Source of the DNA: Chloroflexota bacterium
Lineage (GTDB): Bacteria; Chloroflexota; UBA11872; VXOZ01
DNA length: 64,000 bases
Assembly (NCBI GenBank): GCA_026710945.1
Contig: JAPOQA010000041.1
Span: 1-64,000, forward strand
Reading direction: 5' to 3'
Positions 1 to 64,000 of this stretch are shown one piece after another (positions within the stretch are counted from its first letter, which is position 1; each line of letters opens with the position of its first letter). Below the pieces are notes generated by a model, which made no database searches, was not told where the DNA came from, and worked only from the letters and a program-made list of their open reading frames with translations. Made by a program: the position numbers and the translations under genes.

Positions 1-124
1 GTGTGGTTCATGACCCACCACATAGCAGAGCTGAACCTGCGCGGACCTCTGCCCCGTGTAGAAATACCAACTCATGTGTAAAGTATGTCCTCGTACACCT
101 GTAAACTATGTGTCAGGTCTATAC

Positions 125-335
125 ACCCTCTCCCCAAGAGGACGTCTCATAGAAGTATCGCTCGGTGTACACTTGCCCTTCGACAGGCTCAGAGCCTGCC
201 CCGTACTTGATACGGGGGCGAGCGTAACAGGCAACAATCCGTTCATGCTGAGTGCTGCGCGAAGCCCTTGTCGAAGCACGATATGGCTTTTCGAGTCGAC
301 TTACGAGACTGCCTCCCAAGGAGAGGGAGGTCTTC
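125..335. repeat. Dispersed palindromic element, family A long form (first copy)
   Basis: This stretch matches about 36955-37120 almost base for base: a CCTCTCCCC-type end, a TTCGACAGGCTCAG core, AACAGGCAA, a second inverted core (CTTGTCGAAGCACGA) and a GACTG-CCTCCC-GGAGAGG end. Here the core carries an extra 24 bp (195-218, itself a palindrome around CCCGTA/TACGGG) that the other copy lacks. The ORFs crossing it are repeat sequence, not genes. The rest of 1-646 holds no recognisable gene. Confidence 0.7.
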
Positions 336-392
336 TCGCCTGCCGGCCCGGCTTGTGCAGAGTCCTCCTGTGGCTCGTGACCACATCCGCGT

Positions 393-490
393 CATAGTGC
401 AGTACCTTGGTACGGGAAAACACATCCTAACTTACTCATAGTACAGTACCTTGGTACGGGAAAAACGTCCTCACTTACGCATAGTACAGA
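393..490. repeat. Short tandem repeat, 43-44 bp unit, 2.2 copies
   Basis: Units begin at 393, 437 and 480 with CATAGTRCAGTACC. Each of the first two holds the hairpin GTACC-TT-GGTAC followed by GGGAAAA. The third unit is truncated after about 10 bases. No gene overlaps it. Confidence 0.75.
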
Positions 491-646
491 ATCCACTGTC
501 GTCAGAGTCGGATGTGGGACACTGGAGCATGGCGTAAAGCAACGATGCACGAAACGTCGATCCCTTCGCACCACGCTCCAGGCAATTGGGTAAGTGACTA
601 CTCCCTACACAGAGCGCCAGAATCCTCGCCGGCTCTCAGGGTCCGG

Positions 647-1366
647 CTACTCCTCCTCAAGGCGCTCGCCGGTGACAATTATCTTTCCGGGGGAAATCTC
701 GACACTGTCGATGCGCAGACCTTGCGCTTCGCCGACATTCGATGCCAGGAATTCGTTCGCTTGGGCGGAGAGTTGGTCCCGCAACACCTTCGGCATTGCC
801 AGTGCGCCGAGTAGCGCCTCGGTGAATTCGATCTCTACGGTGTCCTCAGTAATGACAAAGTGCCCTTTGGCCTGAATGTTTGCGCGAAACGGCGTCGTAA
901 CCGTGCCGCTCGCCACGAACGCATCCTGCTCGAACGTGACGACCAAATTGCTTATGGGCGGACTATCGAGCGAAGAGATTACCTCACCCAGCAGGGCCGT
1001 GAGATCACTGTCGGTGGCCTCAATTGTGAAGCGACCGGGTTCGTCGGCTTGACTAATAGCGTCTTCAGCCCGTTGGATTGCCGCTGTTTGTTCCGAGACT
1101 ACCTCGGGTGTCGCCATTGAACCTGGCACGGGCGTGCCGGATTCAACCGCTTCGCTAACGGGAGTCTGGGCAGGCGCAGGATCTCTGGCGATTGCTGTGG
1201 TAGGCGTCGGGGTCGCTGCGGCGTCGAGGCCAAAGAGCGAGCTCAGCCCCGGCACTTCAATCGCACCAACGCCTGCGAGCAGAATGACGCCCACGAGGAT
1301 AAGCACGAGGAATAAGGTAAAGAACAAAACTGCGAGCGTCTTATAGACTTGCCACAGGCATCCCAT
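647..1366 (-). CDS. Membrane-anchored hypothetical protein (LmeA/YpmS-like?)
   Basis: 239 residues. A hydrophobic segment at about residues 8-35 is followed by a Pro/Thr/Ala-rich linker (about 50-95) and a compact C-terminal domain (about 100-239) with alternating strands. The segment beginning FTIEATDSDLTALL resembles the lipid-binding TULIP-type extracellular domains of the YpmS/LmeA kind. That is inference from pattern, not a firm family call. The ATG start at 1366 has an AGGA about 9 nt upstream. The anchor-linker-domain layout suggests a protein held on the outer face of the cytoplasmic membrane. It stands alone, with repeats on both sides. Confidence 0.6.
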   Translation of the reverse strand: MGCLWQVYKTLAVLFFTLFLVLILVGVILLAGVGAIEVPGLSSLFGLDAAATPTPTTAIARDPAPAQTPVSEAVESGTPVPGSMATPEVVSEQTAAIQRAEDAISQADEPGRFTIEATDSDLTALLGEVISSLDSPPISNLVVTFEQDAFVASGTVTTPFRANIQAKGHFVITEDTVEIEFTEALLGALAMPKVLRDQLSAQANEFLASNVGEAQGLRIDSVEISPGKIIVTGERLEEE

Positions 1367-1536
1367 GTAATGTCATCCTGAGTTGATAGGTCTTCGCATT
1401 CTCCATGGTACAATACCGGCTGCGCTGGGTTGGTGTTGCCACTTACAGCGGCCACGATACCGCGCGAAGTGCTGATTGGATAGATGTGAGGCCCCTGCGA
1501 CGAACTTCAGAGGCGAGCTGAGTTGCGTCTCCGTTC

Positions 1537-1563
1537 ATCCTTCGACAGGCTCAGGACGAACGG
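1537..1563. repeat. Family A repeat copy
   Basis: CCTTCGACAGGCTCAGGACGAACGG core. Other copies or inverted copies lie near 178, 263, 1803, 1855, 32325, 32388, 37010, 37058, 43238, 47820, 48135, 48195, 52535, 52617 and 57127. Its last bases run directly into the 20-bp tandem array at 1558. Confidence 0.8.
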
Positions 1564-1651
1564 AGATGGACCTTTTCGAACGGAGACAGGCCGTTCCGAA
1601 CGGAGACTGGCCTTTTCGGGCGAGGACAGACCGTTCCGAATGGAAACGGCC
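1558..1651. repeat. 20-bp tandem repeat array, 4.7 copies
   Basis: Units start at 1558, 1578, 1598, 1618 and 1638 with the consensus GAACGGAGAC-N-GGCC. Units 1 and 3 end in CCTTTTC and units 2 and 4 end in CCGTTCC, so there is a 40-bp higher-order period. The first unit reuses the end of a family A repeat. Nothing in 1652-1900 looks like a gene. Confidence 0.85.
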
Positions 1652-1900
1652 TTACGGAAACTCCCTCCTTTAGTGAATCTTGTTCCTTGCTAGGCAATCG
1701 ATTGCTAACGACTTAGAGCCTGTTTGCGAATTCATTAGAGGGAGCCTGTAGAGCCGATGGAGACCGTTCGTGCTGAGGGCTGCGCGCGGCCGGCTTCGCG
1801 TAGCCCTTGTCGAAGCATGAATAGTCTTTTGCCAACTCACGGCGGTTCCATTCACCCTTCGACAAGCTCAGGGCGAACGGATGGTGTTGCCCAATCTTCC

Positions 1901-2080
1901 ATCGCGAACACTCTCTTACAGTTGCGAACGCTCTCTTACAGTCGCGAACGCTCTCTTGCAGTAACGAACGCTCTCTTGCAGTAACGAACGCTCTTGTGCA
2001 GTTGCAAGCGCTCTCTTGCAGTTGCGAACGTTCTCTTGCAGTTGCGAACGCTCTTTTTTGGATGCGAGCACTCTCTTACA
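1901..2080. repeat. 20-bp direct-repeat array, nine copies
   Basis: Nine exact-length units start every 20 bases from 1901 to 2061, with the consensus GTTGCGAACGCTCTCTTGCA. Variation is mostly in bases 2-4 and at the middle of the unit. There are no spacers, so this is not CRISPR. A family A repeat lies 20 bp upstream (1855-1880). Confidence 0.9.
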
Positions 2081-2094
2081 GCTAGGTCATCCGC

Positions 2095-2685
2095 ATGGGC
2101 AGGAAGCAAGCGGCGGAACAGCATCTTGACCAGGTAGCGGCGCTTCGCTGCAAGGGGTTCAAGACGCTCGACGGTCTTGAGCACGCTCGGCTCCGGTCGC
2201 CGCGGTGCCCGGCTTTGACTGCTCCTGAATGGGGACTCCTCACCGCATTCGGTCTTGGCACGCTGGAGGAGGTGCAACAGCGCATGAACGAACGCGCCCT
2301 GCTTGCCGCGTACGATGGCGCGCCGAGTTCGCTGTGTGAGATGCGCATTGAGCGTGCGCCGGCAGCGATGGGGAACGGGTGTGCGCCGAGCTGCACAGAA
2401 TCACGCGTCGCGGCACAACGGGAAACGGTGCTGGAAACCAGGATGGATTACGACCCGGATAGGCTCCGCGCGTGTGTGCGTTACATGGTTGCGTCGAAGG
2501 AGAGTGAAACGGCAGCGGGCGGACAACCGCTTGAAACAGCAGACAGCCGGTTTCATGCCGTTACGTTTGACGTCCGCACCGGCGGCGTCGTGCAGAGAGA
2601 ATACGGCACGATCCGGCAGGTTCCCGGCCAAGCCGCGGCACAGCATGACGTTGCAATGGAAACCGTCGCGCAGCGTGTGCCGTGA
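2095..2685 (+). CDS. Doubtful hypothetical ORF
   Basis: 196 residues with no recognised domain. It is soluble, lacks signal or membrane segments, and has no clear ribosome-binding site. Competing ORFs on both strands (for example 2303-2968 and 2401-2793) are no better. It begins just after the 20-bp repeat array. It may be non-coding or the remnant of a decayed gene. Family F repeat sequence (GCGGGCAAGCTCCCGCGCTAC) occurs downstream near 2786, which argues that 2690-2940 is intergenic. Confidence 0.2.
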   Translation: MGRKQAAEQHLDQVAALRCKGFKTLDGLEHARLRSPRCPALTAPEWGLLTAFGLGTLEEVQQRMNERALLAAYDGAPSSLCEMRIERAPAAMGNGCAPSCTESRVAAQRETVLETRMDYDPDRLRACVRYMVASKESETAAGGQPLETADSRFHAVTFDVRTGGVVQREYGTIRQVPGQAAAQHDVAMETVAQRVP

Positions 2686-2949
2686 GCAACGAGACTCTCG
2701 CCGAGGCGGACTCAGCCGCGCTCCCGGGCGCGTGCGGGTAAGCCGCCGTGCCGAGACGGTGTCTCCTTGTTGGCAGCGAGAAGTGGCGGGCAAGCTCCCG
2801 CGCTACGGTTGGTCAATGAGGCCCAATCTTGTGCTGGCAAGAGCATGCCGATCGAGTCCAGACGGACCGCATAGTTGCAACGGACACGGACGAATCGGCA
2901 AAGTAGATGCTGCTAGTTTCACAAGAGTTCCCGGCATGGAAGGTCGCGC

Positions 2950-3708
2950 GTGTCGCTGCTTAGTTTGACCGAGTTTCAAACACTTCTCTTGCTCGGCGGC
3001 ATGGTGACGTTCTTTGCTGCCACGGTTGCCGGCATGACGGGATTCGGTTACGGGCTGGTCAGTGTGCCGCTGCTCATGGTTGTGCTGCCGCCACGAGTGG
3101 TTGTGCCTGCCGTGACAACGCACATCCTCTTGCTCTCGCTGCTCATACTTCTGGAAGTAATCAAGAAGGTTGACGTACGGCGCATTTGGCCGTTGATGTT
3201 GACCGGGTTGTTTGGGTTGCCGCTTGGAATCTACGTGCTTCTCGCCTTGAGCGAGAGCGCCCTAAGGGCCATTACCGGCGTCGTGATTGTGCTCTTCGCG
3301 CTCGCCTTGCTCCTGGGCCTCAATCTCGAAATTAAGAACGAAAAACTCGCACTCGCGCCGGTGGGCATTGCGAGCGGACTGCTTGCCTCGGGTATAGCCA
3401 TGGCCGGACCGCCGGTGATCCTCTTCTTCTCCAATCAAGGCATGCTCAAGCAGGTCTTTCGCGCAAACCTGGCAGCCTACTTTGTATTCCTCAACACCCT
3501 AACCATTCCCGCCCATGCGGCGAGCGGGCTCATTACGGGAGAGGTGGTGCGGTTTGCGCTGCTCTTCTTGCCGACGCTGGTCGCGGGCATGGTGCTTGGC
3601 AGCTTCCTGTCGCGCAGAGTGCCGGAGGTGCACTTTCGCCGTGTCGTCTTGGTTGTCGTGCTGTGCTCCGGGCTGCTCTCGATTACTTCCGGTCTGGGGA
3701 TCTTCTAG
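2950..3708 (+). CDS. TauE/SafE-family sulfite/anion exporter
   Basis: 252 residues and seven to eight hydrophobic segments, starting GTG at 2950. The first helix ends in the family's glycine-rich stretch (GMTGFGYGLVSVPLL, about residues 28-42). The second repeat half carries SGIAMAGPPVILFF (about 148-161), matching the duplicated TauE/SafE architecture. Members export or take up sulfite, sulfoacetate and other small anions across the cytoplasmic membrane; the substrate here is unknown. It stands alone with no sulfur genes beside it. Confidence 0.85.
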   Translation: MSLLSLTEFQTLLLLGGMVTFFAATVAGMTGFGYGLVSVPLLMVVLPPRVVVPAVTTHILLLSLLILLEVIKKVDVRRIWPLMLTGLFGLPLGIYVLLALSESALRAITGVVIVLFALALLLGLNLEIKNEKLALAPVGIASGLLASGIAMAGPPVILFFSNQGMLKQVFRANLAAYFVFLNTLTIPAHAASGLITGEVVRFALLFLPTLVAGMVLGSFLSRRVPEVHFRRVVLVVVLCSGLLSITSGLGIF

Positions 3709-3721
3709 GCTGTGTTTGAAC

Positions 3722-3840
3722 TAATGTCATTCCGAGCGAAAGCGAGGAATCTAGTGCCATACTCTACGCAGTCTGTAGACCCAACACTCTAGATTCCGCG
3801 CTCTTAGCGACACTACGCTGCGCTCCGTTCGGAATGACAT
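3722..3840. repeat. Family B inverted-repeat element (MITE-like), intact copy
   Basis: ATGTCATTCCGAGCG...GAATCTAG on the left and CTAGATTCC...CGGAATGACAT on the right flank a spacer of about 32 bp. Half copies of the right arm lie at 6988-7019 and 61738-61768. Another full copy is interrupted by the transposon at 25439. The remaining bases to 3942 show nothing else. Confidence 0.8.
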
Positions 3841-3942
3841 GTGCAATGGTCATATACGCAGGTACATCCATCGATCTTTCTCCCAAGTCTGTCAACGAAT
3901 TAGTCGACACTTACAGGAATGACGGCGAAGTGTAGACGCACC

Positions 3943-4485
3943 TTAGGCAAAGCCGGTTGCGCGGAGCGTCTTCATGACCGCTTCCCAGCGGGCGGGGTAG
4001 CTCTCGTGGCTCATGAACGGCTCAAAGCCTAGCTTCAGATAGATGTGGATTGCCGGGAGACGCACGTCGTCGGTGAGCAACTGCACCGATTCAAAGCCTC
4101 GCTCCCGTAAGCGGTGCAAGACCGCGAGGGAAAGCCAGTACCCCAAGCCAGCACCGCGGTGGTCCGGGTGCACGCACACCATGTGCACGGTGCCGCGCTC
4201 GGGCGGGTTCTTCTCATCATGAAACGCAGTGGCGGTTCCGACCACAGCTTCGCCCTCAACGGCAAAGAACATGCCTCCAGGATCGAATCCCGGTGCTGAG
4301 ATGATGTTCTCGCGGCACGCTTCCACCGTCCAACGAGAGTTCATGGCTACCCCCACAAGCTCCGTCCACAGCACCTCGTCATTGGGTTGATAGGAGCGGA
4401 TGCGGTAGGGTTCCGGCACGTGCAAAGGGGGCAGGTCTTCCAAATGCGGGCGTACCATTATCAGTTGCGGATTTGACGCGCTCAC
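3943..4485 (-). CDS. GNAT-family N-acetyltransferase
   Basis: 180 residues. The acetyl-CoA-binding motif A is visible as VCVHPDHRGAGLGYWLSLAVL (about residues 103-123), with R/Q-x-x-G-x-G/A as HRGAGLG. It is followed by the motif B-like IYLKLGFEPF. The start is GTG at 4485, preceded by AAAGGAG with 7 nt spacing. It lies 43 bp downstream of the small HTH reading frame on the same strand and may be the last gene of the 7886-3943 group. The acceptor substrate is unknown. Confidence 0.85.
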   Translation of the reverse strand: MSASNPQLIMVRPHLEDLPPLHVPEPYRIRSYQPNDEVLWTELVGVAMNSRWTVEACRENIISAPGFDPGGMFFAVEGEAVVGTATAFHDEKNPPERGTVHMVCVHPDHRGAGLGYWLSLAVLHRLRERGFESVQLLTDDVRLPAIHIYLKLGFEPFMSHESYPARWEAVMKTLRATGFA

Positions 4486-4528
4486 CGCGCTACTCCTTTG
4501 GCTGCGTTTGCAGTTGGATCACAAATAT

Positions 4529-4729
4529 CTATGCACCCTTAGGACGCCCCCCTATCGCTTCGGTCTTGCCTGGAAGTATCGTGTACGGATTCGGAATGCG
4601 CCAGTCTCTGCCCATGCGCTTCACTCCTGGAATGCGCTTGGCATTGATAAGCTGGCCTACTCTCTGTCTCGATACCCCCTCGCGCTCAGCTACCTCTAAG
4701 GTGCTGAACGTCTTGGGCGTTTCAGACAT
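4529..4729 (-). CDS. Small excisionase/MerR-like HTH protein nested in frame at the enolase 3' end
   Basis: 66 residues from an internal ATG at 4729. A strong Shine-Dalgarno (AAAGGAG) lies 5 nt before the ATG, which would be pointless for a purely internal domain. The sequence STLEVAEREGVSRQRVGQLI (residues 9-28), followed by RIPGVKRMGRDWRIP, is the helix-turn-helix plus wing layout of excisionase-type DNA-binding proteins. It is in the same frame as the enolase with no stop between them, so both a long fusion and a free HTH protein can be made. It may regulate this catabolic group; that is inference. Confidence 0.6.
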   Translation of the reverse strand: MSETPKTFSTLEVAEREGVSRQRVGQLINAKRIPGVKRMGRDWRIPNPYTILPGKTEAIGGRPKGA

Positions 4730-5905
4730 TTGCTCTCCTTTCGCTGTGAAATTGAAGATAGACCCGCCCCAGGTATCCACGGTCGGGCGGCTCCAGGGCG
4801 TGGGAATGTTTCGGTACGGGTGTTTGCGCAACTCTTCCTCATCCAGTTCAATGCCCAGTCCCGGCGCGTCAGGTATGCGCAGCGTGCCGTCCGGTTGCAG
4901 GACTTCCAGCGAGTCCTTGACGATATCCTGCCGCCAGGGGCAGCCGAACAAGAATGACTCGAGGATGAGCACGTTGGGGATGCTGCCCACCGCCTGGAGG
5001 GTTGCCGCCATTGCCACCGGGCCGTACGGATTGTGGGGGGCCACGGGAATGTCGTAGGTCTCGGCCCACGCCGCAATCTTCTTGGCCTCCAAGATGCCGC
5101 CCGTGTGGCTGACATCGGGCTGGATGATGTCGAGAATCTGCTGCTCGATGTACTCGCGAAAGCCCCAGCGGGTGAAGAAGCGTTCGCCCGCTGCGATGGG
5201 CATACCGATGTGCGCCTGCGCCAGTTTGGCATACGCGGCGGGATTGTCCGGTCGGAGCGGTTCCTCGTAGAAAAACGGCCGGTAGGGCCGCAACGCTTCA
5301 GCGGCCGCAATCGCGCTTGTGACATTGAGGCGCCCGTGCACCTCAATGCAGAGGTCAATTTCGTCGCCGACGGCCTCGCGCACGGCAGCGACACTGGCTG
5401 TTGCTTCCTGGATTTCCCGCTCCGAGGCTGTAATCCATGAAGTGAAGGGGTCCCACTTCAGGGCAGTGTAACCTTGCGCCACCACCGTTTGGGCTGCCGT
5501 GGCAAATTCGTCCGGCGTGCTCGCGCCTTCAAACCAGCCGTTGGCGTAGACGCGCACGCGGTCGCGGCACGGTCCGCCCAGCAGCGCGTGCACCGGCAGC
5601 CCGGCGTCCTTGCCCTTGACATCCCAACACGCCTGTTCCAACGCGCTGATGGCGGTGTTGTAGACCGGCCCGGTACCGCCGTACTCGCCGCGGTGCAAGA
5701 GCTGGAGATTGGCTTCGATGTGCCGTGGGTCTTCGCCGATGAGCACGGCGCCGAGTTCTTTGATAGCGGTAGCCGCAGTGTGTTCCTTCCACGCCAGCGG
5801 CGCTTCCCCCCAGCCGTGGAGACCGGTGTCCGTGGTGACCTTGGCAAAGACCCAGTTCCACCACTGGCCGTCGACAATGTACGTCCGTATTTCCCGGATT
5901 TTCAT
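4529..5905 (-). CDS. Galactonate dehydratase-like enolase-superfamily enzyme with C-terminal HTH extension
   Basis: 458 residues from ATG 5905, which follows the upstream stop codon by 4 nt (TAATACTATG); upstream in-frame Mets lie inside the creatininase gene. Residues 1 to about 392 are a mandelate racemase/muconate-lactonizing-type enzyme: ALKWDPF, CIEVHGRL, FYEEPL and AAGERFF give the metal-ligand acids, and PHNPYGPV gives the catalytic His seen in DgoD-like dehydratases. It probably dehydrates an aldonic acid. There is then no stop codon, and the frame continues into a 66-residue excisionase/MerR-like HTH that has its own ribosome-binding site (see 4529-4729). Family members usually end near residue 390, so the extension is unusual. 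The protein may be a true fusion or the product of a lost stop codon. Confidence 0.85.
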   Translation of the reverse strand: MKIREIRTYIVDGQWWNWVFAKVTTDTGLHGWGEAPLAWKEHTAATAIKELGAVLIGEDPRHIEANLQLLHRGEYGGTGPVYNTAISALEQACWDVKGKDAGLPVHALLGGPCRDRVRVYANGWFEGASTPDEFATAAQTVVAQGYTALKWDPFTSWITASEREIQEATASVAAVREAVGDEIDLCIEVHGRLNVTSAIAAAEALRPYRPFFYEEPLRPDNPAAYAKLAQAHIGMPIAAGERFFTRWGFREYIEQQILDIIQPDVSHTGGILEAKKIAAWAETYDIPVAPHNPYGPVAMAATLQAVGSIPNVLILESFLFGCPWRQDIVKDSLEVLQPDGTLRIPDAPGLGIELDEEELRKHPYRNIPTPWSRPTVDTWGGSIFNFTAKGEQMSETPKTFSTLEVAEREGVSRQRVGQLINAKRIPGVKRMGRDWRIPNPYTILPGKTEAIGGRPKGA

Positions 5906-5909
5906 AGTA

Positions 5910-6668
5910 TTAGGACATAGGTGTCTTATGAAACGTGCGGATGAACGCGACGAGATTCTTGGTGATGGCGTCCAACAGGACTTTGCCTTTTGCCGCCGTT
6001 GCCAGAGTAGGATCGCCATTCACGCCGGTTGTGCCCGGATCAAAGACCGGCCAGAAGTAGACGGGACCGCCCGAGGGCAAGCGGGACGGCGGGAATCTCA
6101 TGTCCTTTACCGTGGTATTCATGTCGACTAATTCTTGTCTGAGATGCAGCATCAGTGACGTCTCAACTTCACAGGCGTGGCCGACTTTCTTGCGTTCGCC
6201 TTCGAGCACTGCCGCGATGTCAGCGGCTGCTAGGTCCCAGTACGTCGCGGCGGCGATTTCGATGCCTGCGGCGCCAAGTTTCATGGTGGTGGCTTTCATG
6301 GTCTGATCGTTGCCACCGTGGCCGTTGAGCAGCAAGATATGCCGGAACCCGTGCTGCCACATGCAGGTTACGACCTCGGCAATCACCTGGGAGAACGTGT
6401 CAACGGACAGGGTAAGCGTGCCGGTGAAATGCATGTGGTGCGGTGAAACACCCGTCCACAGCGGCGGGGCTATCAATACCGGCACTTCGGATACGAGTTC
6501 TTGCGCCGCCGCCAAAGCAACGGTTTCCGCCAAAAAGATGTCGGTATCCACCGGCAGGTGGCGGCCGTGCTGCTCGATTGACCCGACCGGCAGAATAACC
6601 ACCGCGTCGTGGTCGCGCATCTCCGCGATTTCGTCCCGGTTCATGTGCTGCCAAACGTAGCGTTCCAT
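5910..6668 (-). CDS. Creatininase-family amidohydrolase
   Basis: 252 residues from ATG 6668, chosen because AAGGAG sits 7 nt upstream; an in-frame ATG at 6686 lies before that site. GSIEQHGRHLPVDTD (about residues 29-43) gives Glu, His and Asp metal ligands, and LNGHGGN follows near residue 113. This is the binuclear-metal signature of creatininase and of MftE-type peptidases. Family members hydrolyse cyclic or linear amides. It is translationally linked to the enolase-superfamily gene (4 bp gap). The true substrate is not shown by the sequence. Confidence 0.87.
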   Translation of the reverse strand: MERYVWQHMNRDEIAEMRDHDAVVILPVGSIEQHGRHLPVDTDIFLAETVALAAAQELVSEVPVLIAPPLWTGVSPHHMHFTGTLTLSVDTFSQVIAEVVTCMWQHGFRHILLLNGHGGNDQTMKATTMKLGAAGIEIAAATYWDLAAADIAAVLEGERKKVGHACEVETSLMLHLRQELVDMNTTVKDMRFPPSRLPSGGPVYFWPVFDPGTTGVNGDPTLATAAKGKVLLDAITKNLVAFIRTFHKTPMS

Positions 6669-7058
6669 GGTTCTCTCCTTATGCATTCGGCACGTGTGTC
6701 GCTATGCCGTGAGGCTATTTCAAAATTCCTCGCCACTCCCGTGCAGAGCCGAACCCCAAACTTCCCGCCTGCGCAGGAGTGACCTCCGGCAGCGTAGGTT
6801 TGCAATTCCGTATCGAGTACGGGACAGGCCCTGCGCTTGCCCGAGACTCTCGTCTATGCGGGTGCGGCGGCTGAAGCTCATCACTTCCGCGCCTCACCCC
6901 GATCCGTCATTCCCGCGTAGGCGGGAATCCATCTTCTCCGTGTCGACCGAGCACCGGGCCGGCCTGGGGACAAGCTCCCGCGCGTTACTCTAGATTCCTC
7001 GCTCCGCTCGGAATGACATAAAGCGCCTGTGCTACCTCGTACTCACGTGGCGCCGACA
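6669..7058. repeat. Repeat-filled intergenic region
   Basis: No gene is seen. It contains a stand-alone copy of the 24-bp palindrome found inside family A copies (6808-6829), a family C palindrome (GTCATTCCCGCGTAGGCGGGAATCCAT, 6906-6932), family F-like CAAGCTCCCGCGC (about 6970) and the right arm of a family B element (6988-7019). Confidence 0.75.
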
Positions 7059-7886
7059 TCAGAGTGTGTCTCCACCCGGCGCGGAATACGGCTGGATCAG
7101 CTTTGCGGTGCTCAGCGCCTTCAGCACGCTGTCGCCGCGGTATTCGACAGTTCTCGAGTCAATCTTAGTGCAGCCTTCCCCATCAAAGTAAATGCGGTCG
7201 ACGAGGTCCGTGCTGTTGTAACGAATGCGCACCGTCACCGGCGGGCTGACCGTGTAGGGTGTGAACTCACGCCCGCGCGCCACGGCGCTGCGCGCTTTCT
7301 CTTGCAGCAATTCCCGCGCCCGCTGTGGCGAGAGCATGCGCGCCGCATGGCGCCCCAGGGCTTGCTTCACTTGCGCCGTCTCGATGTCCCCGAGGAGATC
7401 ACGGGCCTCGGCGCAGGCCTTATCGTCGCCGGTGACCAGACCGACCGGCACGCCGTGCGCACCGGCAATCGCGGCATCGATCATAATTTCCCCTGCCGGC
7501 AGGCCGTTGATCGTAATGTCCTGATAGGAAGCCGAACTCATGGTGTGGTCCCGCACGGCATTTGCCGTGCCGGACATGGCATGGTAGCCCACCAACATCA
7601 TGACATCGGAATCTTCCAAGAATGGGAATCGTTCCTGGTGGGCGCCACCCATGAGGTAGTCGGCGTCGGGGTGCAATTCCTCATACATGAAGTTGAACCC
7701 GGAGGCATGGGCGTCTATCACGACAACTTCATCAGCGCCCCCGTCGAGTGCGCCGGTGATGACGGCATTCGTATCATTCACCAACATGCGGCGCGCTTCT
7801 TGATAGAACAACCTGCCGTGCAAGAGTTGCTCCGAGATGATGACGCCACTGATCCCTTCCATGTCAACGGCAATGTATGCTTTCAT
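7059..7886 (-). CDS. M55-family D-aminopeptidase (DppA-like)
   Basis: 275 residues. It opens MKAYIAVDMEGISG, the conserved S/A-x-D-x-E-G metal-binding start of family M55. Further conserved pieces are VVIDAHASG (about residue 55), LVGYHAMSG (about 97) and the EIMIDAAIAGAHGVPVGLVTGDD stretch (about 132-155). These zinc-dependent enzymes form decameric rings and release N-terminal D-amino acids from short peptides. The gene heads a minus-strand set with creatininase-like and enolase-like enzymes, suggesting scavenging of peptide or amide compounds. No peptide transporter is adjacent. Confidence 0.9.
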   Translation of the reverse strand: MKAYIAVDMEGISGVIISEQLLHGRLFYQEARRMLVNDTNAVITGALDGGADEVVVIDAHASGFNFMYEELHPDADYLMGGAHQERFPFLEDSDVMMLVGYHAMSGTANAVRDHTMSSASYQDITINGLPAGEIMIDAAIAGAHGVPVGLVTGDDKACAEARDLLGDIETAQVKQALGRHAARMLSPQRARELLQEKARSAVARGREFTPYTVSPPVTVRIRYNSTDLVDRIYFDGEGCTKIDSRTVEYRGDSVLKALSTAKLIQPYSAPGGDTL

Positions 7887-8212
7887 ATCCGTGCACTTCT
7901 CCTGGGCAAAATCTCTCGATACGTCCCTCGTACTTGCAGCCGGGGAGCGGTCGCCACTGCCGCGAGACTTGAGCTAGAGTCTTCGCTGGTGGTGTCCGCC
8001 GGCTCAAGCGATGTTGCCGCGCCGCGCGCAGGATCGGTTCAGTTCCATATTGAATGAACATCAGTCTGGCACGGCGGGCCGATCAAATGCTCCCAACTGG
8101 CTGCGACAACGGAGGGGCACGCCCAACCCCGCCAATGCTAGACAAAGACACGCTATTATAGTCACGCGCGGCGCTATTCGTAAACGCGCACCTAGCCTTA
8201 GCCTATGCTTAG

Positions 8213-8241
8213 CTGACATGCATCGAAAACTATGGTACTCT
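8213..8241 (+). promoter_or_regulatory. Candidate promoter for the propeller-protein gene
   Basis: CTGACA (8213-8218) and TACTCT (8236-8241) are 17 nt apart. The leader downstream contains a hairpin, TTAGGGAA/TTCCCTAA with a 7-nt loop (8288-8310). The match to the -10 consensus is only moderate. The remainder of 7887-8400 shows no gene. Confidence 0.4.
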
Positions 8242-8400
8242 CAAGGGGTACGTAACTTGCGTGCGTATCTCTCACGCGAGCCTCAACTTAGGGAAGGGCA
8301 CTTTCCCTAAACCCCCTTGATGTGCACTAGCGGCACTTTCGTAGTGAAATCAGAAGATTCTGGCAGCCAATTCGACTGTGAAGAGGAGAATTATCCCACT

Positions 8401-10272
8401 ATGCGATGTATGAACCGGGTACGTCACGTAACTGGGGCGCTTGCCCTGGTTGCAATTCTATTCACCCAAGTGTCGATGCCTGTCAGTGCGCAGGAAGCGA
8501 CGACTTTTACATCGGCGGTGGTAACCAAGAACGTCTTCGTTGTCTCGGACGATGGCACGCTGAGGCACAATATCCCAAATCTTCAAGTCACGCGGAATGG
8601 TGCATCGCACAGCGTAAACTTCCTCGACCACTACAACGCGACCGGCGGGCTGACACGGTGGGGATTCCCGACCTCTGAGGTAGTAGAAGAAGAGATCGGA
8701 AACCTTTCCCAATACTACCAGCGCGGCGTGGTTGACTGGCATTGGCGTCCAGATCTCGGGCGCTATGAGATGGAGCGGCGCCTGGCATGGGACTTCTTTG
8801 GCGGCGGCTCCGGCGGCAGTGTCGACCTTGGGGTGGAGCTGGGACGCACTAACCCCCACCCCGGAGAGGTCGTGGGCCCGTGGGGCCATAAGGTCTCAGA
8901 CTTTTCGATCAGAGGCATCTATACCGGCTTCAAGAGTTTCTATGAATCGCTTGGAGGAGTAGATGCATTCGGCTTTCCCAAGACTGATGCCAGAATTGAT
9001 ACAAATGCGTCGGGGACGCTGCACATTCAATCAGCCTCACCCGGCTTTATTCGCCAGTATTTCCAGGCAGCAGTGTTGGAGTTTCACAGGGAAGACCCAG
9101 AGCCGGTCAAACTGCAGCTTCTCGGTGACAGTCTGCGCAATCTGAATTACCCGAACAATAGCTGGCGGACGTACACGGCATTCAATGCCGTATCTGCGCT
9201 CTCTCCGGGGCAGCAATACACTGTACCCCGTGTAGTTAAGGGGCATGACTCAGTGGGACGGCCGGTGGTTGTTGTGCCGACTGCCACGCCGAGGCCCGGG
9301 ACACCGGTTTCACCCACAGCCACGCCAATTCCTGGGGCCACGCCGGTACCTACGGTTACGCCTGTGCCGGCTCCCGTGGTACCTGCTGGCACGAGCGTCT
9401 GGTTCGGGACAGCAGACAAGGGCGTTTCTCACTTTGACGGCACCAACTGGGAAACGACGCGCTCCTTCAAAGATCCTCTCCCGAGCGACGAGATCAACGA
9501 TATCTTTATTGCCTCTGACGGGTCGAAGTGGTTTGCAACCCAGAACGGCTTGGGTTGGCTGCGTGGCGGTGCTTGGTTGCCTTTCAGAACGAGTTCGTCA
9601 GGCTTCGCCGCGAATGAGGTTACATCTGTGCACGTACTTGGTAGCCTGGTCTGGGTCGGCACGGACGGAGGCGGCGCTTCATTCGGTCGCATTACAGGTA
9701 GCACCGTAAGATGGGAGAAATTGGACAGGGACAACTCCAATATCCCGTCCGATGTCGTCCGAGACGTGCTGATAATAAACGAGCATCTCAACCGTGTGTG
9801 GCTGGCCACGGATAATGGCGCCGCGATATTCAATGACGGCACCTGGCAGATATTCCAGAACATCGATACCACGAGTCTGGCGGCTCATTCGGGCAATGTA
9901 TGGGTAGGCACGAACGGCCACGGTGTCAAAGTATACGATAGTGTGACTTGGACGGACTATACAACCACCAATTCTGCCATCGCCAGTGATACGATACGCC
10001 ATATTACCGTAGGCCCGGACGGAAGAGTCTGGCTGGCAACGCTAAACGGGGTCAGCGTGTACAATGGCGCCAACTGGGTGAATCACAACAGCTTTGCCTC
10101 GGGCATCACGAGCAACGACGTCTATGACATCGCCATAGACGCGGCGGGGCAAGTCTGGGTAGCCACCGATGCAGGCGCCAGCGTGTTGCTAACGAGCGGG
10201 ATCTGGCAGCCGTACCAGACCGCAAATTCTGACATTCATGACGATTCAATTCGTGCGGTAGCGGTGGAGTAA
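8401..10272 (+). CDS. Secreted LGFP-like/two-component-propeller repeat protein
   Basis: 623 residues from ATG 8401, which follows GAGGAG and opens a clear signal peptide ending near VSAQ; the in-frame ATG at 8317 adds a non-signal-like leader. Residues about 60-300 hold segments such as LTRWGFPTSE, YYQRGVVDWH and GGVDAFGFPKT, resembling LGFP-type repeats of exported cell-surface proteins. A low-complexity PTATP/PVPT linker (about 305-345) follows. The C-terminal half has repeats of the form VWFGT..GVSHFDGTNW and VWLATDNGAAIFNDGTW, typical of Reg_prop beta-propellers. No enzyme motif is visible. It is probably extracellular and surface-associated. Such domain mixes are common in Chloroflexota. 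Confidence 0.75.
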   Translation: MRCMNRVRHVTGALALVAILFTQVSMPVSAQEATTFTSAVVTKNVFVVSDDGTLRHNIPNLQVTRNGASHSVNFLDHYNATGGLTRWGFPTSEVVEEEIGNLSQYYQRGVVDWHWRPDLGRYEMERRLAWDFFGGGSGGSVDLGVELGRTNPHPGEVVGPWGHKVSDFSIRGIYTGFKSFYESLGGVDAFGFPKTDARIDTNASGTLHIQSASPGFIRQYFQAAVLEFHREDPEPVKLQLLGDSLRNLNYPNNSWRTYTAFNAVSALSPGQQYTVPRVVKGHDSVGRPVVVVPTATPRPGTPVSPTATPIPGATPVPTVTPVPAPVVPAGTSVWFGTADKGVSHFDGTNWETTRSFKDPLPSDEINDIFIASDGSKWFATQNGLGWLRGGAWLPFRTSSSGFAANEVTSVHVLGSLVWVGTDGGGASFGRITGSTVRWEKLDRDNSNIPSDVVRDVLIINEHLNRVWLATDNGAAIFNDGTWQIFQNIDTTSLAAHSGNVWVGTNGHGVKVYDSVTWTDYTTTNSAIASDTIRHITVGPDGRVWLATLNGVSVYNGANWVNHNSFASGITSNDVYDIAIDAAGQVWVATDAGASVLLTSGIWQPYQTANSDIHDDSIRAVAVE

Positions 10273-10324
10273 AGGCTGCCGGCCCGGATTGGCTGCAAGA
10301 AGTCCTAGCTGGAAAACGAACGAT

Positions 10325-10358
10325 GACCGCACCAGCGTGCATGAGCGCTGGTGCGGTC
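10325..10358 (+). terminator. Hairpin after the propeller gene
   Basis: A perfect 13-bp stem (GACCGCACCAGCG with CGCTGGTGCGGTC) with an 8-nt loop, 53 bp after the stop. No T tract follows, so it may be a factor-assisted terminator or an RNA-stabilising hairpin. Confidence 0.45.
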
Positions 10359-10520
10359 AAACGTTGTAGGGACGTTGACTATGGCTTCTAGCCTTCCAAG
10401 GCAATCATTGAGACTGGCTGAAACCGCTTCTTGTCTATGAGTGCCTGCGGTCACTTGCCGACCTCTGTGCTCGCGAGAGTGCAGGGCATCGCGCATGGCG
10501 GATTCTGCTAAGCTGAGAAT

Positions 10521-11189
10521 ATGCGAGATCCAATTCGACACGCCAAAGCGCTGGCGTTTGCGGTGGTTGTATTCCTGATCACCTCGTTCGCCTTGACGCA
10601 GGCCAATCCGCAGGTATTTCCCTTCATGCCGTATGTATGGCCGTACATTGCCGGCCGTTCCTTGACCTATACCGGTACGGAACTCGAGAGCGCCCCCGCT
10701 CCGCAGTTTGCCCTGCAGAATCAACACGGCGCAACGGTCTCCCTGGCGGACCAACAAGGTAGGGTGGTGCTGCTTACCTTTCTCGACCCTCTGTGCAGCG
10801 ACGACTGCCTACTCTTAACGCAGGAGATTGCCGCTGCCCAGCAGCAGTTGGGAGCAGATTCAGATGGACTATTGGTACTGGCAATAAACGTCAATCCTGC
10901 GGAGCAGACGCCGGACGCAATGCAGACGTTTCTCCAAAGCCAGGGGCTTGAACAGAATCTCTCCTGGCATTTTCTGAGCGGAGAGTGGGATGCAATTGCA
11001 GAATTAGTAGCTGGGTACTACGTGTCAGCGGGTGAGCCGAAACCGAGCAAGCCGGGCGAGGTGGTTCATCAGAACGTGGTGTTTCTCATCGATCCCCGCG
11101 GCGAGTTGCGCGTGTTGATCACCTATCCCACGCCGGTGGGTGCAGCGCTACAGGACGTCATCGTGGAACGCGTGCGGCAACTACAATAG
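10521..11189 (+). CDS. SCO1/SenC-like redoxin
   Basis: 222 residues: an N-terminal anchor (about 9-27) and a thioredoxin-like domain. C92-SDD-C96 is the CxxxC copper-binding pair of SCO proteins, and a His in VVHQNVVFLID (about 186) fits the third ligand. SCO proteins deliver copper to cytochrome oxidase CuA or reduce thiols in its assembly. The gene sits 1.5 kb upstream of the ccm cluster, consistent with respiratory assembly. It is convergent with the next gene and overlaps it by 9 bp. Confidence 0.85.
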   Translation: MRDPIRHAKALAFAVVVFLITSFALTQANPQVFPFMPYVWPYIAGRSLTYTGTELESAPAPQFALQNQHGATVSLADQQGRVVLLTFLDPLCSDDCLLLTQEIAAAQQQLGADSDGLLVLAINVNPAEQTPDAMQTFLQSQGLEQNLSWHFLSGEWDAIAELVAGYYVSAGEPKPSKPGEVVHQNVVFLIDPRGELRVLITYPTPVGAALQDVIVERVRQLQ

Positions 11190-12176
11190 CCGCTCTATAT
11201 GCTCCACCACATACTGTGGCTGCGGCTCGTCTTCCTTGCCGCAGGAGCTTGGGAACGTGAGCATTTGCTCGGCTGCTTCGCGCACGCTGACCCTGTACGA
11301 TCCTGCGCGCGAGGAATCGGGCAACGTGTAAGACAGCGTCACATTGGCCCTGTTGTCGTCCTCGTCGCTCACGGCCACTTCACTCTTTACACGGTACGCA
11401 GTCCACGGCCAATCCTCGGCCATCAAAACTGCATGCTCGGCGGTCTGTTCCAGCGGCGACAGCCGTCCCCAGCCCCGATACTGCCGGTCAAGCGCAGCAA
11501 ACGATCCTTTGCGCGCCACAAGATTGGGTAGGGAATCGGCGGTAATGTAGGCATAATAGCGGCCCTCCGGTAAGTCGAGCAGCGTCGGCGCCATGCGGTG
11601 CCCGCCAAGATGGCTGCACCGCCAGACGCGCAGGCCTTCCGGCTGTGCGCGGGCATAGACTTCGCGGAGCTCGCGGTAGATGTTAAAGCCGAAGGTGGCG
11701 CAACAGCGGTCGCGGCTGCCGTGGTTGCACACGAACACCTCACGGATGCCCCCGGTGTCTTGCTCGTACGCGGCAAAGCGCTGCAAATCATCCTGCCCAT
11801 ACAGCAGCGCCTCCACGAGCGCCGGGAGCTGCGCCGGAGGGACAAGGAACTCTTGCTTAGCGTAAACAGGCGATTGTTCATCGGAATGCGTGAAGTAGAA
11901 CAGGCGGGTGAGTCCGGCTTGCGAGTACTCGGGATCCGGCATCAGGCCGGTTACGCGGGGTTCGATACCGTCCTCGGCGGCGCGAGCGAGTACAGCTCCC
12001 ACTGCTGCGGGAAAGGTCGCCGAATCCGTTACTTCACGCGCCCACGGCACCTCGCACTCTAATGCCACGTGCGCAAGGTAGGTCGGCGCGGTGCCAACCG
12101 GATGGAATCCGGCTGCCCGCGCTACGCGCGAACAGAATCCTGTGACTGTAGATACTCCCACCGTACTCCCTTTCAC
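11181..12176 (-). CDS. Sucrase/ferredoxin-like (Suc_Fer) protein
   Basis: 331 residues, GTG start at 12176; a second GTG at 12161 follows AAAGGGAG closely, so the start is uncertain by 5 codons. VCNHGSRDRCCATFG (about residues 152-166) and RCSHLGGHRMAPTLLDLP (about 187-204) are the cysteine/histidine pattern of the thioredoxin-like [2Fe-2S] Suc_Fer family. Family members are poorly characterised, probably electron carriers. It converges on the SCO-like gene. Confidence 0.8.
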   Translation of the reverse strand: MKGSTVGVSTVTGFCSRVARAAGFHPVGTAPTYLAHVALECEVPWAREVTDSATFPAAVGAVLARAAEDGIEPRVTGLMPDPEYSQAGLTRLFYFTHSDEQSPVYAKQEFLVPPAQLPALVEALLYGQDDLQRFAAYEQDTGGIREVFVCNHGSRDRCCATFGFNIYRELREVYARAQPEGLRVWRCSHLGGHRMAPTLLDLPEGRYYAYITADSLPNLVARKGSFAALDRQYRGWGRLSPLEQTAEHAVLMAEDWPWTAYRVKSEVAVSDEDDNRANVTLSYTLPDSSRAGSYRVSVREAAEQMLTFPSSCGKEDEPQPQYVVEHIERLL

Positions 12177-12229
12177 GGCTCGCTCTGCGCAGGATTGCGA
12201 GCCAAAGTCGTAGCGCGGGGGCTTGTCCC

Positions 12230-12549
12230 CCGCCTCTTGGCAGGTAAGTTGCCCAGAGACATGGCACAGGTTGCAAACCTGTGCTACCGTCCCCCGCCTC
12301 TTGGCAGGGAATGTGCCCGGAGAAACGGCACAGGTTGCAAACCTGTGCTACCGTCCTCCGCCTCTTGGCAGGGAATGTGCCCGGAGACATGCCACAGGTT
12401 GCAAACCTGTGCTACCGTCCTCCGCCTCATCGCAGGTAAGTTGCCCGGAGATACGGCACAGGTTGCAAACCTGTGCTACCGTCCCCCGCCTCATCGCAGG
12501 TAAGTTGCCCGGAGACACTGCACAGGTTACAAACCTGCGCTACCGTCAC
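12230..12549. repeat. 64-bp tandem repeat array, five copies
   Basis: Units begin with CCGCCTC at 12230, 12294, 12358, 12422 and 12486, exactly 64 bp apart. Each contains a family D hairpin (CACAGGTT-GCA-AACCTGTG) followed by GCTACCGTC. Copies differ at a few positions (CTTGGCAGG or CATCGCAGG). A family F palindrome (GCGGGGGCTTGTCCCCCGC) abuts the left end. There is no gene in 12177-12721. Confidence 0.92.
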
Positions 12550-12663
12550 CCCTGTTCATCAGGACAACCGTGTCGAACTACGCGCGTATCTCCGTCCGCA
12601 CGCGACCGTCGTCATCACCTCGCCCGGATTGTCGTCTCGCGTACACATCCCGCCGGTTCACCA

Positions 12664-12672
12664 TGCTACACT
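12664..12672 (+). promoter_or_regulatory. Candidate extended -10 element before the ccm cluster
   Basis: TGCTACACT fits TGnTAnnnT and lies 50 bp before the GTG of the CopD-like gene. No convincing -35 element is seen. Confidence 0.3.
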
Positions 12673-12721
12673 AGCAAGGAATTGAGCCTGGGGCAACGCG
12701 GTACCGAGGATAGCGCCAAGT

Positions 12722-13228
12722 GTGAGCACGTTAGACTTTCTCCGTGTTGCACTGCGTTGGGTGCATCTGTCCGCGGCGGTGGTCTGGATTGGTGGAACGT
12801 TCTTCTACCTATTGGCGATTCGGCCCGCGGTGGACACAGCGGAGAAGGCCGCCGGCTGGGGAAAGATCCGCCAAGGGGTGGAGTGGCAGTTCCATGAGAT
12901 CGTGCAAGTTTGCATCTGGACGTTCTTCATTTCCGGCGCCATCCTGACGTACGACCGGCTGACGTCGGTGAATCCAGGCCTGGATTACATTGCCGTCCTG
13001 GTGCTTAAGGTACTATTGGTAGTGTGGATGGTATACGTTTCCGGTGGGCTGCGGCGGTCGGGAGATCGCAAACCGATTGGCGCGCAGCGGCAAGAGGGAG
13101 CGGCCGTACCGGGCATCCGCCAGCGCATGCGCTCGCCGGTTGTGCAGGTTGCGATTGCCGGTAGTGTGGTGCTCTTGTTGGCCGATCTGCTCAAGGTAAT
13201 TGCGGAAAACGCGATACGCTCGTTGTAA
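12722..13228 (+). CDS. CopD-like integral membrane protein
   Basis: 168 residues, GTG start, with four hydrophobic helices. The N-terminal LRWVHLSAAVVWIGGTFFYLL (about residues 10-30) has the His and Trp pattern of the CopD/DUF2269 family, and FHEIVQVCIWTFFISG follows. Members are often placed with respiratory or copper genes and may bind heme or copper. It opens the cytochrome c maturation cluster, 20 bp upstream of ccmE, and is probably co-transcribed. Confidence 0.7.
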   Translation: MSTLDFLRVALRWVHLSAAVVWIGGTFFYLLAIRPAVDTAEKAAGWGKIRQGVEWQFHEIVQVCIWTFFISGAILTYDRLTSVNPGLDYIAVLVLKVLLVVWMVYVSGGLRRSGDRKPIGAQRQEGAAVPGIRQRMRSPVVQVAIAGSVVLLLADLLKVIAENAIRSL

Positions 13229-13248
13229 GCTGGAGGAAGCCGAACCAA

Positions 13249-13710
13249 ATGGCAAAAGAGGCGGCGTTGCCACGTGCCGGCGGGAGTAGCCGGCGAGTCT
13301 TCGACATCAAGATCCTCGTGGGTGGCATCATCATCCTGTTGGCGGTCGCTTACCTGATTGTGGCCGCATTGCCCTCCGGCACGGCGTACTACATCACGGT
13401 GAGCGAGTTGGCAGAGATGGGCGCGGAGGCGCAAACTCAGCAGACACGAGTCTCCGGCAATGTGGTTCCCGGTACCATCGAACGCAGCGCCGAAACTCAG
13501 GACGTGCGCTTCCAAGTCGAGGACACGAGCGGAAAACTGACTGTCGTGTACAGCGGGGTTGTCCCCGACATTTTTGGCGATCATGCTCAGGTCGTGGTCG
13601 AAGGCAAACAGGGACTGGATGGCGTCTATCATGCCCACACGCTGCTGGCAAAGTGCCCGTCGCGGTTCGAGGAGGCGCCTGCAAGCGGCGGTGATTACAC
13701 ATCATCTTGA
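13249..13710 (+). CDS. ccmE: Cytochrome c maturation heme chaperone CcmE
   Basis: 153 residues: one N-terminal anchor (about 22-41), then an OB-fold domain with VSGNVVPGTIER and DVRFQVEDTSGKLTVVYSG. CcmE carries heme covalently from CcmC to CcmF on the outer membrane face. The heme-binding motif, HxxxY in proteobacteria, is C136-PSR-F140 here (LLAKCPSRFEE). Cys variants (CxxxY) are known in some lineages; the final Phe in place of Tyr is a further change. Its place before ccmF supports the assignment. Confidence 0.92.
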   Translation: MAKEAALPRAGGSSRRVFDIKILVGGIIILLAVAYLIVAALPSGTAYYITVSELAEMGAEAQTQQTRVSGNVVPGTIERSAETQDVRFQVEDTSGKLTVVYSGVVPDIFGDHAQVVVEGKQGLDGVYHAHTLLAKCPSRFEEAPASGGDYTSS

Positions 13711-13986
13711 TTGCGTGCTACCCGGGTATTGGCAGGATACGTATGCTCGCTTGCTGGCCGCTGTGCCGGTCGAACGAAAGTGACGACATGGCCGCTCATC
13801 CTCGCAGGTGGGATGGGCGGTATCTTTGTGCTCCGGCAGGCTACTCTGGGCTCGGTCAGGGGGCATGAGTCTTGGCGGCGTCCCCGCCATGCGACGGCAT
13901 GGGACTTGCAGAAAATACCTTGCCACTGCGTGTCGTAGGCGCTGTATTGGCTCTGAGTGTACTGAGTGGCGAGGGAGAAAGACGTG

Positions 13987-14314
13987 ATGATACTGGCGAC
14001 AACGGAAGACGTACCATGCAGGCGAATCGTTGCCGTGAAGGTCGCGTGTAGGGTAACATCATGCGGTCGCGGCGCGTTGGACGTGACATAATGGCGGACT
14101 TTCGTAACATTGTCGGCGGCGAAATCGCCGAATACACGCGGCTCATGGCGGAGCCGCGCAAGCTGGCCGCAGATCGGATGGTGGCCGAGGCAACGGACAT
14201 GGGCGCAAATGCAGTGATTGGCGTCCGGTTCGTGACTTCCACGGTAATGTCGGGCGCGTCCGAATTGGTGGGGTACGGTACGGCACGGCAGTCGCCGTCG
14301 AGGACGAGGAGTAA
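13987..14314 (+). pseudogene. ybjQ: Broken YbjQ/UPF0145 heavy-metal-binding-domain gene
   Basis: From ATG 13987 (GGAG upstream) the first frame reads ILATTEDVPCRRIVAVK. The downstream frame reads MRSRRVGRDIMADFRNIVGGEI (14061 onward) and then ANAVIGVRF. A third frame ends YGTAVAVEDEE-stop at 14314. A one-base loss in the G run near 14050 and a 5-bp duplication (TACGG at 14274-14278 and 14279-14283) explain both shifts. Restoring them gives a normal YbjQ protein of about 107 residues. Two independent lesions favour real decay over a sequencing error. It lies between ccmE and ccmF and is not part of heme delivery. Confidence 0.85.
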
Positions 14315-14419
14315 GGAAATCCTTCCGGCCAACGGAGTCAACAACATGGGCTTCCAAGCCGCCGGCAAGCAGTTGGCGTACATGCGAGATAGCAGGCTGA
14401 AGCACTCAAAACCATCGCA

Positions 14420-16417
14420 ATGACCGCAAGTATCGGAACATCGCTACTCTTCATTTCCTTCTTGGCGGCGCTTTACAGCGCCTTCGCCGCTGTGCTGGGG
14501 GCACGGCTGCGCATACCGGAGTTGGTAGCCAGCGCGCGCAACGCTGTGGTTGCCGTCGCCGTCTTGGTGGCGCTTGCCGCGCTCACCCTCATGTACGCGT
14601 TTGTTACCCACGACTTCAGCCTGAAGTACGTAGTTGCCCAGTCAACACGGTCACAGCCATGGGCGTATCTTTTCAGCGGGTTCTACGGAGGCCAGGCCGG
14701 CTCGTTGCTCTACTGGTCGCTCACGCTGGCGTTGCTCTCGTCAGTTGTCGTACTGCTTCACTTTCGCACCGACCGTCAGCTTATCCCATACGTCATAGCT
14801 ACGCTCATGATCATCGAGTCGTTCTTTCTCGTCGTGCTCAACTTCATTTCGTCGCCGTTCGAGACCGTGTCGCCCGTGCCGCCCGACGGCCGCGGCCTCA
14901 ATCCACTCTTGCAGGACCCAGGCATGCTTGTGCACCCGCCCATGCTGCTTGCCGGGTATATGAGCGTATCAATCCCCTTTGCTTTTGCGATTGCCGCGTT
15001 GATTACCGGCCGGGTGGACAGTCGCTGGCTCCAGGCGACCCGGCGTTGGGCGTTGCTCGCCTGGCTCTTTTTGTCGCTGGGCAACCTGCTGGGCGCGTGG
15101 TGGGCTTATCACGTCCTCGGCTGGGGCGGTTACTGGGGCTGGGACCCCGTGGAGAACGCCGCGATCATGCCCTGGTTTGCCATGTCGGCCTACGTGCACT
15201 CGGTGCTGGTGCAAGAACGGCGCGGCATGCTCAAGGTCTGGAACATGGTGCTCATCATCGTGGCCTTCAACCTCGCCATTTTCGGCACATTTGTCGTGCG
15301 GAGCGGGATTCTGTCCTCCGTTCACTCGTTTGCGGTGTCCGAAATCGGCCCGTACTTCTTTGGATTCCTGGCAGTGAGTCTCATCGTCTCGCTCACGCTG
15401 CTCATGCTGCGCCTCCCGCAACTGCGGGACGAGCACAATTTCGACTCCATGCTGTCGCGCGAAGCGACGTTCCTCTTCAACAATCTGCTCTTCGTTTCAA
15501 TCATTCTCGTCACGTTTCTCGGCGTCATCTTCCCCCTGCTCTCGGAAGCAATCCAGGGGAGGAAAATCAACGTCGGCGCGCCCTTCTACCAGCAAGTCAA
15601 CGGGCCGCTATTGCTGGCCGTGGTCGCGCTCATGGGCTTGGGCATGCTTGTGCCGTGGCGGCGCGGCGCGGCGCGGGCTCTCATGCGCGGATTGCGCATA
15701 ACGCTGGCCGTCTCTGCGCTGATTACGGTTGTTGCCATAGTGCTTGGGGCGCGCTCGCCCTGGACGATACTGAGTGTCGCCGCCTGCACCTTTGCCTTTG
15801 TAGTCGCCTTGCGGGAGTTTCATCGCACGGCCCTCGCCCTCATGCGCGCCCAGCAGACGATGTACCCTGCCGCATTGCTCGCGGTCTTTCGCTATAATCG
15901 CCGCCGTTACGGCGGGTACCTCGTCCACGTCGGGGTGGCGATAATGGGGATCGCAATTATTGGCTCCTCATTCTTTCAGACGGAGCGCTCCGTGAGTTTG
16001 CGCCCGGGCCAGAATGTGCAAGTCGGGCAATACACCGTGGCGTATCAAGGACTCACGACGTGGAGCGAACCGGGCAAGCAGCGTACAATCGCTTCGATGC
16101 TCGTGCGCAATGCCAGCCAGTCGTTTGAAGTAGCGCCTCAGAAAGTCGTTTATGAAAACTGGGAAGACCAGCCAATTAGCGAGGTAGTGATCAAGACCGT
16201 CTATCCGCAACTTGACGACGTGTACATCGTGATGGCGGCCTACGGTGAAGACGGCGCGGCGAGTTTCCACATTTTCGTAAACCCCCTGGTAGCGTTCCTC
16301 TGGCTGGGCGGTGCGCTCCTCGTCATTGGCGGTTTAATTTCCTGGTGGCCGGAGCCTGCGCCCCTGCGCGTTGACGTGCGCAGCGGCCGCTTGGCGCCGG
16401 GCACGGTGCCGCCTTAA
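14420..16417 (+). CDS. ccmF: Heme lyase component CcmF
   Basis: 665 residues with about 14-15 hydrophobic helices. The tryptophan-rich WWD segment (GWGGYWGWDPVENA, about 234-247) binds heme, and PDGRGLNPLLQDPGMLVHPP (about 155-174) is the conserved loop of the family. The C-terminal periplasmic part (about 520-620) precedes a last helix. CcmF takes heme from CcmE and, with CcmH, attaches it to apocytochrome c. The ATG overlaps the end of the decayed ybjQ reading frame. The next gene follows after 12 bp. Confidence 0.95.
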   Translation: MTASIGTSLLFISFLAALYSAFAAVLGARLRIPELVASARNAVVAVAVLVALAALTLMYAFVTHDFSLKYVVAQSTRSQPWAYLFSGFYGGQAGSLLYWSLTLALLSSVVVLLHFRTDRQLIPYVIATLMIIESFFLVVLNFISSPFETVSPVPPDGRGLNPLLQDPGMLVHPPMLLAGYMSVSIPFAFAIAALITGRVDSRWLQATRRWALLAWLFLSLGNLLGAWWAYHVLGWGGYWGWDPVENAAIMPWFAMSAYVHSVLVQERRGMLKVWNMVLIIVAFNLAIFGTFVVRSGILSSVHSFAVSEIGPYFFGFLAVSLIVSLTLLMLRLPQLRDEHNFDSMLSREATFLFNNLLFVSIILVTFLGVIFPLLSEAIQGRKINVGAPFYQQVNGPLLLAVVALMGLGMLVPWRRGAARALMRGLRITLAVSALITVVAIVLGARSPWTILSVAACTFAFVVALREFHRTALALMRAQQTMYPAALLAVFRYNRRRYGGYLVHVGVAIMGIAIIGSSFFQTERSVSLRPGQNVQVGQYTVAYQGLTTWSEPGKQRTIASMLVRNASQSFEVAPQKVVYENWEDQPISEVVIKTVYPQLDDVYIVMAAYGEDGAASFHIFVNPLVAFLWLGGALLVIGGLISWWPEPAPLRVDVRSGRLAPGTVPP

Positions 16418-16429
16418 GGAGCCACCGGG

Positions 16430-17032
16430 ATGAAGAGAATTGACTTGGTAGGAATACCCATGATCAGACGAGATTCATCCGGCGGCGATGAATCTCCTCG
16501 TACACAATTGTGGCTTGTGAAGCCGCGCACATTGTCTGTGACATTTCGCACAGCCTTGCTCTGTGCAGCGCTCTTGCTCAATTTTGTTCCTGCCGCAGCG
16601 GGAGCGGCGAGTATCGACGAGCAGACCGTGACCATTGCCAAGCAGCTCAAGTGCCCGGTTTGCCAGAATGTGCCGGTAGCGTACTCTCAAGCACAATTGG
16701 CAGGAGAGATGCGGCAAGTGATTCGCGAGAAACTGGCGCAAGGCGAGAGTGAGGACGCCATCATCCAGTACTTTGTCGACCGCTATGGCGAGGACGTGCT
16801 GCTTGAGCCGCGCCGGGAGGGCTTTAGTCTCTGGCTGTGGATATCCTCTATCGGCGTACTGCTCTTTGGCGCCGCCGTCGCTGGCGCCGTGCTTTGGAAT
16901 TGGAGCCAAACCCGGCCTGCATCTTCCACCGGTACATTAGCTCCTACCGACCATTCGCAAACACCCTCCAGCAGGTTGGAGCAAGTCTTCGAGGATGAGT
17001 TTGCGCGCTACAAGCAGGACAAGCGCACATGA
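16430..17032 (+). CDS. ccmH: Cytochrome c maturation thioredoxin-like protein CcmH
   Basis: 200 residues. A signal/anchor at about 39-60 precedes KQLKCPVCQN (C75, C78), the LRCxxC motif that reduces apocytochrome disulfides before heme attachment. A second helix (about 138-160) follows the FVDRYGEDVLLEP segment. The C-terminal tail is cytoplasmic and low-complexity. A second in-frame ATG at 16460 could be the real start, because the first 11 residues are not conserved-looking. It overlaps the next gene by 4 bp (ATGA). Confidence 0.93.
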   Translation: MKRIDLVGIPMIRRDSSGGDESPRTQLWLVKPRTLSVTFRTALLCAALLLNFVPAAAGAASIDEQTVTIAKQLKCPVCQNVPVAYSQAQLAGEMRQVIREKLAQGESEDAIIQYFVDRYGEDVLLEPRREGFSLWLWISSIGVLLFGAAVAGAVLWNWSQTRPASSTGTLAPTDHSQTPSSRLEQVFEDEFARYKQDKRT

Positions 17033-18387
17033 GCGTACTGGTCTTTGGAGGCGTGTTCGGGGTGGCTGCGCTGCTGTGGGTTGTGTGGCCGCTTGTGCGG
17101 CGCAAGGGCGCCCACGCGCAAGTTGTGGCCGATGGTGCCCGCGACGACCTCGCTGAGCGCACCTTGCTGCTCTACCAGGAACTTGAAGAAATTGACCTAG
17201 AGCACGAGCACGGCGACCTCACCGAGGATGAATACGCGGCTTTGCGGGAGGCGCAGAAGCAACGGGTACTCGCGCTGCTCGAAGCGCGGCAAAGCGAAAG
17301 AGGCGCATTGGGCGATGCGACCGAAGTCAGTGATACGAACGCGCTTAGTGACGCCTCCGCTGAGAGCGAGGTCTCCGCTAAGAGCGAGGTCTCCGCTAGG
17401 AGCGATGCCATCGAAAAAGAGGTCCTGCGCATTCGCGGGCGGTTTCGAGGGGAGCCGGAGACACCTGCCGACCTTTCGCCTTCTGCGGAGACTTCAGCGC
17501 CTGCCATGGCGCGCCGCATGCATTGGCTATGGGTTGGCGTACCGGTCGTTTTGGTGCTGCTCGCATTCGGCGCAATCTATCAACTCTATAGTTCTTCGGC
17601 CCGTACGCTTACCGAGCAAACGCCAATTGCACAGATCGACGCCACGGCATTGGTTGGAATTGCCTACGTCGCGCCCGGGGAAGTATTGATGGCAAGTGTC
17701 GACGGTATACAGGAGAGCCGCGACGGGGGGCGTTCCTGGACGCAAAGTACGCTCGATGCTGTGCCCGGCGCTATTGCCGTATCACCTGCCGGTGATGGAT
17801 ATGCCTACGTTTTTACGGCGGACAGTGTGCACGTGACCGCCGATGCCGGACGCTCCTGGCAGACCTTGCCGGATTCGTTGCCGGACGCGGCGATACTGGC
17901 GGCTGCGGTGAATCCCTTTGTGCCGACGCAAGTCTACGCGAGTTTTGCCGGCACCGGTCTCTATCGCTCCCAGGACGGTGGGAGATCGTGGGGTCCGGTT
18001 GCTACGCCGGACGACGAGAGTATCGTGGCGATTCTCGTAAGCGGGAGCGCTCCGCTGCTCTTCATTGCGACAGATTCAGGTAGAGTGCAGGTGAGCAGCG
18101 ATGAGGGTGCAACGTGGCGGGCAGCGAGCGGTGCGGTGACCATGGCCTTGCGGGGCCCCGTGCGCGCCTTGTCCGGCGCTGCGGACGGCAGTGTGCTCTA
18201 TGCCGCTTCCCACACCGGACTGTATTTGTCGACAGCGGCAGGCCAGACCTGGGTAGACTTGCCCTTGCGCAAGCCACTTGCCGCAGTCGCGGTAGACCCG
18301 GCATCCGCCCGCACGGTGCTCGCTGTGACGGAGACTGGCGAGGTATACCGCAGCACCGACGGCGGTATAGCGTGGAGAGATGAATAG
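17029..18387 (+). CDS. CcmI-like protein fused to a Ycf48/BNR-type beta-propeller
   Basis: 452 residues. The N-terminus has one membrane helix (about 3-22) and the CcmI-type cytoplasmic hairpin (LYQELEEIDLEHEHGDLTEDEY, about 45-66). A Ser/Glu/Asp-rich repeat (SAESEVSAKSEVSARSDA) and a second helix (about 163-187) follow. The remainder is a propeller of Asp-box repeats: SRDGGRSW, TADAGRSW, SQDGGRSW, SSDEGATW, STAAGQTW, STDGGIAW. CcmI normally holds apocytochrome for the CcmF/H lyase with its periplasmic part; here the propeller takes that place. Ycf48-like propellers help assemble cofactor-bearing membrane complexes, so an apoprotein-holding role is a reasonable inference. Confidence 0.8.
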   Translation: MSVLVFGGVFGVAALLWVVWPLVRRKGAHAQVVADGARDDLAERTLLLYQELEEIDLEHEHGDLTEDEYAALREAQKQRVLALLEARQSERGALGDATEVSDTNALSDASAESEVSAKSEVSARSDAIEKEVLRIRGRFRGEPETPADLSPSAETSAPAMARRMHWLWVGVPVVLVLLAFGAIYQLYSSSARTLTEQTPIAQIDATALVGIAYVAPGEVLMASVDGIQESRDGGRSWTQSTLDAVPGAIAVSPAGDGYAYVFTADSVHVTADAGRSWQTLPDSLPDAAILAAAVNPFVPTQVYASFAGTGLYRSQDGGRSWGPVATPDDESIVAILVSGSAPLLFIATDSGRVQVSSDEGATWRAASGAVTMALRGPVRALSGAADGSVLYAASHTGLYLSTAAGQTWVDLPLRKPLAAVAVDPASARTVLAVTETGEVYRSTDGGIAWRDE

Positions 18388-19751
18388 TGACAGGCACCAC
18401 GAGACAGCAATTGAATTGCCCCGCACGTAGTCCGTCATTCCCGCGAAAGCGGGAATCCATCCGCTCCGGCACGGCGAGAAACTCAACCGGCGAATGTACG
18501 TTCGCCTCCCACTTACGCTTCTTGCCAAGGCGCCTCGCGCGAGCACTGTTCTGCAGCATTCTCCTGGTCTTCTTGCTCCCCTCTACTCTCGCAGCGGCAG
18601 ACGGCGTCATTTCAGGTACCGTTGTCAACGGCACCGCGGGTGGCAGCGTACCGGCTGACGTAGCAGTGACCCTCTACTTCCTCCGTGAAGGTGAGATTGT
18701 AGAACAGCGCACGCAGGTTATCGACGCTGAAGCCGCATACCGATTCTCCGACCTTCCTACCGACCCCACACTAGGCTTTGTCCTGGTGGCTGCTCATGCG
18801 CGTGTGCCGTACAACACCCCGGAGTTGCAGTTCGCCGAGAGCACCGAGATTCAAGCGCCGCCGATCATTATCTATGATGTAAGCCAGGATGCGAGCGTGG
18901 TGCGAGTCTTGACCGACGTGCTCATCATCGCTCCGATGGAAGAAGGCAGCGGCATGCTTGCCGTCATCGAGGTGGTGAAGCTGGCGAACGAAAGCGACCG
19001 CACGTTCCTTGCCACCGGCGTCGCAAGTGGTGGGGCGGTGATGGACAGGGTCCTGCGCTTCGCCCTTCCTCCAGATGCGCAAGACCTCACGATGCTGAGC
19101 GGGCTCAATGCGCAGAATATCGTGCAGATCGACCGCGGATTCGGTGTCTTCATGCCGCTGCCGCCGGGCGAACGGGAAGTAGCATTTGGCTACCAGGTGC
19201 CCTACTCCGGCAGCACGCTAGACCTCACCAAACGCATGGTGTACCCCACCGAACAGTTTGCCGTCTTTGCGCTTGAAGAGCATGGATTGCGCTTCGAAAC
19301 GGAACAACTGGAGATCCAGGCCACGCCAATTGGCGACCGCCGTTACCTGGTGGGGTCTACCGATTCGCTGGCGGCGCGGGCAGAAGTAGCGGTGCAAGTT
19401 CAAGGCTTACCCGCGCCATCACTGCGAGTGCGGCTTCAGCGCTTAGTTGATCGTGTGGGCGGGTCCCAGGCCGGCATCTTTGGCGTGCTAGGGGTGGTTC
19501 TGGTACTGCCCCTGCTCTATGCGGCCTATCGTATGCGCGGCGGCTGGCGGCGCAAAGCGGCACGGACGCCGGTTGCCGCGGCCGCAACTCCCGATACCGG
19601 CGAAGCGTTGCTGCTTGAAATCGCCAAACTCGATGATGACTTTGCGGCCGGCGCCATAGTTGAAGACGACTATCGGCGGCGGCGTGCGGATATGAAGCAG
19701 CGCTTGATGGACCACTATCAGGAGCGGGGCGAAGAGGGTGGCGATGAGTGA
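18387..19751 (+). CDS. Exported membrane protein with Cna-B/CarboxypepD-like domain in the ccm cluster
   Basis: 454 residues if the GTG at 18387 is used (its G is the last base of the preceding stop). The first 45 residues include SPSFPRKRESI, the translation of a family C repeat (18434-18460), so a later start such as TTG 18522 (LPRRLARALF, opening a signal peptide) is plausible. After the signal, ISGTVVNGTAGGSVPADVAVTLYFL looks like a carboxypeptidase-regulatory-like fold. One transmembrane helix lies near 365-385. The cytoplasmic tail LLLEIAKLDDDFAAGAIVEDDY resembles the CcmI hairpin of the gene upstream. It probably works with the maturation complex. Confidence 0.7.
   Translation: MTGTTRQQLNCPARSPSFPRKRESIRSGTARNSTGECTFASHLRFLPRRLARALFCSILLVFLLPSTLAAADGVISGTVVNGTAGGSVPADVAVTLYFLREGEIVEQRTQVIDAEAAYRFSDLPTDPTLGFVLVAAHARVPYNTPELQFAESTEIQAPPIIIYDVSQDASVVRVLTDVLIIAPMEEGSGMLAVIEVVKLANESDRTFLATGVASGGAVMDRVLRFALPPDAQDLTMLSGLNAQNIVQIDRGFGVFMPLPPGEREVAFGYQVPYSGSTLDLTKRMVYPTEQFAVFALEEHGLRFETEQLEIQATPIGDRRYLVGSTDSLAARAEVAVQVQGLPAPSLRVRLQRLVDRVGGSQAGIFGVLGVVLVLPLLYAAYRMRGGWRRKAARTPVAAAATPDTGEALLLEIAKLDDDFAAGAIVEDDYRRRRADMKQRLMDHYQERGEEGGDE
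18434..18460. repeat. Family C palindrome
   Basis: GTCATTCCCGCGAAAGCGGG followed by AATCCAT. Other copies are at 6906-6932, 48021-48048 (inverted), 50422-50450 and 58472-58540 (an opposed pair). This copy overlaps the 5' end of a reading frame. Confidence 0.85.
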
Positions 19752-20481
19752 TTCGGGACCTGCCGCGGCGGAACCGGCCGTTGAGGCGCGAGGGCTTGCG
19801 AAGTATTACGGCCCTCAGGTCGCGCTCGATCAGGTGGACCTGTCTCTCGGCGAAGGCGAACGTCTAGCGGTTCTCGGATCTAACGGCGCCGGCAAGACGA
19901 CGCTGATTGACTTGTTAGGGACGACGCTGCGGCCGTCGGCGGGCATGCTGCGGGTCATGGGTTTTGATAGCGCCGATGCGCCGAACGAGGTGCGACGACG
20001 CGTTGGTGTCGTCGCGCACCGTACCTACCTGTACGAGGAGCTCTCGGCACGTGAAAACTTGCTCTTCTACGGCCGGCTTTACGGGGTGCAAAACCTGGAA
20101 TCTCGCGTTGAAGGGTTGCTGAAACTCATAGGCATATTCCCCCGGCGCCACGATCAGATTGGCAATCTGTCCCGGGGCATGCAGCAGCGCGTGGCTCTGG
20201 CCCGGGCCCTTGTGCATGACCCCGCTGTGCTGCTCCTGGACGAACCCGACACCGGCTTGGACCAAGAGCATCTAGATCTCTTGGCCTCGCTTGTGCAAGG
20301 CAACGCCATCCCGCCCCGGACGATAGTTCTGACCACCCACAACGCCGATCGCGCGCTCGCGTTGTGCAATCGCGTCGCAGTGCTCGCCCAGGGACGTTTG
20401 GTCTATCAAGCCGCGATAGCCGACCTTGATCGCACAGCCCTGCACGACGCATTCCGGCGCCAGGCGGGAGCAGCGCAGTGA
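19744..20481 (+). CDS. ccmA: Heme exporter ATP-binding subunit CcmA
   Basis: 245 residues from ATG 19744 (GAAGAGGG upstream; a GTG two codons earlier is also open). Walker A GSNGAGKT (45-52), signature LSRGMQQRVALARAL, Walker B AVLLLDEPDTGLD, and the H-loop in LTTHNADRAL are all present. CcmA with CcmB uses ATP to release holo-CcmE from CcmC. It overlaps the upstream gene by 8 bp and ccmB by 4 bp. Confidence 0.93.
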   Translation: MSDSGPAAAEPAVEARGLAKYYGPQVALDQVDLSLGEGERLAVLGSNGAGKTTLIDLLGTTLRPSAGMLRVMGFDSADAPNEVRRRVGVVAHRTYLYEELSARENLLFYGRLYGVQNLESRVEGLLKLIGIFPRRHDQIGNLSRGMQQRVALARALVHDPAVLLLDEPDTGLDQEHLDLLASLVQGNAIPPRTIVLTTHNADRALALCNRVAVLAQGRLVYQAAIADLDRTALHDAFRRQAGAAQ

Positions 20482-21146
20482 GTCTCGCCCTGCGGCAAGT
20501 CCTGGCTGTTGTCCGGAAAGACCTTCTGGTTGAAGCGCGGGCGCGTGACCTGTTGCTCGTGATGCTCACATTTGCCGTGCTGTCGCTTGTAATCTTTAAT
20601 CTTGCCCTGGATCTCTGGGGGCCGGTGGTGGCGCAAGTTGGCCCCGGCTTGCTGTGGCTGACGATCACGTTTGCCGCAATGCTGGGCATGGGGCGAACCT
20701 TCGTGCGCGAGTACGAGCGGGGCACCCTTACCGGCCTGCTCCTTGCGCCGATAGACCGGGGCACACTCTTCATCGGAAAACTCCTGGCAAATCTCATTTT
20801 CCTTTTCATAATGGAAGCGGTCACGCTGCCCATGTTTGCCCTGCTCTTCAACCTGCCGGTGCTTCAGCCGTCCGTGATTTTCATTACCGCATTGGGCACG
20901 CTGGGTTTCGCTATCCTCGGTACAATGTTCTCCGCCATGGCGGCGCACAGCCGGGCGCGCGAAGCGCTGCTGCCGCTTCTGCTTCTGCCCACCACCGTGC
21001 CCGTGCTCATCGGCGCGGTGAAAGCGACCAGCGATGCCATGAGCGGCGCCGAGGGCGGTCCACCGTGGATCGGTCTGCTCATTGCTTTCAACGTGATATT
21101 CTTGACTCTCTCGTACTTGTTGTTTGAACACGCCATAGAGGGATGA
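20478..21146 (+). CDS. ccmB: Heme exporter membrane subunit CcmB
   Basis: 222 residues, six hydrophobic helices, with a GTG start inside GTGA overlapping the ccmA stop. The N-terminal VVRKDLLVEARARD and FVREYERGTLTGLLLAPIDR (about 75-94) are characteristic of CcmB. It forms the ABC complex with CcmA. The 261 bp that follow before ccmC hold no recognisable gene. Confidence 0.93.
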   Translation: MSLALRQVLAVVRKDLLVEARARDLLLVMLTFAVLSLVIFNLALDLWGPVVAQVGPGLLWLTITFAAMLGMGRTFVREYERGTLTGLLLAPIDRGTLFIGKLLANLIFLFIMEAVTLPMFALLFNLPVLQPSVIFITALGTLGFAILGTMFSAMAAHSRAREALLPLLLLPTTVPVLIGAVKATSDAMSGAEGGPPWIGLLIAFNVIFLTLSYLLFEHAIEG

Positions 21147-21407
21147 CTTCGGCCTCATGGTTCGAGAGAAAATGACAATACAATGGAAAACTGGGTGCCG
21201 AAGCCTATTTAGCTTGCTTTACAAAGATTCTCACCCATTAATGTATGCTCGAGAGACAAAGCAAACGGTGTCAGTTAGCCGTTGAATTCGCATTGCGCCG
21301 CGTTCGTGACAGAATCAGCGGACCATTCAAGGAACTGCGCTCCTTGACGCGGGTGAAGAGTCGTAGTAGTCCTCAGATCATGCATCGCAACGTTACTGGA
21401 GGAAAGG

Positions 21408-22118
21408 ATGCCGATGTTGCTGGGCAGGAATGAAGGTGGCGTGAGGAGATGGATCGACGACATTCTCGGCATTGCTACATTGGTCGGTATGGTGGTGGCG
21501 CTTTGGCTCATCCTCATCTACACCCCCGTTGAGCTCGTGCAAGGCGCGTCGCAGAAAGTCTTCTACATTCACCTGGCGTCGATCTGGAATGCCTATCTGA
21601 GCTTCTTTTTCGTCTTTGTGGCGAGCATTCTGTATCTCCGGCGGGCAAGCCCGGCCACAGACAGATTTGCTCGTGCGTGGGCGGAGGTTGGCGTAATCTT
21701 CATCTCGATCACGCTGATCAGCGGAGCGATTTGGGGTAAGCCGATTTGGGGAACGTACTGGAGTTGGGACCCGCGTCTTACCACCACGCTCTTGCTCTGG
21801 ATCATCTACGTGGTCTACCTCATGCTGAGGGGGTTCGTGGGCGATCCCGAACGCGGCCGGCGCTATGCGGCAATCGTTGGCATAGTTGGCTTCATAGACG
21901 TGCCCATCGTGCACATGTCGGTACGTTGGTGGCGCACGTTGCATCCGGATCCCATCGTGGCCAGAGCAGAGGGGCCGGACTTGCCCATGAGCATGTGGTA
22001 CACGGTCCTTTACTGCATTGTGGTGTTCACCGTCTTGGCTATTTTCTTAGTGCGCCAGCGTTTGCAGATCGACGAACTACGGGAAACCCTTACTCACCTG
22101 CGCATGTCCGCGAGATGA
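21408..22118 (+). CDS. ccmC: Heme-handling protein CcmC
   Basis: 236 residues, six helices. ATG 21408 has a strong GGAGGAAAGG upstream. WGTYWSWDPRLT (about 113-124) is the WWD heme-binding motif. Conserved histidines lie in VFYIHLAS (about 54) and IVHMSVRWWRTLHP (about 170-183). CcmC loads heme onto CcmE. It is separated from ccmB by a gap but is followed closely by ccmD. Confidence 0.95.
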   Translation: MPMLLGRNEGGVRRWIDDILGIATLVGMVVALWLILIYTPVELVQGASQKVFYIHLASIWNAYLSFFFVFVASILYLRRASPATDRFARAWAEVGVIFISITLISGAIWGKPIWGTYWSWDPRLTTTLLLWIIYVVYLMLRGFVGDPERGRRYAAIVGIVGFIDVPIVHMSVRWWRTLHPDPIVARAEGPDLPMSMWYTVLYCIVVFTVLAIFLVRQRLQIDELRETLTHLRMSAR

Positions 22119-22138
22119 AAGGAAAAGGAATCATCTGA

Positions 22139-22318
22139 ATGGACACGATACAGAACTTCGAATATCTCTTTGCTGCCTACGCCATCCTTTGGGTGGTCGT
22201 CTTTGGCTATTTCTTCTATATCACCCGCCAGCTTGGCGATTTGCGGCGCGAGGTCAACGCGCTTCGCGAGCAACACACAAGCCGCGATTCCGGCTTGGAT
22301 GAGGCTTCAGATACATAG
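22139..22318 (+). CDS. ccmD: CcmD-family small membrane protein
   Basis: 59 residues. MDTIQNFEYLFAAYAILWVV opens the protein, and a single helix (about 9-29) ends in YITRQLGDLRREVNALRE, a basic cytoplasmic coil. CcmD is a short one-helix protein that binds CcmC and CcmE and is needed to release holo-CcmE. A GGAAAAGGA site precedes the ATG. The position, 20 bp after ccmC, is the standard one. Downstream bases to 22380 are unremarkable. Confidence 0.85.
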   Translation: MDTIQNFEYLFAAYAILWVVVFGYFFYITRQLGDLRREVNALREQHTSRDSGLDEASDT

Positions 22319-22393
22319 CAGACGTGCCTGCAAAGCGGTGCAGAGACTCCTTTCGCGGCGGGTGTGGAAGTGCCAGAGCAAGACGTTGCTTTG

Positions 22394-22422
22394 TTGGCAC
22401 TCTAATTTGTGCATGTTATCCT
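22394..22422 (+). promoter_or_regulatory. Candidate promoter for the ATP-grasp-like gene
   Basis: TTGGCA (22394-22399), 17 nt, TATCCT (22417-22422) with an extended TG two bases before the -10. It lies 48 bp before the ATG at 22470, in an AT-rich patch. Confidence 0.5.
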
Positions 22423-22469
22423 ATAAATAATGAAGTAATGGCAGAAACCAGGAATTCGAGCGAGTAGAA

Positions 22470-24008
22470 ATGACGGAAGACGCGCCGTGTACTTCTGCAG
22501 ATTCAGGAAGCCGAACAGCAGAAGCAGATAGTCCCGGGAGCCAAGAGCCTAATTCACTAGGAAGCGACCAAGCTCTGGATACACTCACAGAAACCGACGC
22601 CCGCGAACGCAGTCTGGCCCTCAATGACAGCGTTCCTGCCAGCGGCTTGTTTGGTGAGGCCGACCGTCCCCTGGTAGAGGGGTCGCGCGCGTCATGGCGT
22701 ATCTCACCGGAACCGTTCCTCATTTCCCAAGACAGCCTCGAGGGATTGCAGCAATTGGGAAACCAATTGCTCGCCTTCTATAGCGCAGCGAACGGGCTCT
22801 ACCGCCGCAGCGTGCGCGGTACCATTCCTGCGTTCTTCCATGAATACCTTGACATCGGCAAGAGCGAGACCGTAATCGACTACGGGCGCATGAATCGCTT
22901 CCGCCGCGATCTGCCCGGTGTGATTCGGCCGGACCTTCTGCTCACAACCGACGGCGTGAAGGCTGCCGAACTTGACTCCATCCCCGGTGGCATCGGCCTC
23001 ACCGGCAGCATGCAGCAGCATTACAGCGGCCTGGGCTTCGACATGATCGGCGGCCCAAACGGTATGGTGGAGGGTTTTGCCGCCATGATCCGCAGCCGCG
23101 CGGCTAAGGATGACCCGCAGCTTGCTATCGCCGTCTCCGATGAATCCAACGACTACCGTCCCGAAATGCAGTGGGTCTCCGATCAGTTGTGCGCACTTGG
23201 CATGGCTAGCGCATGCGCCAAGCCGGAAGAGATTGAATTGCACGGCGACGGACTCATGGTTCACGACCGGCCGGTAGACACGCTTTACCGCTTCTTTGAA
23301 CTCTTCGACCTCAAGAATATCCCGAACTACGACATTCTCCTTTACGCCGTGCGCAAGCAACTCGTGACCATGACGCCGCCGGCGAAGGCGTATCTTGAGG
23401 AAAAGCTGCTCTTCGCGCTGTTCCATCATCCCGTACTGGCTGAATTCTGGAAGCAGGAGCTGGGGGCAAAGACCGTTGCCGCTTTGAAACGAGTAATACC
23501 TGAGACCTGGATACTGGATCCGCGGCCCTTGCCGCCGCAAGCGGTCGTGCCGGGACTGGAGATCGCCAAGCGTCCGGTGACGAACTGGGACCAACTTAAG
23601 GGCTTGGGCCAAGCAGACCGTCGGCTCGTAATTAAGCCTTCCGGCTTTTCAGCCACCGCCTGGGGCAGCCGCGGCGTCACCATCGGCCACGACCAACCGG
23701 AATCGGAGTGGGATAATGCCGTGCAGACAGCCCTCGACGCATTCACAACAACCCCCCACGTATTGCAGAAGTTCCATCACGGTAAGCGTTACGGCACCCG
23801 CCACTACGACTTTGCGCAGGACACAGTCCGCAAAATGCACGGACGGGTGCGCTTGAGCCCGTATTACTTTGTTGTGAATAATGAGGCGCAACTAGCGGGT
23901 ATCCTGGTAACCATCGTACCGGCAGACAAGAAGCTCATTCACGGTATGGTTGACGCCGTGATGGTGCCTGCCGCCGTAAGCGACAACGGGGTAGAACTAG
24001 AGCTATGA
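22470..24008 (+). CDS. ATP-grasp-like protein of unknown function
   Basis: 512 residues. The first 75 are acidic and low-complexity, so translation could begin later. The folded part opens WRISPEPFLIS. RPDLLLTTDGVKAAELDSIP (about 151-170) looks like the preATP-grasp region with an acidic motif, followed by GGIGLTG. A lysine in RRLVIKPSGFSATAWGSRG (about 388-406) and VLQKFHHGKRY (about 434-444) resemble ATP-grasp nucleotide-binding elements. Its closest analogy is to peptide-ligase-type ATP-grasp enzymes, but the product cannot be named. It precedes the KamA-like gene by about 150 bp, which may indicate linked amino-acid chemistry. Confidence 0.6.
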   Translation: MTEDAPCTSADSGSRTAEADSPGSQEPNSLGSDQALDTLTETDARERSLALNDSVPASGLFGEADRPLVEGSRASWRISPEPFLISQDSLEGLQQLGNQLLAFYSAANGLYRRSVRGTIPAFFHEYLDIGKSETVIDYGRMNRFRRDLPGVIRPDLLLTTDGVKAAELDSIPGGIGLTGSMQQHYSGLGFDMIGGPNGMVEGFAAMIRSRAAKDDPQLAIAVSDESNDYRPEMQWVSDQLCALGMASACAKPEEIELHGDGLMVHDRPVDTLYRFFELFDLKNIPNYDILLYAVRKQLVTMTPPAKAYLEEKLLFALFHHPVLAEFWKQELGAKTVAALKRVIPETWILDPRPLPPQAVVPGLEIAKRPVTNWDQLKGLGQADRRLVIKPSGFSATAWGSRGVTIGHDQPESEWDNAVQTALDAFTTTPHVLQKFHHGKRYGTRHYDFAQDTVRKMHGRVRLSPYYFVVNNEAQLAGILVTIVPADKKLIHGMVDAVMVPAAVSDNGVELEL

Positions 24009-24154
24009 TGCGCCGGGAGCGTCGGTTTGCGCAGGACATGCGCGCAACCGGCCTGGGGATTTGATACGCCGGGTAGCGTAGAGCCGGTGCCGGCGCAGGC
24101 CGGTATTTGCAGCCTGCGCGTAATTTATGGGGATTTGGAGAAAAGGGAGCCGCA

Positions 24155-25336
24155 ATGGCATTACCGCAAACTCAAGTGAAACGAGAGAAAGAAGAGTGGC
24201 AAGAGCTGCTCGCGGCGGGGATCAACCGGCCCGAGAAACTCATCACCGAATTGGGCGAGCGCCTCGGCTTGGATGATGAGACTGCGGCCAGCCTCCACCA
24301 GAATTTCCCGGTGCGCATCAATCCCTACTATCTCGGCCTGATCGAAGAGGTAAACGATCCCATCTGGCGTCAGGCGATCCCCGACGAGATGGAGCTCGAC
24401 CACAGCGATACGATGACTACCATGGACCCGCTGGCGGAGGACATGGATTCGCCGGTGCCCTATCTGACGCACCGCTATCCCGACCGCGTGCTCATGGTGG
24501 TGCAGTTGCAGTGCGCCATGTATTGCCGCTTCTGCACCCGGCGCCGCGAAGTCGGTAGCCGCAATGCCGTCAAGAAGGAAGACTGGGACCGGCAGATCGA
24601 GTACATCGCCACGCACCCGGAAGTGCGCGACGTCATCATCTCCGGCGGCGACCCCTTCATGCTGCTCGACCATCAGATCGACTACATTCTCAAGGGCCTG
24701 CGGGCGATCCCGCACATGGAGATCATCCGCCTTGATTCGCGGATGCCCGTAACCCTGCCCCAGCGCGTGACGGAGAACCTCTGCCAGATCGTCCAGCGGT
24801 ACCATCCGGTCTACCTGAATACGCACTTCAACCACCCTCGCGAGATCACGCCTGAGTCCTCCCGCGCGTGTGAGCTCATGAACGATCACGGCGTTCCCGT
24901 GGGCAACCAGAGCGTGCTGCTGCGGGGTGTGAATGACGATCCTGAAACCATGAAGACCCTGGTCCAAGAACTGCTGAAAATACGCGTTAAGCCCTACTAT
25001 CTCTACCAGGCCGACCTGGTCACCGGCACCAGCCACTTCCGCACCGCTGTGGAAAAGGGCCTCGAGATTATCAAGGCAATCCAGGGCCACACCAGCGGCA
25101 TGGCCGTGCCCCACTATGTGATCGACGCGCCGCAAGGCGGCGGCAAGATTCCGGTGACGCCCGACTTCATCCAGGAAATCACGGAAAACGAGATCGTGCT
25201 CAAGAACTACGAGGGCAAGGTCTACCGCTATCCCATAGACTCCGAAGTGCCGAACGCGCGGGAAGCAACTAAACCCCAGGCCCACGGTAACGGCAAGAGC
25301 AATGGCAGCTCCACCGCCCCTTCAAACGGAGTGTAG
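24155..25336 (+). CDS. kamA: KamA-family radical SAM aminomutase
   Basis: 393 residues from ATG 24155, chosen for the GGGAG site 6-7 nt upstream. C120-AMY-C124-RF-C127 binds the [4Fe-4S] cluster that cleaves SAM. ISGGDPFMLLD follows the usual GGDPL, and DAPQGGGKIPV (about 323-333) contains the PLP-binding lysine of lysine 2,3-aminomutases. The enzyme moves an alpha-amino group to the beta position. Substrates in the family are lysine, glutamate or the EF-P lysine; length and the PLP lysine suit lysine aminomutase. The Asn/Gly/Ser-rich C-terminus is probably disordered. Confidence 0.88.
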   Translation: MALPQTQVKREKEEWQELLAAGINRPEKLITELGERLGLDDETAASLHQNFPVRINPYYLGLIEEVNDPIWRQAIPDEMELDHSDTMTTMDPLAEDMDSPVPYLTHRYPDRVLMVVQLQCAMYCRFCTRRREVGSRNAVKKEDWDRQIEYIATHPEVRDVIISGGDPFMLLDHQIDYILKGLRAIPHMEIIRLDSRMPVTLPQRVTENLCQIVQRYHPVYLNTHFNHPREITPESSRACELMNDHGVPVGNQSVLLRGVNDDPETMKTLVQELLKIRVKPYYLYQADLVTGTSHFRTAVEKGLEIIKAIQGHTSGMAVPHYVIDAPQGGGKIPVTPDFIQEITENEIVLKNYEGKVYRYPIDSEVPNAREATKPQAHGNGKSNGSSTAPSNGV

Positions 25337-25380
25337 CCGCGGTTGCACCTGGAAGCGCGAGCGCTGCACGGGAAACCCCC

Positions 25381-25438
25381 TGTCATTCCGAATGGAGCGT
25401 AGCGGAGTGAAGAATTTTAAACGCTAGACCTATTGAAT
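25381..25438. repeat. Left part of the family B element interrupted by the transposon
   Basis: TGTCATTCCGAATGGAGCGT starts the left arm. The element resumes after the transposon (about 27894-27938, ...CTCTAGATTTCTCGCTGCGC...). The last 8 bases here, TATTGAAT, are the target-site duplicate. Confidence 0.85.
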
Positions 25439-25463
25439 GGGACTTATATACTATAGTTACCAA
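25439..25463. repeat. Left terminal inverted repeat
   Basis: All 25 bases are the exact reverse complement of 27861-27885. Confidence 0.97.
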
Positions 25464-25479
25464 AACACCCTAAAATCGC

Positions 25480-25509
25480 TTGACCGCTTGCTTGCCAATA
25501 CGATATAAT
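25480..25509 (+). promoter_or_regulatory. Transposon promoter
   Basis: TTGACC (25480-25485), 18 nt, TATAAT (25504-25509), a near-consensus sigma-70-type promoter just inside the left terminal repeat. It should drive all three transposon genes. A TAGTTACCA copy overlapping its start site repeats the inner end of the terminal repeat, so transposase binding could repress it. Confidence 0.75.
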
Positions 25510-25530
25510 AGTTACCATAGAGAGTGGGAA

Positions 25531-26460
25531 GTGGCAGAAAGCAAGGACATGGACAAGCATAACGACTGGAGCCTGTTTCAATTCTTCGCACGGTTCCCCA
25601 ATGATGAAACGGCACGCGAGCACATGGAGCGAATGCGCTGGCCCACTGGCCCGATTTGCCCGGACTGTGGCAGTGTTCGCTGGACGCACGCTAAGGGTCA
25701 TAAGACCATGCCGTACCGTTGCAAAGACTGCCGTAATTTCTTCTCGGTCAAGAAAGGCACAGTCTTTCAATCAGCCAATTTAGGCTACCAGAAGTGTCTA
25801 TTGGCAATTCACCTGCTGACTACTTCCAAGAAGGGTATCCCTTCCACTCTCTTCGCGGAGCGTCTTGATACCACACAGACAACCGCATGGCGACTGGCGC
25901 ACAAGATACGCGCCACGATGCAGCAAGGCAGCGATCCGCTCTCTGGTGACATTGAAGCTGATGAAACCTACTTGGGGGGCAAAGAGAAGAACAAGCACGC
26001 TTCCAAGCGCACGCATCAAGGCCGCGGCCCAGTTGGCAAGCAAGCAGTTTTGGGTGTCCGTGAGCGTGATGGTGCAGTTCGCGCCGCGCCGGTTGAAGTA
26101 GTCAATGCCGTTTCCGTACAGCACAACTTGATTGAAAACGTCTCTGCTGGCAGTGTGGTAAACACTGATGAAGCAAGAGTCTACCAGGGAATACCCTACG
26201 AGCATCGGACAGTCTCCCATAGCGCGGGGCAATACGTAAATGACATGGCGCATACCAACGGGATTGAATCGTTCTGGGCTTTGGTGAAGCGCGGGTATAT
26301 CGGCACCCATCACTGGTGGAGCATCAAGCACACCCAACGCTACGTTGATGAATTTGCCACGCGGTTCAATATGCGCAAGCTGGACTCGGAACGCAAGTTG
26401 AATCTTTGTCTTGCCGGAGCTGAGGGCATACGGCTTACCTGTAAGGAGCTAACCGCATGA
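25531..26460 (+). CDS. IS1595-family (ISXO2-like) transposase
   Basis: 309 residues from GTG 25531; ATG 25549 is the alternative. The longer frame from 25480 starts inside the promoter and is rejected. A zinc ribbon (C-PD-C at about 43-46 and C-KD-C at about 64-67) precedes the DDE/DDN core: DIEADETYLGGK, VNTDEARVYQG and HTNGIESFWALVKRG, typical of IS1595 (DDE_Tnp_IS1595/ISXO2). No frameshift or truncation is seen. The final ATGA overlaps the methyltransferase start, which is not the usual layout for a simple IS. Confidence 0.95.
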   Translation: MAESKDMDKHNDWSLFQFFARFPNDETAREHMERMRWPTGPICPDCGSVRWTHAKGHKTMPYRCKDCRNFFSVKKGTVFQSANLGYQKCLLAIHLLTTSKKGIPSTLFAERLDTTQTTAWRLAHKIRATMQQGSDPLSGDIEADETYLGGKEKNKHASKRTHQGRGPVGKQAVLGVRERDGAVRAAPVEVVNAVSVQHNLIENVSAGSVVNTDEARVYQGIPYEHRTVSHSAGQYVNDMAHTNGIESFWALVKRGYIGTHHWWSIKHTQRYVDEFATRFNMRKLDSERKLNLCLAGAEGIRLTCKELTA

Positions 26461-27212
26461 GCAAGCAAGCAGCAGTCATTCAACCCATCGAGGGCACGCC
26501 AGACGGGGTGCTGGCCAATGTGTTTTCGCATGAGCGACACATTGAAGCACCTGACATAGACCTACCAGAAACGCATGTGCTCAATGAACGTTTACAGATG
26601 GACGCTTTGACATTCTTGGGGGGGGTTCCAGATTCCAGCATTCCTGCTGCATTCCTAGACCCACAATATCGCGGCGTGCTGGACAAAATGAAATACGGCA
26701 ACGAGGGCAAAACCCGTGGCAAGGCTAGGGTGATGCTTCCCCAAATGAAAGAAGGGGATATCACGGCAATTGTGGGCGAAATTTCCAGAGTGCTTATACC
26801 GTCCGGCCACCTCTTTCTGTGGATGGATAAGTTTCACCTGTGCGAAGGATTTCACGACTGGCGACTCGGCACTTCCCTACAGTGCGTTGATCTTGTTGTA
26901 TGGAACAAAGAACGTTTGGCGATGGGATATCGGACGCGGCGCACGGCGGAGTATCTAGTAATTCTGCAAAAGACGCCACGCCGCGCAAAGGGTGTTTGGA
27001 CGGTCCATAACATACCTGACGTTTGGTCTGAGAGTATCCCGCGCAACGAGAACACCACGCATCGCAAGCCGGTTGACCTTCAAGGCGAACTCATAACTGC
27101 GGTAACTAATGCGTCTGATATCGTGCTTGATCCAGCAGCCGGATCATTCTCCGTTATGGACGCTGCCTTGCGCCGGGGCAGAAACTTCTTGGGCGCGGAC
27201 ATACGCGGCTGA
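26457..27212 (+). CDS. Transposon-borne DNA methyltransferase (N6_N4_Mtase type)
   Basis: 251 residues. AFLDPQY (66-71) is catalytic motif IV, a DPQY variant of DPPY, and VLDPAAGSFS (223-232) near the C-terminus is the SAM-binding motif I. IV before I is the beta-class order, giving m6A or m4C. NKERLAMGYRTRRTAEYLVILQK (about 150-172) lies between them with target recognition. It overlaps the transposase by 4 bp (ATGA) and the endonuclease by 1 bp (TGATG), so the three are coupled. It is closely similar along nearly its whole length to the chromosomal enzyme at 45899-46645. The recognition site is unknown. Confidence 0.9.
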   Translation: MSKQAAVIQPIEGTPDGVLANVFSHERHIEAPDIDLPETHVLNERLQMDALTFLGGVPDSSIPAAFLDPQYRGVLDKMKYGNEGKTRGKARVMLPQMKEGDITAIVGEISRVLIPSGHLFLWMDKFHLCEGFHDWRLGTSLQCVDLVVWNKERLAMGYRTRRTAEYLVILQKTPRRAKGVWTVHNIPDVWSESIPRNENTTHRKPVDLQGELITAVTNASDIVLDPAAGSFSVMDAALRRGRNFLGADIRG

Positions 27213-27880
27213 TGGTGCGCATTAGAGACAGCGAGGGCCGCAGCGAAGGATCTGGCTACGCCCGCATATTTGGCGACCCACAACTGGGCAAGTTGATTAG
27301 CCGTGTCCACGCAACCTCAATCCGTGCTGGCACCGAATTAGAGAAGATGGTGCTGGCGCGGGTTACACTCATTCCTGACTTGGACGAGTTCCTCTCCCAC
27401 GAAGTTATGGCTGATGGCGTTCACGTGGCTCCAAAGCGCATGGTGAAGGACTGCGAGACACTAAATTACGCGGGGGCGGAGCCTGACCTGCTCGTATTCA
27501 AGCGTCGTGAAGGAAAGCAATTGTGCCACGTGATTGAACTCAAAGACGGAGATGCTTTCGACACCAAGAAGTCGTCCGCAGAACGTCAATCACTGCATGG
27601 CTTCATCCAGCGCAATGCTTCACAACTGCCATATTTCGTGTACCCGCACTTTTGCTGCTTCAATCAAGATGATCGGCGCATCATATACGATGGCTTCAAG
27701 CGCAAAGTACCTATGTCGGAGTGCATGACAGGGCGGGAGTTCTGTGAGTTGCTAGAGATTGACTACGATGAAATCCGGCAAGAACGCGAGGCAGACCAAG
27801 CTGCAAACTTAGATGAATTCCTAGAGGATTTAGTCTCCATCCCCGCAGTCAAACAGCGGCTTGGTAACTATAGTATATAA
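27212..27880 (+). CDS. Putative type II restriction endonuclease, PD-(D/E)XK fold
   Basis: 222 residues. E90-P91-D92-LLVFKRREGKQLCHV and then E109-L-K111 form a PD-x16-ExK nuclease motif, with an upstream acidic helix (TELEKMV, about 41-47) as in many restriction enzymes. I do not recognise a named subfamily. Its partner is the methyltransferase immediately upstream, with a 1-bp overlap, which makes a cognate restriction pair the best reading. The C-terminal residues LGNYSI are encoded by the terminal inverted repeat, so the transposon end is part of the gene. There is no controller protein. Confidence 0.8.
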   Translation: MVRIRDSEGRSEGSGYARIFGDPQLGKLISRVHATSIRAGTELEKMVLARVTLIPDLDEFLSHEVMADGVHVAPKRMVKDCETLNYAGAEPDLLVFKRREGKQLCHVIELKDGDAFDTKKSSAERQSLHGFIQRNASQLPYFVYPHFCCFNQDDRRIIYDGFKRKVPMSECMTGREFCELLEIDYDEIRQEREADQAANLDEFLEDLVSIPAVKQRLGNYSI

Positions 27881-27885
27881 GTCCC
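27861..27885. repeat. Right terminal inverted repeat
   Basis: Perfect partner of 25439-25463. The last six codons of the endonuclease gene and its TAA stop (27878-27880) lie within it. Confidence 0.97.
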
Positions 27886-28160
27886 TATTGAATAGTCTGC
27901 GGCATGGACTCTAGATTTCTCGCTGCGCTCGAAATGACGGTCGGGGCTGCGCTCGAAATGACTGGTGAGACGCAGAATTCGGATGGGCTAGCCGTGTTGA
28001 GGACGGATTCGCGACGTACGAGACGTTAAGGACGGGATTACGGCGCACGAGACTGTGAGCACACCCAGGCATTATTCGTTGCTTGGCGACCAGGCAATGA
28101 AGTACGCACACCCTCATTTCTGTCATCGCTAGCCAGAACCACGCAAGAGAAACTCCTCTC
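27886..28160. repeat. Target duplicate and right half of the interrupted family B element
   Basis: TATTGAAT (27886-27893) followed by AGTCTGCGGCATGGACTCTAG and the arm to about 27938. A second partial arm (GGGCTGCGCTCGAAATGAC) follows at 27942-27961. No gene is seen in the rest. Confidence 0.8.
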
Positions 28161-29204
28161 ATGAATGCCCCGCTTCGTATTGCCGCCGTTGGCTTGGAAC
28201 ACGACGAGATCTATCGTGTGCTCGACCGGCTGCGCGGACATGATTCTGCCGAGCTGGTTGCCATTGCCGAGCGCAGCGGTCGCCTGCGTATGGCCGCTGA
28301 AGGCAGGTACCGTGTGCCGGTCTTTCCACGACTCACCCCGCTCATGGCGAAAGTCACAGTAGATGCCGTCGTCGTGGCCACGCCCAATGGCGACAAGGCG
28401 GCAGTCATCGTAGAAGCATTGCGCGCCGGTACGCATGTCATCGCCCATGCGCCGCTTGCGGTTACGACCGAGCAATACCATGTCGTGGCAGAGGCGCAGC
28501 GGACTGCCGACGCCGGTTTGGTCTTGCTGCTGCCGTTGCGCTTTGCGCCGGCCTACGGAGACCTGCGGGCGGCGCTCACGCAGGGGGTGCTCGGCGACAT
28601 TAGCCAAACGGTGATCATCAACTCACAGCAGGTCACGGCCACACCCCGCACCCAGGCCTTCTTTGCAACGAAGGCGCACGGGGGCATTCTGACGAACCTC
28701 GCCGTTCACGACCTGGACGCGCTGCGGTGGTTCGGCGGAGACATAGCCGTGGAGTATGCCGCAACGCAGCGCATCGGCATAACCGAGTACCCCGACTTTG
28801 AGGACGCCGGCCTCGTGCGCTGCCGACTGGCGGGCGGCGGCGAAGGCGTGGTGGTGTGCAACTGGCTCGCGCCGGAGGCAGCCGCGCCTTTCCACGAACA
28901 TACCGTCATCGGCACGGAAGGCACGGCATGGATTAGCGGTGGGAAGCTCCAGATTTGGGGTGGAGCGCCTGCGGAGACCCCACGCGACGGCACGGGCGAC
29001 ACGGCCTATGGTGCACTCGGACGCGCCCTGTCGCCGGACGTTGCCGGACACGCTGATGACGAGGTTGTCTCCGCTATGCTCGACGCCGCGCTCATAGCGC
29101 TTGGCGATGCCCACTTGAGAGCGGCGGTCACCGCGGATGCGCTGCGCACGACCCGCGCTGCGTTGGAGGCCCAAGCCATGGCGTGGCAGCATAGCTCTCC
29201 GTGA
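28161..29204 (+). CDS. Gfo/Idh/MocA-family protein lacking the catalytic Lys
   Basis: 347 residues. A Rossmann N-terminal half (IAAVGLEHDEIYRVL, where the usual GxGxxG is not kept) is followed by VDAVVVATPNGDKAAVIVEAL and the C-terminal alpha/beta domain with the GGILTNLAVHDLDALRWFGG signature (about 174-193). The conserved E-K-P motif reads H96-A-P98, so the lysine that assists hydride transfer in this family is missing. It may bind dinucleotide poorly or do other chemistry. About 100 bp downstream lies a PfkB-type kinase, suggesting a sugar or cyclitol pathway. Confidence 0.8.
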   Translation: MNAPLRIAAVGLEHDEIYRVLDRLRGHDSAELVAIAERSGRLRMAAEGRYRVPVFPRLTPLMAKVTVDAVVVATPNGDKAAVIVEALRAGTHVIAHAPLAVTTEQYHVVAEAQRTADAGLVLLLPLRFAPAYGDLRAALTQGVLGDISQTVIINSQQVTATPRTQAFFATKAHGGILTNLAVHDLDALRWFGGDIAVEYAATQRIGITEYPDFEDAGLVRCRLAGGGEGVVVCNWLAPEAAAPFHEHTVIGTEGTAWISGGKLQIWGGAPAETPRDGTGDTAYGALGRALSPDVAGHADDEVVSAMLDAALIALGDAHLRAAVTADALRTTRAALEAQAMAWQHSSP

Positions 29205-29306
29205 AGCGCCTATCCATTTTCGGATACGACGCAAGCGCGTGTCACCGCGCCAGAGGGGCGCGCAGCGAGTTGTAGCCCTGCCGCCAGTGCGAGAGAGGCG
29301 CGTGAC

Positions 29307-30167
29307 GTGAACGAATCCGACCAGACGACGCCGATGTTTCTCACAATCGGCCACGCCTCGCGGGATCTCGTGCCCGGCGGCTGGCGCTGGGGCGGCACGG
29401 TGACCTACGCCGCACTGCTAGCGCGCACCTGGGGAATTTCTACGGCTGTGCTCACTGCTCTGGCACCGGCAGACGTTGGCCCGTATCAGACACTTCTCGG
29501 CAGTGACGCAATGCTGTACGCGCTCCCATCCCAGAGCACGACCTCTATGGAGAACGTGTATTCCGCCACGGGGCGCAGTCAGCAGCTCGCCGCCAAAGCC
29601 GCAAAGATTCACCCCCGCCACATACCCGCAGCTTGGCGCTCCACTCCCACTGTGCTCGTCGCGCCGCTCGTCGGCGAGGTATCCACACAGTTTGGCAGCT
29701 ACTTTCCTCAAGATTCACTGGTAGCGATGACAATTCAAGGCCGCCTGCGCTCGCACCGCAAAGGCCGCATGTACACGCGCCGTTGGCACCGCGCCGAGCA
29801 GGAATTCTCGGCCTACGACATCATATTCTTCTCCGAGGAAGACGTGCGCGGCAATGCCGAACTTGCCGCATACTACGCCTCGCTGGTTCCATTGGCGGTC
29901 ATGACCCAGGGCAACTCCGGCGCAACCGTCTTTGCGCATAGCCGGGCGCTGCAATACACTGCCTTTCCGGCCCAGCCGGTGGACGTGACCGGCGCGGGCG
30001 ATGTGTTTACTGCCGCATTTCTCTTCACCTATGCGGCAACCCGCGATCCGGCCGCCGCTTGCCGCTACGCCAACGCCGCTGCCGCGTGCAGCATTGAACA
30101 TGTCGGCACGAGTGGAATTCCCACGCGCCGCCAGGTAGAAGCGCGGCTGCGGACCGTAATCCGGTAG
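29307..30167 (+). CDS. PfkB-family carbohydrate kinase
   Basis: 286 residues. DVTGAGDVFTAAFLF (about 227-241) is the second PfkB signature, with the anion-hole GAGD and the catalytic Asp. The N-terminal substrate-binding GGTVTYAALLARTWG (about 31-45) is the first. Ribokinase-type members phosphorylate a sugar or nucleoside hydroxyl with ATP. It follows a Gfo/Idh/MocA-like gene on the same strand, so a polyol or sugar substrate is likely. The specific sugar is not evident. Confidence 0.87.
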   Translation: MNESDQTTPMFLTIGHASRDLVPGGWRWGGTVTYAALLARTWGISTAVLTALAPADVGPYQTLLGSDAMLYALPSQSTTSMENVYSATGRSQQLAAKAAKIHPRHIPAAWRSTPTVLVAPLVGEVSTQFGSYFPQDSLVAMTIQGRLRSHRKGRMYTRRWHRAEQEFSAYDIIFFSEEDVRGNAELAAYYASLVPLAVMTQGNSGATVFAHSRALQYTAFPAQPVDVTGAGDVFTAAFLFTYAATRDPAAACRYANAAAACSIEHVGTSGIPTRRQVEARLRTVIR

Positions 30168-30496
30168 GCAGTTTGGCTGCGCCGACTATTACGTCCCTGC
30201 TTCGCAGGGAGTTACCCTCCTGCCGGACCCCAAAACTTCCTCTCCCTAAGGGAGGACTTTTGCATAACCCCACTTTCAAGTAGGGGCACTCCCTCTCCTG
30301 GGGGAGAGGGCCGGGGTGAGGGGAATCTTAGATTTGCTGTGCTAGCGCATACGTGTTGACATGCGGTATTAGTCCCTTGAGTGCTGCTCATTCGCCCGAA
30401 GTGTGCGCAGGTTGCAAACCTGCGCTACCGGAAATCACAGTAGAATAGAATGGTATGGGTAGACTCTTCCATGTAGGCCATTGAAGGACTCACCGC
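30168..30496. repeat. Intergenic region with family E and D repeats
   Basis: Family E sequence (CCTCTCCCTAAGGGAGGAC, ACCCCACTTTCAAGTAGGGG and GGGAGAGGGCCGGGGTGAGGGG) spans about 30238-30325. A family D hairpin (GCGCAGGTTGCAAACCTGCGC) lies at 30404-30425. No gene is seen. Confidence 0.75.
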
Positions 30497-32254
30497 TTGA
30501 ACATCGACGTTGCCACACTCACCGCTCTGCGGCGTGAATTTACCGAGAAGATCGTCGGCGGGCGGATACAGCGCGTGCTGCATCCGGATAATCTTGCCGT
30601 AGCCCTTGAGATATACGCGTTCGGTGAGACGTGGTGGCTCATCATCAATGCCGCGCCGCAGGCGCCGAGACTCTATCTCACCCACGAGCGGCCGGCGCGC
30701 ATGGATGACAACGTCACCCCGCTGCTGCTCCTACTGCGCAAGTACGTGCGTAACGGACGCCTCATCGCCGTGGAGCAACCGCCGTGGGAGCGCGTGTTGC
30801 AGTTTACGGTGCACGCGCGGGTGGATGAGGACATCGTAGAGACCACGTTGATTGCCGAGATCATGGGACGTACGAGCAACCTGGTACTGGTAGACGCCGA
30901 CGGCGTGGTTCTCGACAGCATGAAGCGGGTGGATGCCTCGATCAATCGTTACCGGCAGGTAAAGCCGAAGCTGCTCTACGTCCCGCCGCCGCCGCTCAGC
31001 CGCCCCGATCCCTTTACCGCAGAGGCTTCGTTGCTGGAAGCCGCCGCTCAGGCCGAGCCGAAACAGCCTGCCTGGCGTGTGCTCATGGGGCAGACGAGCG
31101 GCTGCGGACCGCTCATTGCCCGCGAAGCGGTATATCGCGCTGCCGGCGAGGCCGTGGCGCCGGCGGCAGACGTTGTGTGGCAGGAAGTCTTGGATGCGGC
31201 ACAGGGCATCTTCACACAGGTAGACAGCGGCGAACTTGCGCCAAGTCTGGCGCGCCAAGAAGACGGCGCGCTCGCCGCCTATGCTCCCTACGCTCTTACC
31301 ATGTTCCCGCAATGCGAGACGCTCGACTTGATGAGTGGAGCAATTGAGCAGTTCTACCGGGAGCAGGGCAATGCGCCGCAACGACAGACGCGCGACCTGG
31401 GTCAGAAGCCCCTGCAAATTGCCCTCAAGGAACGCATGGACCAGCTCCGGCAGCGGCGCCGCGCCCTGGAACGTCAAGAAGCCGAGGCCACTGATGCCGA
31501 GGAGTGGCGGCGCAAAGGTGATTTGGTGCTGGCGTACGGCTACAGCGTCGCGCCGGGCAGCAGCGAGATCGAGGTGGACGACGAAACTATTCGCATCGAC
31601 CCACAGGAATCAGTAGCCGCGAATGCCGACACATACTTTGCTGCCTACAAGCGCAAGAAACGGGCGCAGGAAGAGGTGCCGGGGCTGCTGCGTCGGGTCA
31701 AGAATGAATACGCCTACTGCGAGCAGATGGAAGCTCTGCTGGAAGCCGCGGAGACGCCAACCGACGTCCGTGCGGTGCGCGACGAATTGCGCGAGCAGGG
31801 CATCATGGGCGGCGGCCAAGAACGAAAGACCAAGAAACTTCAAAGCAAGAAGCGCGGGAAGGGCAAGCGCGGCAGGCAGGTGGACGCGGGTGCGCAGCCG
31901 GTCTCGTTCTGGCTCGACGGCGTGCAAGTGCTCGTGGGCCGCAGCGGCGCGCAGAACGACGCCGCCCTGCGTCTGGCCGACGCCAACGACCTGTGGCTGC
32001 ACGCGCGCAACGTGCCGGGCGCCCATACACTGCTGCGCTCCGGCGGCCGCGACGTGCCGGAAGTCATCATCGAGCAAGCCGCCCAAATCGCCGCCTACTA
32101 CAGCAAGCTGCGCGAGTCCACCAGCGCGGAGGTGGACGTCACCCGCCGTCGCTATGTGCGCCGCATCCCTCGTTCTCCCCCCGGCCTCGTCACGTATCGC
32201 AACGAGTACACCATTCGCGTGAAGCCCGAGCCTATTCCCCAGCCGGAACGGTAG
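30497..32254 (+). CDS. rqcH: RqcH/NFACT ribosome quality-control protein
   Basis: 585 residues from TTG 30497. The NFACT-N domain is evident from TEKIVGGRIQRVLHP (about 16-30), LLLLLRKYVRNGRL and ETTLIAEIMGRTSNLVLVD (about 115-133). It is followed by a helical/coiled-coil middle and the NFACT-R domain (FWLDGVQVLVGRSGAQNDAALR, then DLWLHARNVPGAH). RqcH binds stalled 50S subunits and adds alanine tails to trapped nascent chains. The D-R pair needed for tRNA handling in characterised members appears as E98-R99 (QPPWERVLQF). It stands alone between repeats. Confidence 0.92.
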   Translation: MNIDVATLTALRREFTEKIVGGRIQRVLHPDNLAVALEIYAFGETWWLIINAAPQAPRLYLTHERPARMDDNVTPLLLLLRKYVRNGRLIAVEQPPWERVLQFTVHARVDEDIVETTLIAEIMGRTSNLVLVDADGVVLDSMKRVDASINRYRQVKPKLLYVPPPPLSRPDPFTAEASLLEAAAQAEPKQPAWRVLMGQTSGCGPLIAREAVYRAAGEAVAPAADVVWQEVLDAAQGIFTQVDSGELAPSLARQEDGALAAYAPYALTMFPQCETLDLMSGAIEQFYREQGNAPQRQTRDLGQKPLQIALKERMDQLRQRRRALERQEAEATDAEEWRRKGDLVLAYGYSVAPGSSEIEVDDETIRIDPQESVAANADTYFAAYKRKKRAQEEVPGLLRRVKNEYAYCEQMEALLEAAETPTDVRAVRDELREQGIMGGGQERKTKKLQSKKRGKGKRGRQVDAGAQPVSFWLDGVQVLVGRSGAQNDAALRLADANDLWLHARNVPGAHTLLRSGGRDVPEVIIEQAAQIAAYYSKLRESTSAEVDVTRRRYVRRIPRSPPGLVTYRNEYTIRVKPEPIPQPER

Positions 32255-32318
32255 GCAACTCAACCCAGCAAAGTCCAACGCGGCGGACGCATTTAACGTC
32301 ACTCCCGCCTCTTCCGTT

Positions 32319-32415
32319 CGCCCTGAGCTTGTCGAAGGGCGAACATGGAGACGGGAAGACTAACTATCGTGCGCGGTCACCGTTCTTCCTTCGACAAGCT
32401 CATGTCGAACGGTCT
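32319..32415. repeat. Opposed pair of family A repeats
   Basis: GTTCGCCCTGAGCTTGTCGA at about 32319-32338 and TTCCTTCGACAAGCTCATGT at about 32386-32405 face each other about 50 bp apart. The second supplies the stop codon and last residues of the following minus-strand gene. Confidence 0.8.
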
Positions 32416-33257
32416 AGGTTGCTGTAATTCAGCTTCAATGACTTGATTTGTTCCCGTGAGCGGCCCGCAATTTCCTTGCTCTGCTCGAATACTCTCTCGT
32501 TAAGCCTCTGGATGAATTCGTCAGTTGCGTAGTACAATTCATCTGGCCGACCATGTCGAAAAACAACGGCTACATCGTGAGCGAGGGGCGTCCAAATCTC
32601 CACCTCTGGATGATCTAGGTCGAGGTGGGGAAGAGCTTTCACAATTGGATTGCTCCCGATAACGAACCCAGACTGCTCTTTCTCAACAATGACAACACAA
32701 AGGCTCATCCTCCTGAGAGTTGGGAGGATTCTGGTTTCCATCAGTTCATTCGTTTCCGGGATAGCACGGGGCCATGCCTCCTGCTTAAGGAACTCTTCCA
32801 TTTCATAAAAGTCAATTGCTTCGCCATCTGCGATACCTTTTATTTCTCTGTACCATTGCTGATTCTGCTCTGACCTCAGTTGGCTAGACGCGCTGCTGTC
32901 ACGCAAAGCTGGTAGCCTTTTCCACAATGTAAAGAAGAATTCTACCCAGACACTGTTTTCGTCTGGAGTTAGATAAGACAGTTCAGCTTTGCGCGCATTA
33001 CAGACAATCTTTTCGACTATTGGGCTAGCCTTGTTTTCAATCGCTCTAAGAAAATCCTCCTCTGTAGAATAGTCCCTCTCTCCATCTAGCTTGTGAAACG
33101 AGTATAAGTGCCTGAAAGTAAAGAGTGTCTTAGGATTCCGCCTCGTTACGCATCTATCCCGCGAATCCCTGTCAAAACAGTACAGATTGCCCCTCTCATC
33201 CACAAAGTGCTTGAGCAACATCCTTGGGATGTAATGATGGCGCTTTGGGTTATTCAC
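32400..33257 (-). CDS. DUF4238 protein
   Basis: 285 residues. The N-terminal HHYIPRMLLKHF (about 6-17) is the family's hallmark, with FVIGSNPIVKALP (about 201-213) and a late helical region. DUF4238 proteins occur sporadically in bacteria and their function is not established. The gene is noticeably richer in A+T than its neighbours. Its last four residues and TGA stop lie in a family A repeat, so the 3' end may have been altered by repeat insertion. With the next gene it forms an accessory-looking patch. Confidence 0.75.
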   Translation of the reverse strand: MNNPKRHHYIPRMLLKHFVDERGNLYCFDRDSRDRCVTRRNPKTLFTFRHLYSFHKLDGERDYSTEEDFLRAIENKASPIVEKIVCNARKAELSYLTPDENSVWVEFFFTLWKRLPALRDSSASSQLRSEQNQQWYREIKGIADGEAIDFYEMEEFLKQEAWPRAIPETNELMETRILPTLRRMSLCVVIVEKEQSGFVIGSNPIVKALPHLDLDHPEVEIWTPLAHDVAVVFRHGRPDELYYATDEFIQRLNERVFEQSKEIAGRSREQIKSLKLNYSNLDRST

Positions 33258-33370
33258 GAGTTCTGCCCTCCACTCAAAGAATGCTAGGGAAAGCCGTCGT
33301 GTACAGTACCGCTATCTCTGCCTTCAAGAGACTGCCATTGTCCAAGTAGGCCCCTATCATGTGCGTTCTT

Positions 33371-33379
33371 TGCTATAAT
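33371..33379 (+). promoter_or_regulatory. Candidate antisense extended -10 promoter
   Basis: TGCTATAAT is a perfect extended -10 on the plus strand, 12 bp beyond the 3' end of the minus-strand gene at 33391-33906. It would read antisense through that gene. No -35 match is seen. Confidence 0.3.
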
Positions 33380-33390
33380 CCAAGCTCCCA

Positions 33391-33906
33391 TCAGGCTTCA
33401 TCGCAAGCCTGACCACCAGTGATCATTTGCCAGTCATAGAAGTCGAAGGACTTGCTCCAGGAGTACAGTTCCCTATCCGTAAGCTTTGGTTTGACTTTGC
33501 AGTAGATGTCTCTGCGGAACTTTGTACCCGCAGCCTCTAGGTTCGCATAGCGCTCGGCGAAATCAGTACCGATTGTGTATCCGAGCTCCTGGTACTTTCT
33601 GCACAAGAGACCAACGGATCTCCAAATTGCAGAGAAGGAGTTCACGCGTCGCCTCACTGCATTGGAATTTGGCGATACGTCCCAGCGCTCTGCGTAGTGA
33701 GTAGCTAGCAGCCACTCAATGTCGCCTGAACTTGGGCACTTTGGCTGAGTTTCCCGTTGAATTGGAGTGACTTGATCCGGCGGCTTTATGCCAAGCCCCG
33801 CATACACCTCATCTGGTAGTAGGAGCAGGCCACTTTGGACAAGAATGAGAGTTACTACACAAAGAAGCATAAATGGAACTACTGCAGGCAGTAGAATCCT
33901 ACGCAT
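33391..33906 (-). CDS. Hypothetical membrane-anchored protein
   Basis: 171 residues. A hydrophobic helix (about 5-30) anchors an otherwise soluble domain with three to four cysteines (KCPSSGD near 57, LLCRKY near 101, IYCKVK near 135, GQACDEA at the end), suggesting an extracytoplasmic disulfide-bonded domain. I recognise no family. Base composition is lower in G+C than the surrounding genes, like the DUF4238 gene beside it. About 120 bp without a gene lie on each side. Confidence 0.6.
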   Translation of the reverse strand: MRRILLPAVVPFMLLCVVTLILVQSGLLLLPDEVYAGLGIKPPDQVTPIQRETQPKCPSSGDIEWLLATHYAERWDVSPNSNAVRRRVNSFSAIWRSVGLLCRKYQELGYTIGTDFAERYANLEAAGTKFRRDIYCKVKPKLTDRELYSWSKSFDFYDWQMITGGQACDEA

Positions 33907-34032
33907 AGAGTTTTTCCGTCCCTAAGACTAATGAGTTCAATTTGCCAAAACTGTAGTAAGCATTGTTCGCTCCCCAGATCACCTATGATCTAGGCTAGTA
34001 CAGAGCAGCCATACAGCAGATTACAGTCTTGG

Positions 34033-36324
34033 CTAGGAATGACTACCACACCTGCGCGGTGACCAATTCAGATGCCGGTCCAGAAACGGGAACGTGCCGT
34101 TGCCTTCAATCATGTGGCCGCCGTCGAAGTAGTAGATTTCGGCGCGGTCGGGAATTTTCAGGTCGGCGTAGCGGCGTTGCACCCTCGCGTATTCGTAGGC
34201 GCACCATTCGTCCGAGGCCACGGCGTCGCGGTGGCCGCGCTCGACCATGAAGGGGCGCGGCGCCATGAGATAAGCCATCTCGGCGTAGTTGAAGGTCTGG
34301 CCCAGGTCGAACTCCTGCATTTCCCACTCGTGGTTGAACATGTAGCCTGAGAAGTAGTCGGTGCTTGCGCACTTGCGCGCCCACTCGTTGAAGTCGCCGG
34401 CGCAAATCGAAAGCGCGTACTGGGTCAGCACCGTGGGAATGCGCATGGCCGCCTTGCCGCCGTAGGACAAGCCGTAGAAGCCAATGCGGTCGGGATCGAC
34501 GAACGGCAGTGTGGAGAGCCAGCGGAGTTGCTGTTCGTGCTGCGCGATGGCAAAGGTGAACAGCGTCCAGCCCAGCGGATTCGCCTTGCGCTGGAGCGTG
34601 CGGAATTCGTGGTAGCCGATGTAGGGATTCTGGGGAGCGTAGGTTATGTAACCGCGCTCGGCCAGCCGGGCGGCAAAGGCATGGTATGGGCCCTCTTCTT
34701 CCTTAATAACGTCTTCGGGACGTCCTTCCAATCCGTGCTGGCAGACAACCACCGGCCGCTGCTCTCCCGGCGCAATGCCCTTGGGCACCAGCAAGATGCC
34801 GTGGGTGAAGATGTCGGGGAGCACATCCAGCGTTACTTCATAGCCATCCCAGGCGTCGCTTTCGCCGTAGGGACGGCTGCGCGCGTTGAACGGCAGGCTG
34901 GGGTCGGGGCAGCGGCCGATAAGGTCTTTCCAGAAACGTTTTCTATACGTGGCGGCGGACTTTTCCCAGGCTTCCAGTGAGGAGGTATCCGCCTCCGACC
35001 AGAAATCTTCCCGCGTGCGCCACGCCACTTCCAAACGCTGCTGCACGTGGTTCACGATCTGGTTGAATTGCCGCTGCATGCGGGCGGATGGGTCGAATTG
35101 GGTGCGGGCATCACGGGGTGACGTCGCAGTTGTCGCGCCGCGCGTTTCCAAACCCAAGCCTTGCAGCAGCGCCGTGAGCGCGGCATCCGAGCCCGGTCCC
35201 GGGCCTGTAGCAGAGGTTTCCGCGAGCACGAGACGGTCCGCGGCGTCGTGCGCGGCGTAAGCCGATTGCGCGCGGGCTACTTCCGCCCGCACTTCCTCTA
35301 GCGGCGCGGGTTCGATCTTGCCGGGCGCGCCGACCCGCCCCCGCACACGTTCTAGATCCGTAATGGGCGGCAAGCCGCTGAGGGTAGGCGCGGGAGTCGC
35401 CTCGACGATCAAAGTACGCGGGGCGACCATGCTCGCGAGTTCGGCGTCGCTGAAGCCCCGCAGCAGTCGCCAGACGTTGCGATAAAGGGGCTCTTGCCAC
35501 AATTGCGTGCGGTTGCGGAAGTGCCCGCTCACGCCGACTGCCGCGATCCGTTCATCCAGCGCCCCGCTATAGAGCGCCAGCAGGCCGCCCTCGCCATAGC
35601 CGAACATCGCCACCGGCACATTTTCCGGCGCGTCTTGGGCTGAGAAGTAGCCTACGAGCGCCAGGAGCTTTTGCACCTCATAGCCGATGACGTGCCGACC
35701 CATCTCGCAGGCCATGCGATAGATGTATTCGCGGTGGGGCTGGTCGGTCATGCGAATCGCCGGATTGCCCGACCACGTGTGCGCACGGTCGATGAGCAGG
35801 GGCACTACGACCTGACACCCCAGTTCCACCAAACGCCGCGCGAACTGCTGCTCCGGCTTCAAGCCGGGCGCCAGCCCGGCCAGCATCTCCGGCGAACAAT
35901 CGGCATCGGGCACCGCAATTACGTGGGCGATGGGTGGCTGCTTGGGCCGCAGGAGCAGGCCTTCGCCTTCCACACCGTCCAGCACCGGCCAGCGAATGGC
36001 GTGAATGTCGTATGTCCGAGTGGCGGCGACACGGAAGGGGTCTGTGGTCGAGCAGACGAATTCCAGCGCCGAAACCGAAGTGCGGTCGTCAATGACGCCG
36101 ATGATGCGCGCGAATGCCGTCCGCTTTTCTGCTACATTTCTTTCCAGTGTTGCGGCTGAATTCGCTTGCGACTGCAGCGCTGTCTCCGCTTCTCCGTCAG
36201 CGGCAGCGAGTTCACGGTCCAAGTAACGATGAATACCGGCAATCATCTGTGCGGCGATGTCCCCCTCGAGGGAGAGGTCAGTTGTCCCCGGCAAGTGGGT
36301 TGACTCGTTATCAAGCTGGCCCAT
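34033..36324 (-). CDS. Double alpha/beta-hydrolase (acetyl-xylan-esterase/dienelactone-hydrolase type)
   Basis: 763 residues with two hydrolase-like halves. The C-terminal half has VVVCQHGLEGR (oxyanion region, about 526-536), GFYGLSYGGKAAM (nucleophile Ser620 in G-x-S-x-G-G) and a late FDGGHMIEG His, giving a full catalytic set. The N-terminal half has the matching elbow FGYGEGG (241-247), with Glu245 where the nucleophile should be. It is therefore probably a structural or substrate-binding copy. No signal peptide is seen. The substrate is unknown; related enzymes remove acyl groups from carbohydrates. Confidence 0.8.
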   Translation of the reverse strand: MGQLDNESTHLPGTTDLSLEGDIAAQMIAGIHRYLDRELAAADGEAETALQSQANSAATLERNVAEKRTAFARIIGVIDDRTSVSALEFVCSTTDPFRVAATRTYDIHAIRWPVLDGVEGEGLLLRPKQPPIAHVIAVPDADCSPEMLAGLAPGLKPEQQFARRLVELGCQVVVPLLIDRAHTWSGNPAIRMTDQPHREYIYRMACEMGRHVIGYEVQKLLALVGYFSAQDAPENVPVAMFGYGEGGLLALYSGALDERIAAVGVSGHFRNRTQLWQEPLYRNVWRLLRGFSDAELASMVAPRTLIVEATPAPTLSGLPPITDLERVRGRVGAPGKIEPAPLEEVRAEVARAQSAYAAHDAADRLVLAETSATGPGPGSDAALTALLQGLGLETRGATTATSPRDARTQFDPSARMQRQFNQIVNHVQQRLEVAWRTREDFWSEADTSSLEAWEKSAATYRKRFWKDLIGRCPDPSLPFNARSRPYGESDAWDGYEVTLDVLPDIFTHGILLVPKGIAPGEQRPVVVCQHGLEGRPEDVIKEEEGPYHAFAARLAERGYITYAPQNPYIGYHEFRTLQRKANPLGWTLFTFAIAQHEQQLRWLSTLPFVDPDRIGFYGLSYGGKAAMRIPTVLTQYALSICAGDFNEWARKCASTDYFSGYMFNHEWEMQEFDLGQTFNYAEMAYLMAPRPFMVERGHRDAVASDEWCAYEYARVQRRYADLKIPDRAEIYYFDGGHMIEGNGTFPFLDRHLNWSPRRCGSHS

Positions 36325-36479
36325 GATAGTGGCAATCCTTTACTACCTCTACGCGTTCACCTGCACAGTAGCGCGGCAGTGGGCTTTGGCGCAACCGCAA
36401 TGAAGTCTGGCAACGCCCTTTTCGGTGAACTCTGCGAGATATTGATGAGCGGACAGGATTTGGTTGAATAGGTGAAGAC

Positions 36480-36632
36480 TTCACCCTCACCCCGGCCCTC
36501 TCCCCCGGGAGACCTTTGCGTAAGTCTAGAGAAAGCGAGGCAGTCCCCGCTCCCTCTGGGGACCTTTGCGCAACTCAAGCGGTAGCGAAATAGTTCCCTC
36601 TCCCTCGACGGGAGAGGGCTAGGGTGAGGGTG
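36480..36632. repeat. Family E inverted-repeat element
   Basis: CACCCTCACCCCGGCCCTCTCCC on the left (starting about 36481) and GGGAGAGGGCTAGGGTGAGGGTG on the right (about 36609-36631) flank about 110 bp that include two GACCTTTGCG segments. Confidence 0.8.
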
Positions 36633-36721
36633 GATCTCCTGAAATCTCTCCAAATACACACCGATTCTGCCCTGATACGTCTTGACACTGCCCGGCGTAA
36701 AGGACCGTTGTAGCAAAAAGA

Positions 36722-37133
36722 CCCCTCACCCCAACCCTCTCCCCCCAGCAGAGGGAGTGCCCCTGCCTGAAGGTGGGGTTATGCAAAGGGCTCCCCGGGG
36801 AGAGGGTGTCTCGGGCGCCGGATCGATGAGCCGATTCAAATCTCAACAAGGGCTTAGCGCAGCACTAAGCGCGAACGGGACGTACAATTACCGTTCGCCC
36901 ACCGTATCAAGCTCGGAGCAGGCTTTGCACTACGCCGGTCGGGAGGCAGGAAGGCTCCCTCTCCCCGGGAAGCTGTCTCACAAATGCATCGTTCAGTGTA
37001 GACTTGCCCTTCGACAAGCTCAGGGCGAACGTAACAGGCAAAAATCCGTTCGTGCTGAGCTTGGCGAAGCACGATGTGGCTTTTCGTGTCGACTGATGAG
37101 ACAGCCTCCCGGGGAGAGGGTTGGGGTGAGGGG
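36722..37133. repeat. Nested repeat composite with perfect 23-bp inverted ends
   Basis: The outer ends 36722-36744 and 37111-37133 are exact reverse complements (CCCCTCACCCCAACCCTCTC at the outer side). Inside are a family E core (to about 36809), about 145 bp of unique sequence and the second copy of the family A long element (about 36955-37120). No gene in 36325-37227 is credible. Confidence 0.85.
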
Positions 37134-37227
37134 AGATTGCCATTTTCCGGCCCACTTCCATTTGCGTGGCACAGTATAATCTGTTGCAGCGATTAGCAGA
37201 ATTCAAAGAGGGAAGTCCGGAACAGGC

Positions 37228-38448
37228 ATGAGCGGAGATTCGCCACTAGACATTGCCATCGTCGGCGGGGGCATCGTGGGTCTTTCTACGGCATTCACGT
37301 TGGCCCAGCGTTACCGCGGTCTGGGCATCGCCGTCTTTGAAAAAGAAGCCGACATTGCCCAGCATCAGACCGGTCACAACAGCGGTGTCATCCACTCCGG
37401 CATTTACTACCGGCCGGGCTCGCTGCGCGCGCGCATGGCGGTGAAGGCATCCCAGCGCATGATGGACTTTTGCGCAGAGCATGGCATTCCCTATGACCGG
37501 TGTGGCAAGGTGATTGTAGCTACTGCCGGGTCACAGGTTCCCGCCTTGGAAGAGTTGCTGCGCCGCGGTGAAGCCAACGGCGTGCCGGGAGTGCGCATGA
37601 TCGGGCCCGAGGAACTGAAGGCACTTGAGCCCTACGCCACAGGCATCCGCGCGCTTCACGTGCCAAGCGCCGGCATCGTAAACTACAGCCTTGTCGCAGG
37701 GATGTACCGGAAACTCCTTGAAAGGGCCGGCGGCCAGGTGCGAACGGGTGCGGAGGTGTCCGCCATTGTCGCAGAGCCAAACGCGCTGCGGCTGGAGACG
37801 ACCCTGGGTGACGTGCGAAGCAAGCACGTGATCACGTGCGGCGGGCTGTATGCGGACCGCGTCAGCATAGCTGCCGGCTTGAAACCGCAGGTAAAAGTCG
37901 CGGCCTTTCGTGGCGAGTACTCCGAACTCGTGCCAGAGAAGCGGTACCTCGTGCGCAATCTTATCTATCCCGTATCCAATCCCGCTTTCCCGTTTCTCGG
38001 CGTCCACTTTACGCGGCGCATCAGTGGGGCAATCGAGGTAGGGCCGAACGCCGTGCTCGCCTTCAAGCGGCAGGGATATCGGTGGCGTGACGTGAGCGTC
38101 GGCGATACGCTGGATATCTTGGGCTATGCGGGTTTCTGGCGCATGGCGGCGCGATACTGGCGCACCGGACTGGGTGAAGTGTACCGCTCATTGTATAAAA
38201 AGGCGATGGTGAAAGAGTTGCAGAAGCTCGTGCCGGACGTCACCGGCGGGGATTTAGTGCGAGCGGGGGCGGGCGTACGGGCCCAAGCGTTGGACCGGCA
38301 AGGGAACCTGGTGGATGATTTCCACATCGTGCAGGAATCACGCATGATCCACGTGCTCAATGCGCCTTCGCCTGCGGCGACTGCCTCGCTGAGCATTGGT
38401 TCAGCCGTAGCGGACATGGCGGGTCAGTGGCTTGACCCCAAATCATGA
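37228..38448 (+). CDS. lhgO: L-2-hydroxyglutarate oxidase/dehydrogenase LhgO
   Basis: 406 residues. The FAD-binding IAIVGGGIVGLSTAFTLAQR (9-28) and the HQTGHNSGVIHSGIYYRPGSLRA region (about 46-68) are diagnostic of LhgO. The C-terminal PSPAATASLSIGSAVADM closes the DAO fold. The enzyme oxidises L-2-hydroxyglutarate to 2-oxoglutarate and passes electrons to quinone or oxygen. It precedes the rpsB operon by about 300 bp, with its own repeat-rich upstream region. Confidence 0.9.
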   Translation: MSGDSPLDIAIVGGGIVGLSTAFTLAQRYRGLGIAVFEKEADIAQHQTGHNSGVIHSGIYYRPGSLRARMAVKASQRMMDFCAEHGIPYDRCGKVIVATAGSQVPALEELLRRGEANGVPGVRMIGPEELKALEPYATGIRALHVPSAGIVNYSLVAGMYRKLLERAGGQVRTGAEVSAIVAEPNALRLETTLGDVRSKHVITCGGLYADRVSIAAGLKPQVKVAAFRGEYSELVPEKRYLVRNLIYPVSNPAFPFLGVHFTRRISGAIEVGPNAVLAFKRQGYRWRDVSVGDTLDILGYAGFWRMAARYWRTGLGEVYRSLYKKAMVKELQKLVPDVTGGDLVRAGAGVRAQALDRQGNLVDDFHIVQESRMIHVLNAPSPAATASLSIGSAVADMAGQWLDPKS

Positions 38449-38595
38449 GCAGCCCACACGGAGAGAAGCTTAAGCTCGCATTGGCGGCGCATGTGGATGT
38501 TATCTAGCGTCCGCGCAGACAGAATTCACGTGGCGAGCGAGCGTCGCTGCGGAGTGAAAGACAAAGAAAACGAACACGCACAACGTATAGGTGCG

Positions 38596-38625
38596 TTGCC
38601 GCGCACGCGCCTGAAACGGTATACT
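38596..38625 (+). promoter_or_regulatory. Promoter of the rpsB operon
   Basis: TTGCCG (38596-38601), 18 nt, TATACT (38620-38625), about 120 bp before rpsB. The leader has no obvious terminator. No other gene lies in 38449-38743. Confidence 0.55.
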
Positions 38626-38743
38626 GGTTTAGATAACCAATGAGCCAACACGAGGAATGTGCGTGTCAGGCTTTAGAAGGAAGTAAAGTAGCGGTTAATT
38701 TGACCGCCACAAGGTGCAGGAGTGCAGAAGGGGTCGCGAACGA

Positions 38744-39544
38744 ATGGCCGTAGCGAGTCTTAGGGATCTGTTTGACGCCGGCGTGCACTTTGGGCATCCC
38801 ACCAATCGGTGGAATCCCAAGATGAAGCCGTACATTTACATGGCGCGAAGCAAGATCCACATCATCGATCTTGAAAAGAGCGCAAGCGGACTTCAGGAAG
38901 CCTGCGATTTCGCCAGCGAACTGGCGTTGCATAACCGCGAAGTCTTGTTTGTGGGAACAAAAAAGCAGGCACAGGACATAGTGGAACAAGAGGCCTCTCG
39001 TGTAGGGATGCCGTTTGTGAATCAGCGATGGCTTGGCGGCATGCTGACGAATTATTCCACGATCAGCCGGCGCTTAGCGAGAATGAAGGAAATGGAAGCC
39101 GAGCAGGCGAACAACGCCTGGCAGAGTTTCTCTAAGAAAGAGGTTGGCCGCCTCCAGGACCGCCTGGCAAAGCTCCAGCGTTTCTTCAACGGTATTCGCG
39201 ACATGCACCGCTTACCTTCTGCTCTCTACGTGGTAGACACTGTGCGCGAGCACATTGCCGTCGCAGAGGCGCAAAAGCTTGGCATCCCCGTCATTGCGTT
39301 GCTTGACACCAATTGTGACCCCGATCAGGTGGACTTTTCGATTCCGGGCAATGACGATGCCATCAAGTCGATTCGTCTCATTACGCAACTCATAGCAGAC
39401 GCAATCAACCGGGGGCAAGAGCTGCGCGCGGCCCAATCGGCTGAGGCAGAAGCCGAGAAGGCCATGGAGGCAGTAGCTGCCGATCCTACGGCAGAAGAGG
39501 ATATTGAATCCGGAGAAGTGGCTGCCGAAGAGGATGCGGGCTAA
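38744..39544 (+). CDS. rpsB: 30S ribosomal protein S2
   Basis: 266 residues from ATG 38744 (AGAAGGGG upstream; an earlier in-frame GTG adds unrelated residues). LRDLFDAGVHFGHPTNRWNPKM at the N-terminus and VNQRWLGGMLTNYSTI (about 97-112) are S2 signatures. The acidic Glu/Ala-rich tail after about residue 230 is longer than in E. coli. It heads the rpsB-tsf-pyrH-frr-uppS-cdsA set found in many bacteria. Confidence 0.97.
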   Translation: MAVASLRDLFDAGVHFGHPTNRWNPKMKPYIYMARSKIHIIDLEKSASGLQEACDFASELALHNREVLFVGTKKQAQDIVEQEASRVGMPFVNQRWLGGMLTNYSTISRRLARMKEMEAEQANNAWQSFSKKEVGRLQDRLAKLQRFFNGIRDMHRLPSALYVVDTVREHIAVAEAQKLGIPVIALLDTNCDPDQVDFSIPGNDDAIKSIRLITQLIADAINRGQELRAAQSAEAEAEKAMEAVAADPTAEEDIESGEVAAEEDAG

Positions 39545-39597
39545 GCTGCCGTCTTGTGGAATGACGCTACTACGCAGAGGGAGTTAGATTTCAAGAA

Positions 39598-40104
39598 ATG
39601 GCAACAGTGACGATCACGGATATCAAGTCGCTGCGCGAGGAAACCGGCGCGGGCATAATGGACTGCAAGCGAGCTCTGGAGGAAGCGAACGGGGACCATC
39701 AAGCGGCGAAAAAGCTTCTGGATGCGCAAGGATTGGCAAAAGCGGAGAAACGCGCCGGCAAAGAGGCTTCGCAGGGCTTAGTGCACTCGTATATCCACGG
39801 CAACGGACGGGTTGGCGTCCTCGTGGAGGTAAACTGCGAAACGGACTTTGTGGCGCGCACGGAAGAGTTTCAGAACCTCGTACACGAGATTGCCTTGCAC
39901 ATTGCCGGCATGAGCCCGGAGTTTGTCAGCGAGGAAGAATTGCCCGAGGGATATGATGGCAATTCCGAAGAGACCGTGCTGCTGGCGCAGCCATTCGTAC
40001 GCGACCCGTCGCTCACTGTTGCAGATCTCGTCAAGCAGACTATTGCAAAGACCGGCGAGAATGTTGTCATTCGGCGCTTCTGCCGCTACGAACGCGGCAT
40101 CTAG
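39598..40104 (+). CDS. tsf: Elongation factor Ts, short form
   Basis: 168 residues. [22 protein letters not shown] (6-27) is the N-terminal UBA-like domain, and [13 protein letters not shown] (about 79-91) is the core motif that enters EF-Tu. Only one dimerisation subdomain follows, so it is much shorter than the roughly 283-residue E. coli protein, as in several other phyla. It exchanges GDP for GTP on EF-Tu. A hairpin with T tract follows. Confidence 0.96.
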
Positions 40105-40132
40105 AGAGCACGCGAGCGACGCGTGCTCTTTT
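40105..40132 (+). terminator. Rho-independent terminator between tsf and pyrH
   Basis: AGAGCACGCG (40105-40114) pairs perfectly with CGCGTGCTCT (40120-40129) around a 5-nt loop, followed by TTTT. It probably reduces read-through into pyrH. Confidence 0.75.
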
Positions 40133-40178
40133 AGTATGTTGCGCTGGCGATCCGGCGCTGCACGATCAGAGAGGTCCC

Positions 40179-40925
40179 ATGGCAATGCTACGCTATAGGC
40201 GTGTGCTGCTTAAGATTGGCGGCGAGGCGCTTATGGGGAAGGGCAAGGGCGAGTATGGCATAGATCTTGCTATCGCGCGCAACATCGCCAAGCAGATCGC
40301 TTCCGCCCGCCGCTTAGGAGTACAGATAGGGGTCGTTATCGGCGGCGGCAACATCTGGCGGGGCGAGTTGGCAGCCGACCAGGGCATGGATCGTGCCACT
40401 GCCGATTATATGGGCATGTTGGCCACAGTTATCAATGCCTTGGCCCTGCAGGATGCGCTCTCGCGGGAAGGCCTGGACGCCCGCGTGCAGACGGCAATTG
40501 AAATGCGAGAAGTAGCCGAACCGTATATTCGCGCGCGCGCCATCGACCATCTGGAGCAGGACCGGGTTGTCGTCTTCAGCGCCGGTACGGGCAACCCCTT
40601 CTTCACGACCGATACGGCCGGTGCCCTGCGCGCCATGGAGATAAACGCAGAAATTCTCATAAAGGCCACGAAGGTTGACGGTGCATATGAGAGCGACCCA
40701 ATTGAGAATCCGCAGGCCAGGAAGTTTGACTACCTAACGTACCTCGACGCCCTCAACATGGGCCTAAAGGTGATGGATAGTACCGCAATCTCGCTCTGCA
40801 TGGAAAACAGCCTTCCCATAGCGGTCTTCAAGCTGGAACACTCCGGCGCCTTGGAGCGGTTGCTGCAAGGGGAACCGGTGGGGACCCTGATAGGAGATAG
40901 GGACGATGCTGGAGCCGATTCTTGA
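40179..40925 (+). CDS. pyrH: UMP kinase
   Basis: 248 residues. [11 protein letters not shown] (10-20), [10 protein letters not shown] (about 53-62) and [17 protein letters not shown] (about 76-92) are PyrH motifs, and the [17 protein letters not shown] loop (about 137-153) binds the nucleotides. It phosphorylates UMP for pyrimidine nucleotide synthesis and is normally controlled by UTP and GTP. GAGAGG precedes the ATG. The 3' end overlaps frr by 20 bp. Confidence 0.96.
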
Positions 40926-41463
40926 GGAAACGGAAATCGCTATGGGCCTCGCGACAGAGGCATTGCAGCGTGATGTCGCCCGCATTCGCACGGGAAGAGC
41001 CTCCACGGCTCTTGTGGAAGAGATCGCAGTGGAGTACTACGGTACGGAGCTGCCTCTCAATCAAGTAGCCACAATCATCGTGCCGGAGCCGCGGCTCATC
41101 GTCATTCAGCCCTGGGACAAGCAGTCGATTCCTGCCATTGAGCGGGCGATTCTAAAGTCGGAACTCGGTATCACTCCTTCGAACGACGGCACGGTCATCC
41201 GCATTGCCCTACCCCAGCCCACGGCGGAACGCCGCCAAGAGCTTGCGAAGATGGTCCGGCAGCGGGCAGAAGAGGCCCGTGTTGCCATTCGCAATAGCCG
41301 GCGTTCCGCGCAGGACGAGCTGCGCAAGCAGCAGAAGAATAGCAGCGTCTCCGAGGATGACATCCGCCGCGCCCAGGGCGACCTGCAAAAGCTCACCGAT
41401 ACAGAGATCGAGCGCGTCGACAAAGTTCTTGCCGATAAAGAGCAGGAGATTCTGACCATCTAG
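40906..41463 (+). CDS. frr: Ribosome recycling factor
   Basis: 185 residues, the standard family length. [21 protein letters not shown] (27-47) and the long three-helix bundle ([22 protein letters not shown]) are typical. RRF splits post-termination ribosomes together with EF-G. It begins inside the pyrH 3' end, so translation is coupled. Confidence 0.97.
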
Positions 41464-41465
41464 CG

Positions 41466-42302
41466 ATGGAGCCTACGTCACCAAAAGCCCTTAAGCCTGC
41501 ACCTGAAGAGGCGGAGTCGTTTCCTCCTCTCACGGTTATACCCGTCCACGTCGGCATCGTGATGGACGGTAATGGGCGCTGGGCAGCACAGCGCGGTCTC
41601 GCGCGTTTGGAAGGGCATCGCGCCGGAGCGCGCTGTGTCCGTGAAGTTGCTGAGGCGGCGGTGGATTTCGGGGTCAGAGTCCTCACGCTCTATGCTTTTT
41701 CAACAGAAAACTGGTCGCGCCCCGAGGACGAAGTCAGCGGGCTCATGACGCTGCTGGAGGAGACGATCGAGCGCGAACAAGGCGCGATTGTCGAGAACCA
41801 GATACAGGTCCGCTCCATCGGGCGGCGGGATGTCGTGCCCTCAACCTTGCAGGTGGCAATCGACCAGCTTGAGAATGCAACGCGCGACAACAACCGCCTT
41901 ACGATAAATTTTGCCTTCAATTATGGTGGACGCAGCGAAATCGTAGATGCTGTGCGTGAGATCGTTGCAGCAGGCGTGCCTGCATCGCACATCTCGGAAG
42001 AGACGATTGGCCAGCACCTGTATACGCGCAATCTGCCCGATCCCGATCTCGTGATTCGCACGGCGGGCGAAATGCGGCTTTCCAACTTCCTGCTTTGGCA
42101 AGCTGCCTACGCCGAATACTACGCCGCGCAGGTCTACTGGCCGGACTTTGGGCGCAAAGAGTTCTACGCCGCGCTCGCAAATTACAGCCATCGAGAGCGC
42201 AAGTTCGGCGGCCTGGCGAATAGCGACGGCCTTGCTGGACGTGACGACCTCACTGGCAGCGGCCGTCTTGCCAACAGCCGGAATGGCAAAGCGAAACGGT
42301 AG
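41466..42302 (+). CDS. uppS: Isoprenyl (undecaprenyl) diphosphate synthase
   Basis: 278 residues. HVGIVMDGNGRWAAQRG (28-44) contains the catalytic Asp34. The GHRAGARCVREV, YAFSTENWSRP and late DLVIRTAGEMRLSNFLLWQAAYAE motifs complete the cis-prenyltransferase core. It makes the C55 lipid carrier for cell-wall synthesis. RTAGEMR stands where RTSGEQR/RTGGEMR is usual. The start is 2 bp after the frr stop. The C-terminal 40 residues are a low-complexity addition that overlaps cdsA. Confidence 0.95.
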   Translation: MEPTSPKALKPAPEEAESFPPLTVIPVHVGIVMDGNGRWAAQRGLARLEGHRAGARCVREVAEAAVDFGVRVLTLYAFSTENWSRPEDEVSGLMTLLEETIEREQGAIVENQIQVRSIGRRDVVPSTLQVAIDQLENATRDNNRLTINFAFNYGGRSEIVDAVREIVAAGVPASHISEETIGQHLYTRNLPDPDLVIRTAGEMRLSNFLLWQAAYAEYYAAQVYWPDFGRKEFYAALANYSHRERKFGGLANSDGLAGRDDLTGSGRLANSRNGKAKR

Positions 42303-43191
42303 GCGCGGCCAGGCGGGCCGCGATACGACACGTACGCGCTGGCAGGAGCTTGCGGCGCGTGCGCTCTCTGCAATCGTCTATGCCCCTCTTCTGCTCGCGT
42401 TAGCCTACTTCGGCAATCCCTGGCTGCTCATCGGCATGCTGGCTCTTGGCGGCCTTGCCCTTTGGGAGTACGTCTATCTCGTACGCACGATGGGGCTTGC
42501 CATGCAGCGCGTCACGGCCGGTGCGCTGGCCCTCGGTTTCTTCCTGTGGCCTTACAGCCTAATCTGGGCGGGATACGCCGAGCTCGTTATTCTACCGCCG
42601 CTCTTCTTCACGTTAATTGTGCTCTGCTCGCTATGGGCATTGCTGCTTCCCCGGGCTCAGGGTCATACACAGGTCTTTACGGGCTGGGCCATGGCGGTCG
42701 CCGGAGCGATGTACATTGGCTGGCTGCTCGGCCACACCGTGGCGCTCCGCGACTACATCTACGTACGAGGCGAGCTGTGGCTCATCTTTGCCCTGGTCGT
42801 TACGTGGGCTTATGACACGGGGGCGTATCTTGTAGGCCGAGGCATTGGCAAACGCAGAATCTTCCAGCACTTGAGCGCCGGTAAGACGCTGGAGGGTACG
42901 CTTGGCGGAGCGTTCGTCGCCGTGATGGTCGCAGCGCTCTATGCCCAATTCACCCCATTCCCACTTAGCCCCATTTTGGCGGGCCTCATTGGTCTCGGCG
43001 CCGCGGTGGTGGCGCAACTCGGTGACCTGGTGGAATCTCTGCTCAAGCGCGGGGCGGAAGTGAAAGAATCCGGCACACTCATCCCCGGCCACGGCGGCGT
43101 CCTGGACCGCATCGACAGCCTGCTCTTTACCGGCCCCTACATGTTCTACGCGGCCCTGATATGGGCCAGCCTGCAACTCGGGGCGCAGTAG
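42283..43191 (+). CDS. cdsA: Phosphatidate cytidylyltransferase
   Basis: 302 residues from ATG 42283; the upstream-open frame is the shadow of uppS. Seven to eight hydrophobic helices lead to SLLKRGAEVKESGTLIPGHGGVLDRID (about 245-271), the CDP-alcohol signature, with Glu where the usual KD aspartate sits. It makes CDP-diacylglycerol from phosphatidic acid and CTP in the membrane. It ends the rpsB operon here; dxr and rseP, often next, are absent. Confidence 0.94.
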   Translation: MAKRNGRRGQAGRDTTRTRWQELAARALSAIVYAPLLLALAYFGNPWLLIGMLALGGLALWEYVYLVRTMGLAMQRVTAGALALGFFLWPYSLIWAGYAELVILPPLFFTLIVLCSLWALLLPRAQGHTQVFTGWAMAVAGAMYIGWLLGHTVALRDYIYVRGELWLIFALVVTWAYDTGAYLVGRGIGKRRIFQHLSAGKTLEGTLGGAFVAVMVAALYAQFTPFPLSPILAGLIGLGAAVVAQLGDLVESLLKRGAEVKESGTLIPGHGGVLDRIDSLLFTGPYMFYAALIWASLQLGAQ

Positions 43192-43276
43192 ACGCATCGG
43201 CCTGCGGGCCGTACGTCCACTGGACTACTTGATTCCTCCGACAGGCTCAGCGCAAACGTAAGAGACACGCCCCAGC

Positions 43277-44107
43277 CTACTCCCCAACCGCCATTTCCAC
43301 TACAGGTCGTCCGTCTTCTTCCACCCACACGCCGCATGGGCCGCCCCGCTCGCTATTGCCGAGGTCTACAACGCTGCCGTCCATGCGCAACACCGGATGG
43401 TAGTATTTTGATACCTTTTCGGCGCTGCCCATGATGTAGTGGCCGATAAGGGAACGGCGAAAGCGGTCGGCAGTCGCATTCGGATAGCTGCCGTGGATGA
43501 GCTGGCCGTTGAAGAATAGCACGTCGCCGGCATCCATCAAGACAGGAACGGTCTGCACCTGATCCGGCAACGGCACCGTGACGTCCGTAAAGCTCTGGGC
43601 GGTGTCCGCCTCTTCCGTGCACAGTTCCGGCAGCGTGTGACTGCCGGGCACCACCTGCAAGCAGCCGTTTGCCTCATCGCAATCATCGAGGGCGAGCCAA
43701 GCGGCCATGCACGTGCCGGGTTCCACCTGCAAGTAGAACTGGTCCTGATGCAGCGCCTGTCCCCGCGCGCCCGGCGGCTTGAAGTAGATCATGGTCTGCA
43801 CCGCAAATGGATCCCCACCCAGGAGCGTCGCCAGACCCTCCCTGAAACGCGGGTCCAACATCCACTGCAGGCTCAGGTCGTCCCAGCGGTGCATGTGGAT
43901 CATGCGGGGAAACTGCTTCAAGGGGTCTGCCGCAGCGTCTCCATTCGGCGCTTCCACGCCGGCAGAGTCGCCTTTATAGGTGCCGTTCTGCCGCAAGTAC
44001 ATGTAGTGATCGGTGAGCGCCGCTACCTCGTCCGGTGGAAATAGCCCTCGCGCTATTGTATAGCCGTTCTGCTCAAAGTCATCTTTGAATGCTTTCTCGA
44101 ACATCAT
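43277..44107 (-). CDS. Phytanoyl-CoA dioxygenase (PhyH)-family oxygenase
   Basis: 276 residues. H120-QD122 (ALHQDQFYL) and H205 (NGQLIHGSYPN) form the 2-His-1-carboxylate iron site, and the Arg pair in DRFRRSL (about 215-219) binds 2-oxoglutarate. It hydroxylates a small organic substrate with O2 and 2-oxoglutarate. Large PhyH sets are common in marine symbionts. It is divergent from the PHP gene, and the roughly 290 bp between them hold no gene. Confidence 0.9.
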   Translation of the reverse strand: MMFEKAFKDDFEQNGYTIARGLFPPDEVAALTDHYMYLRQNGTYKGDSAGVEAPNGDAAADPLKQFPRMIHMHRWDDLSLQWMLDPRFREGLATLLGGDPFAVQTMIYFKPPGARGQALHQDQFYLQVEPGTCMAAWLALDDCDEANGCLQVVPGSHTLPELCTEEADTAQSFTDVTVPLPDQVQTVPVLMDAGDVLFFNGQLIHGSYPNATADRFRRSLIGHYIMGSAEKVSKYYHPVLRMDGSVVDLGNSERGGPCGVWVEEDGRPVVEMAVGE

Positions 44108-44394
44108 GACGTCCTTCTAATCGTTGCTCAGGCTTCTTTCCTCTGAAGATTCCCTGCTGCCGGCAGCCTCAACCGTGGAGGAACCGGCAAGCAGACCGCG
44201 CCTTGCCAGGAGTCTTCCTGTCAAGAGCATGCAAACACCTTGACCACAGTGTACAGCGATTGCGCTGAGATATTCAAAGCCGTCGTGGACGATCGGCGAG
44301 AGAACTTCCGCACTGCATGCAACCCGGAGACGACGTACAATGGTACGCAAGGACTCAGTGTGGCGTGATGAAACCGCATGGGAGCACGTAGCCG

Positions 44395-45594
44395 ATGGTA
44401 AGACAACCGACAGAATTTCGCCTGGTTTGGGGAGACCTGCACATTCATTCCTATTTCTCGTCGTGCTATTGGGGTGAAGAGACGCTTCCCGACGGCTTTG
44501 ACGGCTCGCCCGCCGATTGTTACCGCTACGCCCGAGACGTGGCTGGCATGGACTTTGGCGCGGTGACCGATCATACGTGGTCGGGTAACGGCAGGATGCT
44601 GGTGGAGGACGAGTGGTCGGAAATTCTGGCTGCCAACCATCATTACCACGAGCCGGGCCGCTTCGTGACTGTTCCCGGGTATGAGTGGAACGCGCCCGGG
44701 GATCGGCAATGGGGCCACCGCAATACGTTCTTCGATCATGACGAGCCCCCCATCCTGCGCAGCGGCGCGGAAGTAACGCAGCTCGCTCAGCTCTGGCAGC
44801 AGCTTGACGACTTGCCGTACGACTCCATCAGCATCCCACACCATCTCGCGCGTGACGCTACTCCTTATGATTGGTCGCAACACCATGCGCACTGGGAACC
44901 GGTGGTGGAGATCACCTCGCTCTGGGGCAACTACGAGTATCAAGGCAATCCCCATGAGTGCGATCCTAACTGGTCGCCGAGCGCTACCGGCAGCTTTCTC
45001 CAGGATGGACTGGCCAGAGCAAGCCGCGTAGGCGTCATCGGCGGCGGCGATAACCACACCGGCCATGCTGGAGGACACTACTTCAATTCGCAGCAACCAA
45101 ACGCGGCGAACTCCAAGCGCCTGGCGCGCCTCAGCCAACTGCGCATGAACGCCCTGGGCACCGGTATCGGCGGACTCTACGTAAAGGAATTCTCGCGAGA
45201 AGGCATCTTCGAGGCACTGCGCGCCCGGCGCTGCATCGCGGCCTCCGGCCGCAAAATCGGTCTATGGACAGAGACGAACGGCTTGCCGATGGGCGCGGAA
45301 GGGCCCGCCCTCGACGAAAGCCCCCGCACTGTCGCTTTCAGCGTCTCCGGCAGCGAGCGCATCCGGTCTGTCACCTTAGTCCGCAACGGCGTGGACGTGA
45401 AACGCTTCCACGCCGACGACTACTACCACGAAGGCACTTTGGAAGATTCCGATCCGCTCGAAAAAGTGCAGAAGGTATCCCCCAGTGTCCGCAACGGCGA
45501 CGGCGAGGATTGGACCTACTACTACGTGCGCGCGGTGCAAGAGGACGGCCGCACAGCCTGGTCGAGCCCGGTCTGGTTTCCGGTTAGTGGCTGA
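44395..45594 (+). CDS. PHP-domain/DUF3604-like hydrolase
   Basis: 399 residues. GDLHIHSYFSSC (13-24) and AVTDHTWSG (about 56-64) are the metal-binding PHP motifs, with more His in SIPHHLARD (about 151) and GGGDNHTGH (about 220-228). The C-terminal beta-rich part has SVSGSERIRSVTLVRNGV, seen in DUF3604-like proteins. It is probably a metal-dependent phosphoesterase or lyase of unknown substrate. No signal peptide. It lies beside the PhyH and Gfo/Idh/MocA genes. 45595-45898 shows only a degenerate family A repeat. Confidence 0.75.
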   Translation: MVRQPTEFRLVWGDLHIHSYFSSCYWGEETLPDGFDGSPADCYRYARDVAGMDFGAVTDHTWSGNGRMLVEDEWSEILAANHHYHEPGRFVTVPGYEWNAPGDRQWGHRNTFFDHDEPPILRSGAEVTQLAQLWQQLDDLPYDSISIPHHLARDATPYDWSQHHAHWEPVVEITSLWGNYEYQGNPHECDPNWSPSATGSFLQDGLARASRVGVIGGGDNHTGHAGGHYFNSQQPNAANSKRLARLSQLRMNALGTGIGGLYVKEFSREGIFEALRARRCIAASGRKIGLWTETNGLPMGAEGPALDESPRTVAFSVSGSERIRSVTLVRNGVDVKRFHADDYYHEGTLEDSDPLEKVQKVSPSVRNGDGEDWTYYYVRAVQEDGRTAWSSPVWFPVSG

Positions 45595-45898
45595 ATGATG
45601 CATTGAGCATGTGTCCTGAGCCGTGCCTCGACCCTTCGGCTAGCTCCGGACAGGCACGCTCAGCAAGCACGGAACAGGAACGGGGTCTGCATGCAGCCTT
45701 TAGAGGATTGCGTTCCTCTGAACCTGGACGGAATAGCAAACAAGCGGTCCTCTTGCCTGGGCCGGTCAGGTTGTTGCAGAGAGTCTCGCAGCGTAAAATG
45801 CAGGTAGCCCGTGAAGGCCGCAGTTAGCCATGAAGTGTAACGGCTGCCTTGCCCGACTACTGTTCGTCCCAGCCTCTTGTTAAGTAGGGGAACGCTCT

Positions 45899-46645
45899 AT
45901 GGCCGATCCCAAAACTGAATCCCAATCCGACGAACCGGAGTCCACAGTTCCATCAGTGTTCTCGCCGGTGCGCAGCTTGGTCATGCCGGCGTTGGAGCTT
46001 CCCGACCACTTCGCATACAACACCAGACTGCAGATGGATGGCTTGGAGTTTCTGGCCCATTTGCCGGAAGGCAAGTTTCCCGTCGCCTTTCTCGATCCCC
46101 AGTACCGCGGGCTGTTGGACAAGATGTCGTACGGCAATGAGGGTCGCAGCAGAAACCGGGGTCGTTCCGCGCTCACGCAAATGGATGCAGATAAAATCGC
46201 CGCCTTCGTTCGTGGCATCGACCGCGCCCTCATGCCCAGCGGGCACTTGTTCCTGTGGATGGATAAGTTTCACCTCTGCACGGGCTTTTCCCCCTGGCTC
46301 GCGGAGACGAAACTTGCGGTGGTGGATCTCGTTACGTGGGATAAAGGCCGTATCGGCATGGGCTACCGCACGCGTCGCAAGAGCGAACACGTGGTTGTCC
46401 TGCAAAAGACGCCGCGCCGGGCCAAGGGCGTCTGGAAGATTCACAACATCCCGGACGTGTGGGATGAGACGGTACCGCGTGACGCAGAGACCCACCGCAA
46501 GCCGGTTGAGTTGCAGGGGGCGCTCCTGGCAGCGGTGACCAATCCGGGAGACGTGGTGATCGATCCGGCAGCGGGCAGCTTTTCAGTGCTTGAAGCCTGC
46601 CGTGAGCGCAATCGCGTTTTCCTCGGTTGCGATATTGAAGGCTGA
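45899..46645 (+). CDS. Solitary DNA methyltransferase, paralogue of the transposon enzyme
   Basis: 248 residues. AFLDPQY (63-69) and VIDPAAGSFS (220-229) match motifs IV and I of the transposon-borne enzyme in the same beta-class order. Long stretches are identical, for example PSGHLFLWMDKFHLC (113-127), GMGYRTRR and QKTPRRAKGVW. By eye more than half of the aligned residues agree from residue 41 to the end; only the N-terminus differs. No endonuclease, terminal repeats or transposase adjoin it. It may protect sites cut by the transposon endonuclease or mark DNA for other purposes. Confidence 0.88.
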   Translation: MADPKTESQSDEPESTVPSVFSPVRSLVMPALELPDHFAYNTRLQMDGLEFLAHLPEGKFPVAFLDPQYRGLLDKMSYGNEGRSRNRGRSALTQMDADKIAAFVRGIDRALMPSGHLFLWMDKFHLCTGFSPWLAETKLAVVDLVTWDKGRIGMGYRTRRKSEHVVVLQKTPRRAKGVWKIHNIPDVWDETVPRDAETHRKPVELQGALLAAVTNPGDVVIDPAAGSFSVLEACRERNRVFLGCDIEG

Positions 46646-46723
46646 AGGATATCAAGCGCGAAGCACGGGCTCGAGCGTTGTGGTCCGGTCTTTGACACGT
46701 GCAAAACATAGAGGCAAGAAACA

Positions 46724-47755
46724 ATGAATTCAGAACCGATCCGTGTCGGCATCATTGGCGCGGGCGCGAACACGCGGGGTAAACATATCCCCGGCCTGCA
46801 GGCAATCGAGGGCGTGGAGATCGTCAGCGTGTGCAACCGCAGCCCTGATTCGAGCGTGCGGGCCGCCGAACAGTTTGGCATTCCCACGACGTACGGCAAC
46901 TGGAGCGAATTGGTTGACGCCCCGGACACCAATGCTATCGTCATTGGTACGTGGCCGTATCTCCACTGCCAAGCCACGCTGGCGGCGCTAGCCGCGGGCA
47001 AGCACGTGCTCTGCGAAGCGCGCATGGCCATGAATGCCGACGAGGCCTGGGAGATGTACGCCGCGGCGCAGTCCAACCCGCACCTCGTCGTGCAGATCGT
47101 GCCGTCGCCCATGACGCTGCGGGTAGACGCGACGCTGAAACGCCTGCTGGCTGAAGGCTACCTGGGCGATCTGCTCGCCATCGAGGTGCGCGTTGGCGGC
47201 GAGTTTCTGGATGCCGACGCACCATTGCATTGGCGGCAGGACTTTGACCTGAGCGGCCTTAACATCATGAGCATGGGCATCTGGTACGAGGCAGTCTTGC
47301 GCTGGGTTGGCGAGGCCACCCGCGTGCAGGCCATGGGCAAGACCTTTGCGACGATGCGCGCGGACGAAACGGGCAATCTGCGTGCGGTGCGAGTACCGGA
47401 GCACGTGGACGTGGTAGCCGATATGGCCTGCGGCGCGCAACTGCACATGCAGGTCTCCAGCGTGACCGGCTTGGCCGGCACACCGGAAGCATTCCTCTTT
47501 GGGAGCGAGGGCACGCTGCGGTTCGCAGACAATAAGCTTTTCGGCGGCAAGCGCGGCGATTCTGGCTTGGATGAAATCCCCATTCCGGAGGACGAGGCTG
47601 GCGGTTGGCGCGTGGAGGAAGAGTTTGCCAGTGCCATTCGGGGCGAGGAAGCAATTACTCACACCACACCTCAGGCCGGTGTGAAGTACATGGAGTTTAC
47701 CGAAGCGGTCACCCGCAGCATGCAGACCGGACAGGCGATAGGCCTGCCGCTGTAG
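46724..47755 (+). CDS. Gfo/Idh/MocA-family oxidoreductase-like protein, EKP motif altered
   Basis: 343 residues. VGIIGAGANTRGKHIPGLQ (8-26) is an intact Rossmann start. AAGKHVLCEARMAMNADEA has E98-A-R100 in place of E-K-P, so the catalytic Lys is absent. The C-terminal half holds LNIMSMGIWYEAVLRWVGE. It probably binds NAD(P) but may not catalyse the usual sugar dehydrogenation. It follows the solitary methyltransferase by 78 bp, with no sign of shared function. Confidence 0.82.
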   Translation: MNSEPIRVGIIGAGANTRGKHIPGLQAIEGVEIVSVCNRSPDSSVRAAEQFGIPTTYGNWSELVDAPDTNAIVIGTWPYLHCQATLAALAAGKHVLCEARMAMNADEAWEMYAAAQSNPHLVVQIVPSPMTLRVDATLKRLLAEGYLGDLLAIEVRVGGEFLDADAPLHWRQDFDLSGLNIMSMGIWYEAVLRWVGEATRVQAMGKTFATMRADETGNLRAVRVPEHVDVVADMACGAQLHMQVSSVTGLAGTPEAFLFGSEGTLRFADNKLFGGKRGDSGLDEIPIPEDEAGGWRVEEEFASAIRGEEAITHTTPQAGVKYMEFTEAVTRSMQTGQAIGLPL

Positions 47756-47814
47756 AGTTTTGGTATGCTCGTTTCTGTAGCGCACTGACGTCTGACGTCC
47801 GCTCGTCAATGATC

Positions 47815-48250
47815 ACTCCGTTCGCCCTGAGCTTGTCGAAGGGTGAACGGAAAGGACACTTTCGTCTCTTCCCGGCGACGTAGCTTTACCTCCGCCGTTC
47901 ATATTTTGACAGGGGCTTCGCGCAGCCATCAGCACGAACGGCTGATTTCGGTTCGCAACCTGTAGCGCGGGGGCTTGTCCCCCGCATCTTGAGTAGCTGA
48001 GGACTTAGGGCAAAGGGAGGATGGATTCCCGTGAAAGCGGGAATCACCATGGCCTTGCTCAGGTCGCACAAGGAAATGAAGATGAACTCCGATCTCTCCG
48101 TTCGTGCTGAGCACTTCGGCAATCTCAGTACAGGCTTGTCGAAGCATGATCGGAGAGATGAGTGTCGAAAGCTGCTAACCGCTTCCGCCGTTCACCCTTC
48201 GACGATGCTCAGAGCCTGCCCCGTACCGGATACGGGGGCGAACGGCAAGA
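47815..48250. repeat. Intergenic repeat cluster
   Basis: Contains family A copies (about 47820-47848, 48095-48150 and 48194-48244, the last with the 24-bp palindrome insert), a family F palindrome (47962-47985) and an inverted family C palindrome (48021-48048). 47756-48395 contains no credible gene. Confidence 0.8.
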
Positions 48251-48395
48251 TTGCCTATTTTCATGGTAATGACGGACCCTGAAACGCCCTCAACACCAGA
48301 CGACGGGGGCTGGTTCGCCCGCCTTTTGCATTTGCACCGGCCATGTTTGCCAGGCTGGCATGCCTCACGCCAACCGGTCGAGAAAACTCAAGAAT

Positions 48396-49067
48396 CTACA
48401 GAATCCCGTGGCGCTCGAAGACCGTGCGCATCTTCTCCCCCGCGGCGAGTTCTGCGCGTACGGTGTTTTCTCCCTTAACCTTCTCCTCAGCCGGTTGTAG
48501 CACGGCTTCAATGTGCTGGTGGGGAATCACCACCACGCCATCGTAATCGGCCAAAATGTAGTCGCCAGGGTTCACCAGCACGCCGCCGCATGTAATCGGC
48601 ACGTTGTGGGCGATGGCCTCAGCGCGGCCAGCGGCGTCGGCGGCATTAGACGCCGCGGCAAACACGGGATACGGCATGCCGATGATCTTGTCGGTATCCC
48701 GTACCGGCCCGTCGATCACCGCGCCGGTGGCCCCACGGGCCTGGGCGCAGGTAGAAAAGAGCTCGCCCCACAGCGCGCACGACGGCGCGTCACCAAGCGT
48801 ACCCAAATACACTTCGCCCGGCAGCAAACTGTCCATGGCTTCGATCTCCATATAGTGATACTCCTCCTGCGAGGGAATGCGCTCAGCCGGACGAAAGTGG
48901 ATGGGATGAGCACGGCCTACGATCCGTGCCTCGGCATAGAGCGGCCGCACGCGCGGCGCCATCACCTGGTGCCGCAGGCCGAGGGCATCCAGCGCATCCG
49001 AGACCACGGCGACGTAGACGCGCTGCAGGCGATCGAGGTAAGGGTCCTGGGGAGAAGCGGCGGACAT
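48396..49067 (-). CDS. RraA-family aldolase-like protein
   Basis: 223 residues. GAVIDGPVRDTDKI (116-129) with R123-D124 is the substrate/metal site of the RraA/HMG-aldolase fold, and VNPGDYILADYDGVVVIP (about 165-182) follows it. Family members are 4-hydroxy-4-methyl-2-oxoglutarate or oxaloacetate lyases; the E. coli namesake inhibits RNase E. In this sugar-oxidoreductase cluster a retro-aldol or decarboxylase role is more likely. It is the last gene of the minus-strand run. Confidence 0.87.
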   Translation of the reverse strand: MSAASPQDPYLDRLQRVYVAVVSDALDALGLRHQVMAPRVRPLYAEARIVGRAHPIHFRPAERIPSQEEYHYMEIEAMDSLLPGEVYLGTLGDAPSCALWGELFSTCAQARGATGAVIDGPVRDTDKIIGMPYPVFAAASNAADAAGRAEAIAHNVPITCGGVLVNPGDYILADYDGVVVIPHQHIEAVLQPAEEKVKGENTVRAELAAGEKMRTVFERHGIL

Positions 49068-49233
49068 AGCGCAATGCTCCTTTTGAATCAGAGTAGGTGC
49101 GAATTCTTACGCCTATCATAGCTTGCCCGGAATCCGGTCGTGCTGATTCCGCTTGTCTTGGGAAGTCAGGCAAGCTCAGCTAGAGCCTTGACTAATGGTC
49201 GAGGCTTGAATAGAGCAGTGGAACGAGACACCC

Positions 49234-50223
49234 CTAGAGTGAGAGAGTCTCACTTCGCCGGGCGGCTTCTCTTGCCATGAGCACCGCGCGGGTGGAGTCG
49301 ATGGCGTCCTGGGCAGTTGCTATGATGGGCGCTTGACCGCGAATGCGCCGCACGAGGTCTTGACCGCTGGAATCGGGACGATTGCGGCCGAACTGCACGT
49401 GCACGCGGGGTTTGTCGTGCCGCCAATAGAGCAGGTCGCTGAAGTGGAGGCTGCGCACTTCGGCGGCGCCCTCGTTGCCCGTGAGGAAGAAGCGGCAGTC
49501 CCAGGGCGTGTTGCGTGGCGTGAGCCAGTCGGCCTCGATAGTAGCGACGATACCGGAATCCAGGGCAAACATGGCGTGCGCCACGTCGTTGAATCCCGGA
49601 TACTCTTTCCAGCGGCGCTGCATGTGGTGGGCCGTCACAGACTCCACTGCCGCACCCGTATACCAGCGCGCGAGGTCGATGTCGTGAATCATAAGGTCGA
49701 CGATCGGCCCGCCTTCCTTGCTCTCCTCCAGCATCCACGGCTCGCGCTCTGCCAGAGCAAACTCATGGGGCCGCGTGGCGACGCAGCCGGCGATCTCGCC
49801 GAGGTAACCGGCATCCACCAACTCCTTGAGCCGTACAAACGGTGGGGCAAAACGCTCGGTCACCATCATCTGCAGCTCGGACGTGCTTTTCTGCAGCGCC
49901 TGCTCCACGCGGGCGAGGTCATCCAGTTCAATGACCATGGGCTTGTCGACGAGCACGTGGACGTTGCGCTCGAGGCAGGCCAGGATCGCTGGCGCTTTCT
50001 CGAAGTGAGCATTGCATATCGTGGCGAGGTCAGGCCGCAGCGTGTCCAGCATCTCCTCATGGTCGGCGTAGATAGGCACATCGTATTGCTGGGAGACTTC
50101 AGCGCGGCGCTCCGGGTCGCTTTCGGCGATACCGACAAGCTCCGTATCTCCAGCGGCAAGGATTTCCTGAATTGACCCGGGTCCGTGTATGTGAATGCCA
50201 ATGGCGGCAAAACGCAAACGCAT
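49234..50223 (-). CDS. Gfo/Idh/MocA-family oxidoreductase
   Basis: 329 residues. The Rossmann start FAAIGIHIHGPGSIQEILA is unusual but followed by the expected LVGIAESD acidic residue. D93-K-P95 (HVLVDKPMVIE) keeps the catalytic Lys. GGPIVDLMIHDIDLARWYTG (about 171-190) is the C-terminal substrate-site signature. Probably an NAD(P)-dependent dehydrogenase of a sugar or cyclitol. Its neighbours on the same strand are RraA and another paralogue. Confidence 0.87.
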   Translation of the reverse strand: MRLRFAAIGIHIHGPGSIQEILAAGDTELVGIAESDPERRAEVSQQYDVPIYADHEEMLDTLRPDLATICNAHFEKAPAILACLERNVHVLVDKPMVIELDDLARVEQALQKSTSELQMMVTERFAPPFVRLKELVDAGYLGEIAGCVATRPHEFALAEREPWMLEESKEGGPIVDLMIHDIDLARWYTGAAVESVTAHHMQRRWKEYPGFNDVAHAMFALDSGIVATIEADWLTPRNTPWDCRFFLTGNEGAAEVRSLHFSDLLYWRHDKPRVHVQFGRNRPDSSGQDLVRRIRGQAPIIATAQDAIDSTRAVLMAREAARRSETLSL

Positions 50224-50317
50224 TTCTATTCTCCAAATTCATTGAATTCTGAGCTCAACCAATCTGGTAGTCCAACAGTATTGTAATGATGGGTGGGTTT
50301 CACCAGCGGCGTAATAA

Positions 50318-50450
50318 TACGGCGCAGGTTACAAACCTACGCTACCCATCAATCCAAACCTTGGAACCACTTGGAGCGGGTGACAAGCCCCCGCGCTACA
50401 CGGAAATGCTCCGCTCTATTCGTCATTCCCGCGAAAGCGGGAATCCATCT
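50318..50450. repeat. Family D, F and C repeats between oxidoreductase genes
   Basis: A family D hairpin (50321-50346), ACAAGCCCCCGCGCTAC (about 50382-50398) and a family C palindrome (50422-50450) fill most of the gap 50224-50529. Confidence 0.75.
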
Positions 50451-50529
50451 TCCCTTTAGCAGCACTGAAAGCACCTTTCGCGCTGGTGCAATTCTGGCAC
50501 ATTAGCAACGGGGGTCGAAGCGGTTGTAA

Positions 50530-51618
50530 CTACATTGCCGGCGGCGTGCGTGGTCGCACCGCCCGTCTCTCCGCAATTGACTCATACGCCGCCTCCACGA
50601 GGCAGAGCGTACGCAGATTGTCAGCACCGCTGTTCATGGGCTCGCGGTCTTCCTGGATAGCCGCAAAGAGCTCAGCCATCGGTCCCACCAGGGCATCCGG
50701 TATCCACTTGCCCTGGAGCTCCGGTGAAATCCAATCCTCCCCGTACGATTGGCTCCGATACGTGAGCGTATCCTCGCGGCCGTAGGGAAAATTATAGAAG
50801 ACGCCCAGATCACCCTTGGCCACACCCTCTGTGCCCTCAAAACGGTAAGTAGCGTGTGTGTCGTCGTCCCAGATACCGGCGTGGTTGAGCAGCAGACCGT
50901 GCGCCCCGCCGGGCCAGGCGAGTGTGATGATGGCCGAGGTCTCGCCCTTGATGCGCTCATCACCGGCGTGAAAGCCGTCGGCAAAGAGCCACTCCGGCTC
51001 GCCCAAGATGAAGCGCACGATGTCGAGGAAGTGAATGGCGTCCTCGACGATGAGTACGCGCGGACGGCCCCACAGCCACGGCCACAATTCCCAGCGCAAC
51101 GGGCCGACCCGATCAATCTGCACGTAGGTCAGATCGCCCAGGTCACCGCGCTGCTGCAGAGCGTAGACCGACCGGAACGCCTGGTCCCAGCGGCCATTCT
51201 GGTTCACCGCCAAGCGTACGCCAGCGTTGGCAGCATCCCGGACCATCGATTCCGCTTTGGCAATGTCATAGGTCAGCGGCTTCTGGCAGAGCACGTGCTT
51301 ACCGGCGGCGATGGCTGCATCCACGAGCGGCGGATGCGTGATCGTGGGCGTCGCGATGTCCACCACCGCTACCTCAGGCGATTCCAAGAGCGCTTCCAGC
51401 GAGGCAAACGCCGCGATCTCAAAGTCCGCGGCCAGCGATGCCGCCTTGGCCGAGTCTTCATCATAGACGCCCACGACGTGGAAGCCCGCGCTGCGGTAGG
51501 CCGGCAGGTGTCCCGCCCGCGCGATGCTGCCCGCGCCCACCACGCCGATGCCGTAGTCGCGCTTGGCAGGGAGGTGCGGCAGGTAGTCAAAGGGCTCCGG
51601 CGAAGGTGGCATCGTCAT
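50530..51618 (-). CDS. Gfo/Idh/MocA-family oxidoreductase
   Basis: 362 residues. GIGVVGAGSIARAGHLPAYR (23-42) is a good dinucleotide-binding start. Q112-K-P114 (HVLCQKPLTYD) retains the Lys, and VEDAIHFLDIVRFILGE is the C-terminal signature. A dehydrogenase for a sugar-like substrate. It begins 15 bp downstream of the SDR gene, so the two are probably co-transcribed. Confidence 0.88.
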   Translation of the reverse strand: MTMPPSPEPFDYLPHLPAKRDYGIGVVGAGSIARAGHLPAYRSAGFHVVGVYDEDSAKAASLAADFEIAAFASLEALLESPEVAVVDIATPTITHPPLVDAAIAAGKHVLCQKPLTYDIAKAESMVRDAANAGVRLAVNQNGRWDQAFRSVYALQQRGDLGDLTYVQIDRVGPLRWELWPWLWGRPRVLIVEDAIHFLDIVRFILGEPEWLFADGFHAGDERIKGETSAIITLAWPGGAHGLLLNHAGIWDDDTHATYRFEGTEGVAKGDLGVFYNFPYGREDTLTYRSQSYGEDWISPELQGKWIPDALVGPMAELFAAIQEDREPMNSGADNLRTLCLVEAAYESIAERRAVRPRTPPAM

Positions 51619-51633
51619 GTCCTTTAGTAAGCA

Positions 51634-52464
51634 TCATGGCATGGGCGTTACGCTGTGGACGTAACCACCGTCCACGCAGAGTATCTGTCCGGTTATGTAG
51701 TCTGCCTCGGGTGAAGCAAGATAAACGACGGCATGGGCGATATCCTCAGCCGTGCCCATCCGGGCACGGGGGGCGCGGCGAATCCACGCGTCCCTACCTT
51801 GCTGCGACGCCGGCCAGCCAGGCGTTGAGACCGCGCCTGCGGCAATGCAATTGACCGTAATCCCCTGCGGGCCGAATTCGACCGCCAGGGCTTGCGTCAG
51901 CGTGTTGAGCGCGCCTTTCGCCACGGTATAGGCGGTCGTGCGGCGCTGAAACACGAGGCTATGGGATGAGCTTATATTGATGATGCGGCCTCCTGCTGCC
52001 TGCATCCGGTCTTCCGACTGCTGGATCTCGCTTCGCGGCTGCTGCATTTTGCTTTGCGGCTGCTGCGCAAGCATCATCCGCAACGCTGCCTGTGTGCAGT
52101 GTACGACGCCATCCAGATTCACCGCAAAGACTCGTTGCCACGAATCGAGGGGATAGTCGGCGAAGGACCCCTCGTGATTGATGCCGATGGCGGCGTTGTT
52201 GACCAGAATGTCGAGTTTACCGAACTGCGCCTCTAACTCATGGAACATGTGCGCAACTGCGGTCCGGTCGCTCACGTCGGCGTGGAGCGGGATCGCTTTC
52301 CGCCCAACTGCCGCGACTGCCGCACAGGTGGCATCTGCACCTGCCCGGTCTGTGTGGTAGTTGACCCCAACGTCTGCTCCGGCGGACGCGAGCGCAATTG
52401 CGATTGCCTGACCGATGCCCTTGGAAGCGCCGGTTACTAAGGCAACGGTACCGTCCAGCGCCAT
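51634..52464 (-). CDS. Short-chain dehydrogenase/reductase with internal heptad insert
   Basis: 276 residues from ATG 52464 (upstream frame to 52584 is unlike SDRs). TGASKGIG (11-18) binds NAD(P), NNAAIG (89-94) is the second motif, and Ser167/Tyr179/Lys183 fit the catalytic triad (ISSSHS, AYTVAK). Between helix 4 and strand 5 it has an extra Gln-rich segment, QQPQSKM-QQPRSEI-QQSEDRM (136-156), encoded by three 21-bp DNA repeats. The rest is a standard 3-oxoacyl or sugar-alcohol-type SDR. Confidence 0.88.
   Translation of the reverse strand: MALDGTVALVTGASKGIGQAIAIALASAGADVGVNYHTDRAGADATCAAVAAVGRKAIPLHADVSDRTAVAHMFHELEAQFGKLDILVNNAAIGINHEGSFADYPLDSWQRVFAVNLDGVVHCTQAALRMMLAQQPQSKMQQPRSEIQQSEDRMQAAGGRIINISSSHSLVFQRRTTAYTVAKGALNTLTQALAVEFGPQGITVNCIAAGAVSTPGWPASQQGRDAWIRRAPRARMGTAEDIAHAVVYLASPEADYITGQILCVDGGYVHSVTPMP
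52003..52065. repeat. Three 21-bp tandem repeats inside the SDR gene
   Basis: Units 52003-52023, 52024-52044 and 52045-52065, each ending in CTGCTG, encode a seven-residue QQ-rich repeat in frame. Confidence 0.85.
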
Positions 52465-52529
52465 GAGTCCCCGCTCATTCTCTACGCGTAGCCAAATGTG
52501 TGACGAGTCCTCAGCCAATCGCCGTTCAT

Positions 52530-52748
52530 GGTTCGATCCTTCGGCGAGGATCAGGACAGGCAGGCTCACCAGGATCGGAAGCAAGAAAAATCACTCAAAG
52601 GAGTCAGTATCCGTTCATCCTTCGACAGGCTCAGGACGAACGGACACTGACTCTTTCCAAATTTCCTCTTAGCCTCTTTACATGTGCACCCTTAGACAAT
52701 TCGGCATCTGTCACAGGCAAACGCAAGTTACAAACCTGCGCTACCGGA
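52530..52748. repeat. Family A and D repeats in intergenic DNA
   Basis: A degenerate family A copy (about 52539-52560), a full copy with opposed AACGGACACTGACTC flank (about 52610-52645) and a family D hairpin (about 52721-52748). No gene is seen in 52465-52852. Confidence 0.75.
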
Positions 52749-52852
52749 AAGAGCCTCTCCGCACCTGAGCGTGCAACATGAGTGTTCCGGCGCCACGCTA
52801 CCCCTAGATGCTTCTCCGCACTGCCTTGCTTGCCAATGACACTCTGCGTTCT

Positions 52853-54088
52853 CTATAGCCAATGGGTTACCGGCCAGAGCGTGGCAGACCGCGTGAACGT
52901 AGCGTCGAGCAAGGAATCCGTTTCTGTTATGGGATCGTGGCCGTAGCGCCGCAGGAACTCCGCTTCTACTTGCATTTCAACCGATGTTGGGGCGGTTAAG
53001 GGCAGATCGACCCACGTGTTGCCGCGGTCCGCACTCTCCCGCACCGCCAGGCAGAGTTCGTAGTCGCGCACTCCGCCTTGGACGCCGTACTGAGGCTGTG
53101 TGCCTTCTGTGATGGCGCGGTGGAAGCTGGTGAGGATGTCTGCTTTTGACGCGTCATCTTGCGTGCCGATGCCGTAGCGCGCGTAGGGATTGCGCCAAAC
53201 CACCGGTGGATCGGTGGCTACGGAGAGGGACTCGAGCACTTTCGCGCCGGATTGTTCCGTAAGATGCTCCTGAATGGGAAGAGATAGCGACGGACCCTCC
53301 GTGTATTGCACGAATTCTTCGCGGCTCAGGTAGCCCTTGGTACCCTCGATTTCCCAGCCGATGGGGAACGTGCGGTGTGACGACGGAAAGACGCGCGGCG
53401 GTTTTTCAAAGAGACACGCGACGCCGTTGGCGAACTCGATAACGCCCGAATCCCATTTGAGGGAGCGCTCCGGCTCGCCGCCGTAGGCCGTGTACGGTTC
53501 GGTCGGCACTTCGCCGCAATAGCCGAGCACGCGGGCGGCCGGCGCGTCGATCAAAGCGCGAATGCCGCTGAAGCCGTGGTACTGCCCCGTCTGGTACCAG
53601 AGCCGGGCGTGGGTGACCTCACCCAGCAGTCCGGCGTCGATGATCCGGCGCTTCAGTTGCTCTCTGGGCCAGAGCCACACCTGTTCCGCCACTTCCCAGA
53701 GCACGCCGTTTTCCCGGCAGGTTGCGGCGATAGCGGCGGCGTGGCGGCGCGTCAGCGCCACCGGAATCTCGGTGATGATGTGGCAGCCGTGGCGGGCAGC
53801 GGTGAGCGCCATGACGATGTGGGAGTCTTTCGGCGTCAGGCTGAGCACCACGTCCGGCTGCTCGTGCGCAAAGAGCCCGCGCACGTCGGCATACTGTCCC
53901 GGCACGCCGTAACGGTCGCCCACCTCCGCCAGAACTTCAGGGCTACGGTCGCAGATGGCGGCCAATTCGTAATGGTCCGTGAGCCGCGCAATCGTCGCTA
54001 AGAAATGCCGCGCCCGCGAGCCGGGGTCCGCGCCGACGCCCAATACGGCAATGCGGAGTTTGGTGGCGCTCTCCCGTGTTTCACGCAT
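52853..54088 (-). CDS. Gfo/Idh/MocA-family protein, EKP motif altered
   Basis: 411 residues, longer than the family average. LRIAVLGVGADPGSRARHF (11-29) starts the Rossmann domain. The EKP position reads E107-I-P109 (HIITEIPVALT), lacking the Lys. An insertion-rich C-terminal domain (TYAYGGEPE-like and SSHRTFPIGWEIEGTKGYLS segments) follows. The start is 3 bp from the end of the upstream gene, so the two are coupled. Likely a member of a lineage-specific carbohydrate pathway. Confidence 0.82.
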   Translation of the reverse strand: MRETRESATKLRIAVLGVGADPGSRARHFLATIARLTDHYELAAICDRSPEVLAEVGDRYGVPGQYADVRGLFAHEQPDVVLSLTPKDSHIVMALTAARHGCHIITEIPVALTRRHAAAIAATCRENGVLWEVAEQVWLWPREQLKRRIIDAGLLGEVTHARLWYQTGQYHGFSGIRALIDAPAARVLGYCGEVPTEPYTAYGGEPERSLKWDSGVIEFANGVACLFEKPPRVFPSSHRTFPIGWEIEGTKGYLSREEFVQYTEGPSLSLPIQEHLTEQSGAKVLESLSVATDPPVVWRNPYARYGIGTQDDASKADILTSFHRAITEGTQPQYGVQGGVRDYELCLAVRESADRGNTWVDLPLTAPTSVEMQVEAEFLRRYGHDPITETDSLLDATFTRSATLWPVTHWL

Positions 54089-54090
54089 GC

Positions 54091-55017
54091 TTATGCGCCG
54101 TCCGTTTCTGCCAGGAAGGCCGTGTAGTGCGCCAGCGGCTGCGAGAGGTCGGCGTCAAGTTCCGTGACCACCAGCCGCGCCCGCGCCGTGCGCGCGACGC
54201 CCGGCTCCAGTGTGCCGCCAAAGAGCGAAAGGTAGAGCGGGTTGTGCTTGTGGAAGCGGTCCCGGGCGTCGGGGCTGTCGTAGCCGCTGGAGACCGCAAA
54301 GCAATCTTCAGGGCGCGACATGAGCACGGCCGCCACCTGCTGCTCGCGGTCGGCCTGGAAGCACACCGGCAGCTTGTAGCGCCGCACCGGCGAGAAGCGG
54401 GCAATGTCCCGCCAGCGGCCGTCCACGCTGATGCCGACGGCGTCTTCATCGCGGGGATAGACCAGCACCCCGCCGCGAAAGATCGGATTGACGACCACGG
54501 AGGCAAGTTCCGGCTCATCGCCAAAACGGCCAGGCTCGTCTTCCAATTCGAACCTGTCGCGGGCCAAGTAGACATGGGGCACGTGAACGGGATCAAAGTA
54601 GCACGCCAGCAAGGCTTCGAAATCGTTTGCCGCCGCGTTGGGCGTGACGGTGACGGTCATGTCAATCGTCGCCGGTTCTGCGATCTCATAGCGGATAGCC
54701 ATTTCCGGATGCGTTGGGTCTTGCAGTGCCCACCGCAAGGTCACACTGCTTTCGTCCGCCTCGATATGGCGCTCGCCTTGGCGCGGATTGCCGAGGTCGC
54801 TATCCATGCCGGTGGCGGCTGACGGGTCGCGGTGCATGAAGCGGTACAGGTTGAGGATGGCGTAGAGCGGATGCACGAACTCGATGCCGGTGGACTTGTG
54901 CACAAGGTGGGTGAGACCGTGATGCGGAAACTCATTGCCGGGACGCAATGTGCCTTGTATCTCGGCGGTCTCGAAAGCGTAGACCTTCTCTTCCGGGCGA
55001 TAGTCCAGAGTTGCCAT
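54091..55017 (-). CDS. Conserved-looking hypothetical, possible mutarotase-like beta-sandwich
   Basis: 308 residues with no signal peptide or membrane helix. The sequence is rich in beta-strand patterns, with GNEFPHHGLTHLVHK (about 27-41) and NPLYLSLFGGTL late. Histidines near 32, 33 and 37 and its coupling to a Gfo/Idh/MocA gene suggest a galactose-mutarotase-like carbohydrate-binding fold. This is inference from context and pattern; no family can be named. The 316 bp that follow toward 55333 show no gene. Confidence 0.55.
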   Translation of the reverse strand: MATLDYRPEEKVYAFETAEIQGTLRPGNEFPHHGLTHLVHKSTGIEFVHPLYAILNLYRFMHRDPSAATGMDSDLGNPRQGERHIEADESSVTLRWALQDPTHPEMAIRYEIAEPATIDMTVTVTPNAAANDFEALLACYFDPVHVPHVYLARDRFELEDEPGRFGDEPELASVVVNPIFRGGVLVYPRDEDAVGISVDGRWRDIARFSPVRRYKLPVCFQADREQQVAAVLMSRPEDCFAVSSGYDSPDARDRFHKHNPLYLSLFGGTLEPGVARTARARLVVTELDADLSQPLAHYTAFLAETDGA

Positions 55018-55333
55018 TTATGTGATTGTCCTTTCCCGGTCTAGTCTGCCAGTGAGGTTGCTCGCCTCGCAGCACGATGCGCTTCTACAGTAGCACACGA
55101 TGGCGCCATGCCTTTGCACAGCCCGGTAACGCGACTGAGCGAGGGCAGAGAATACTGCGGTGCACAGCATCAGTGGGAGCTCGTATTGCTTCACGTTGAG
55201 AACTTTACCAGCCGCAGCTTGCACGCCGCTTGTTGCGCCGAGGCTACGAGACAAATGCCCCGTAGCCCCGGTAACTCGCCCCCCAGCACGGTGTTCCGCA
55301 ATGAAACGAAAGCTTGCGGGTCGTGCTCGCGAG

Positions 55334-56794
55334 CTAGGACGTGGCCGCGTCGAACAGTGCGTTCGTCTCGTCCGCCATGTTCTTGAGGCCTTCCTCCACG
55401 CCGACGGTGCCGGCGAAGATCTCTGGCGCCCACACGCCCATGGGGCCAAGCATCTCGCCCCAGGAGACGACGTCGTGGGTCGGCAGATTCGTGGTCCACT
55501 CGAACATCTCGAACGCGGCGATGCGGTTCGCGGGCCCGTCGGTGACCTCCGGATCGTAGTAGAGTTGCGCGGAGTCATCCCGAGCCGGGCGCAGCACGTC
55601 CGCCCGCGCCAGAATGTCCTGGGAGTCCTTCGTCATCATATTGGCGAAGACGCCCCACGCCTGGTCGGGCGACTTGGAGTTGGTGTTCATACACCAGCCG
55701 ACGATGTTCGTCGTGCCACCCGGATTGCCCGTATTGGGCGAAGCGGCCACGTAGCCGTAGTCCCAGGTGAAGCCGGAGCCGGGCCAGGCCTCGTTCAGGA
55801 ACTTGACGTTGTTGGAAGCCGCCGTCCAAAGGACGACTTGGCCGCTGCCAAAGAGGGCAAAACGACCGCCGCGGCCCGCCATGCCTTGGCTCAGGTCAGC
55901 AATCTGGTCGCGGGACGGCGAAACGCGATGCTTGAGCGCCAAGTCTACGCAGAAGTGCCACGCCTCCGCCGATTCCGGGCTGTCGATGACGCAGCGCAAA
56001 TCGTCGCTCAAGAAGTCGCCGCCGTTGGCGCGCACGTAGTTCAGCCAGCCTTGTTCGAGGGCATCGGCCGCGAACATGCCGTAGCGCGTGACGTTGTCTC
56101 CCTCGCTCTCCGTGAGCTTAATGGCGTACTCCTGGAGCAAGTCCCAATTCCAGTCCGTGCCGAGCTCAGACGGCACCGCGAAGCCGCCCTCATTTATGGC
56201 GTCTTCATTGAAGAGCGTGATGATGCTCGTCATCATGCCCGGCACGCCGAACATCTTCTCGCCTTTGTAGGTGTAGAAGTCGATGCCGGTCTTCCAGGCG
56301 TTGGCGGCAAAATCCTGGGCGATGGGGTCGGCCTTGAATTGCGCGGTAATGTCGGCAGGAATCTCCTTGTTGGACCACGCGAAGTAGTTCACGCTGTTCA
56401 TCAGGTAGATGTCCGGGCCCGTGCCGCCAACGAAGGCCGCCTGCAAATTATCCCAGTAACCGGAAACCGCTTCCGCAGTCACGCTGACGTTGGGATTGGC
56501 TTCCGAGTAATTCGCGCCCATCTGTTCCACGGACGCTACAGGGTCCGGCCACCAGACCCAGACTTTGATCTCGGCGGCTTCAGCCTGAGGCTGTGCGGCA
56601 GGCTTTTCGGCTTCCTGCTCGGCCGGCGCATCCTCGGACGGCATGGCCGTGCCGGCCTGTCCGCACGCGGCGAGCAAGGCGGCAGTTAGTGCCGCACCGC
56701 CGCCCGCGAGGATCTGTCGGCGTGACGGTTGTAGTCGCACGGAACGATCTCTTGTTTCCACGATACAGCTTTCTCCTCTTCTTGAAAGAGTCAT
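55334..56794 (-). CDS. Extracellular sugar-binding lipoprotein (ABC transporter, Tat-type signal)
   Basis: 486 residues from ATG 56794; a later GTG start is possible. PSRRQILAGGGAALTAALLAAC (about 23-44) combines a twin-arginine pattern with a lipobox ending at Cys44. A low-complexity spacer (PAEQEAEKPAAQPQAEAAE) is followed by a family 1 solute-binding protein (IKVWVWWPDP, GTGPDIYLMNS, AAFEMFEWTTN). It should capture a sugar or glycan fragment for import. No permease or ATPase gene lies nearby, so the transporter must be elsewhere. Confidence 0.88.
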   Translation of the reverse strand: MTLSRRGESCIVETRDRSVRLQPSRRQILAGGGAALTAALLAACGQAGTAMPSEDAPAEQEAEKPAAQPQAEAAEIKVWVWWPDPVASVEQMGANYSEANPNVSVTAEAVSGYWDNLQAAFVGGTGPDIYLMNSVNYFAWSNKEIPADITAQFKADPIAQDFAANAWKTGIDFYTYKGEKMFGVPGMMTSIITLFNEDAINEGGFAVPSELGTDWNWDLLQEYAIKLTESEGDNVTRYGMFAADALEQGWLNYVRANGGDFLSDDLRCVIDSPESAEAWHFCVDLALKHRVSPSRDQIADLSQGMAGRGGRFALFGSGQVVLWTAASNNVKFLNEAWPGSGFTWDYGYVAASPNTGNPGGTTNIVGWCMNTNSKSPDQAWGVFANMMTKDSQDILARADVLRPARDDSAQLYYDPEVTDGPANRIAAFEMFEWTTNLPTHDVVSWGEMLGPMGVWAPEIFAGTVGVEEGLKNMADETNALFDAATS

Positions 56795-57330
56795 CTCTGT
56801 ACGGGGTATTTGCGCGATCGAGACACCACGGTAACGCGCCGGATGCCTGCTCGGTGTACGCGATCTCCTTTCCCAAAGCTGTTGCCAAATAAAGATGCTG
56901 TGGTAATGGTATATTCAAAAAGGGAGTCTGTCAACCACTTTTAGCCGAAAGAGAGTATCATCGCTAATGGCCGCTGAGAGCCTCTCTCGCACTACGGTGC
57001 AGGTGGGGCGGCTCTGTTCACTACTCGCGGAGTTTTCCTTGATCCTTCGCGGGACTTGGGGTAAGCCAGGCGGCGACGAGAGCTAGTAGTCCAACACGAT
57101 TGTATTGATGGGTAGCGTAGTCCCTACGACAAGCTCAGGACACGTTTGCAACCTGCGCAATCTTGCCGTAGCGTGGAATGAGTTCACCAGACCGAGGAGC
57201 TGGGCACAGGTTACAATCCTGTGCTATTGGCGCTCCTACCCATCAATGCAAAAATGTCGAACCACTAGTCAAGCTTCCGCTACCTCCAATTGGAGGCGGA
57301 GGGAGGGTGGGATCTATCCCGAGCGCGTCT
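56795..57330. repeat. Intergenic region with weak repeats
   Basis: CTACGACAAGCTCAGGACAC (family A, about 57123-57142), a degenerate family D hairpin (57140-57158) and another (57203-57232). No gene is seen. Confidence 0.6.
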
Positions 57331-58386
57331 CTAACCGCGCGGCCAGCGGGCGGAGAGCGGCGGCATGGCGGGAAACGGCGCGTGGGGCGCTGTTTGGTAC
57401 CAGTAGGCCACCGACGCAATGTCATCGGTGAGCGGCTCGAACTTGCGGTTCAGCCACCAGCCGAGGGCTTGCACGGTTACTTTTAAGTCCTGCTTGAAGC
57501 GAATGGGGTCCATGATGTGCCAGCGGTACATGCCGTGAAGCGGTACCTCAACCGGATCCTGGCGGTAGAGCGGATAGCCGAGGAAGGGCGTTGAGAATGT
57601 CCGGTCGCCGAAATTCCACGCCCCGCCAAAGTAGTCCTCCGTACCCGTGCCGCAGATGGTCGGATGGTTGGAGTCGCCGTCCATATAGAATTTCACCTCG
57701 CCCTCGCCCCACCAGCCGTTGGAAAACTGCGACCACGCGATGAACGTGCCGACGTACTGCCCCTGTCCCGACACACCGTCGAGGAGCACATGCTCGGGGT
57801 ATTCGCGGGTGGTCATGGACCGCCGCCACTGGGCATGGAAGTAGGCGGCGTTTTCCGGCACCGGGGCCAGTGCGTACGTGATCTGATAGAAGAATCCCGG
57901 GATTGCTTCCCAGTAGTCGTTCTCTATCGTGATGCGCGCGCTGCGGCGGAAGGGCATGGGCCAATAAGAGTTGAACCCGCCCGTGGGGTTCACGGCAATG
58001 GGCAGGGAGTTCACATCGTAACGCAGGGCGTGGCCGTTGCAGAAGAAGTCGCCCAGCGGCACCTCGACCGAGGGAGTCTCTTCGCCGTCCCAATAGCAGC
58101 GCAGAACCGTGCTGCGATACGCCTGGGGGCGAACGGTGAGCCAGATGTGCTGGATGGTGCCCGGCCCTTCGATTTCGGCGAGGGTCGTGGTGGATTGCGG
58201 CGGCAGCTCGATCTTGGGACGCACTTTCCAACCGGGCCCCAGCAAAGAAGCCGCGCTGTTTTCATCGGGTACCGCCTTGGCGCCGCCGCCCCGCTCGCCG
58301 TTAGGGTTTTCCGCCGAAATCGAGCGCGTCTCGGCATCCGAGAGCAGCGCGATGTTATGCAGACCCATTTGCAGTCCGTCGAACAT
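57331..58386 (-). CDS. DUF2961/GH172-family glycoside hydrolase-like protein
   Basis: 351 residues. SISAENPNGERGGGAKAV (23-40) at the N-terminus and GTGTEDYFGGAWNFGDR (about 245-261) are strongly conserved DUF2961 blocks. The family is now linked to GH172, acting on fructofuranosides or arabinofuranosides, and forms double jelly-rolls. With the solute-binding lipoprotein and oxidoreductases it supports a glycan-use cluster. No signal peptide is visible, so the enzyme may be cytoplasmic. Confidence 0.88.
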   Translation of the reverse strand: MFDGLQMGLHNIALLSDAETRSISAENPNGERGGGAKAVPDENSAASLLGPGWKVRPKIELPPQSTTTLAEIEGPGTIQHIWLTVRPQAYRSTVLRCYWDGEETPSVEVPLGDFFCNGHALRYDVNSLPIAVNPTGGFNSYWPMPFRRSARITIENDYWEAIPGFFYQITYALAPVPENAAYFHAQWRRSMTTREYPEHVLLDGVSGQGQYVGTFIAWSQFSNGWWGEGEVKFYMDGDSNHPTICGTGTEDYFGGAWNFGDRTFSTPFLGYPLYRQDPVEVPLHGMYRWHIMDPIRFKQDLKVTVQALGWWLNRKFEPLTDDIASVAYWYQTAPHAPFPAMPPLSARWPRG

Positions 58387-58471
58387 GATTGGTAGTCTCC
58401 TTCTTTACGCGGGCTAGCAATTGAGACCGTGTGCCAACCAAGGCATTAGCAATAGAGTTGAACGTTATTCC

Positions 58472-58541
58472 GTCATTCCCGCGCACGCGGGAATCCATCT
58501 TGTCTAGACCGAATGGACTCCCGCGAAAGCGGGAGTGACGG
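58472..58541. repeat. Opposed pair of family C palindromes
   Basis: GTCATTCCCGCGCACGCGGG (from 58472) and its inverted partner ending CGGGAGTGACGG (to 58541). Confidence 0.85.
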
Positions 58542-58638
58542 TCCATAGGCCTCACTTCTAGTCAAACAATAAGTTTGCTTCCATGGGAGCACTTCTTTTC
58601 AATCTCTCTCGCCGGTCTGTTGTGCGCCACCAGCTCGC

Positions 58639-59985
58639 TCATCCGTCTGCCAACCCATTGAGCAATTCCAGTGCCCTAGCCTCCATGGCTTGGCCGGTGC
58701 CCGGCCCGCCGATGGCCGAGCGGGAGGGCCACGTCTCGTAGGCGCCCAGCGCAAGCTGCTCGTCGGTGGCTACGTACCCCAGATAATCGTTTGCCAGACC
58801 TAAGACGAACTGCGGCGCGAATGGAGTGCTTTCTTTGATCGCGAGACCGACTTCGACGAATATCTCGCCCGGCAAGGCGGCAAAGCCGGCGGGGCCGACA
58901 CGAAATGCCTGTAACGTCGAGGTCAAGACTTGCGGCATCGTGTGCAACACTTTGACTTCGCGGGCGTAGGCTGCCGCCCAGCGCGGGTAGATCGGCTGGC
59001 CGGGGACCGCTGAGAACGGCCCCTCTGCATACGCAAAGTTGCCGCTCAGCACCTTTTCAGCAATTGCTACGTCCTGGTCAGTGGTCTGTTTGCGGGGAAA
59101 GTCGAACGCGCTAACCGCTGCGCCCAGCGCCACGTGGTCGTGCATCTGCATCAACTGAATCTCAGTCAACACGTGGCCTGCCAGCACCTTTGCCATCCGC
59201 GCGGCCTGCGCGTGCCCTCGGTGCGGCCAGGGCGTGAAGACGTTCGTATTATTGATGTTGCCGGAGGCGCCGTTGAAGAGCAGACCCACCGTCTGCGGCC
59301 CAAGCAAGTGTTGGATCGCGCGGAAGAAGTGTCCATAGTAGTCGGCGGAAATCTCTGTGCCGCTATCCGTGCCTACGTAGTGCAGTGCGTAGTTTCCCAA
59401 CACGGCCAGCGGTTCACCTTCGCTGCTCTCGACGTAGCAGAGCGTGAATGCGGGATCCGTAGTGCCGGCGGGTCGCAAGACGTCCGGATTGCCGACGCCG
59501 GGGTTGAATTGCACCTGTCCGTTGCGCATGTGAAAGCGGCGGTTGAAGACAAGGCGGGGCTCTTGCACGTTGGCAAAGCCGATGCGGGCCGGTTGCAGGC
59601 GCTGCACGGCAAGCTCTACGGAGTCGGCGATCTTCCGTGTCGCCCAGGCTGTGTACTCAGTCTGCTCGTCCATGAATCCGATACTCACGGTGGCAGGGGC
59701 GGAATGGGTATGGGTCGAGGCGATGAGCACATTGTCCGGCGCGATGCCAGTGCGCGCGGCGATGCGCTCTTTGACGGCCTCCATCATGTCACGCGAAATC
59801 ATGGTGAGGTCGCAGAGCACGAAGGCGAGTTGCCGCGCGCCGTCATCCAGCACCAGCGCTTTCGCCAGGAGTTCGTCGTGCACGGTATCGGCGTGGGTCA
59901 CGTCGCGGAACGCGCCGCGCATGGCGATGCCCAGCCAGGGCGTAATGTTTGCCGTCGCCGCGCCCGCGCGCAGTTTATCAGCCAT
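58639..59985 (-). CDS. Neutral/alkaline ceramidase-like protein
   Basis: 448 residues. AGAATANITPWLGIAMRG (7-24) and STHTHSAP (90-97, His92 and His94 zinc ligands) are the start of the neutral-ceramidase fold, with LFNGASGNINN (about 237-247) as a further block. It is shorter than full ceramidases (about 650) and lacks their C-terminal Ig domain and a signal peptide, so the substrate may not be ceramide. It is transcribed toward the GH172 gene, 250 bp apart. Confidence 0.8.
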   Translation of the reverse strand: MADKLRAGAATANITPWLGIAMRGAFRDVTHADTVHDELLAKALVLDDGARQLAFVLCDLTMISRDMMEAVKERIAARTGIAPDNVLIASTHTHSAPATVSIGFMDEQTEYTAWATRKIADSVELAVQRLQPARIGFANVQEPRLVFNRRFHMRNGQVQFNPGVGNPDVLRPAGTTDPAFTLCYVESSEGEPLAVLGNYALHYVGTDSGTEISADYYGHFFRAIQHLLGPQTVGLLFNGASGNINNTNVFTPWPHRGHAQAARMAKVLAGHVLTEIQLMQMHDHVALGAAVSAFDFPRKQTTDQDVAIAEKVLSGNFAYAEGPFSAVPGQPIYPRWAAAYAREVKVLHTMPQVLTSTLQAFRVGPAGFAALPGEIFVEVGLAIKESTPFAPQFVLGLANDYLGYVATDEQLALGAYETWPSRSAIGGPGTGQAMEARALELLNGLADG

Positions 59986-60161
59986 GTCGCTGTTCCTCCA
60001 TCTTTGTTCTCAGTTTATTCGATGGCCCCGCATCGATGCGACACACTCGGGAAGTGGCGCGGTGGCTTGTTCCTCGCTAAATCTCGTTTGCGGGAAGCTC
60101 GACCCGGCCACACCGCCTTACAGAACAAAACAGCCAGATAGTCTGCCCTCTCGAGCCGGTG

Positions 60162-60190
60162 GACGCAGGTTTCAAACCTGCGCTACCGGA
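60162..60190. repeat. Family D hairpin in the trxB upstream region
   Basis: GACGCAGGTTTCAAACCTGC followed by GCTACCGG. The rest of 59986-60521 shows no gene or clear promoter. Confidence 0.75.
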
Positions 60191-60521
60191 ACGACGGGGC
60201 ACCTGAGCGCCGCTCTCTGCAATGCAATGGGCTATGCACGAGCGCTTGAAAATCTCCCCATTCGCACGCCAACTGGCTAGGGGTAGGATACCATGATCGC
60301 CTTCAGGGCCGGCTGAACATGAGCCGGACCTTCCTACCGATGCTCTAAGGATAGCGGGAGCTCCAAGGGTTTGGTAATCTGGAAGAAGAGGGACACCGCA
60401 CAGCGGAGACCCTTATATGACACGAGAACCAAGTCATTGAGAATGTCAATAGACGTCTTCGTCCTTGGGTGCAGCCTGATCGACGCGATTGCCTCCAAGG
60501 CTGACTGAACGCCGGAAAGGA

Positions 60522-61508
60522 ATGGCTAGGCAGATGGCAACTTCCTACCACGATGTCGTCGTAATCGGCGCGGGACCCGCGGGGCTGTGCGCCGGGCTGT
60601 ACACGGCGCGGGCACGGCTGGATACGGTAATCCTGGAGAAAATGGCGCCCGGCGGGCAGCTCATCAACACTTCATTGATAGAGGACTACCCAGGATTTGA
60701 GTCTATAGACGCGGCCGATCTTATCGAGAAGATGGTGTCGCACACCCAGGCGTTCGGCGCGCAGATCCTCACTGCTGAGGTCGCGGAGGTCTACTCGGAC
60801 GACTGGCAGAAGGTCGTGCGTACGACGGACGGTGACGAGTACCGCGCCGGCGCCGTGATCATCTCATCCGGCGGTTCGCCGACCCCGTTGAATATCCCAG
60901 GCGAATTCGAATATGCGGGCCGCGGCGTCTCGTACTGCGCGGTCTGCGACGGGGCGTTCTTTCGCGATCGCGTGATTACGGTGGTTGGCGGGGGCGACTC
61001 GGCGGTGGAGGAGGGCCTCTTCCTCACCCGATTCGCTAGCAAACTCTATCTCGTGCACCGGCGGGACAAACTGCGCGCCCAGCAGATCATTCAAGAGCGC
61101 TTCATGGCTGCGCCAAATACCGGGATTATCTGGGATACGGTGGCGGATGAGATCGTCGGCGATGACGGCGCGGTCACCGGCATGCGCTTGCGCAACGTGA
61201 AGACAGGCGAAGAATGGGTGCACGAGACCGGCGGGGTCTTCATTTTCATCGGGTTCGATCCCAACACCGACTTCATCAAGGATGCGGTGGAGCGGGACGA
61301 GAATGGCTATCTCATTGCCGGCTTGCATATGGAGACCGACGTGCCGGGGCTCTTCATCGCCGGTGACGTGCGCACGCAATTGACGAAGCAAATTACCACC
61401 GCAGTGGGCGATGCGACCACGGCTGCCGTGGCGGCAACGCACTATCTTGAGGACTTGTACGCCACCGTGCCGCGCCCTGAGACGGCGGCAACGGAAGTTT
61501 CTGCCTGA
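60522..61508 (+). CDS. trxB: Thioredoxin reductase
   Basis: 328 residues from ATG 60522 (GGAAAGGA immediately upstream; ATG 60534 is the alternative). FAD-binding GAGPAG (16-21), redox C139-AV-C142 (SYCAVCDG), NADPH-binding GGGDSAVEEG and HRRDKLRA, and the C-terminal GLFIAGDVR are all present. It uses NADPH to reduce thioredoxin in the cytoplasm. It stands alone before the clp genes. Confidence 0.95.
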   Translation: MARQMATSYHDVVVIGAGPAGLCAGLYTARARLDTVILEKMAPGGQLINTSLIEDYPGFESIDAADLIEKMVSHTQAFGAQILTAEVAEVYSDDWQKVVRTTDGDEYRAGAVIISSGGSPTPLNIPGEFEYAGRGVSYCAVCDGAFFRDRVITVVGGGDSAVEEGLFLTRFASKLYLVHRRDKLRAQQIIQERFMAAPNTGIIWDTVADEIVGDDGAVTGMRLRNVKTGEEWVHETGGVFIFIGFDPNTDFIKDAVERDENGYLIAGLHMETDVPGLFIAGDVRTQLTKQITTAVGDATTAAVAATHYLEDLYATVPRPETAATEVSA

Positions 61509-61594
61509 GCTCAAGGCCGGTCTCACAGGGCGGGCTAACTGCGTGTGCAATCAAGTGAGCCGCCTGCAAATTGCGCACTGCCCGTCGCAGCAAA

Positions 61595-61623
61595 GTGACC
61601 GAGGTGCGGAGGCCGTCTATAAT
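61595..61623 (+). promoter_or_regulatory. Candidate promoter upstream of clpP
   Basis: GTGACC (61595-61600), 17 nt, TATAAT (61618-61623). It would give a leader of about 335 nt before clpP or a separate small RNA. The interval 61509-61964 also holds a half family B repeat (61738-61768) and otherwise no gene. Confidence 0.5.
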
Positions 61624-61964
61624 AGAGCAAATCGCCGCACCGGTACGGAGCGCCAACGAAGGGTAGTGGGAGAACGCAGGATTGGATCGGCCGGTTTGTG
61701 TGGCGCGACTGGTGGGGAGAGTATCTAGGACAACAGTCTTAGATTTCTCGCTGCGCTCGAAATGACAGTTCGCTTGGGATTGGGGTTAGTGTAAGGATTG
61801 GCCGCAAGAGAGTGGGTAGGATGTAGCTCGATGCGTCTGTGAGCAGCGACTAAACTGCGTTAAAATTAATAGCGCCGGTGACAATTCTTGGTGCTGTTTC
61901 TCCGACAATAACGCGAAACTAGCAGTTACGATACGATAGAACAAATTGACAAAAGGAGTAATGT

Positions 61965-62585
61965 ATGCTCATTCCGTACGTCATTGAGACGACGAACCGC
62001 GGCGAACGCGGCATGGACATTTTTTCCCGGCTGCTGCGGGATAGGATCATATTCTTAGGAACTCCGGTTGACGACAACGTGGCGAACATCATCATCGCCC
62101 AAATGCTCTTGCTTTCAAGTGAAGATGGTGACGCCGACATTGGCCTTTACATAAATTCTCCCGGCGGCAGCGTGCATTCAGGACTGGCGATCTACGACGC
62201 CATGCAGTACATCAAGAATGACGTAGCGACGTATTGCATGGGCCTGTCGGCCAGCATCGCCGCCCTGTTGCTCGCCGGTGGCGCGACGGGCAAGCGGTTT
62301 TCGCTCCCCAATTCCCGCATGCTCATCCACCAGCCGTGGACGCAAGCGTCTCGTCCTTTGCAGGCCACCGATCTGGAAATCGAAGCGCGTGAAATTTTGC
62401 GCACCCGTAACCAGGTGAATTCGATTATTGCGCAACACACGGGGCAGGAACTCGCGAAGATCGAGCGTGATAGCGAGCGAGACTTCTGGATGGACCCCGT
62501 AGAGGCCAAGGACTATGGACTGATCGATGACGTCTTGCCGTCCGCTATCAAGACTCCTCAGACTGACGGAGTAGCCAGCAATTAG
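61965..62585 (+). CDS. clpP: ATP-dependent Clp protease proteolytic subunit
   Basis: 206 residues, the usual length. AAAGGAG precedes the ATG. The catalytic Ser97 ([11 protein letters not shown]), His122 (LIHQPW) and the Asp region [10 protein letters not shown] are in place, so the active site is intact. The usual GQAASMGA reads GLSASIAA, an unusual local variant. ClpP forms tetradecamers that degrade proteins fed by ClpX or ClpC. clpX follows 39 bp later. Confidence 0.95.
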
Positions 62586-62624
62586 AATGACCAATCCAGC
62601 GCCGCAACACGAAGGAGATTAGCG

Positions 62625-63944
62625 TTGCCAAGTAGTCGTGACTCTCGGGGCCAATATCGCTGCTCGTTTTGCAATAAAGCGCAAGAGGAAGTACGCCGGC
62701 TGATTTCAGGCCAAAACGGCGTTTACATTTGCGATGAGTGTGTCGATCTCTGTCGTGAACTGATTCATGAGGAGCAGGCCTCTTCAAGCCAGCGAAAAGG
62801 CAGCGCCAGTCCTGCACGATTACTCAGTCCCAAAGAGATTCATGAGTTCCTCAATCAATATGTAGTGGGCCAAGAGCACGCAAAGAAGGTGCTGGCGGTA
62901 GCAGTCTACAATCACTACAAGCGCGTGGCGAGCGGCGAATCGAACAATGACGTTGAGTTGGGCAAGAGCAATGTGCTCCTCATTGGGCCGACCGGCTGCG
63001 GCAAGACGTTGCTGGCGCGCACTCTGGCGCGCATCCTCGGGGTGCCATTTTGCATTGCCGACGCTACGTCGCTGACCGAAGCCGGGTACGTTGGCGAGGA
63101 TGTGGAGAACATCCTGCTACGCTTGATCCAGGCAGCGGATTACGATACTGCCGCGGCGGAGCGTGGCATTGTCTTCATCGACGAGATTGATAAGATTGCC
63201 CGCAAGGCCGACAATCCTTCCATTACGCGGGATGTTTCCGGCGAGGGTGTGCAGCAAGCACTGCTCAAGATCATCGAGGGTACGGTGGCGAATGTGCCCC
63301 CGCAGGGCGGCCGCAAGCACCCGCACCAAGAGTTTATCCAGATAGATACCACCGACATCCTCTTTGTCTGCGGCGGCGCTTTCGAAGGTCTGGACGAGGT
63401 CATCGCGAAACGTGTCGGCAGTAACCAGCGTATCGGCTTCGGCGCCATGAACGCTGCTGAGCGCGCAGAAGAGCAGAGGAATCTCCTCCGACAAATCTCG
63501 CCGGACGATCTCCTGAAGTATGGCCTAATCCCCGAATTCGTAGGCCGTCTCCCAGTGACGGTGGCCTTGGATGCGCTCACGCATGATGAGTTGATCCAAG
63601 TCCTCACCGAGCCGCGCGATGCTCCCGTTCGTCAGTATCAGCATTTGTTCGCAATTGACGACATCGAGCTTACATTCCAGGACGATGCCCTGGAGGAAGC
63701 GGCGCAGATGGCGCAAAATCTCAAGACCGGCGCGCGTGCGCTGCAGACCATCATGGAAGAGGCGCTGCTGGAGGTGATGTACGATCTGCCGTCCCGCAAT
63801 GACGTGAGCGAGGTCATCGTGACTGCTGATGTCATTGCCAAGCGCGCGCAACCGATGTTGGTGGCATCTGAGAGTAAGCGCGCGGCGCCGTCCGGTGAGC
63901 ATGAAGCCACGCTCTTGGACGAAGATACGTCAGCGACAGCCTAG
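62625..63944 (+). CDS. clpX: ATP-dependent Clp protease ATP-binding subunit ClpX
   Basis: 439 residues from TTG 62625, chosen because GAAGGAG lies about 8 nt upstream and the zinc-binding domain begins at once (C13, C16, C36, C39). Walker A GPTGCGKT (121-128), Walker [12 protein letters not shown], the [22 protein letters not shown] pore-2 region and the sensor-2 part [12 protein letters not shown] are present. It unfolds tagged substrates for ClpP. The gene is complete; 56 bp remain to the window end. Confidence 0.96.
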
Positions 63945-64000
63945 GCGTTGCGTCACACTCCACTGTCGCTGCGCTTGCCCGGCTAACCTGAATCCTCGCT

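Follow-up and report, generated by a model that had tools for sequence, protein, structure and literature searches.

The 64,000-nucleotide stretch of DNA from an uncultured Chloroflexota bacterium analysed here (the window) almost certainly contains a complete IS1595-type element that carries a restriction-modification (R-M) pair. This 2447-bp IS1595-family element (positions 25439-27885) encodes a transposase, a DNA methyltransferase (MTase) and a restriction endonuclease (REase), and because the latter two genes lie wholly inside one pair of IS ends it is a transporter IS (tIS). We favor, and regard as very likely, a model in which an IS1595 transporter IS with a complete Type II R-M system as its cargo inserted recently and in which the R-M system benefits the element that carries it.

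The left terminal inverted repeat, GGGACTTATATACTATAGTTACCAA (25439-25463, + strand), is complementary to the right end at 25 of 25 positions, and the right repeat (27861-27885, - strand) is accordingly a perfect 25-nt match to the left; a simple 4^-25 estimate, in which the 8-bp duplication is not yet counted, puts the chance of an inverted match this long and this exact within 2.4 kb at about 1e-9. Sequence comparison identified an exact direct repeat, TATTGAAT, that abuts both ends of the element externally, with its left copy at 25431-25438 and its right copy at 27886-27893 (neither assigned a strand). An 8-bp target-site duplication is a trait of the IS1595 family, and it is together with inverted repeats such as these that it marks membership; many related elements have similar ends and 8-bp duplications. 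The open reading frame list gives three uninterrupted genes, all on the + strand. An earlier note on this DNA had described a complete IS1595 element with perfect 25-bp ends, an 8-bp duplication and three intact genes. The ends and the duplication were both found again, and the genes are intact in the sense that all frames are open and the catalytic residues are invariant in their families.

The transposase gene (25531-26460, + strand; GTG start at 25531 or ATG at 25549) was identified by its domains. Its product matches the Pfam families DDE_Tnp_IS1595 (PF12762, E 6.5e-37) and Zn_ribbon_IS1595 (PF12760, E 8.3e-11), and scores 178 bits against a cut-off of 75 with the NCBIfam IS1595 transposase model NF033547 (E 1.8e-52). 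An ISXO2-like DDE domain with an N-terminal zinc ribbon is the hallmark of the family. The presumed D-D-E/K residues, assigned by motif as D144, D213, E246 and K253 in 309-aa numbering, fall in the motifs ADETYLGG, NTDEARVY and IESFWALVKRG. A motif scan placed a sigma-70-like promoter, TTGACC-18-TATAAT with 11 of 12 positions matching, at 25480-25509 (+ strand), promoter-like sites being no more frequent than chance (two found versus 2.0 expected in shuffles). Its -10 box and a partial internal copy of the inverted repeat (25503-25517) overlap, a hint that the transposase could regulate its own expression. No known structured RNA was found in the element.

At 52.7%, the GC content of the element is below that of the window (59.5%), and its GC3 is also lower than that of its neighbours, as expected of an import. 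In four of the five other genomes examined from the genus, the two genes that flank it sit side by side with nothing inserted between them; the fifth, 69% complete, gave no match for these flanking genes. The insertion is, to all appearances, recent. The element is the sole complete copy in its genome, and it is the only intact element known with exactly these three genes. Its insertion point lies within a dispersed intergenic repeat of the host genome (25384-25415 and 27903-27938); the left half of this repeat has 15 copies in the genome at three or fewer mismatches, and a reversed control pattern has none.

The cargo genes follow the transposase without a gap. The ATG of the MTase gene (26457-27212, + strand) overlaps the transposase stop codon (ATGA), the start of the REase gene (27212-27880, + strand) overlaps the MTase stop codon (TGATG), and the REase frame runs into the right inverted repeat, which contains its final codons and stop, such that the last residues of the enzyme are encoded by the transposon end. 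Judged by its domains, the MTase is a beta-class N6/N4 DNA methyltransferase (motif I DPAAGSFS, motif IV DPQY; Pfam N6_N4_Mtase, E 7.1e-13), and the DPQY that stands in place of the usual DPPY is invariant in 38 of 38 family members. PADLOC matched both proteins over nearly their full length, the one as a Type II MTase (E 1.7e-72) and the other as a Type II REase (E 4.5e-44). The family profile and a predicted model likewise identify the latter as a PD-(D/E)XK enzyme with E44, D92 and E109-x-K111, four residues that are invariant in all 44 sequences. The model has a mean pLDDT of 92.9 and places the PD-(D/E)XK motif in the expected fold; its best solved match is EcoO109I (Z 9.1 over 182 residues), and the next different protein reaches 7.1. 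The invariant residues and this EcoO109I-like predicted fold agree with the earlier assignment of a PD-(D/E)XK endonuclease. A Foldseek search with the model gave no match below E 0.001, the top rank of EcoO109I having come from a second structural aligner, and PDB sequence searches, including one with the REase family profile, returned no relative. A Pfam match of the REase to FGGY_C_2 was weak, fell below the cut-off and was rejected.

A four-sequence profile detected relatives of the REase at 50 loci from many phyla in bacterial genome contigs and at three loci in viral contigs. Single-sequence searches of the genome and viral contigs returned no relatives, and none was found in phages. The same MTase family adjoins the REase at nearly all of the 50 loci, usually directly upstream and either overlapping it or a few bases away. 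Across 40 genomes the MTase and REase distances co-vary (r = 0.82, Mantel p = 0.0005), though relatedness among the hosts can contribute to this correlation. A conserved, linked pair of separate MTase and REase genes is one mark of a Type II R-M system, and as judged from sequence these two belong to a genuine cognate Type II R-M family. That both halves of a restriction pair are present, as had been claimed, is thus borne out by the PADLOC matches, the conserved linkage and the co-divergence. We consider it likely that the pair is active.

A search for other copies of the element, proposed in the earlier note, was successful in part: the same R-M pair is immediately preceded by an IS1595 transposase remnant in one member of the Bacteroidota (L170) and one of the Gammaproteobacteria (L176), but there is no second complete copy in the genome. 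Both remnant transposases are decayed and lack recognisable ends, and because the MTase tree sets L170 apart from the MTase in the window, the remnants are not recent copies of one element. At L176 (3919-6773), an MTase-HNH fusion gene with an open frame comes immediately after the decayed IS1595 element and its R-M pair, which is of the same family as that in the window.

Related cargo is found across the class to which the host belongs. We surveyed 54 IS1595-type transposase loci in 41 genomes, about 30 of them with recognisable ends and 8-bp duplications. A methyltransferase profile matched 17 of the 53 loci other than our own (one, L080, doubtfully), and an MTase together with a nuclease is carried by about 15 of the 54 elements, window included. 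MTase-HNH fusions are present at L089, L097, L101, L110, L111 and L128 (L101 by sequence motif only), and MTase fusions with an Mrr-like C-terminal domain at L076, L077, L116, L118, L120, L121 and L124. Among the Mrr-like calls only L076 and L124 reach the Pfam cut-off; the others were made from weak Pfam matches or from the motif D-G-G-I-D-G ... E-V-K or a variant of it, the Pfam search having given no match for this domain in L118 and L120. Both ends and 8-bp duplications accompany L077, L097, L101, L116 and L118, each with an MTase and an HNH or Mrr-like nuclease in a single protein. At L084 (1-2612), where the left end is cut off by the contig edge, an IS1595 transposase gene precedes two overlapping genes, one for a D12 MTase and one for a NotI-like REase (PF12183, E 3.2e-40). 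L089, L110 and L121 are among the cargo elements that are frameshifted or truncated. Proteins of Streptomyces phages (H31-H50) are 37-45% identical to most of the L111 MTase-HNH cargo protein.

The cargo types are scattered on the transposase tree, which suggests repeated gain or loss. Outside the class but within the phylum, 33 IS1595 loci have none of this cargo and a single large, different methylase (L229), a contrast (17 of 53 versus 1 of 33) that is descriptive since the lineages are not independent. The L229 element is 4882 bp long, and between its ends an open frame of 960 codons encodes a methylase of a different type. In four plasmid records examined, relatives of the MTase-Mrr proteins have no adjoining IS1595 transposase; the association is therefore not automatic. 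Our survey suggests that R-M systems are regular cargo of these transposons. More speculatively, the IS1595 elements of the class could be a "restriction transposon" lineage that repeatedly acquires and exchanges unrelated protect-and-cut modules (the two-gene PD-(D/E)XK system, the D12 MTase with NotI-like REase, the MTase-HNH fusions and the MTase-Mrr fusions), which would aid its persistence or exclude competitors; this broader proposal is possible, and we put it forward tentatively.

A second MTase gene of the same family lies outside the element, about 18 kb away (45899-46645, + strand), and is solitary; its product is 59% identical in amino acid sequence to the transposon MTase. In each of the five other genus genomes examined, an MTase occupies this place, flanked by the same two genes; in four of the five it is of the resident type, 84-90% identical to the window copy with dN/dS of 0.06-0.11. 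The resident MTase is evidently under purifying selection. The locus in G149 (L133 4977-6547) encodes a divergent MTase (~70% to the others) and a REase, and behind the REase comes a 28-aa tail matching the last residues of the resident-type MTase at 86% identity, suggesting that an incoming R-M pair entered there by homologous replacement. The idea that the REase was lost in five genus genomes was rejected, as the tail and the divergent MTase fit replacement better.

Three further readings of the element and its cargo have to be weighed against the one we favor, and a fourth concerns the assembly itself. The assembly is a draft of 70 contigs, in which a transposon contig could have been joined to host DNA by mistake, yet the 8-bp duplication is exact, the host genes on both sides are in the order found in four relatives and the contig is 102 kb long, all of which makes a chimera extremely improbable. 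Alternatively, a single chance event could have placed an R-M operon between IS1595 ends without the element gaining anything from it. Such neutral passenger capture would be in keeping with the many unrelated cargo genes on IS1595 elements of the class and with the single intact copy of this combination; however, it does not readily account for the recurrence of MTase and nuclease cargo in several unrelated architectures on about 15 of 54 elements, for the remnants with the same R-M pair in two other phyla, or for overlapping genes and a REase that ends within the terminal repeat, and we consider it unlikely.

The remaining readings turn on addiction, which the earlier note had proposed for this transposon. 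If the R-M pair were self-serving addiction cargo, residual REase would kill element-free cells and so stabilise the element, as R-M systems of one MTase and one REase do on plasmids (PMC3874152, PMC11324026), and both genes are indeed intact and adjacent. Chromosomal transposons, however, are lost through deletion or replacement rather than plasmid-like segregation, and the same-family resident MTase, maintained by purifying selection, would probably protect the cell. There is precedent in Dcm and EcoRII, where a solitary MTase of the same specificity attenuates killing upon R-M loss (PMC3874152). Addiction as the explanation for the cargo is therefore somewhat unlikely. Its logic would stand if the two MTases recognised different sites and did not interact, and with only 59% identity their specificity cannot be read from sequence here. 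Yet identity is uniform along the protein, the presumed target-recognition region (residues 150-200) included, at 66% versus 58-65% in the catalytic regions, and many residues of this region are invariant across the 38 family members. Different specificities thus seem decidedly unlikely, and from the uniform identity we infer that the resident MTase probably methylates the same sites as the transposon MTase. With a shared specificity, loss of the transposon would expose no unmethylated sites, and addiction is probably blunted in the present host by the conserved solitary MTase. We consider it very doubtful that addiction is effective in this host; in a naive host its chances would be much better, if still slightly short of even.

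In the model we favor, an IS1595 transporter IS with an R-M cargo that serves the element, the transposase, MTase and REase genes form one compact run that would probably be expressed as a single transcript from one promoter at the left end. The position of the MTase gene before the REase gene would favor protection ahead of cutting in a new host. The most likely benefit of the pair to the element would be restriction of incoming DNA that competes with it; where a host lacks a matching MTase, loss or replacement of the element would also be penalised. In the present host, the resident MTase probably cancels the lethal effect. That R-M systems pass from one genome to another is known, often without a clear vehicle; a minimal unit of 2.4 kb, with one transposase and both R-M genes within one pair of ends, represents a concrete and testable one. 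Should protect-and-cut modules prove to be regular cargo of related IS1595 elements, transposons would provide a constant source of new restriction specificities, and the conserved solitary MTase of the genus could be tested as protection against restriction-carrying transposons.

The earlier note could not confirm whether such an element had been described. The open literature we searched yielded no description of an IS1595 element that carries a whole R-M system, but the element is no isolated oddity, since R-M cargo recurs in the class. What appears new is the IS1595 element with a complete R-M pair; passengers on transporter IS, and R-M genes on transposons or flanked by IS copies, were already known. 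As the earlier note stated, passenger genes are established in the IS1595 family, in ISNha5, tISCpe8 and MTnSag1/tISSag10 (PMC11891212, PMC5704250). These elements share with ours an IS1595 DDE transposase and short inverted ends with the passengers inside, but their passengers are a transcription regulator (ISNha5) or resistance and mobilisation genes rather than a complete R-M pair. IS220 of the IS1380 family is similarly an insertion sequence with a methyltransferase gene (PMC11891212), although its transposase belongs to another family and a methyltransferase is the only passenger that the source names. Conjugative plasmids of Campylobacter carry the same R-M family in the same MTase-REase order, with REases 35-37% identical to that of the window, but there the pair is plasmid-borne and adjoins no transposase. 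EcoO109I, whose solved fold the REase model matches best, is 11% identical in sequence, and we do not claim a shared specificity. R-M genes have been reported on transposon-like units in Rhizobium leguminosarum (Rochepeau 1997) and for PluTI (Khan 2010) and PaeR7I (Takahashi 2011) (PMC3031569). As far as that source describes them, these systems lie between two IS copies or were mobilised by IS elements elsewhere, whereas in the window one transposase and both R-M genes share a single pair of ends.
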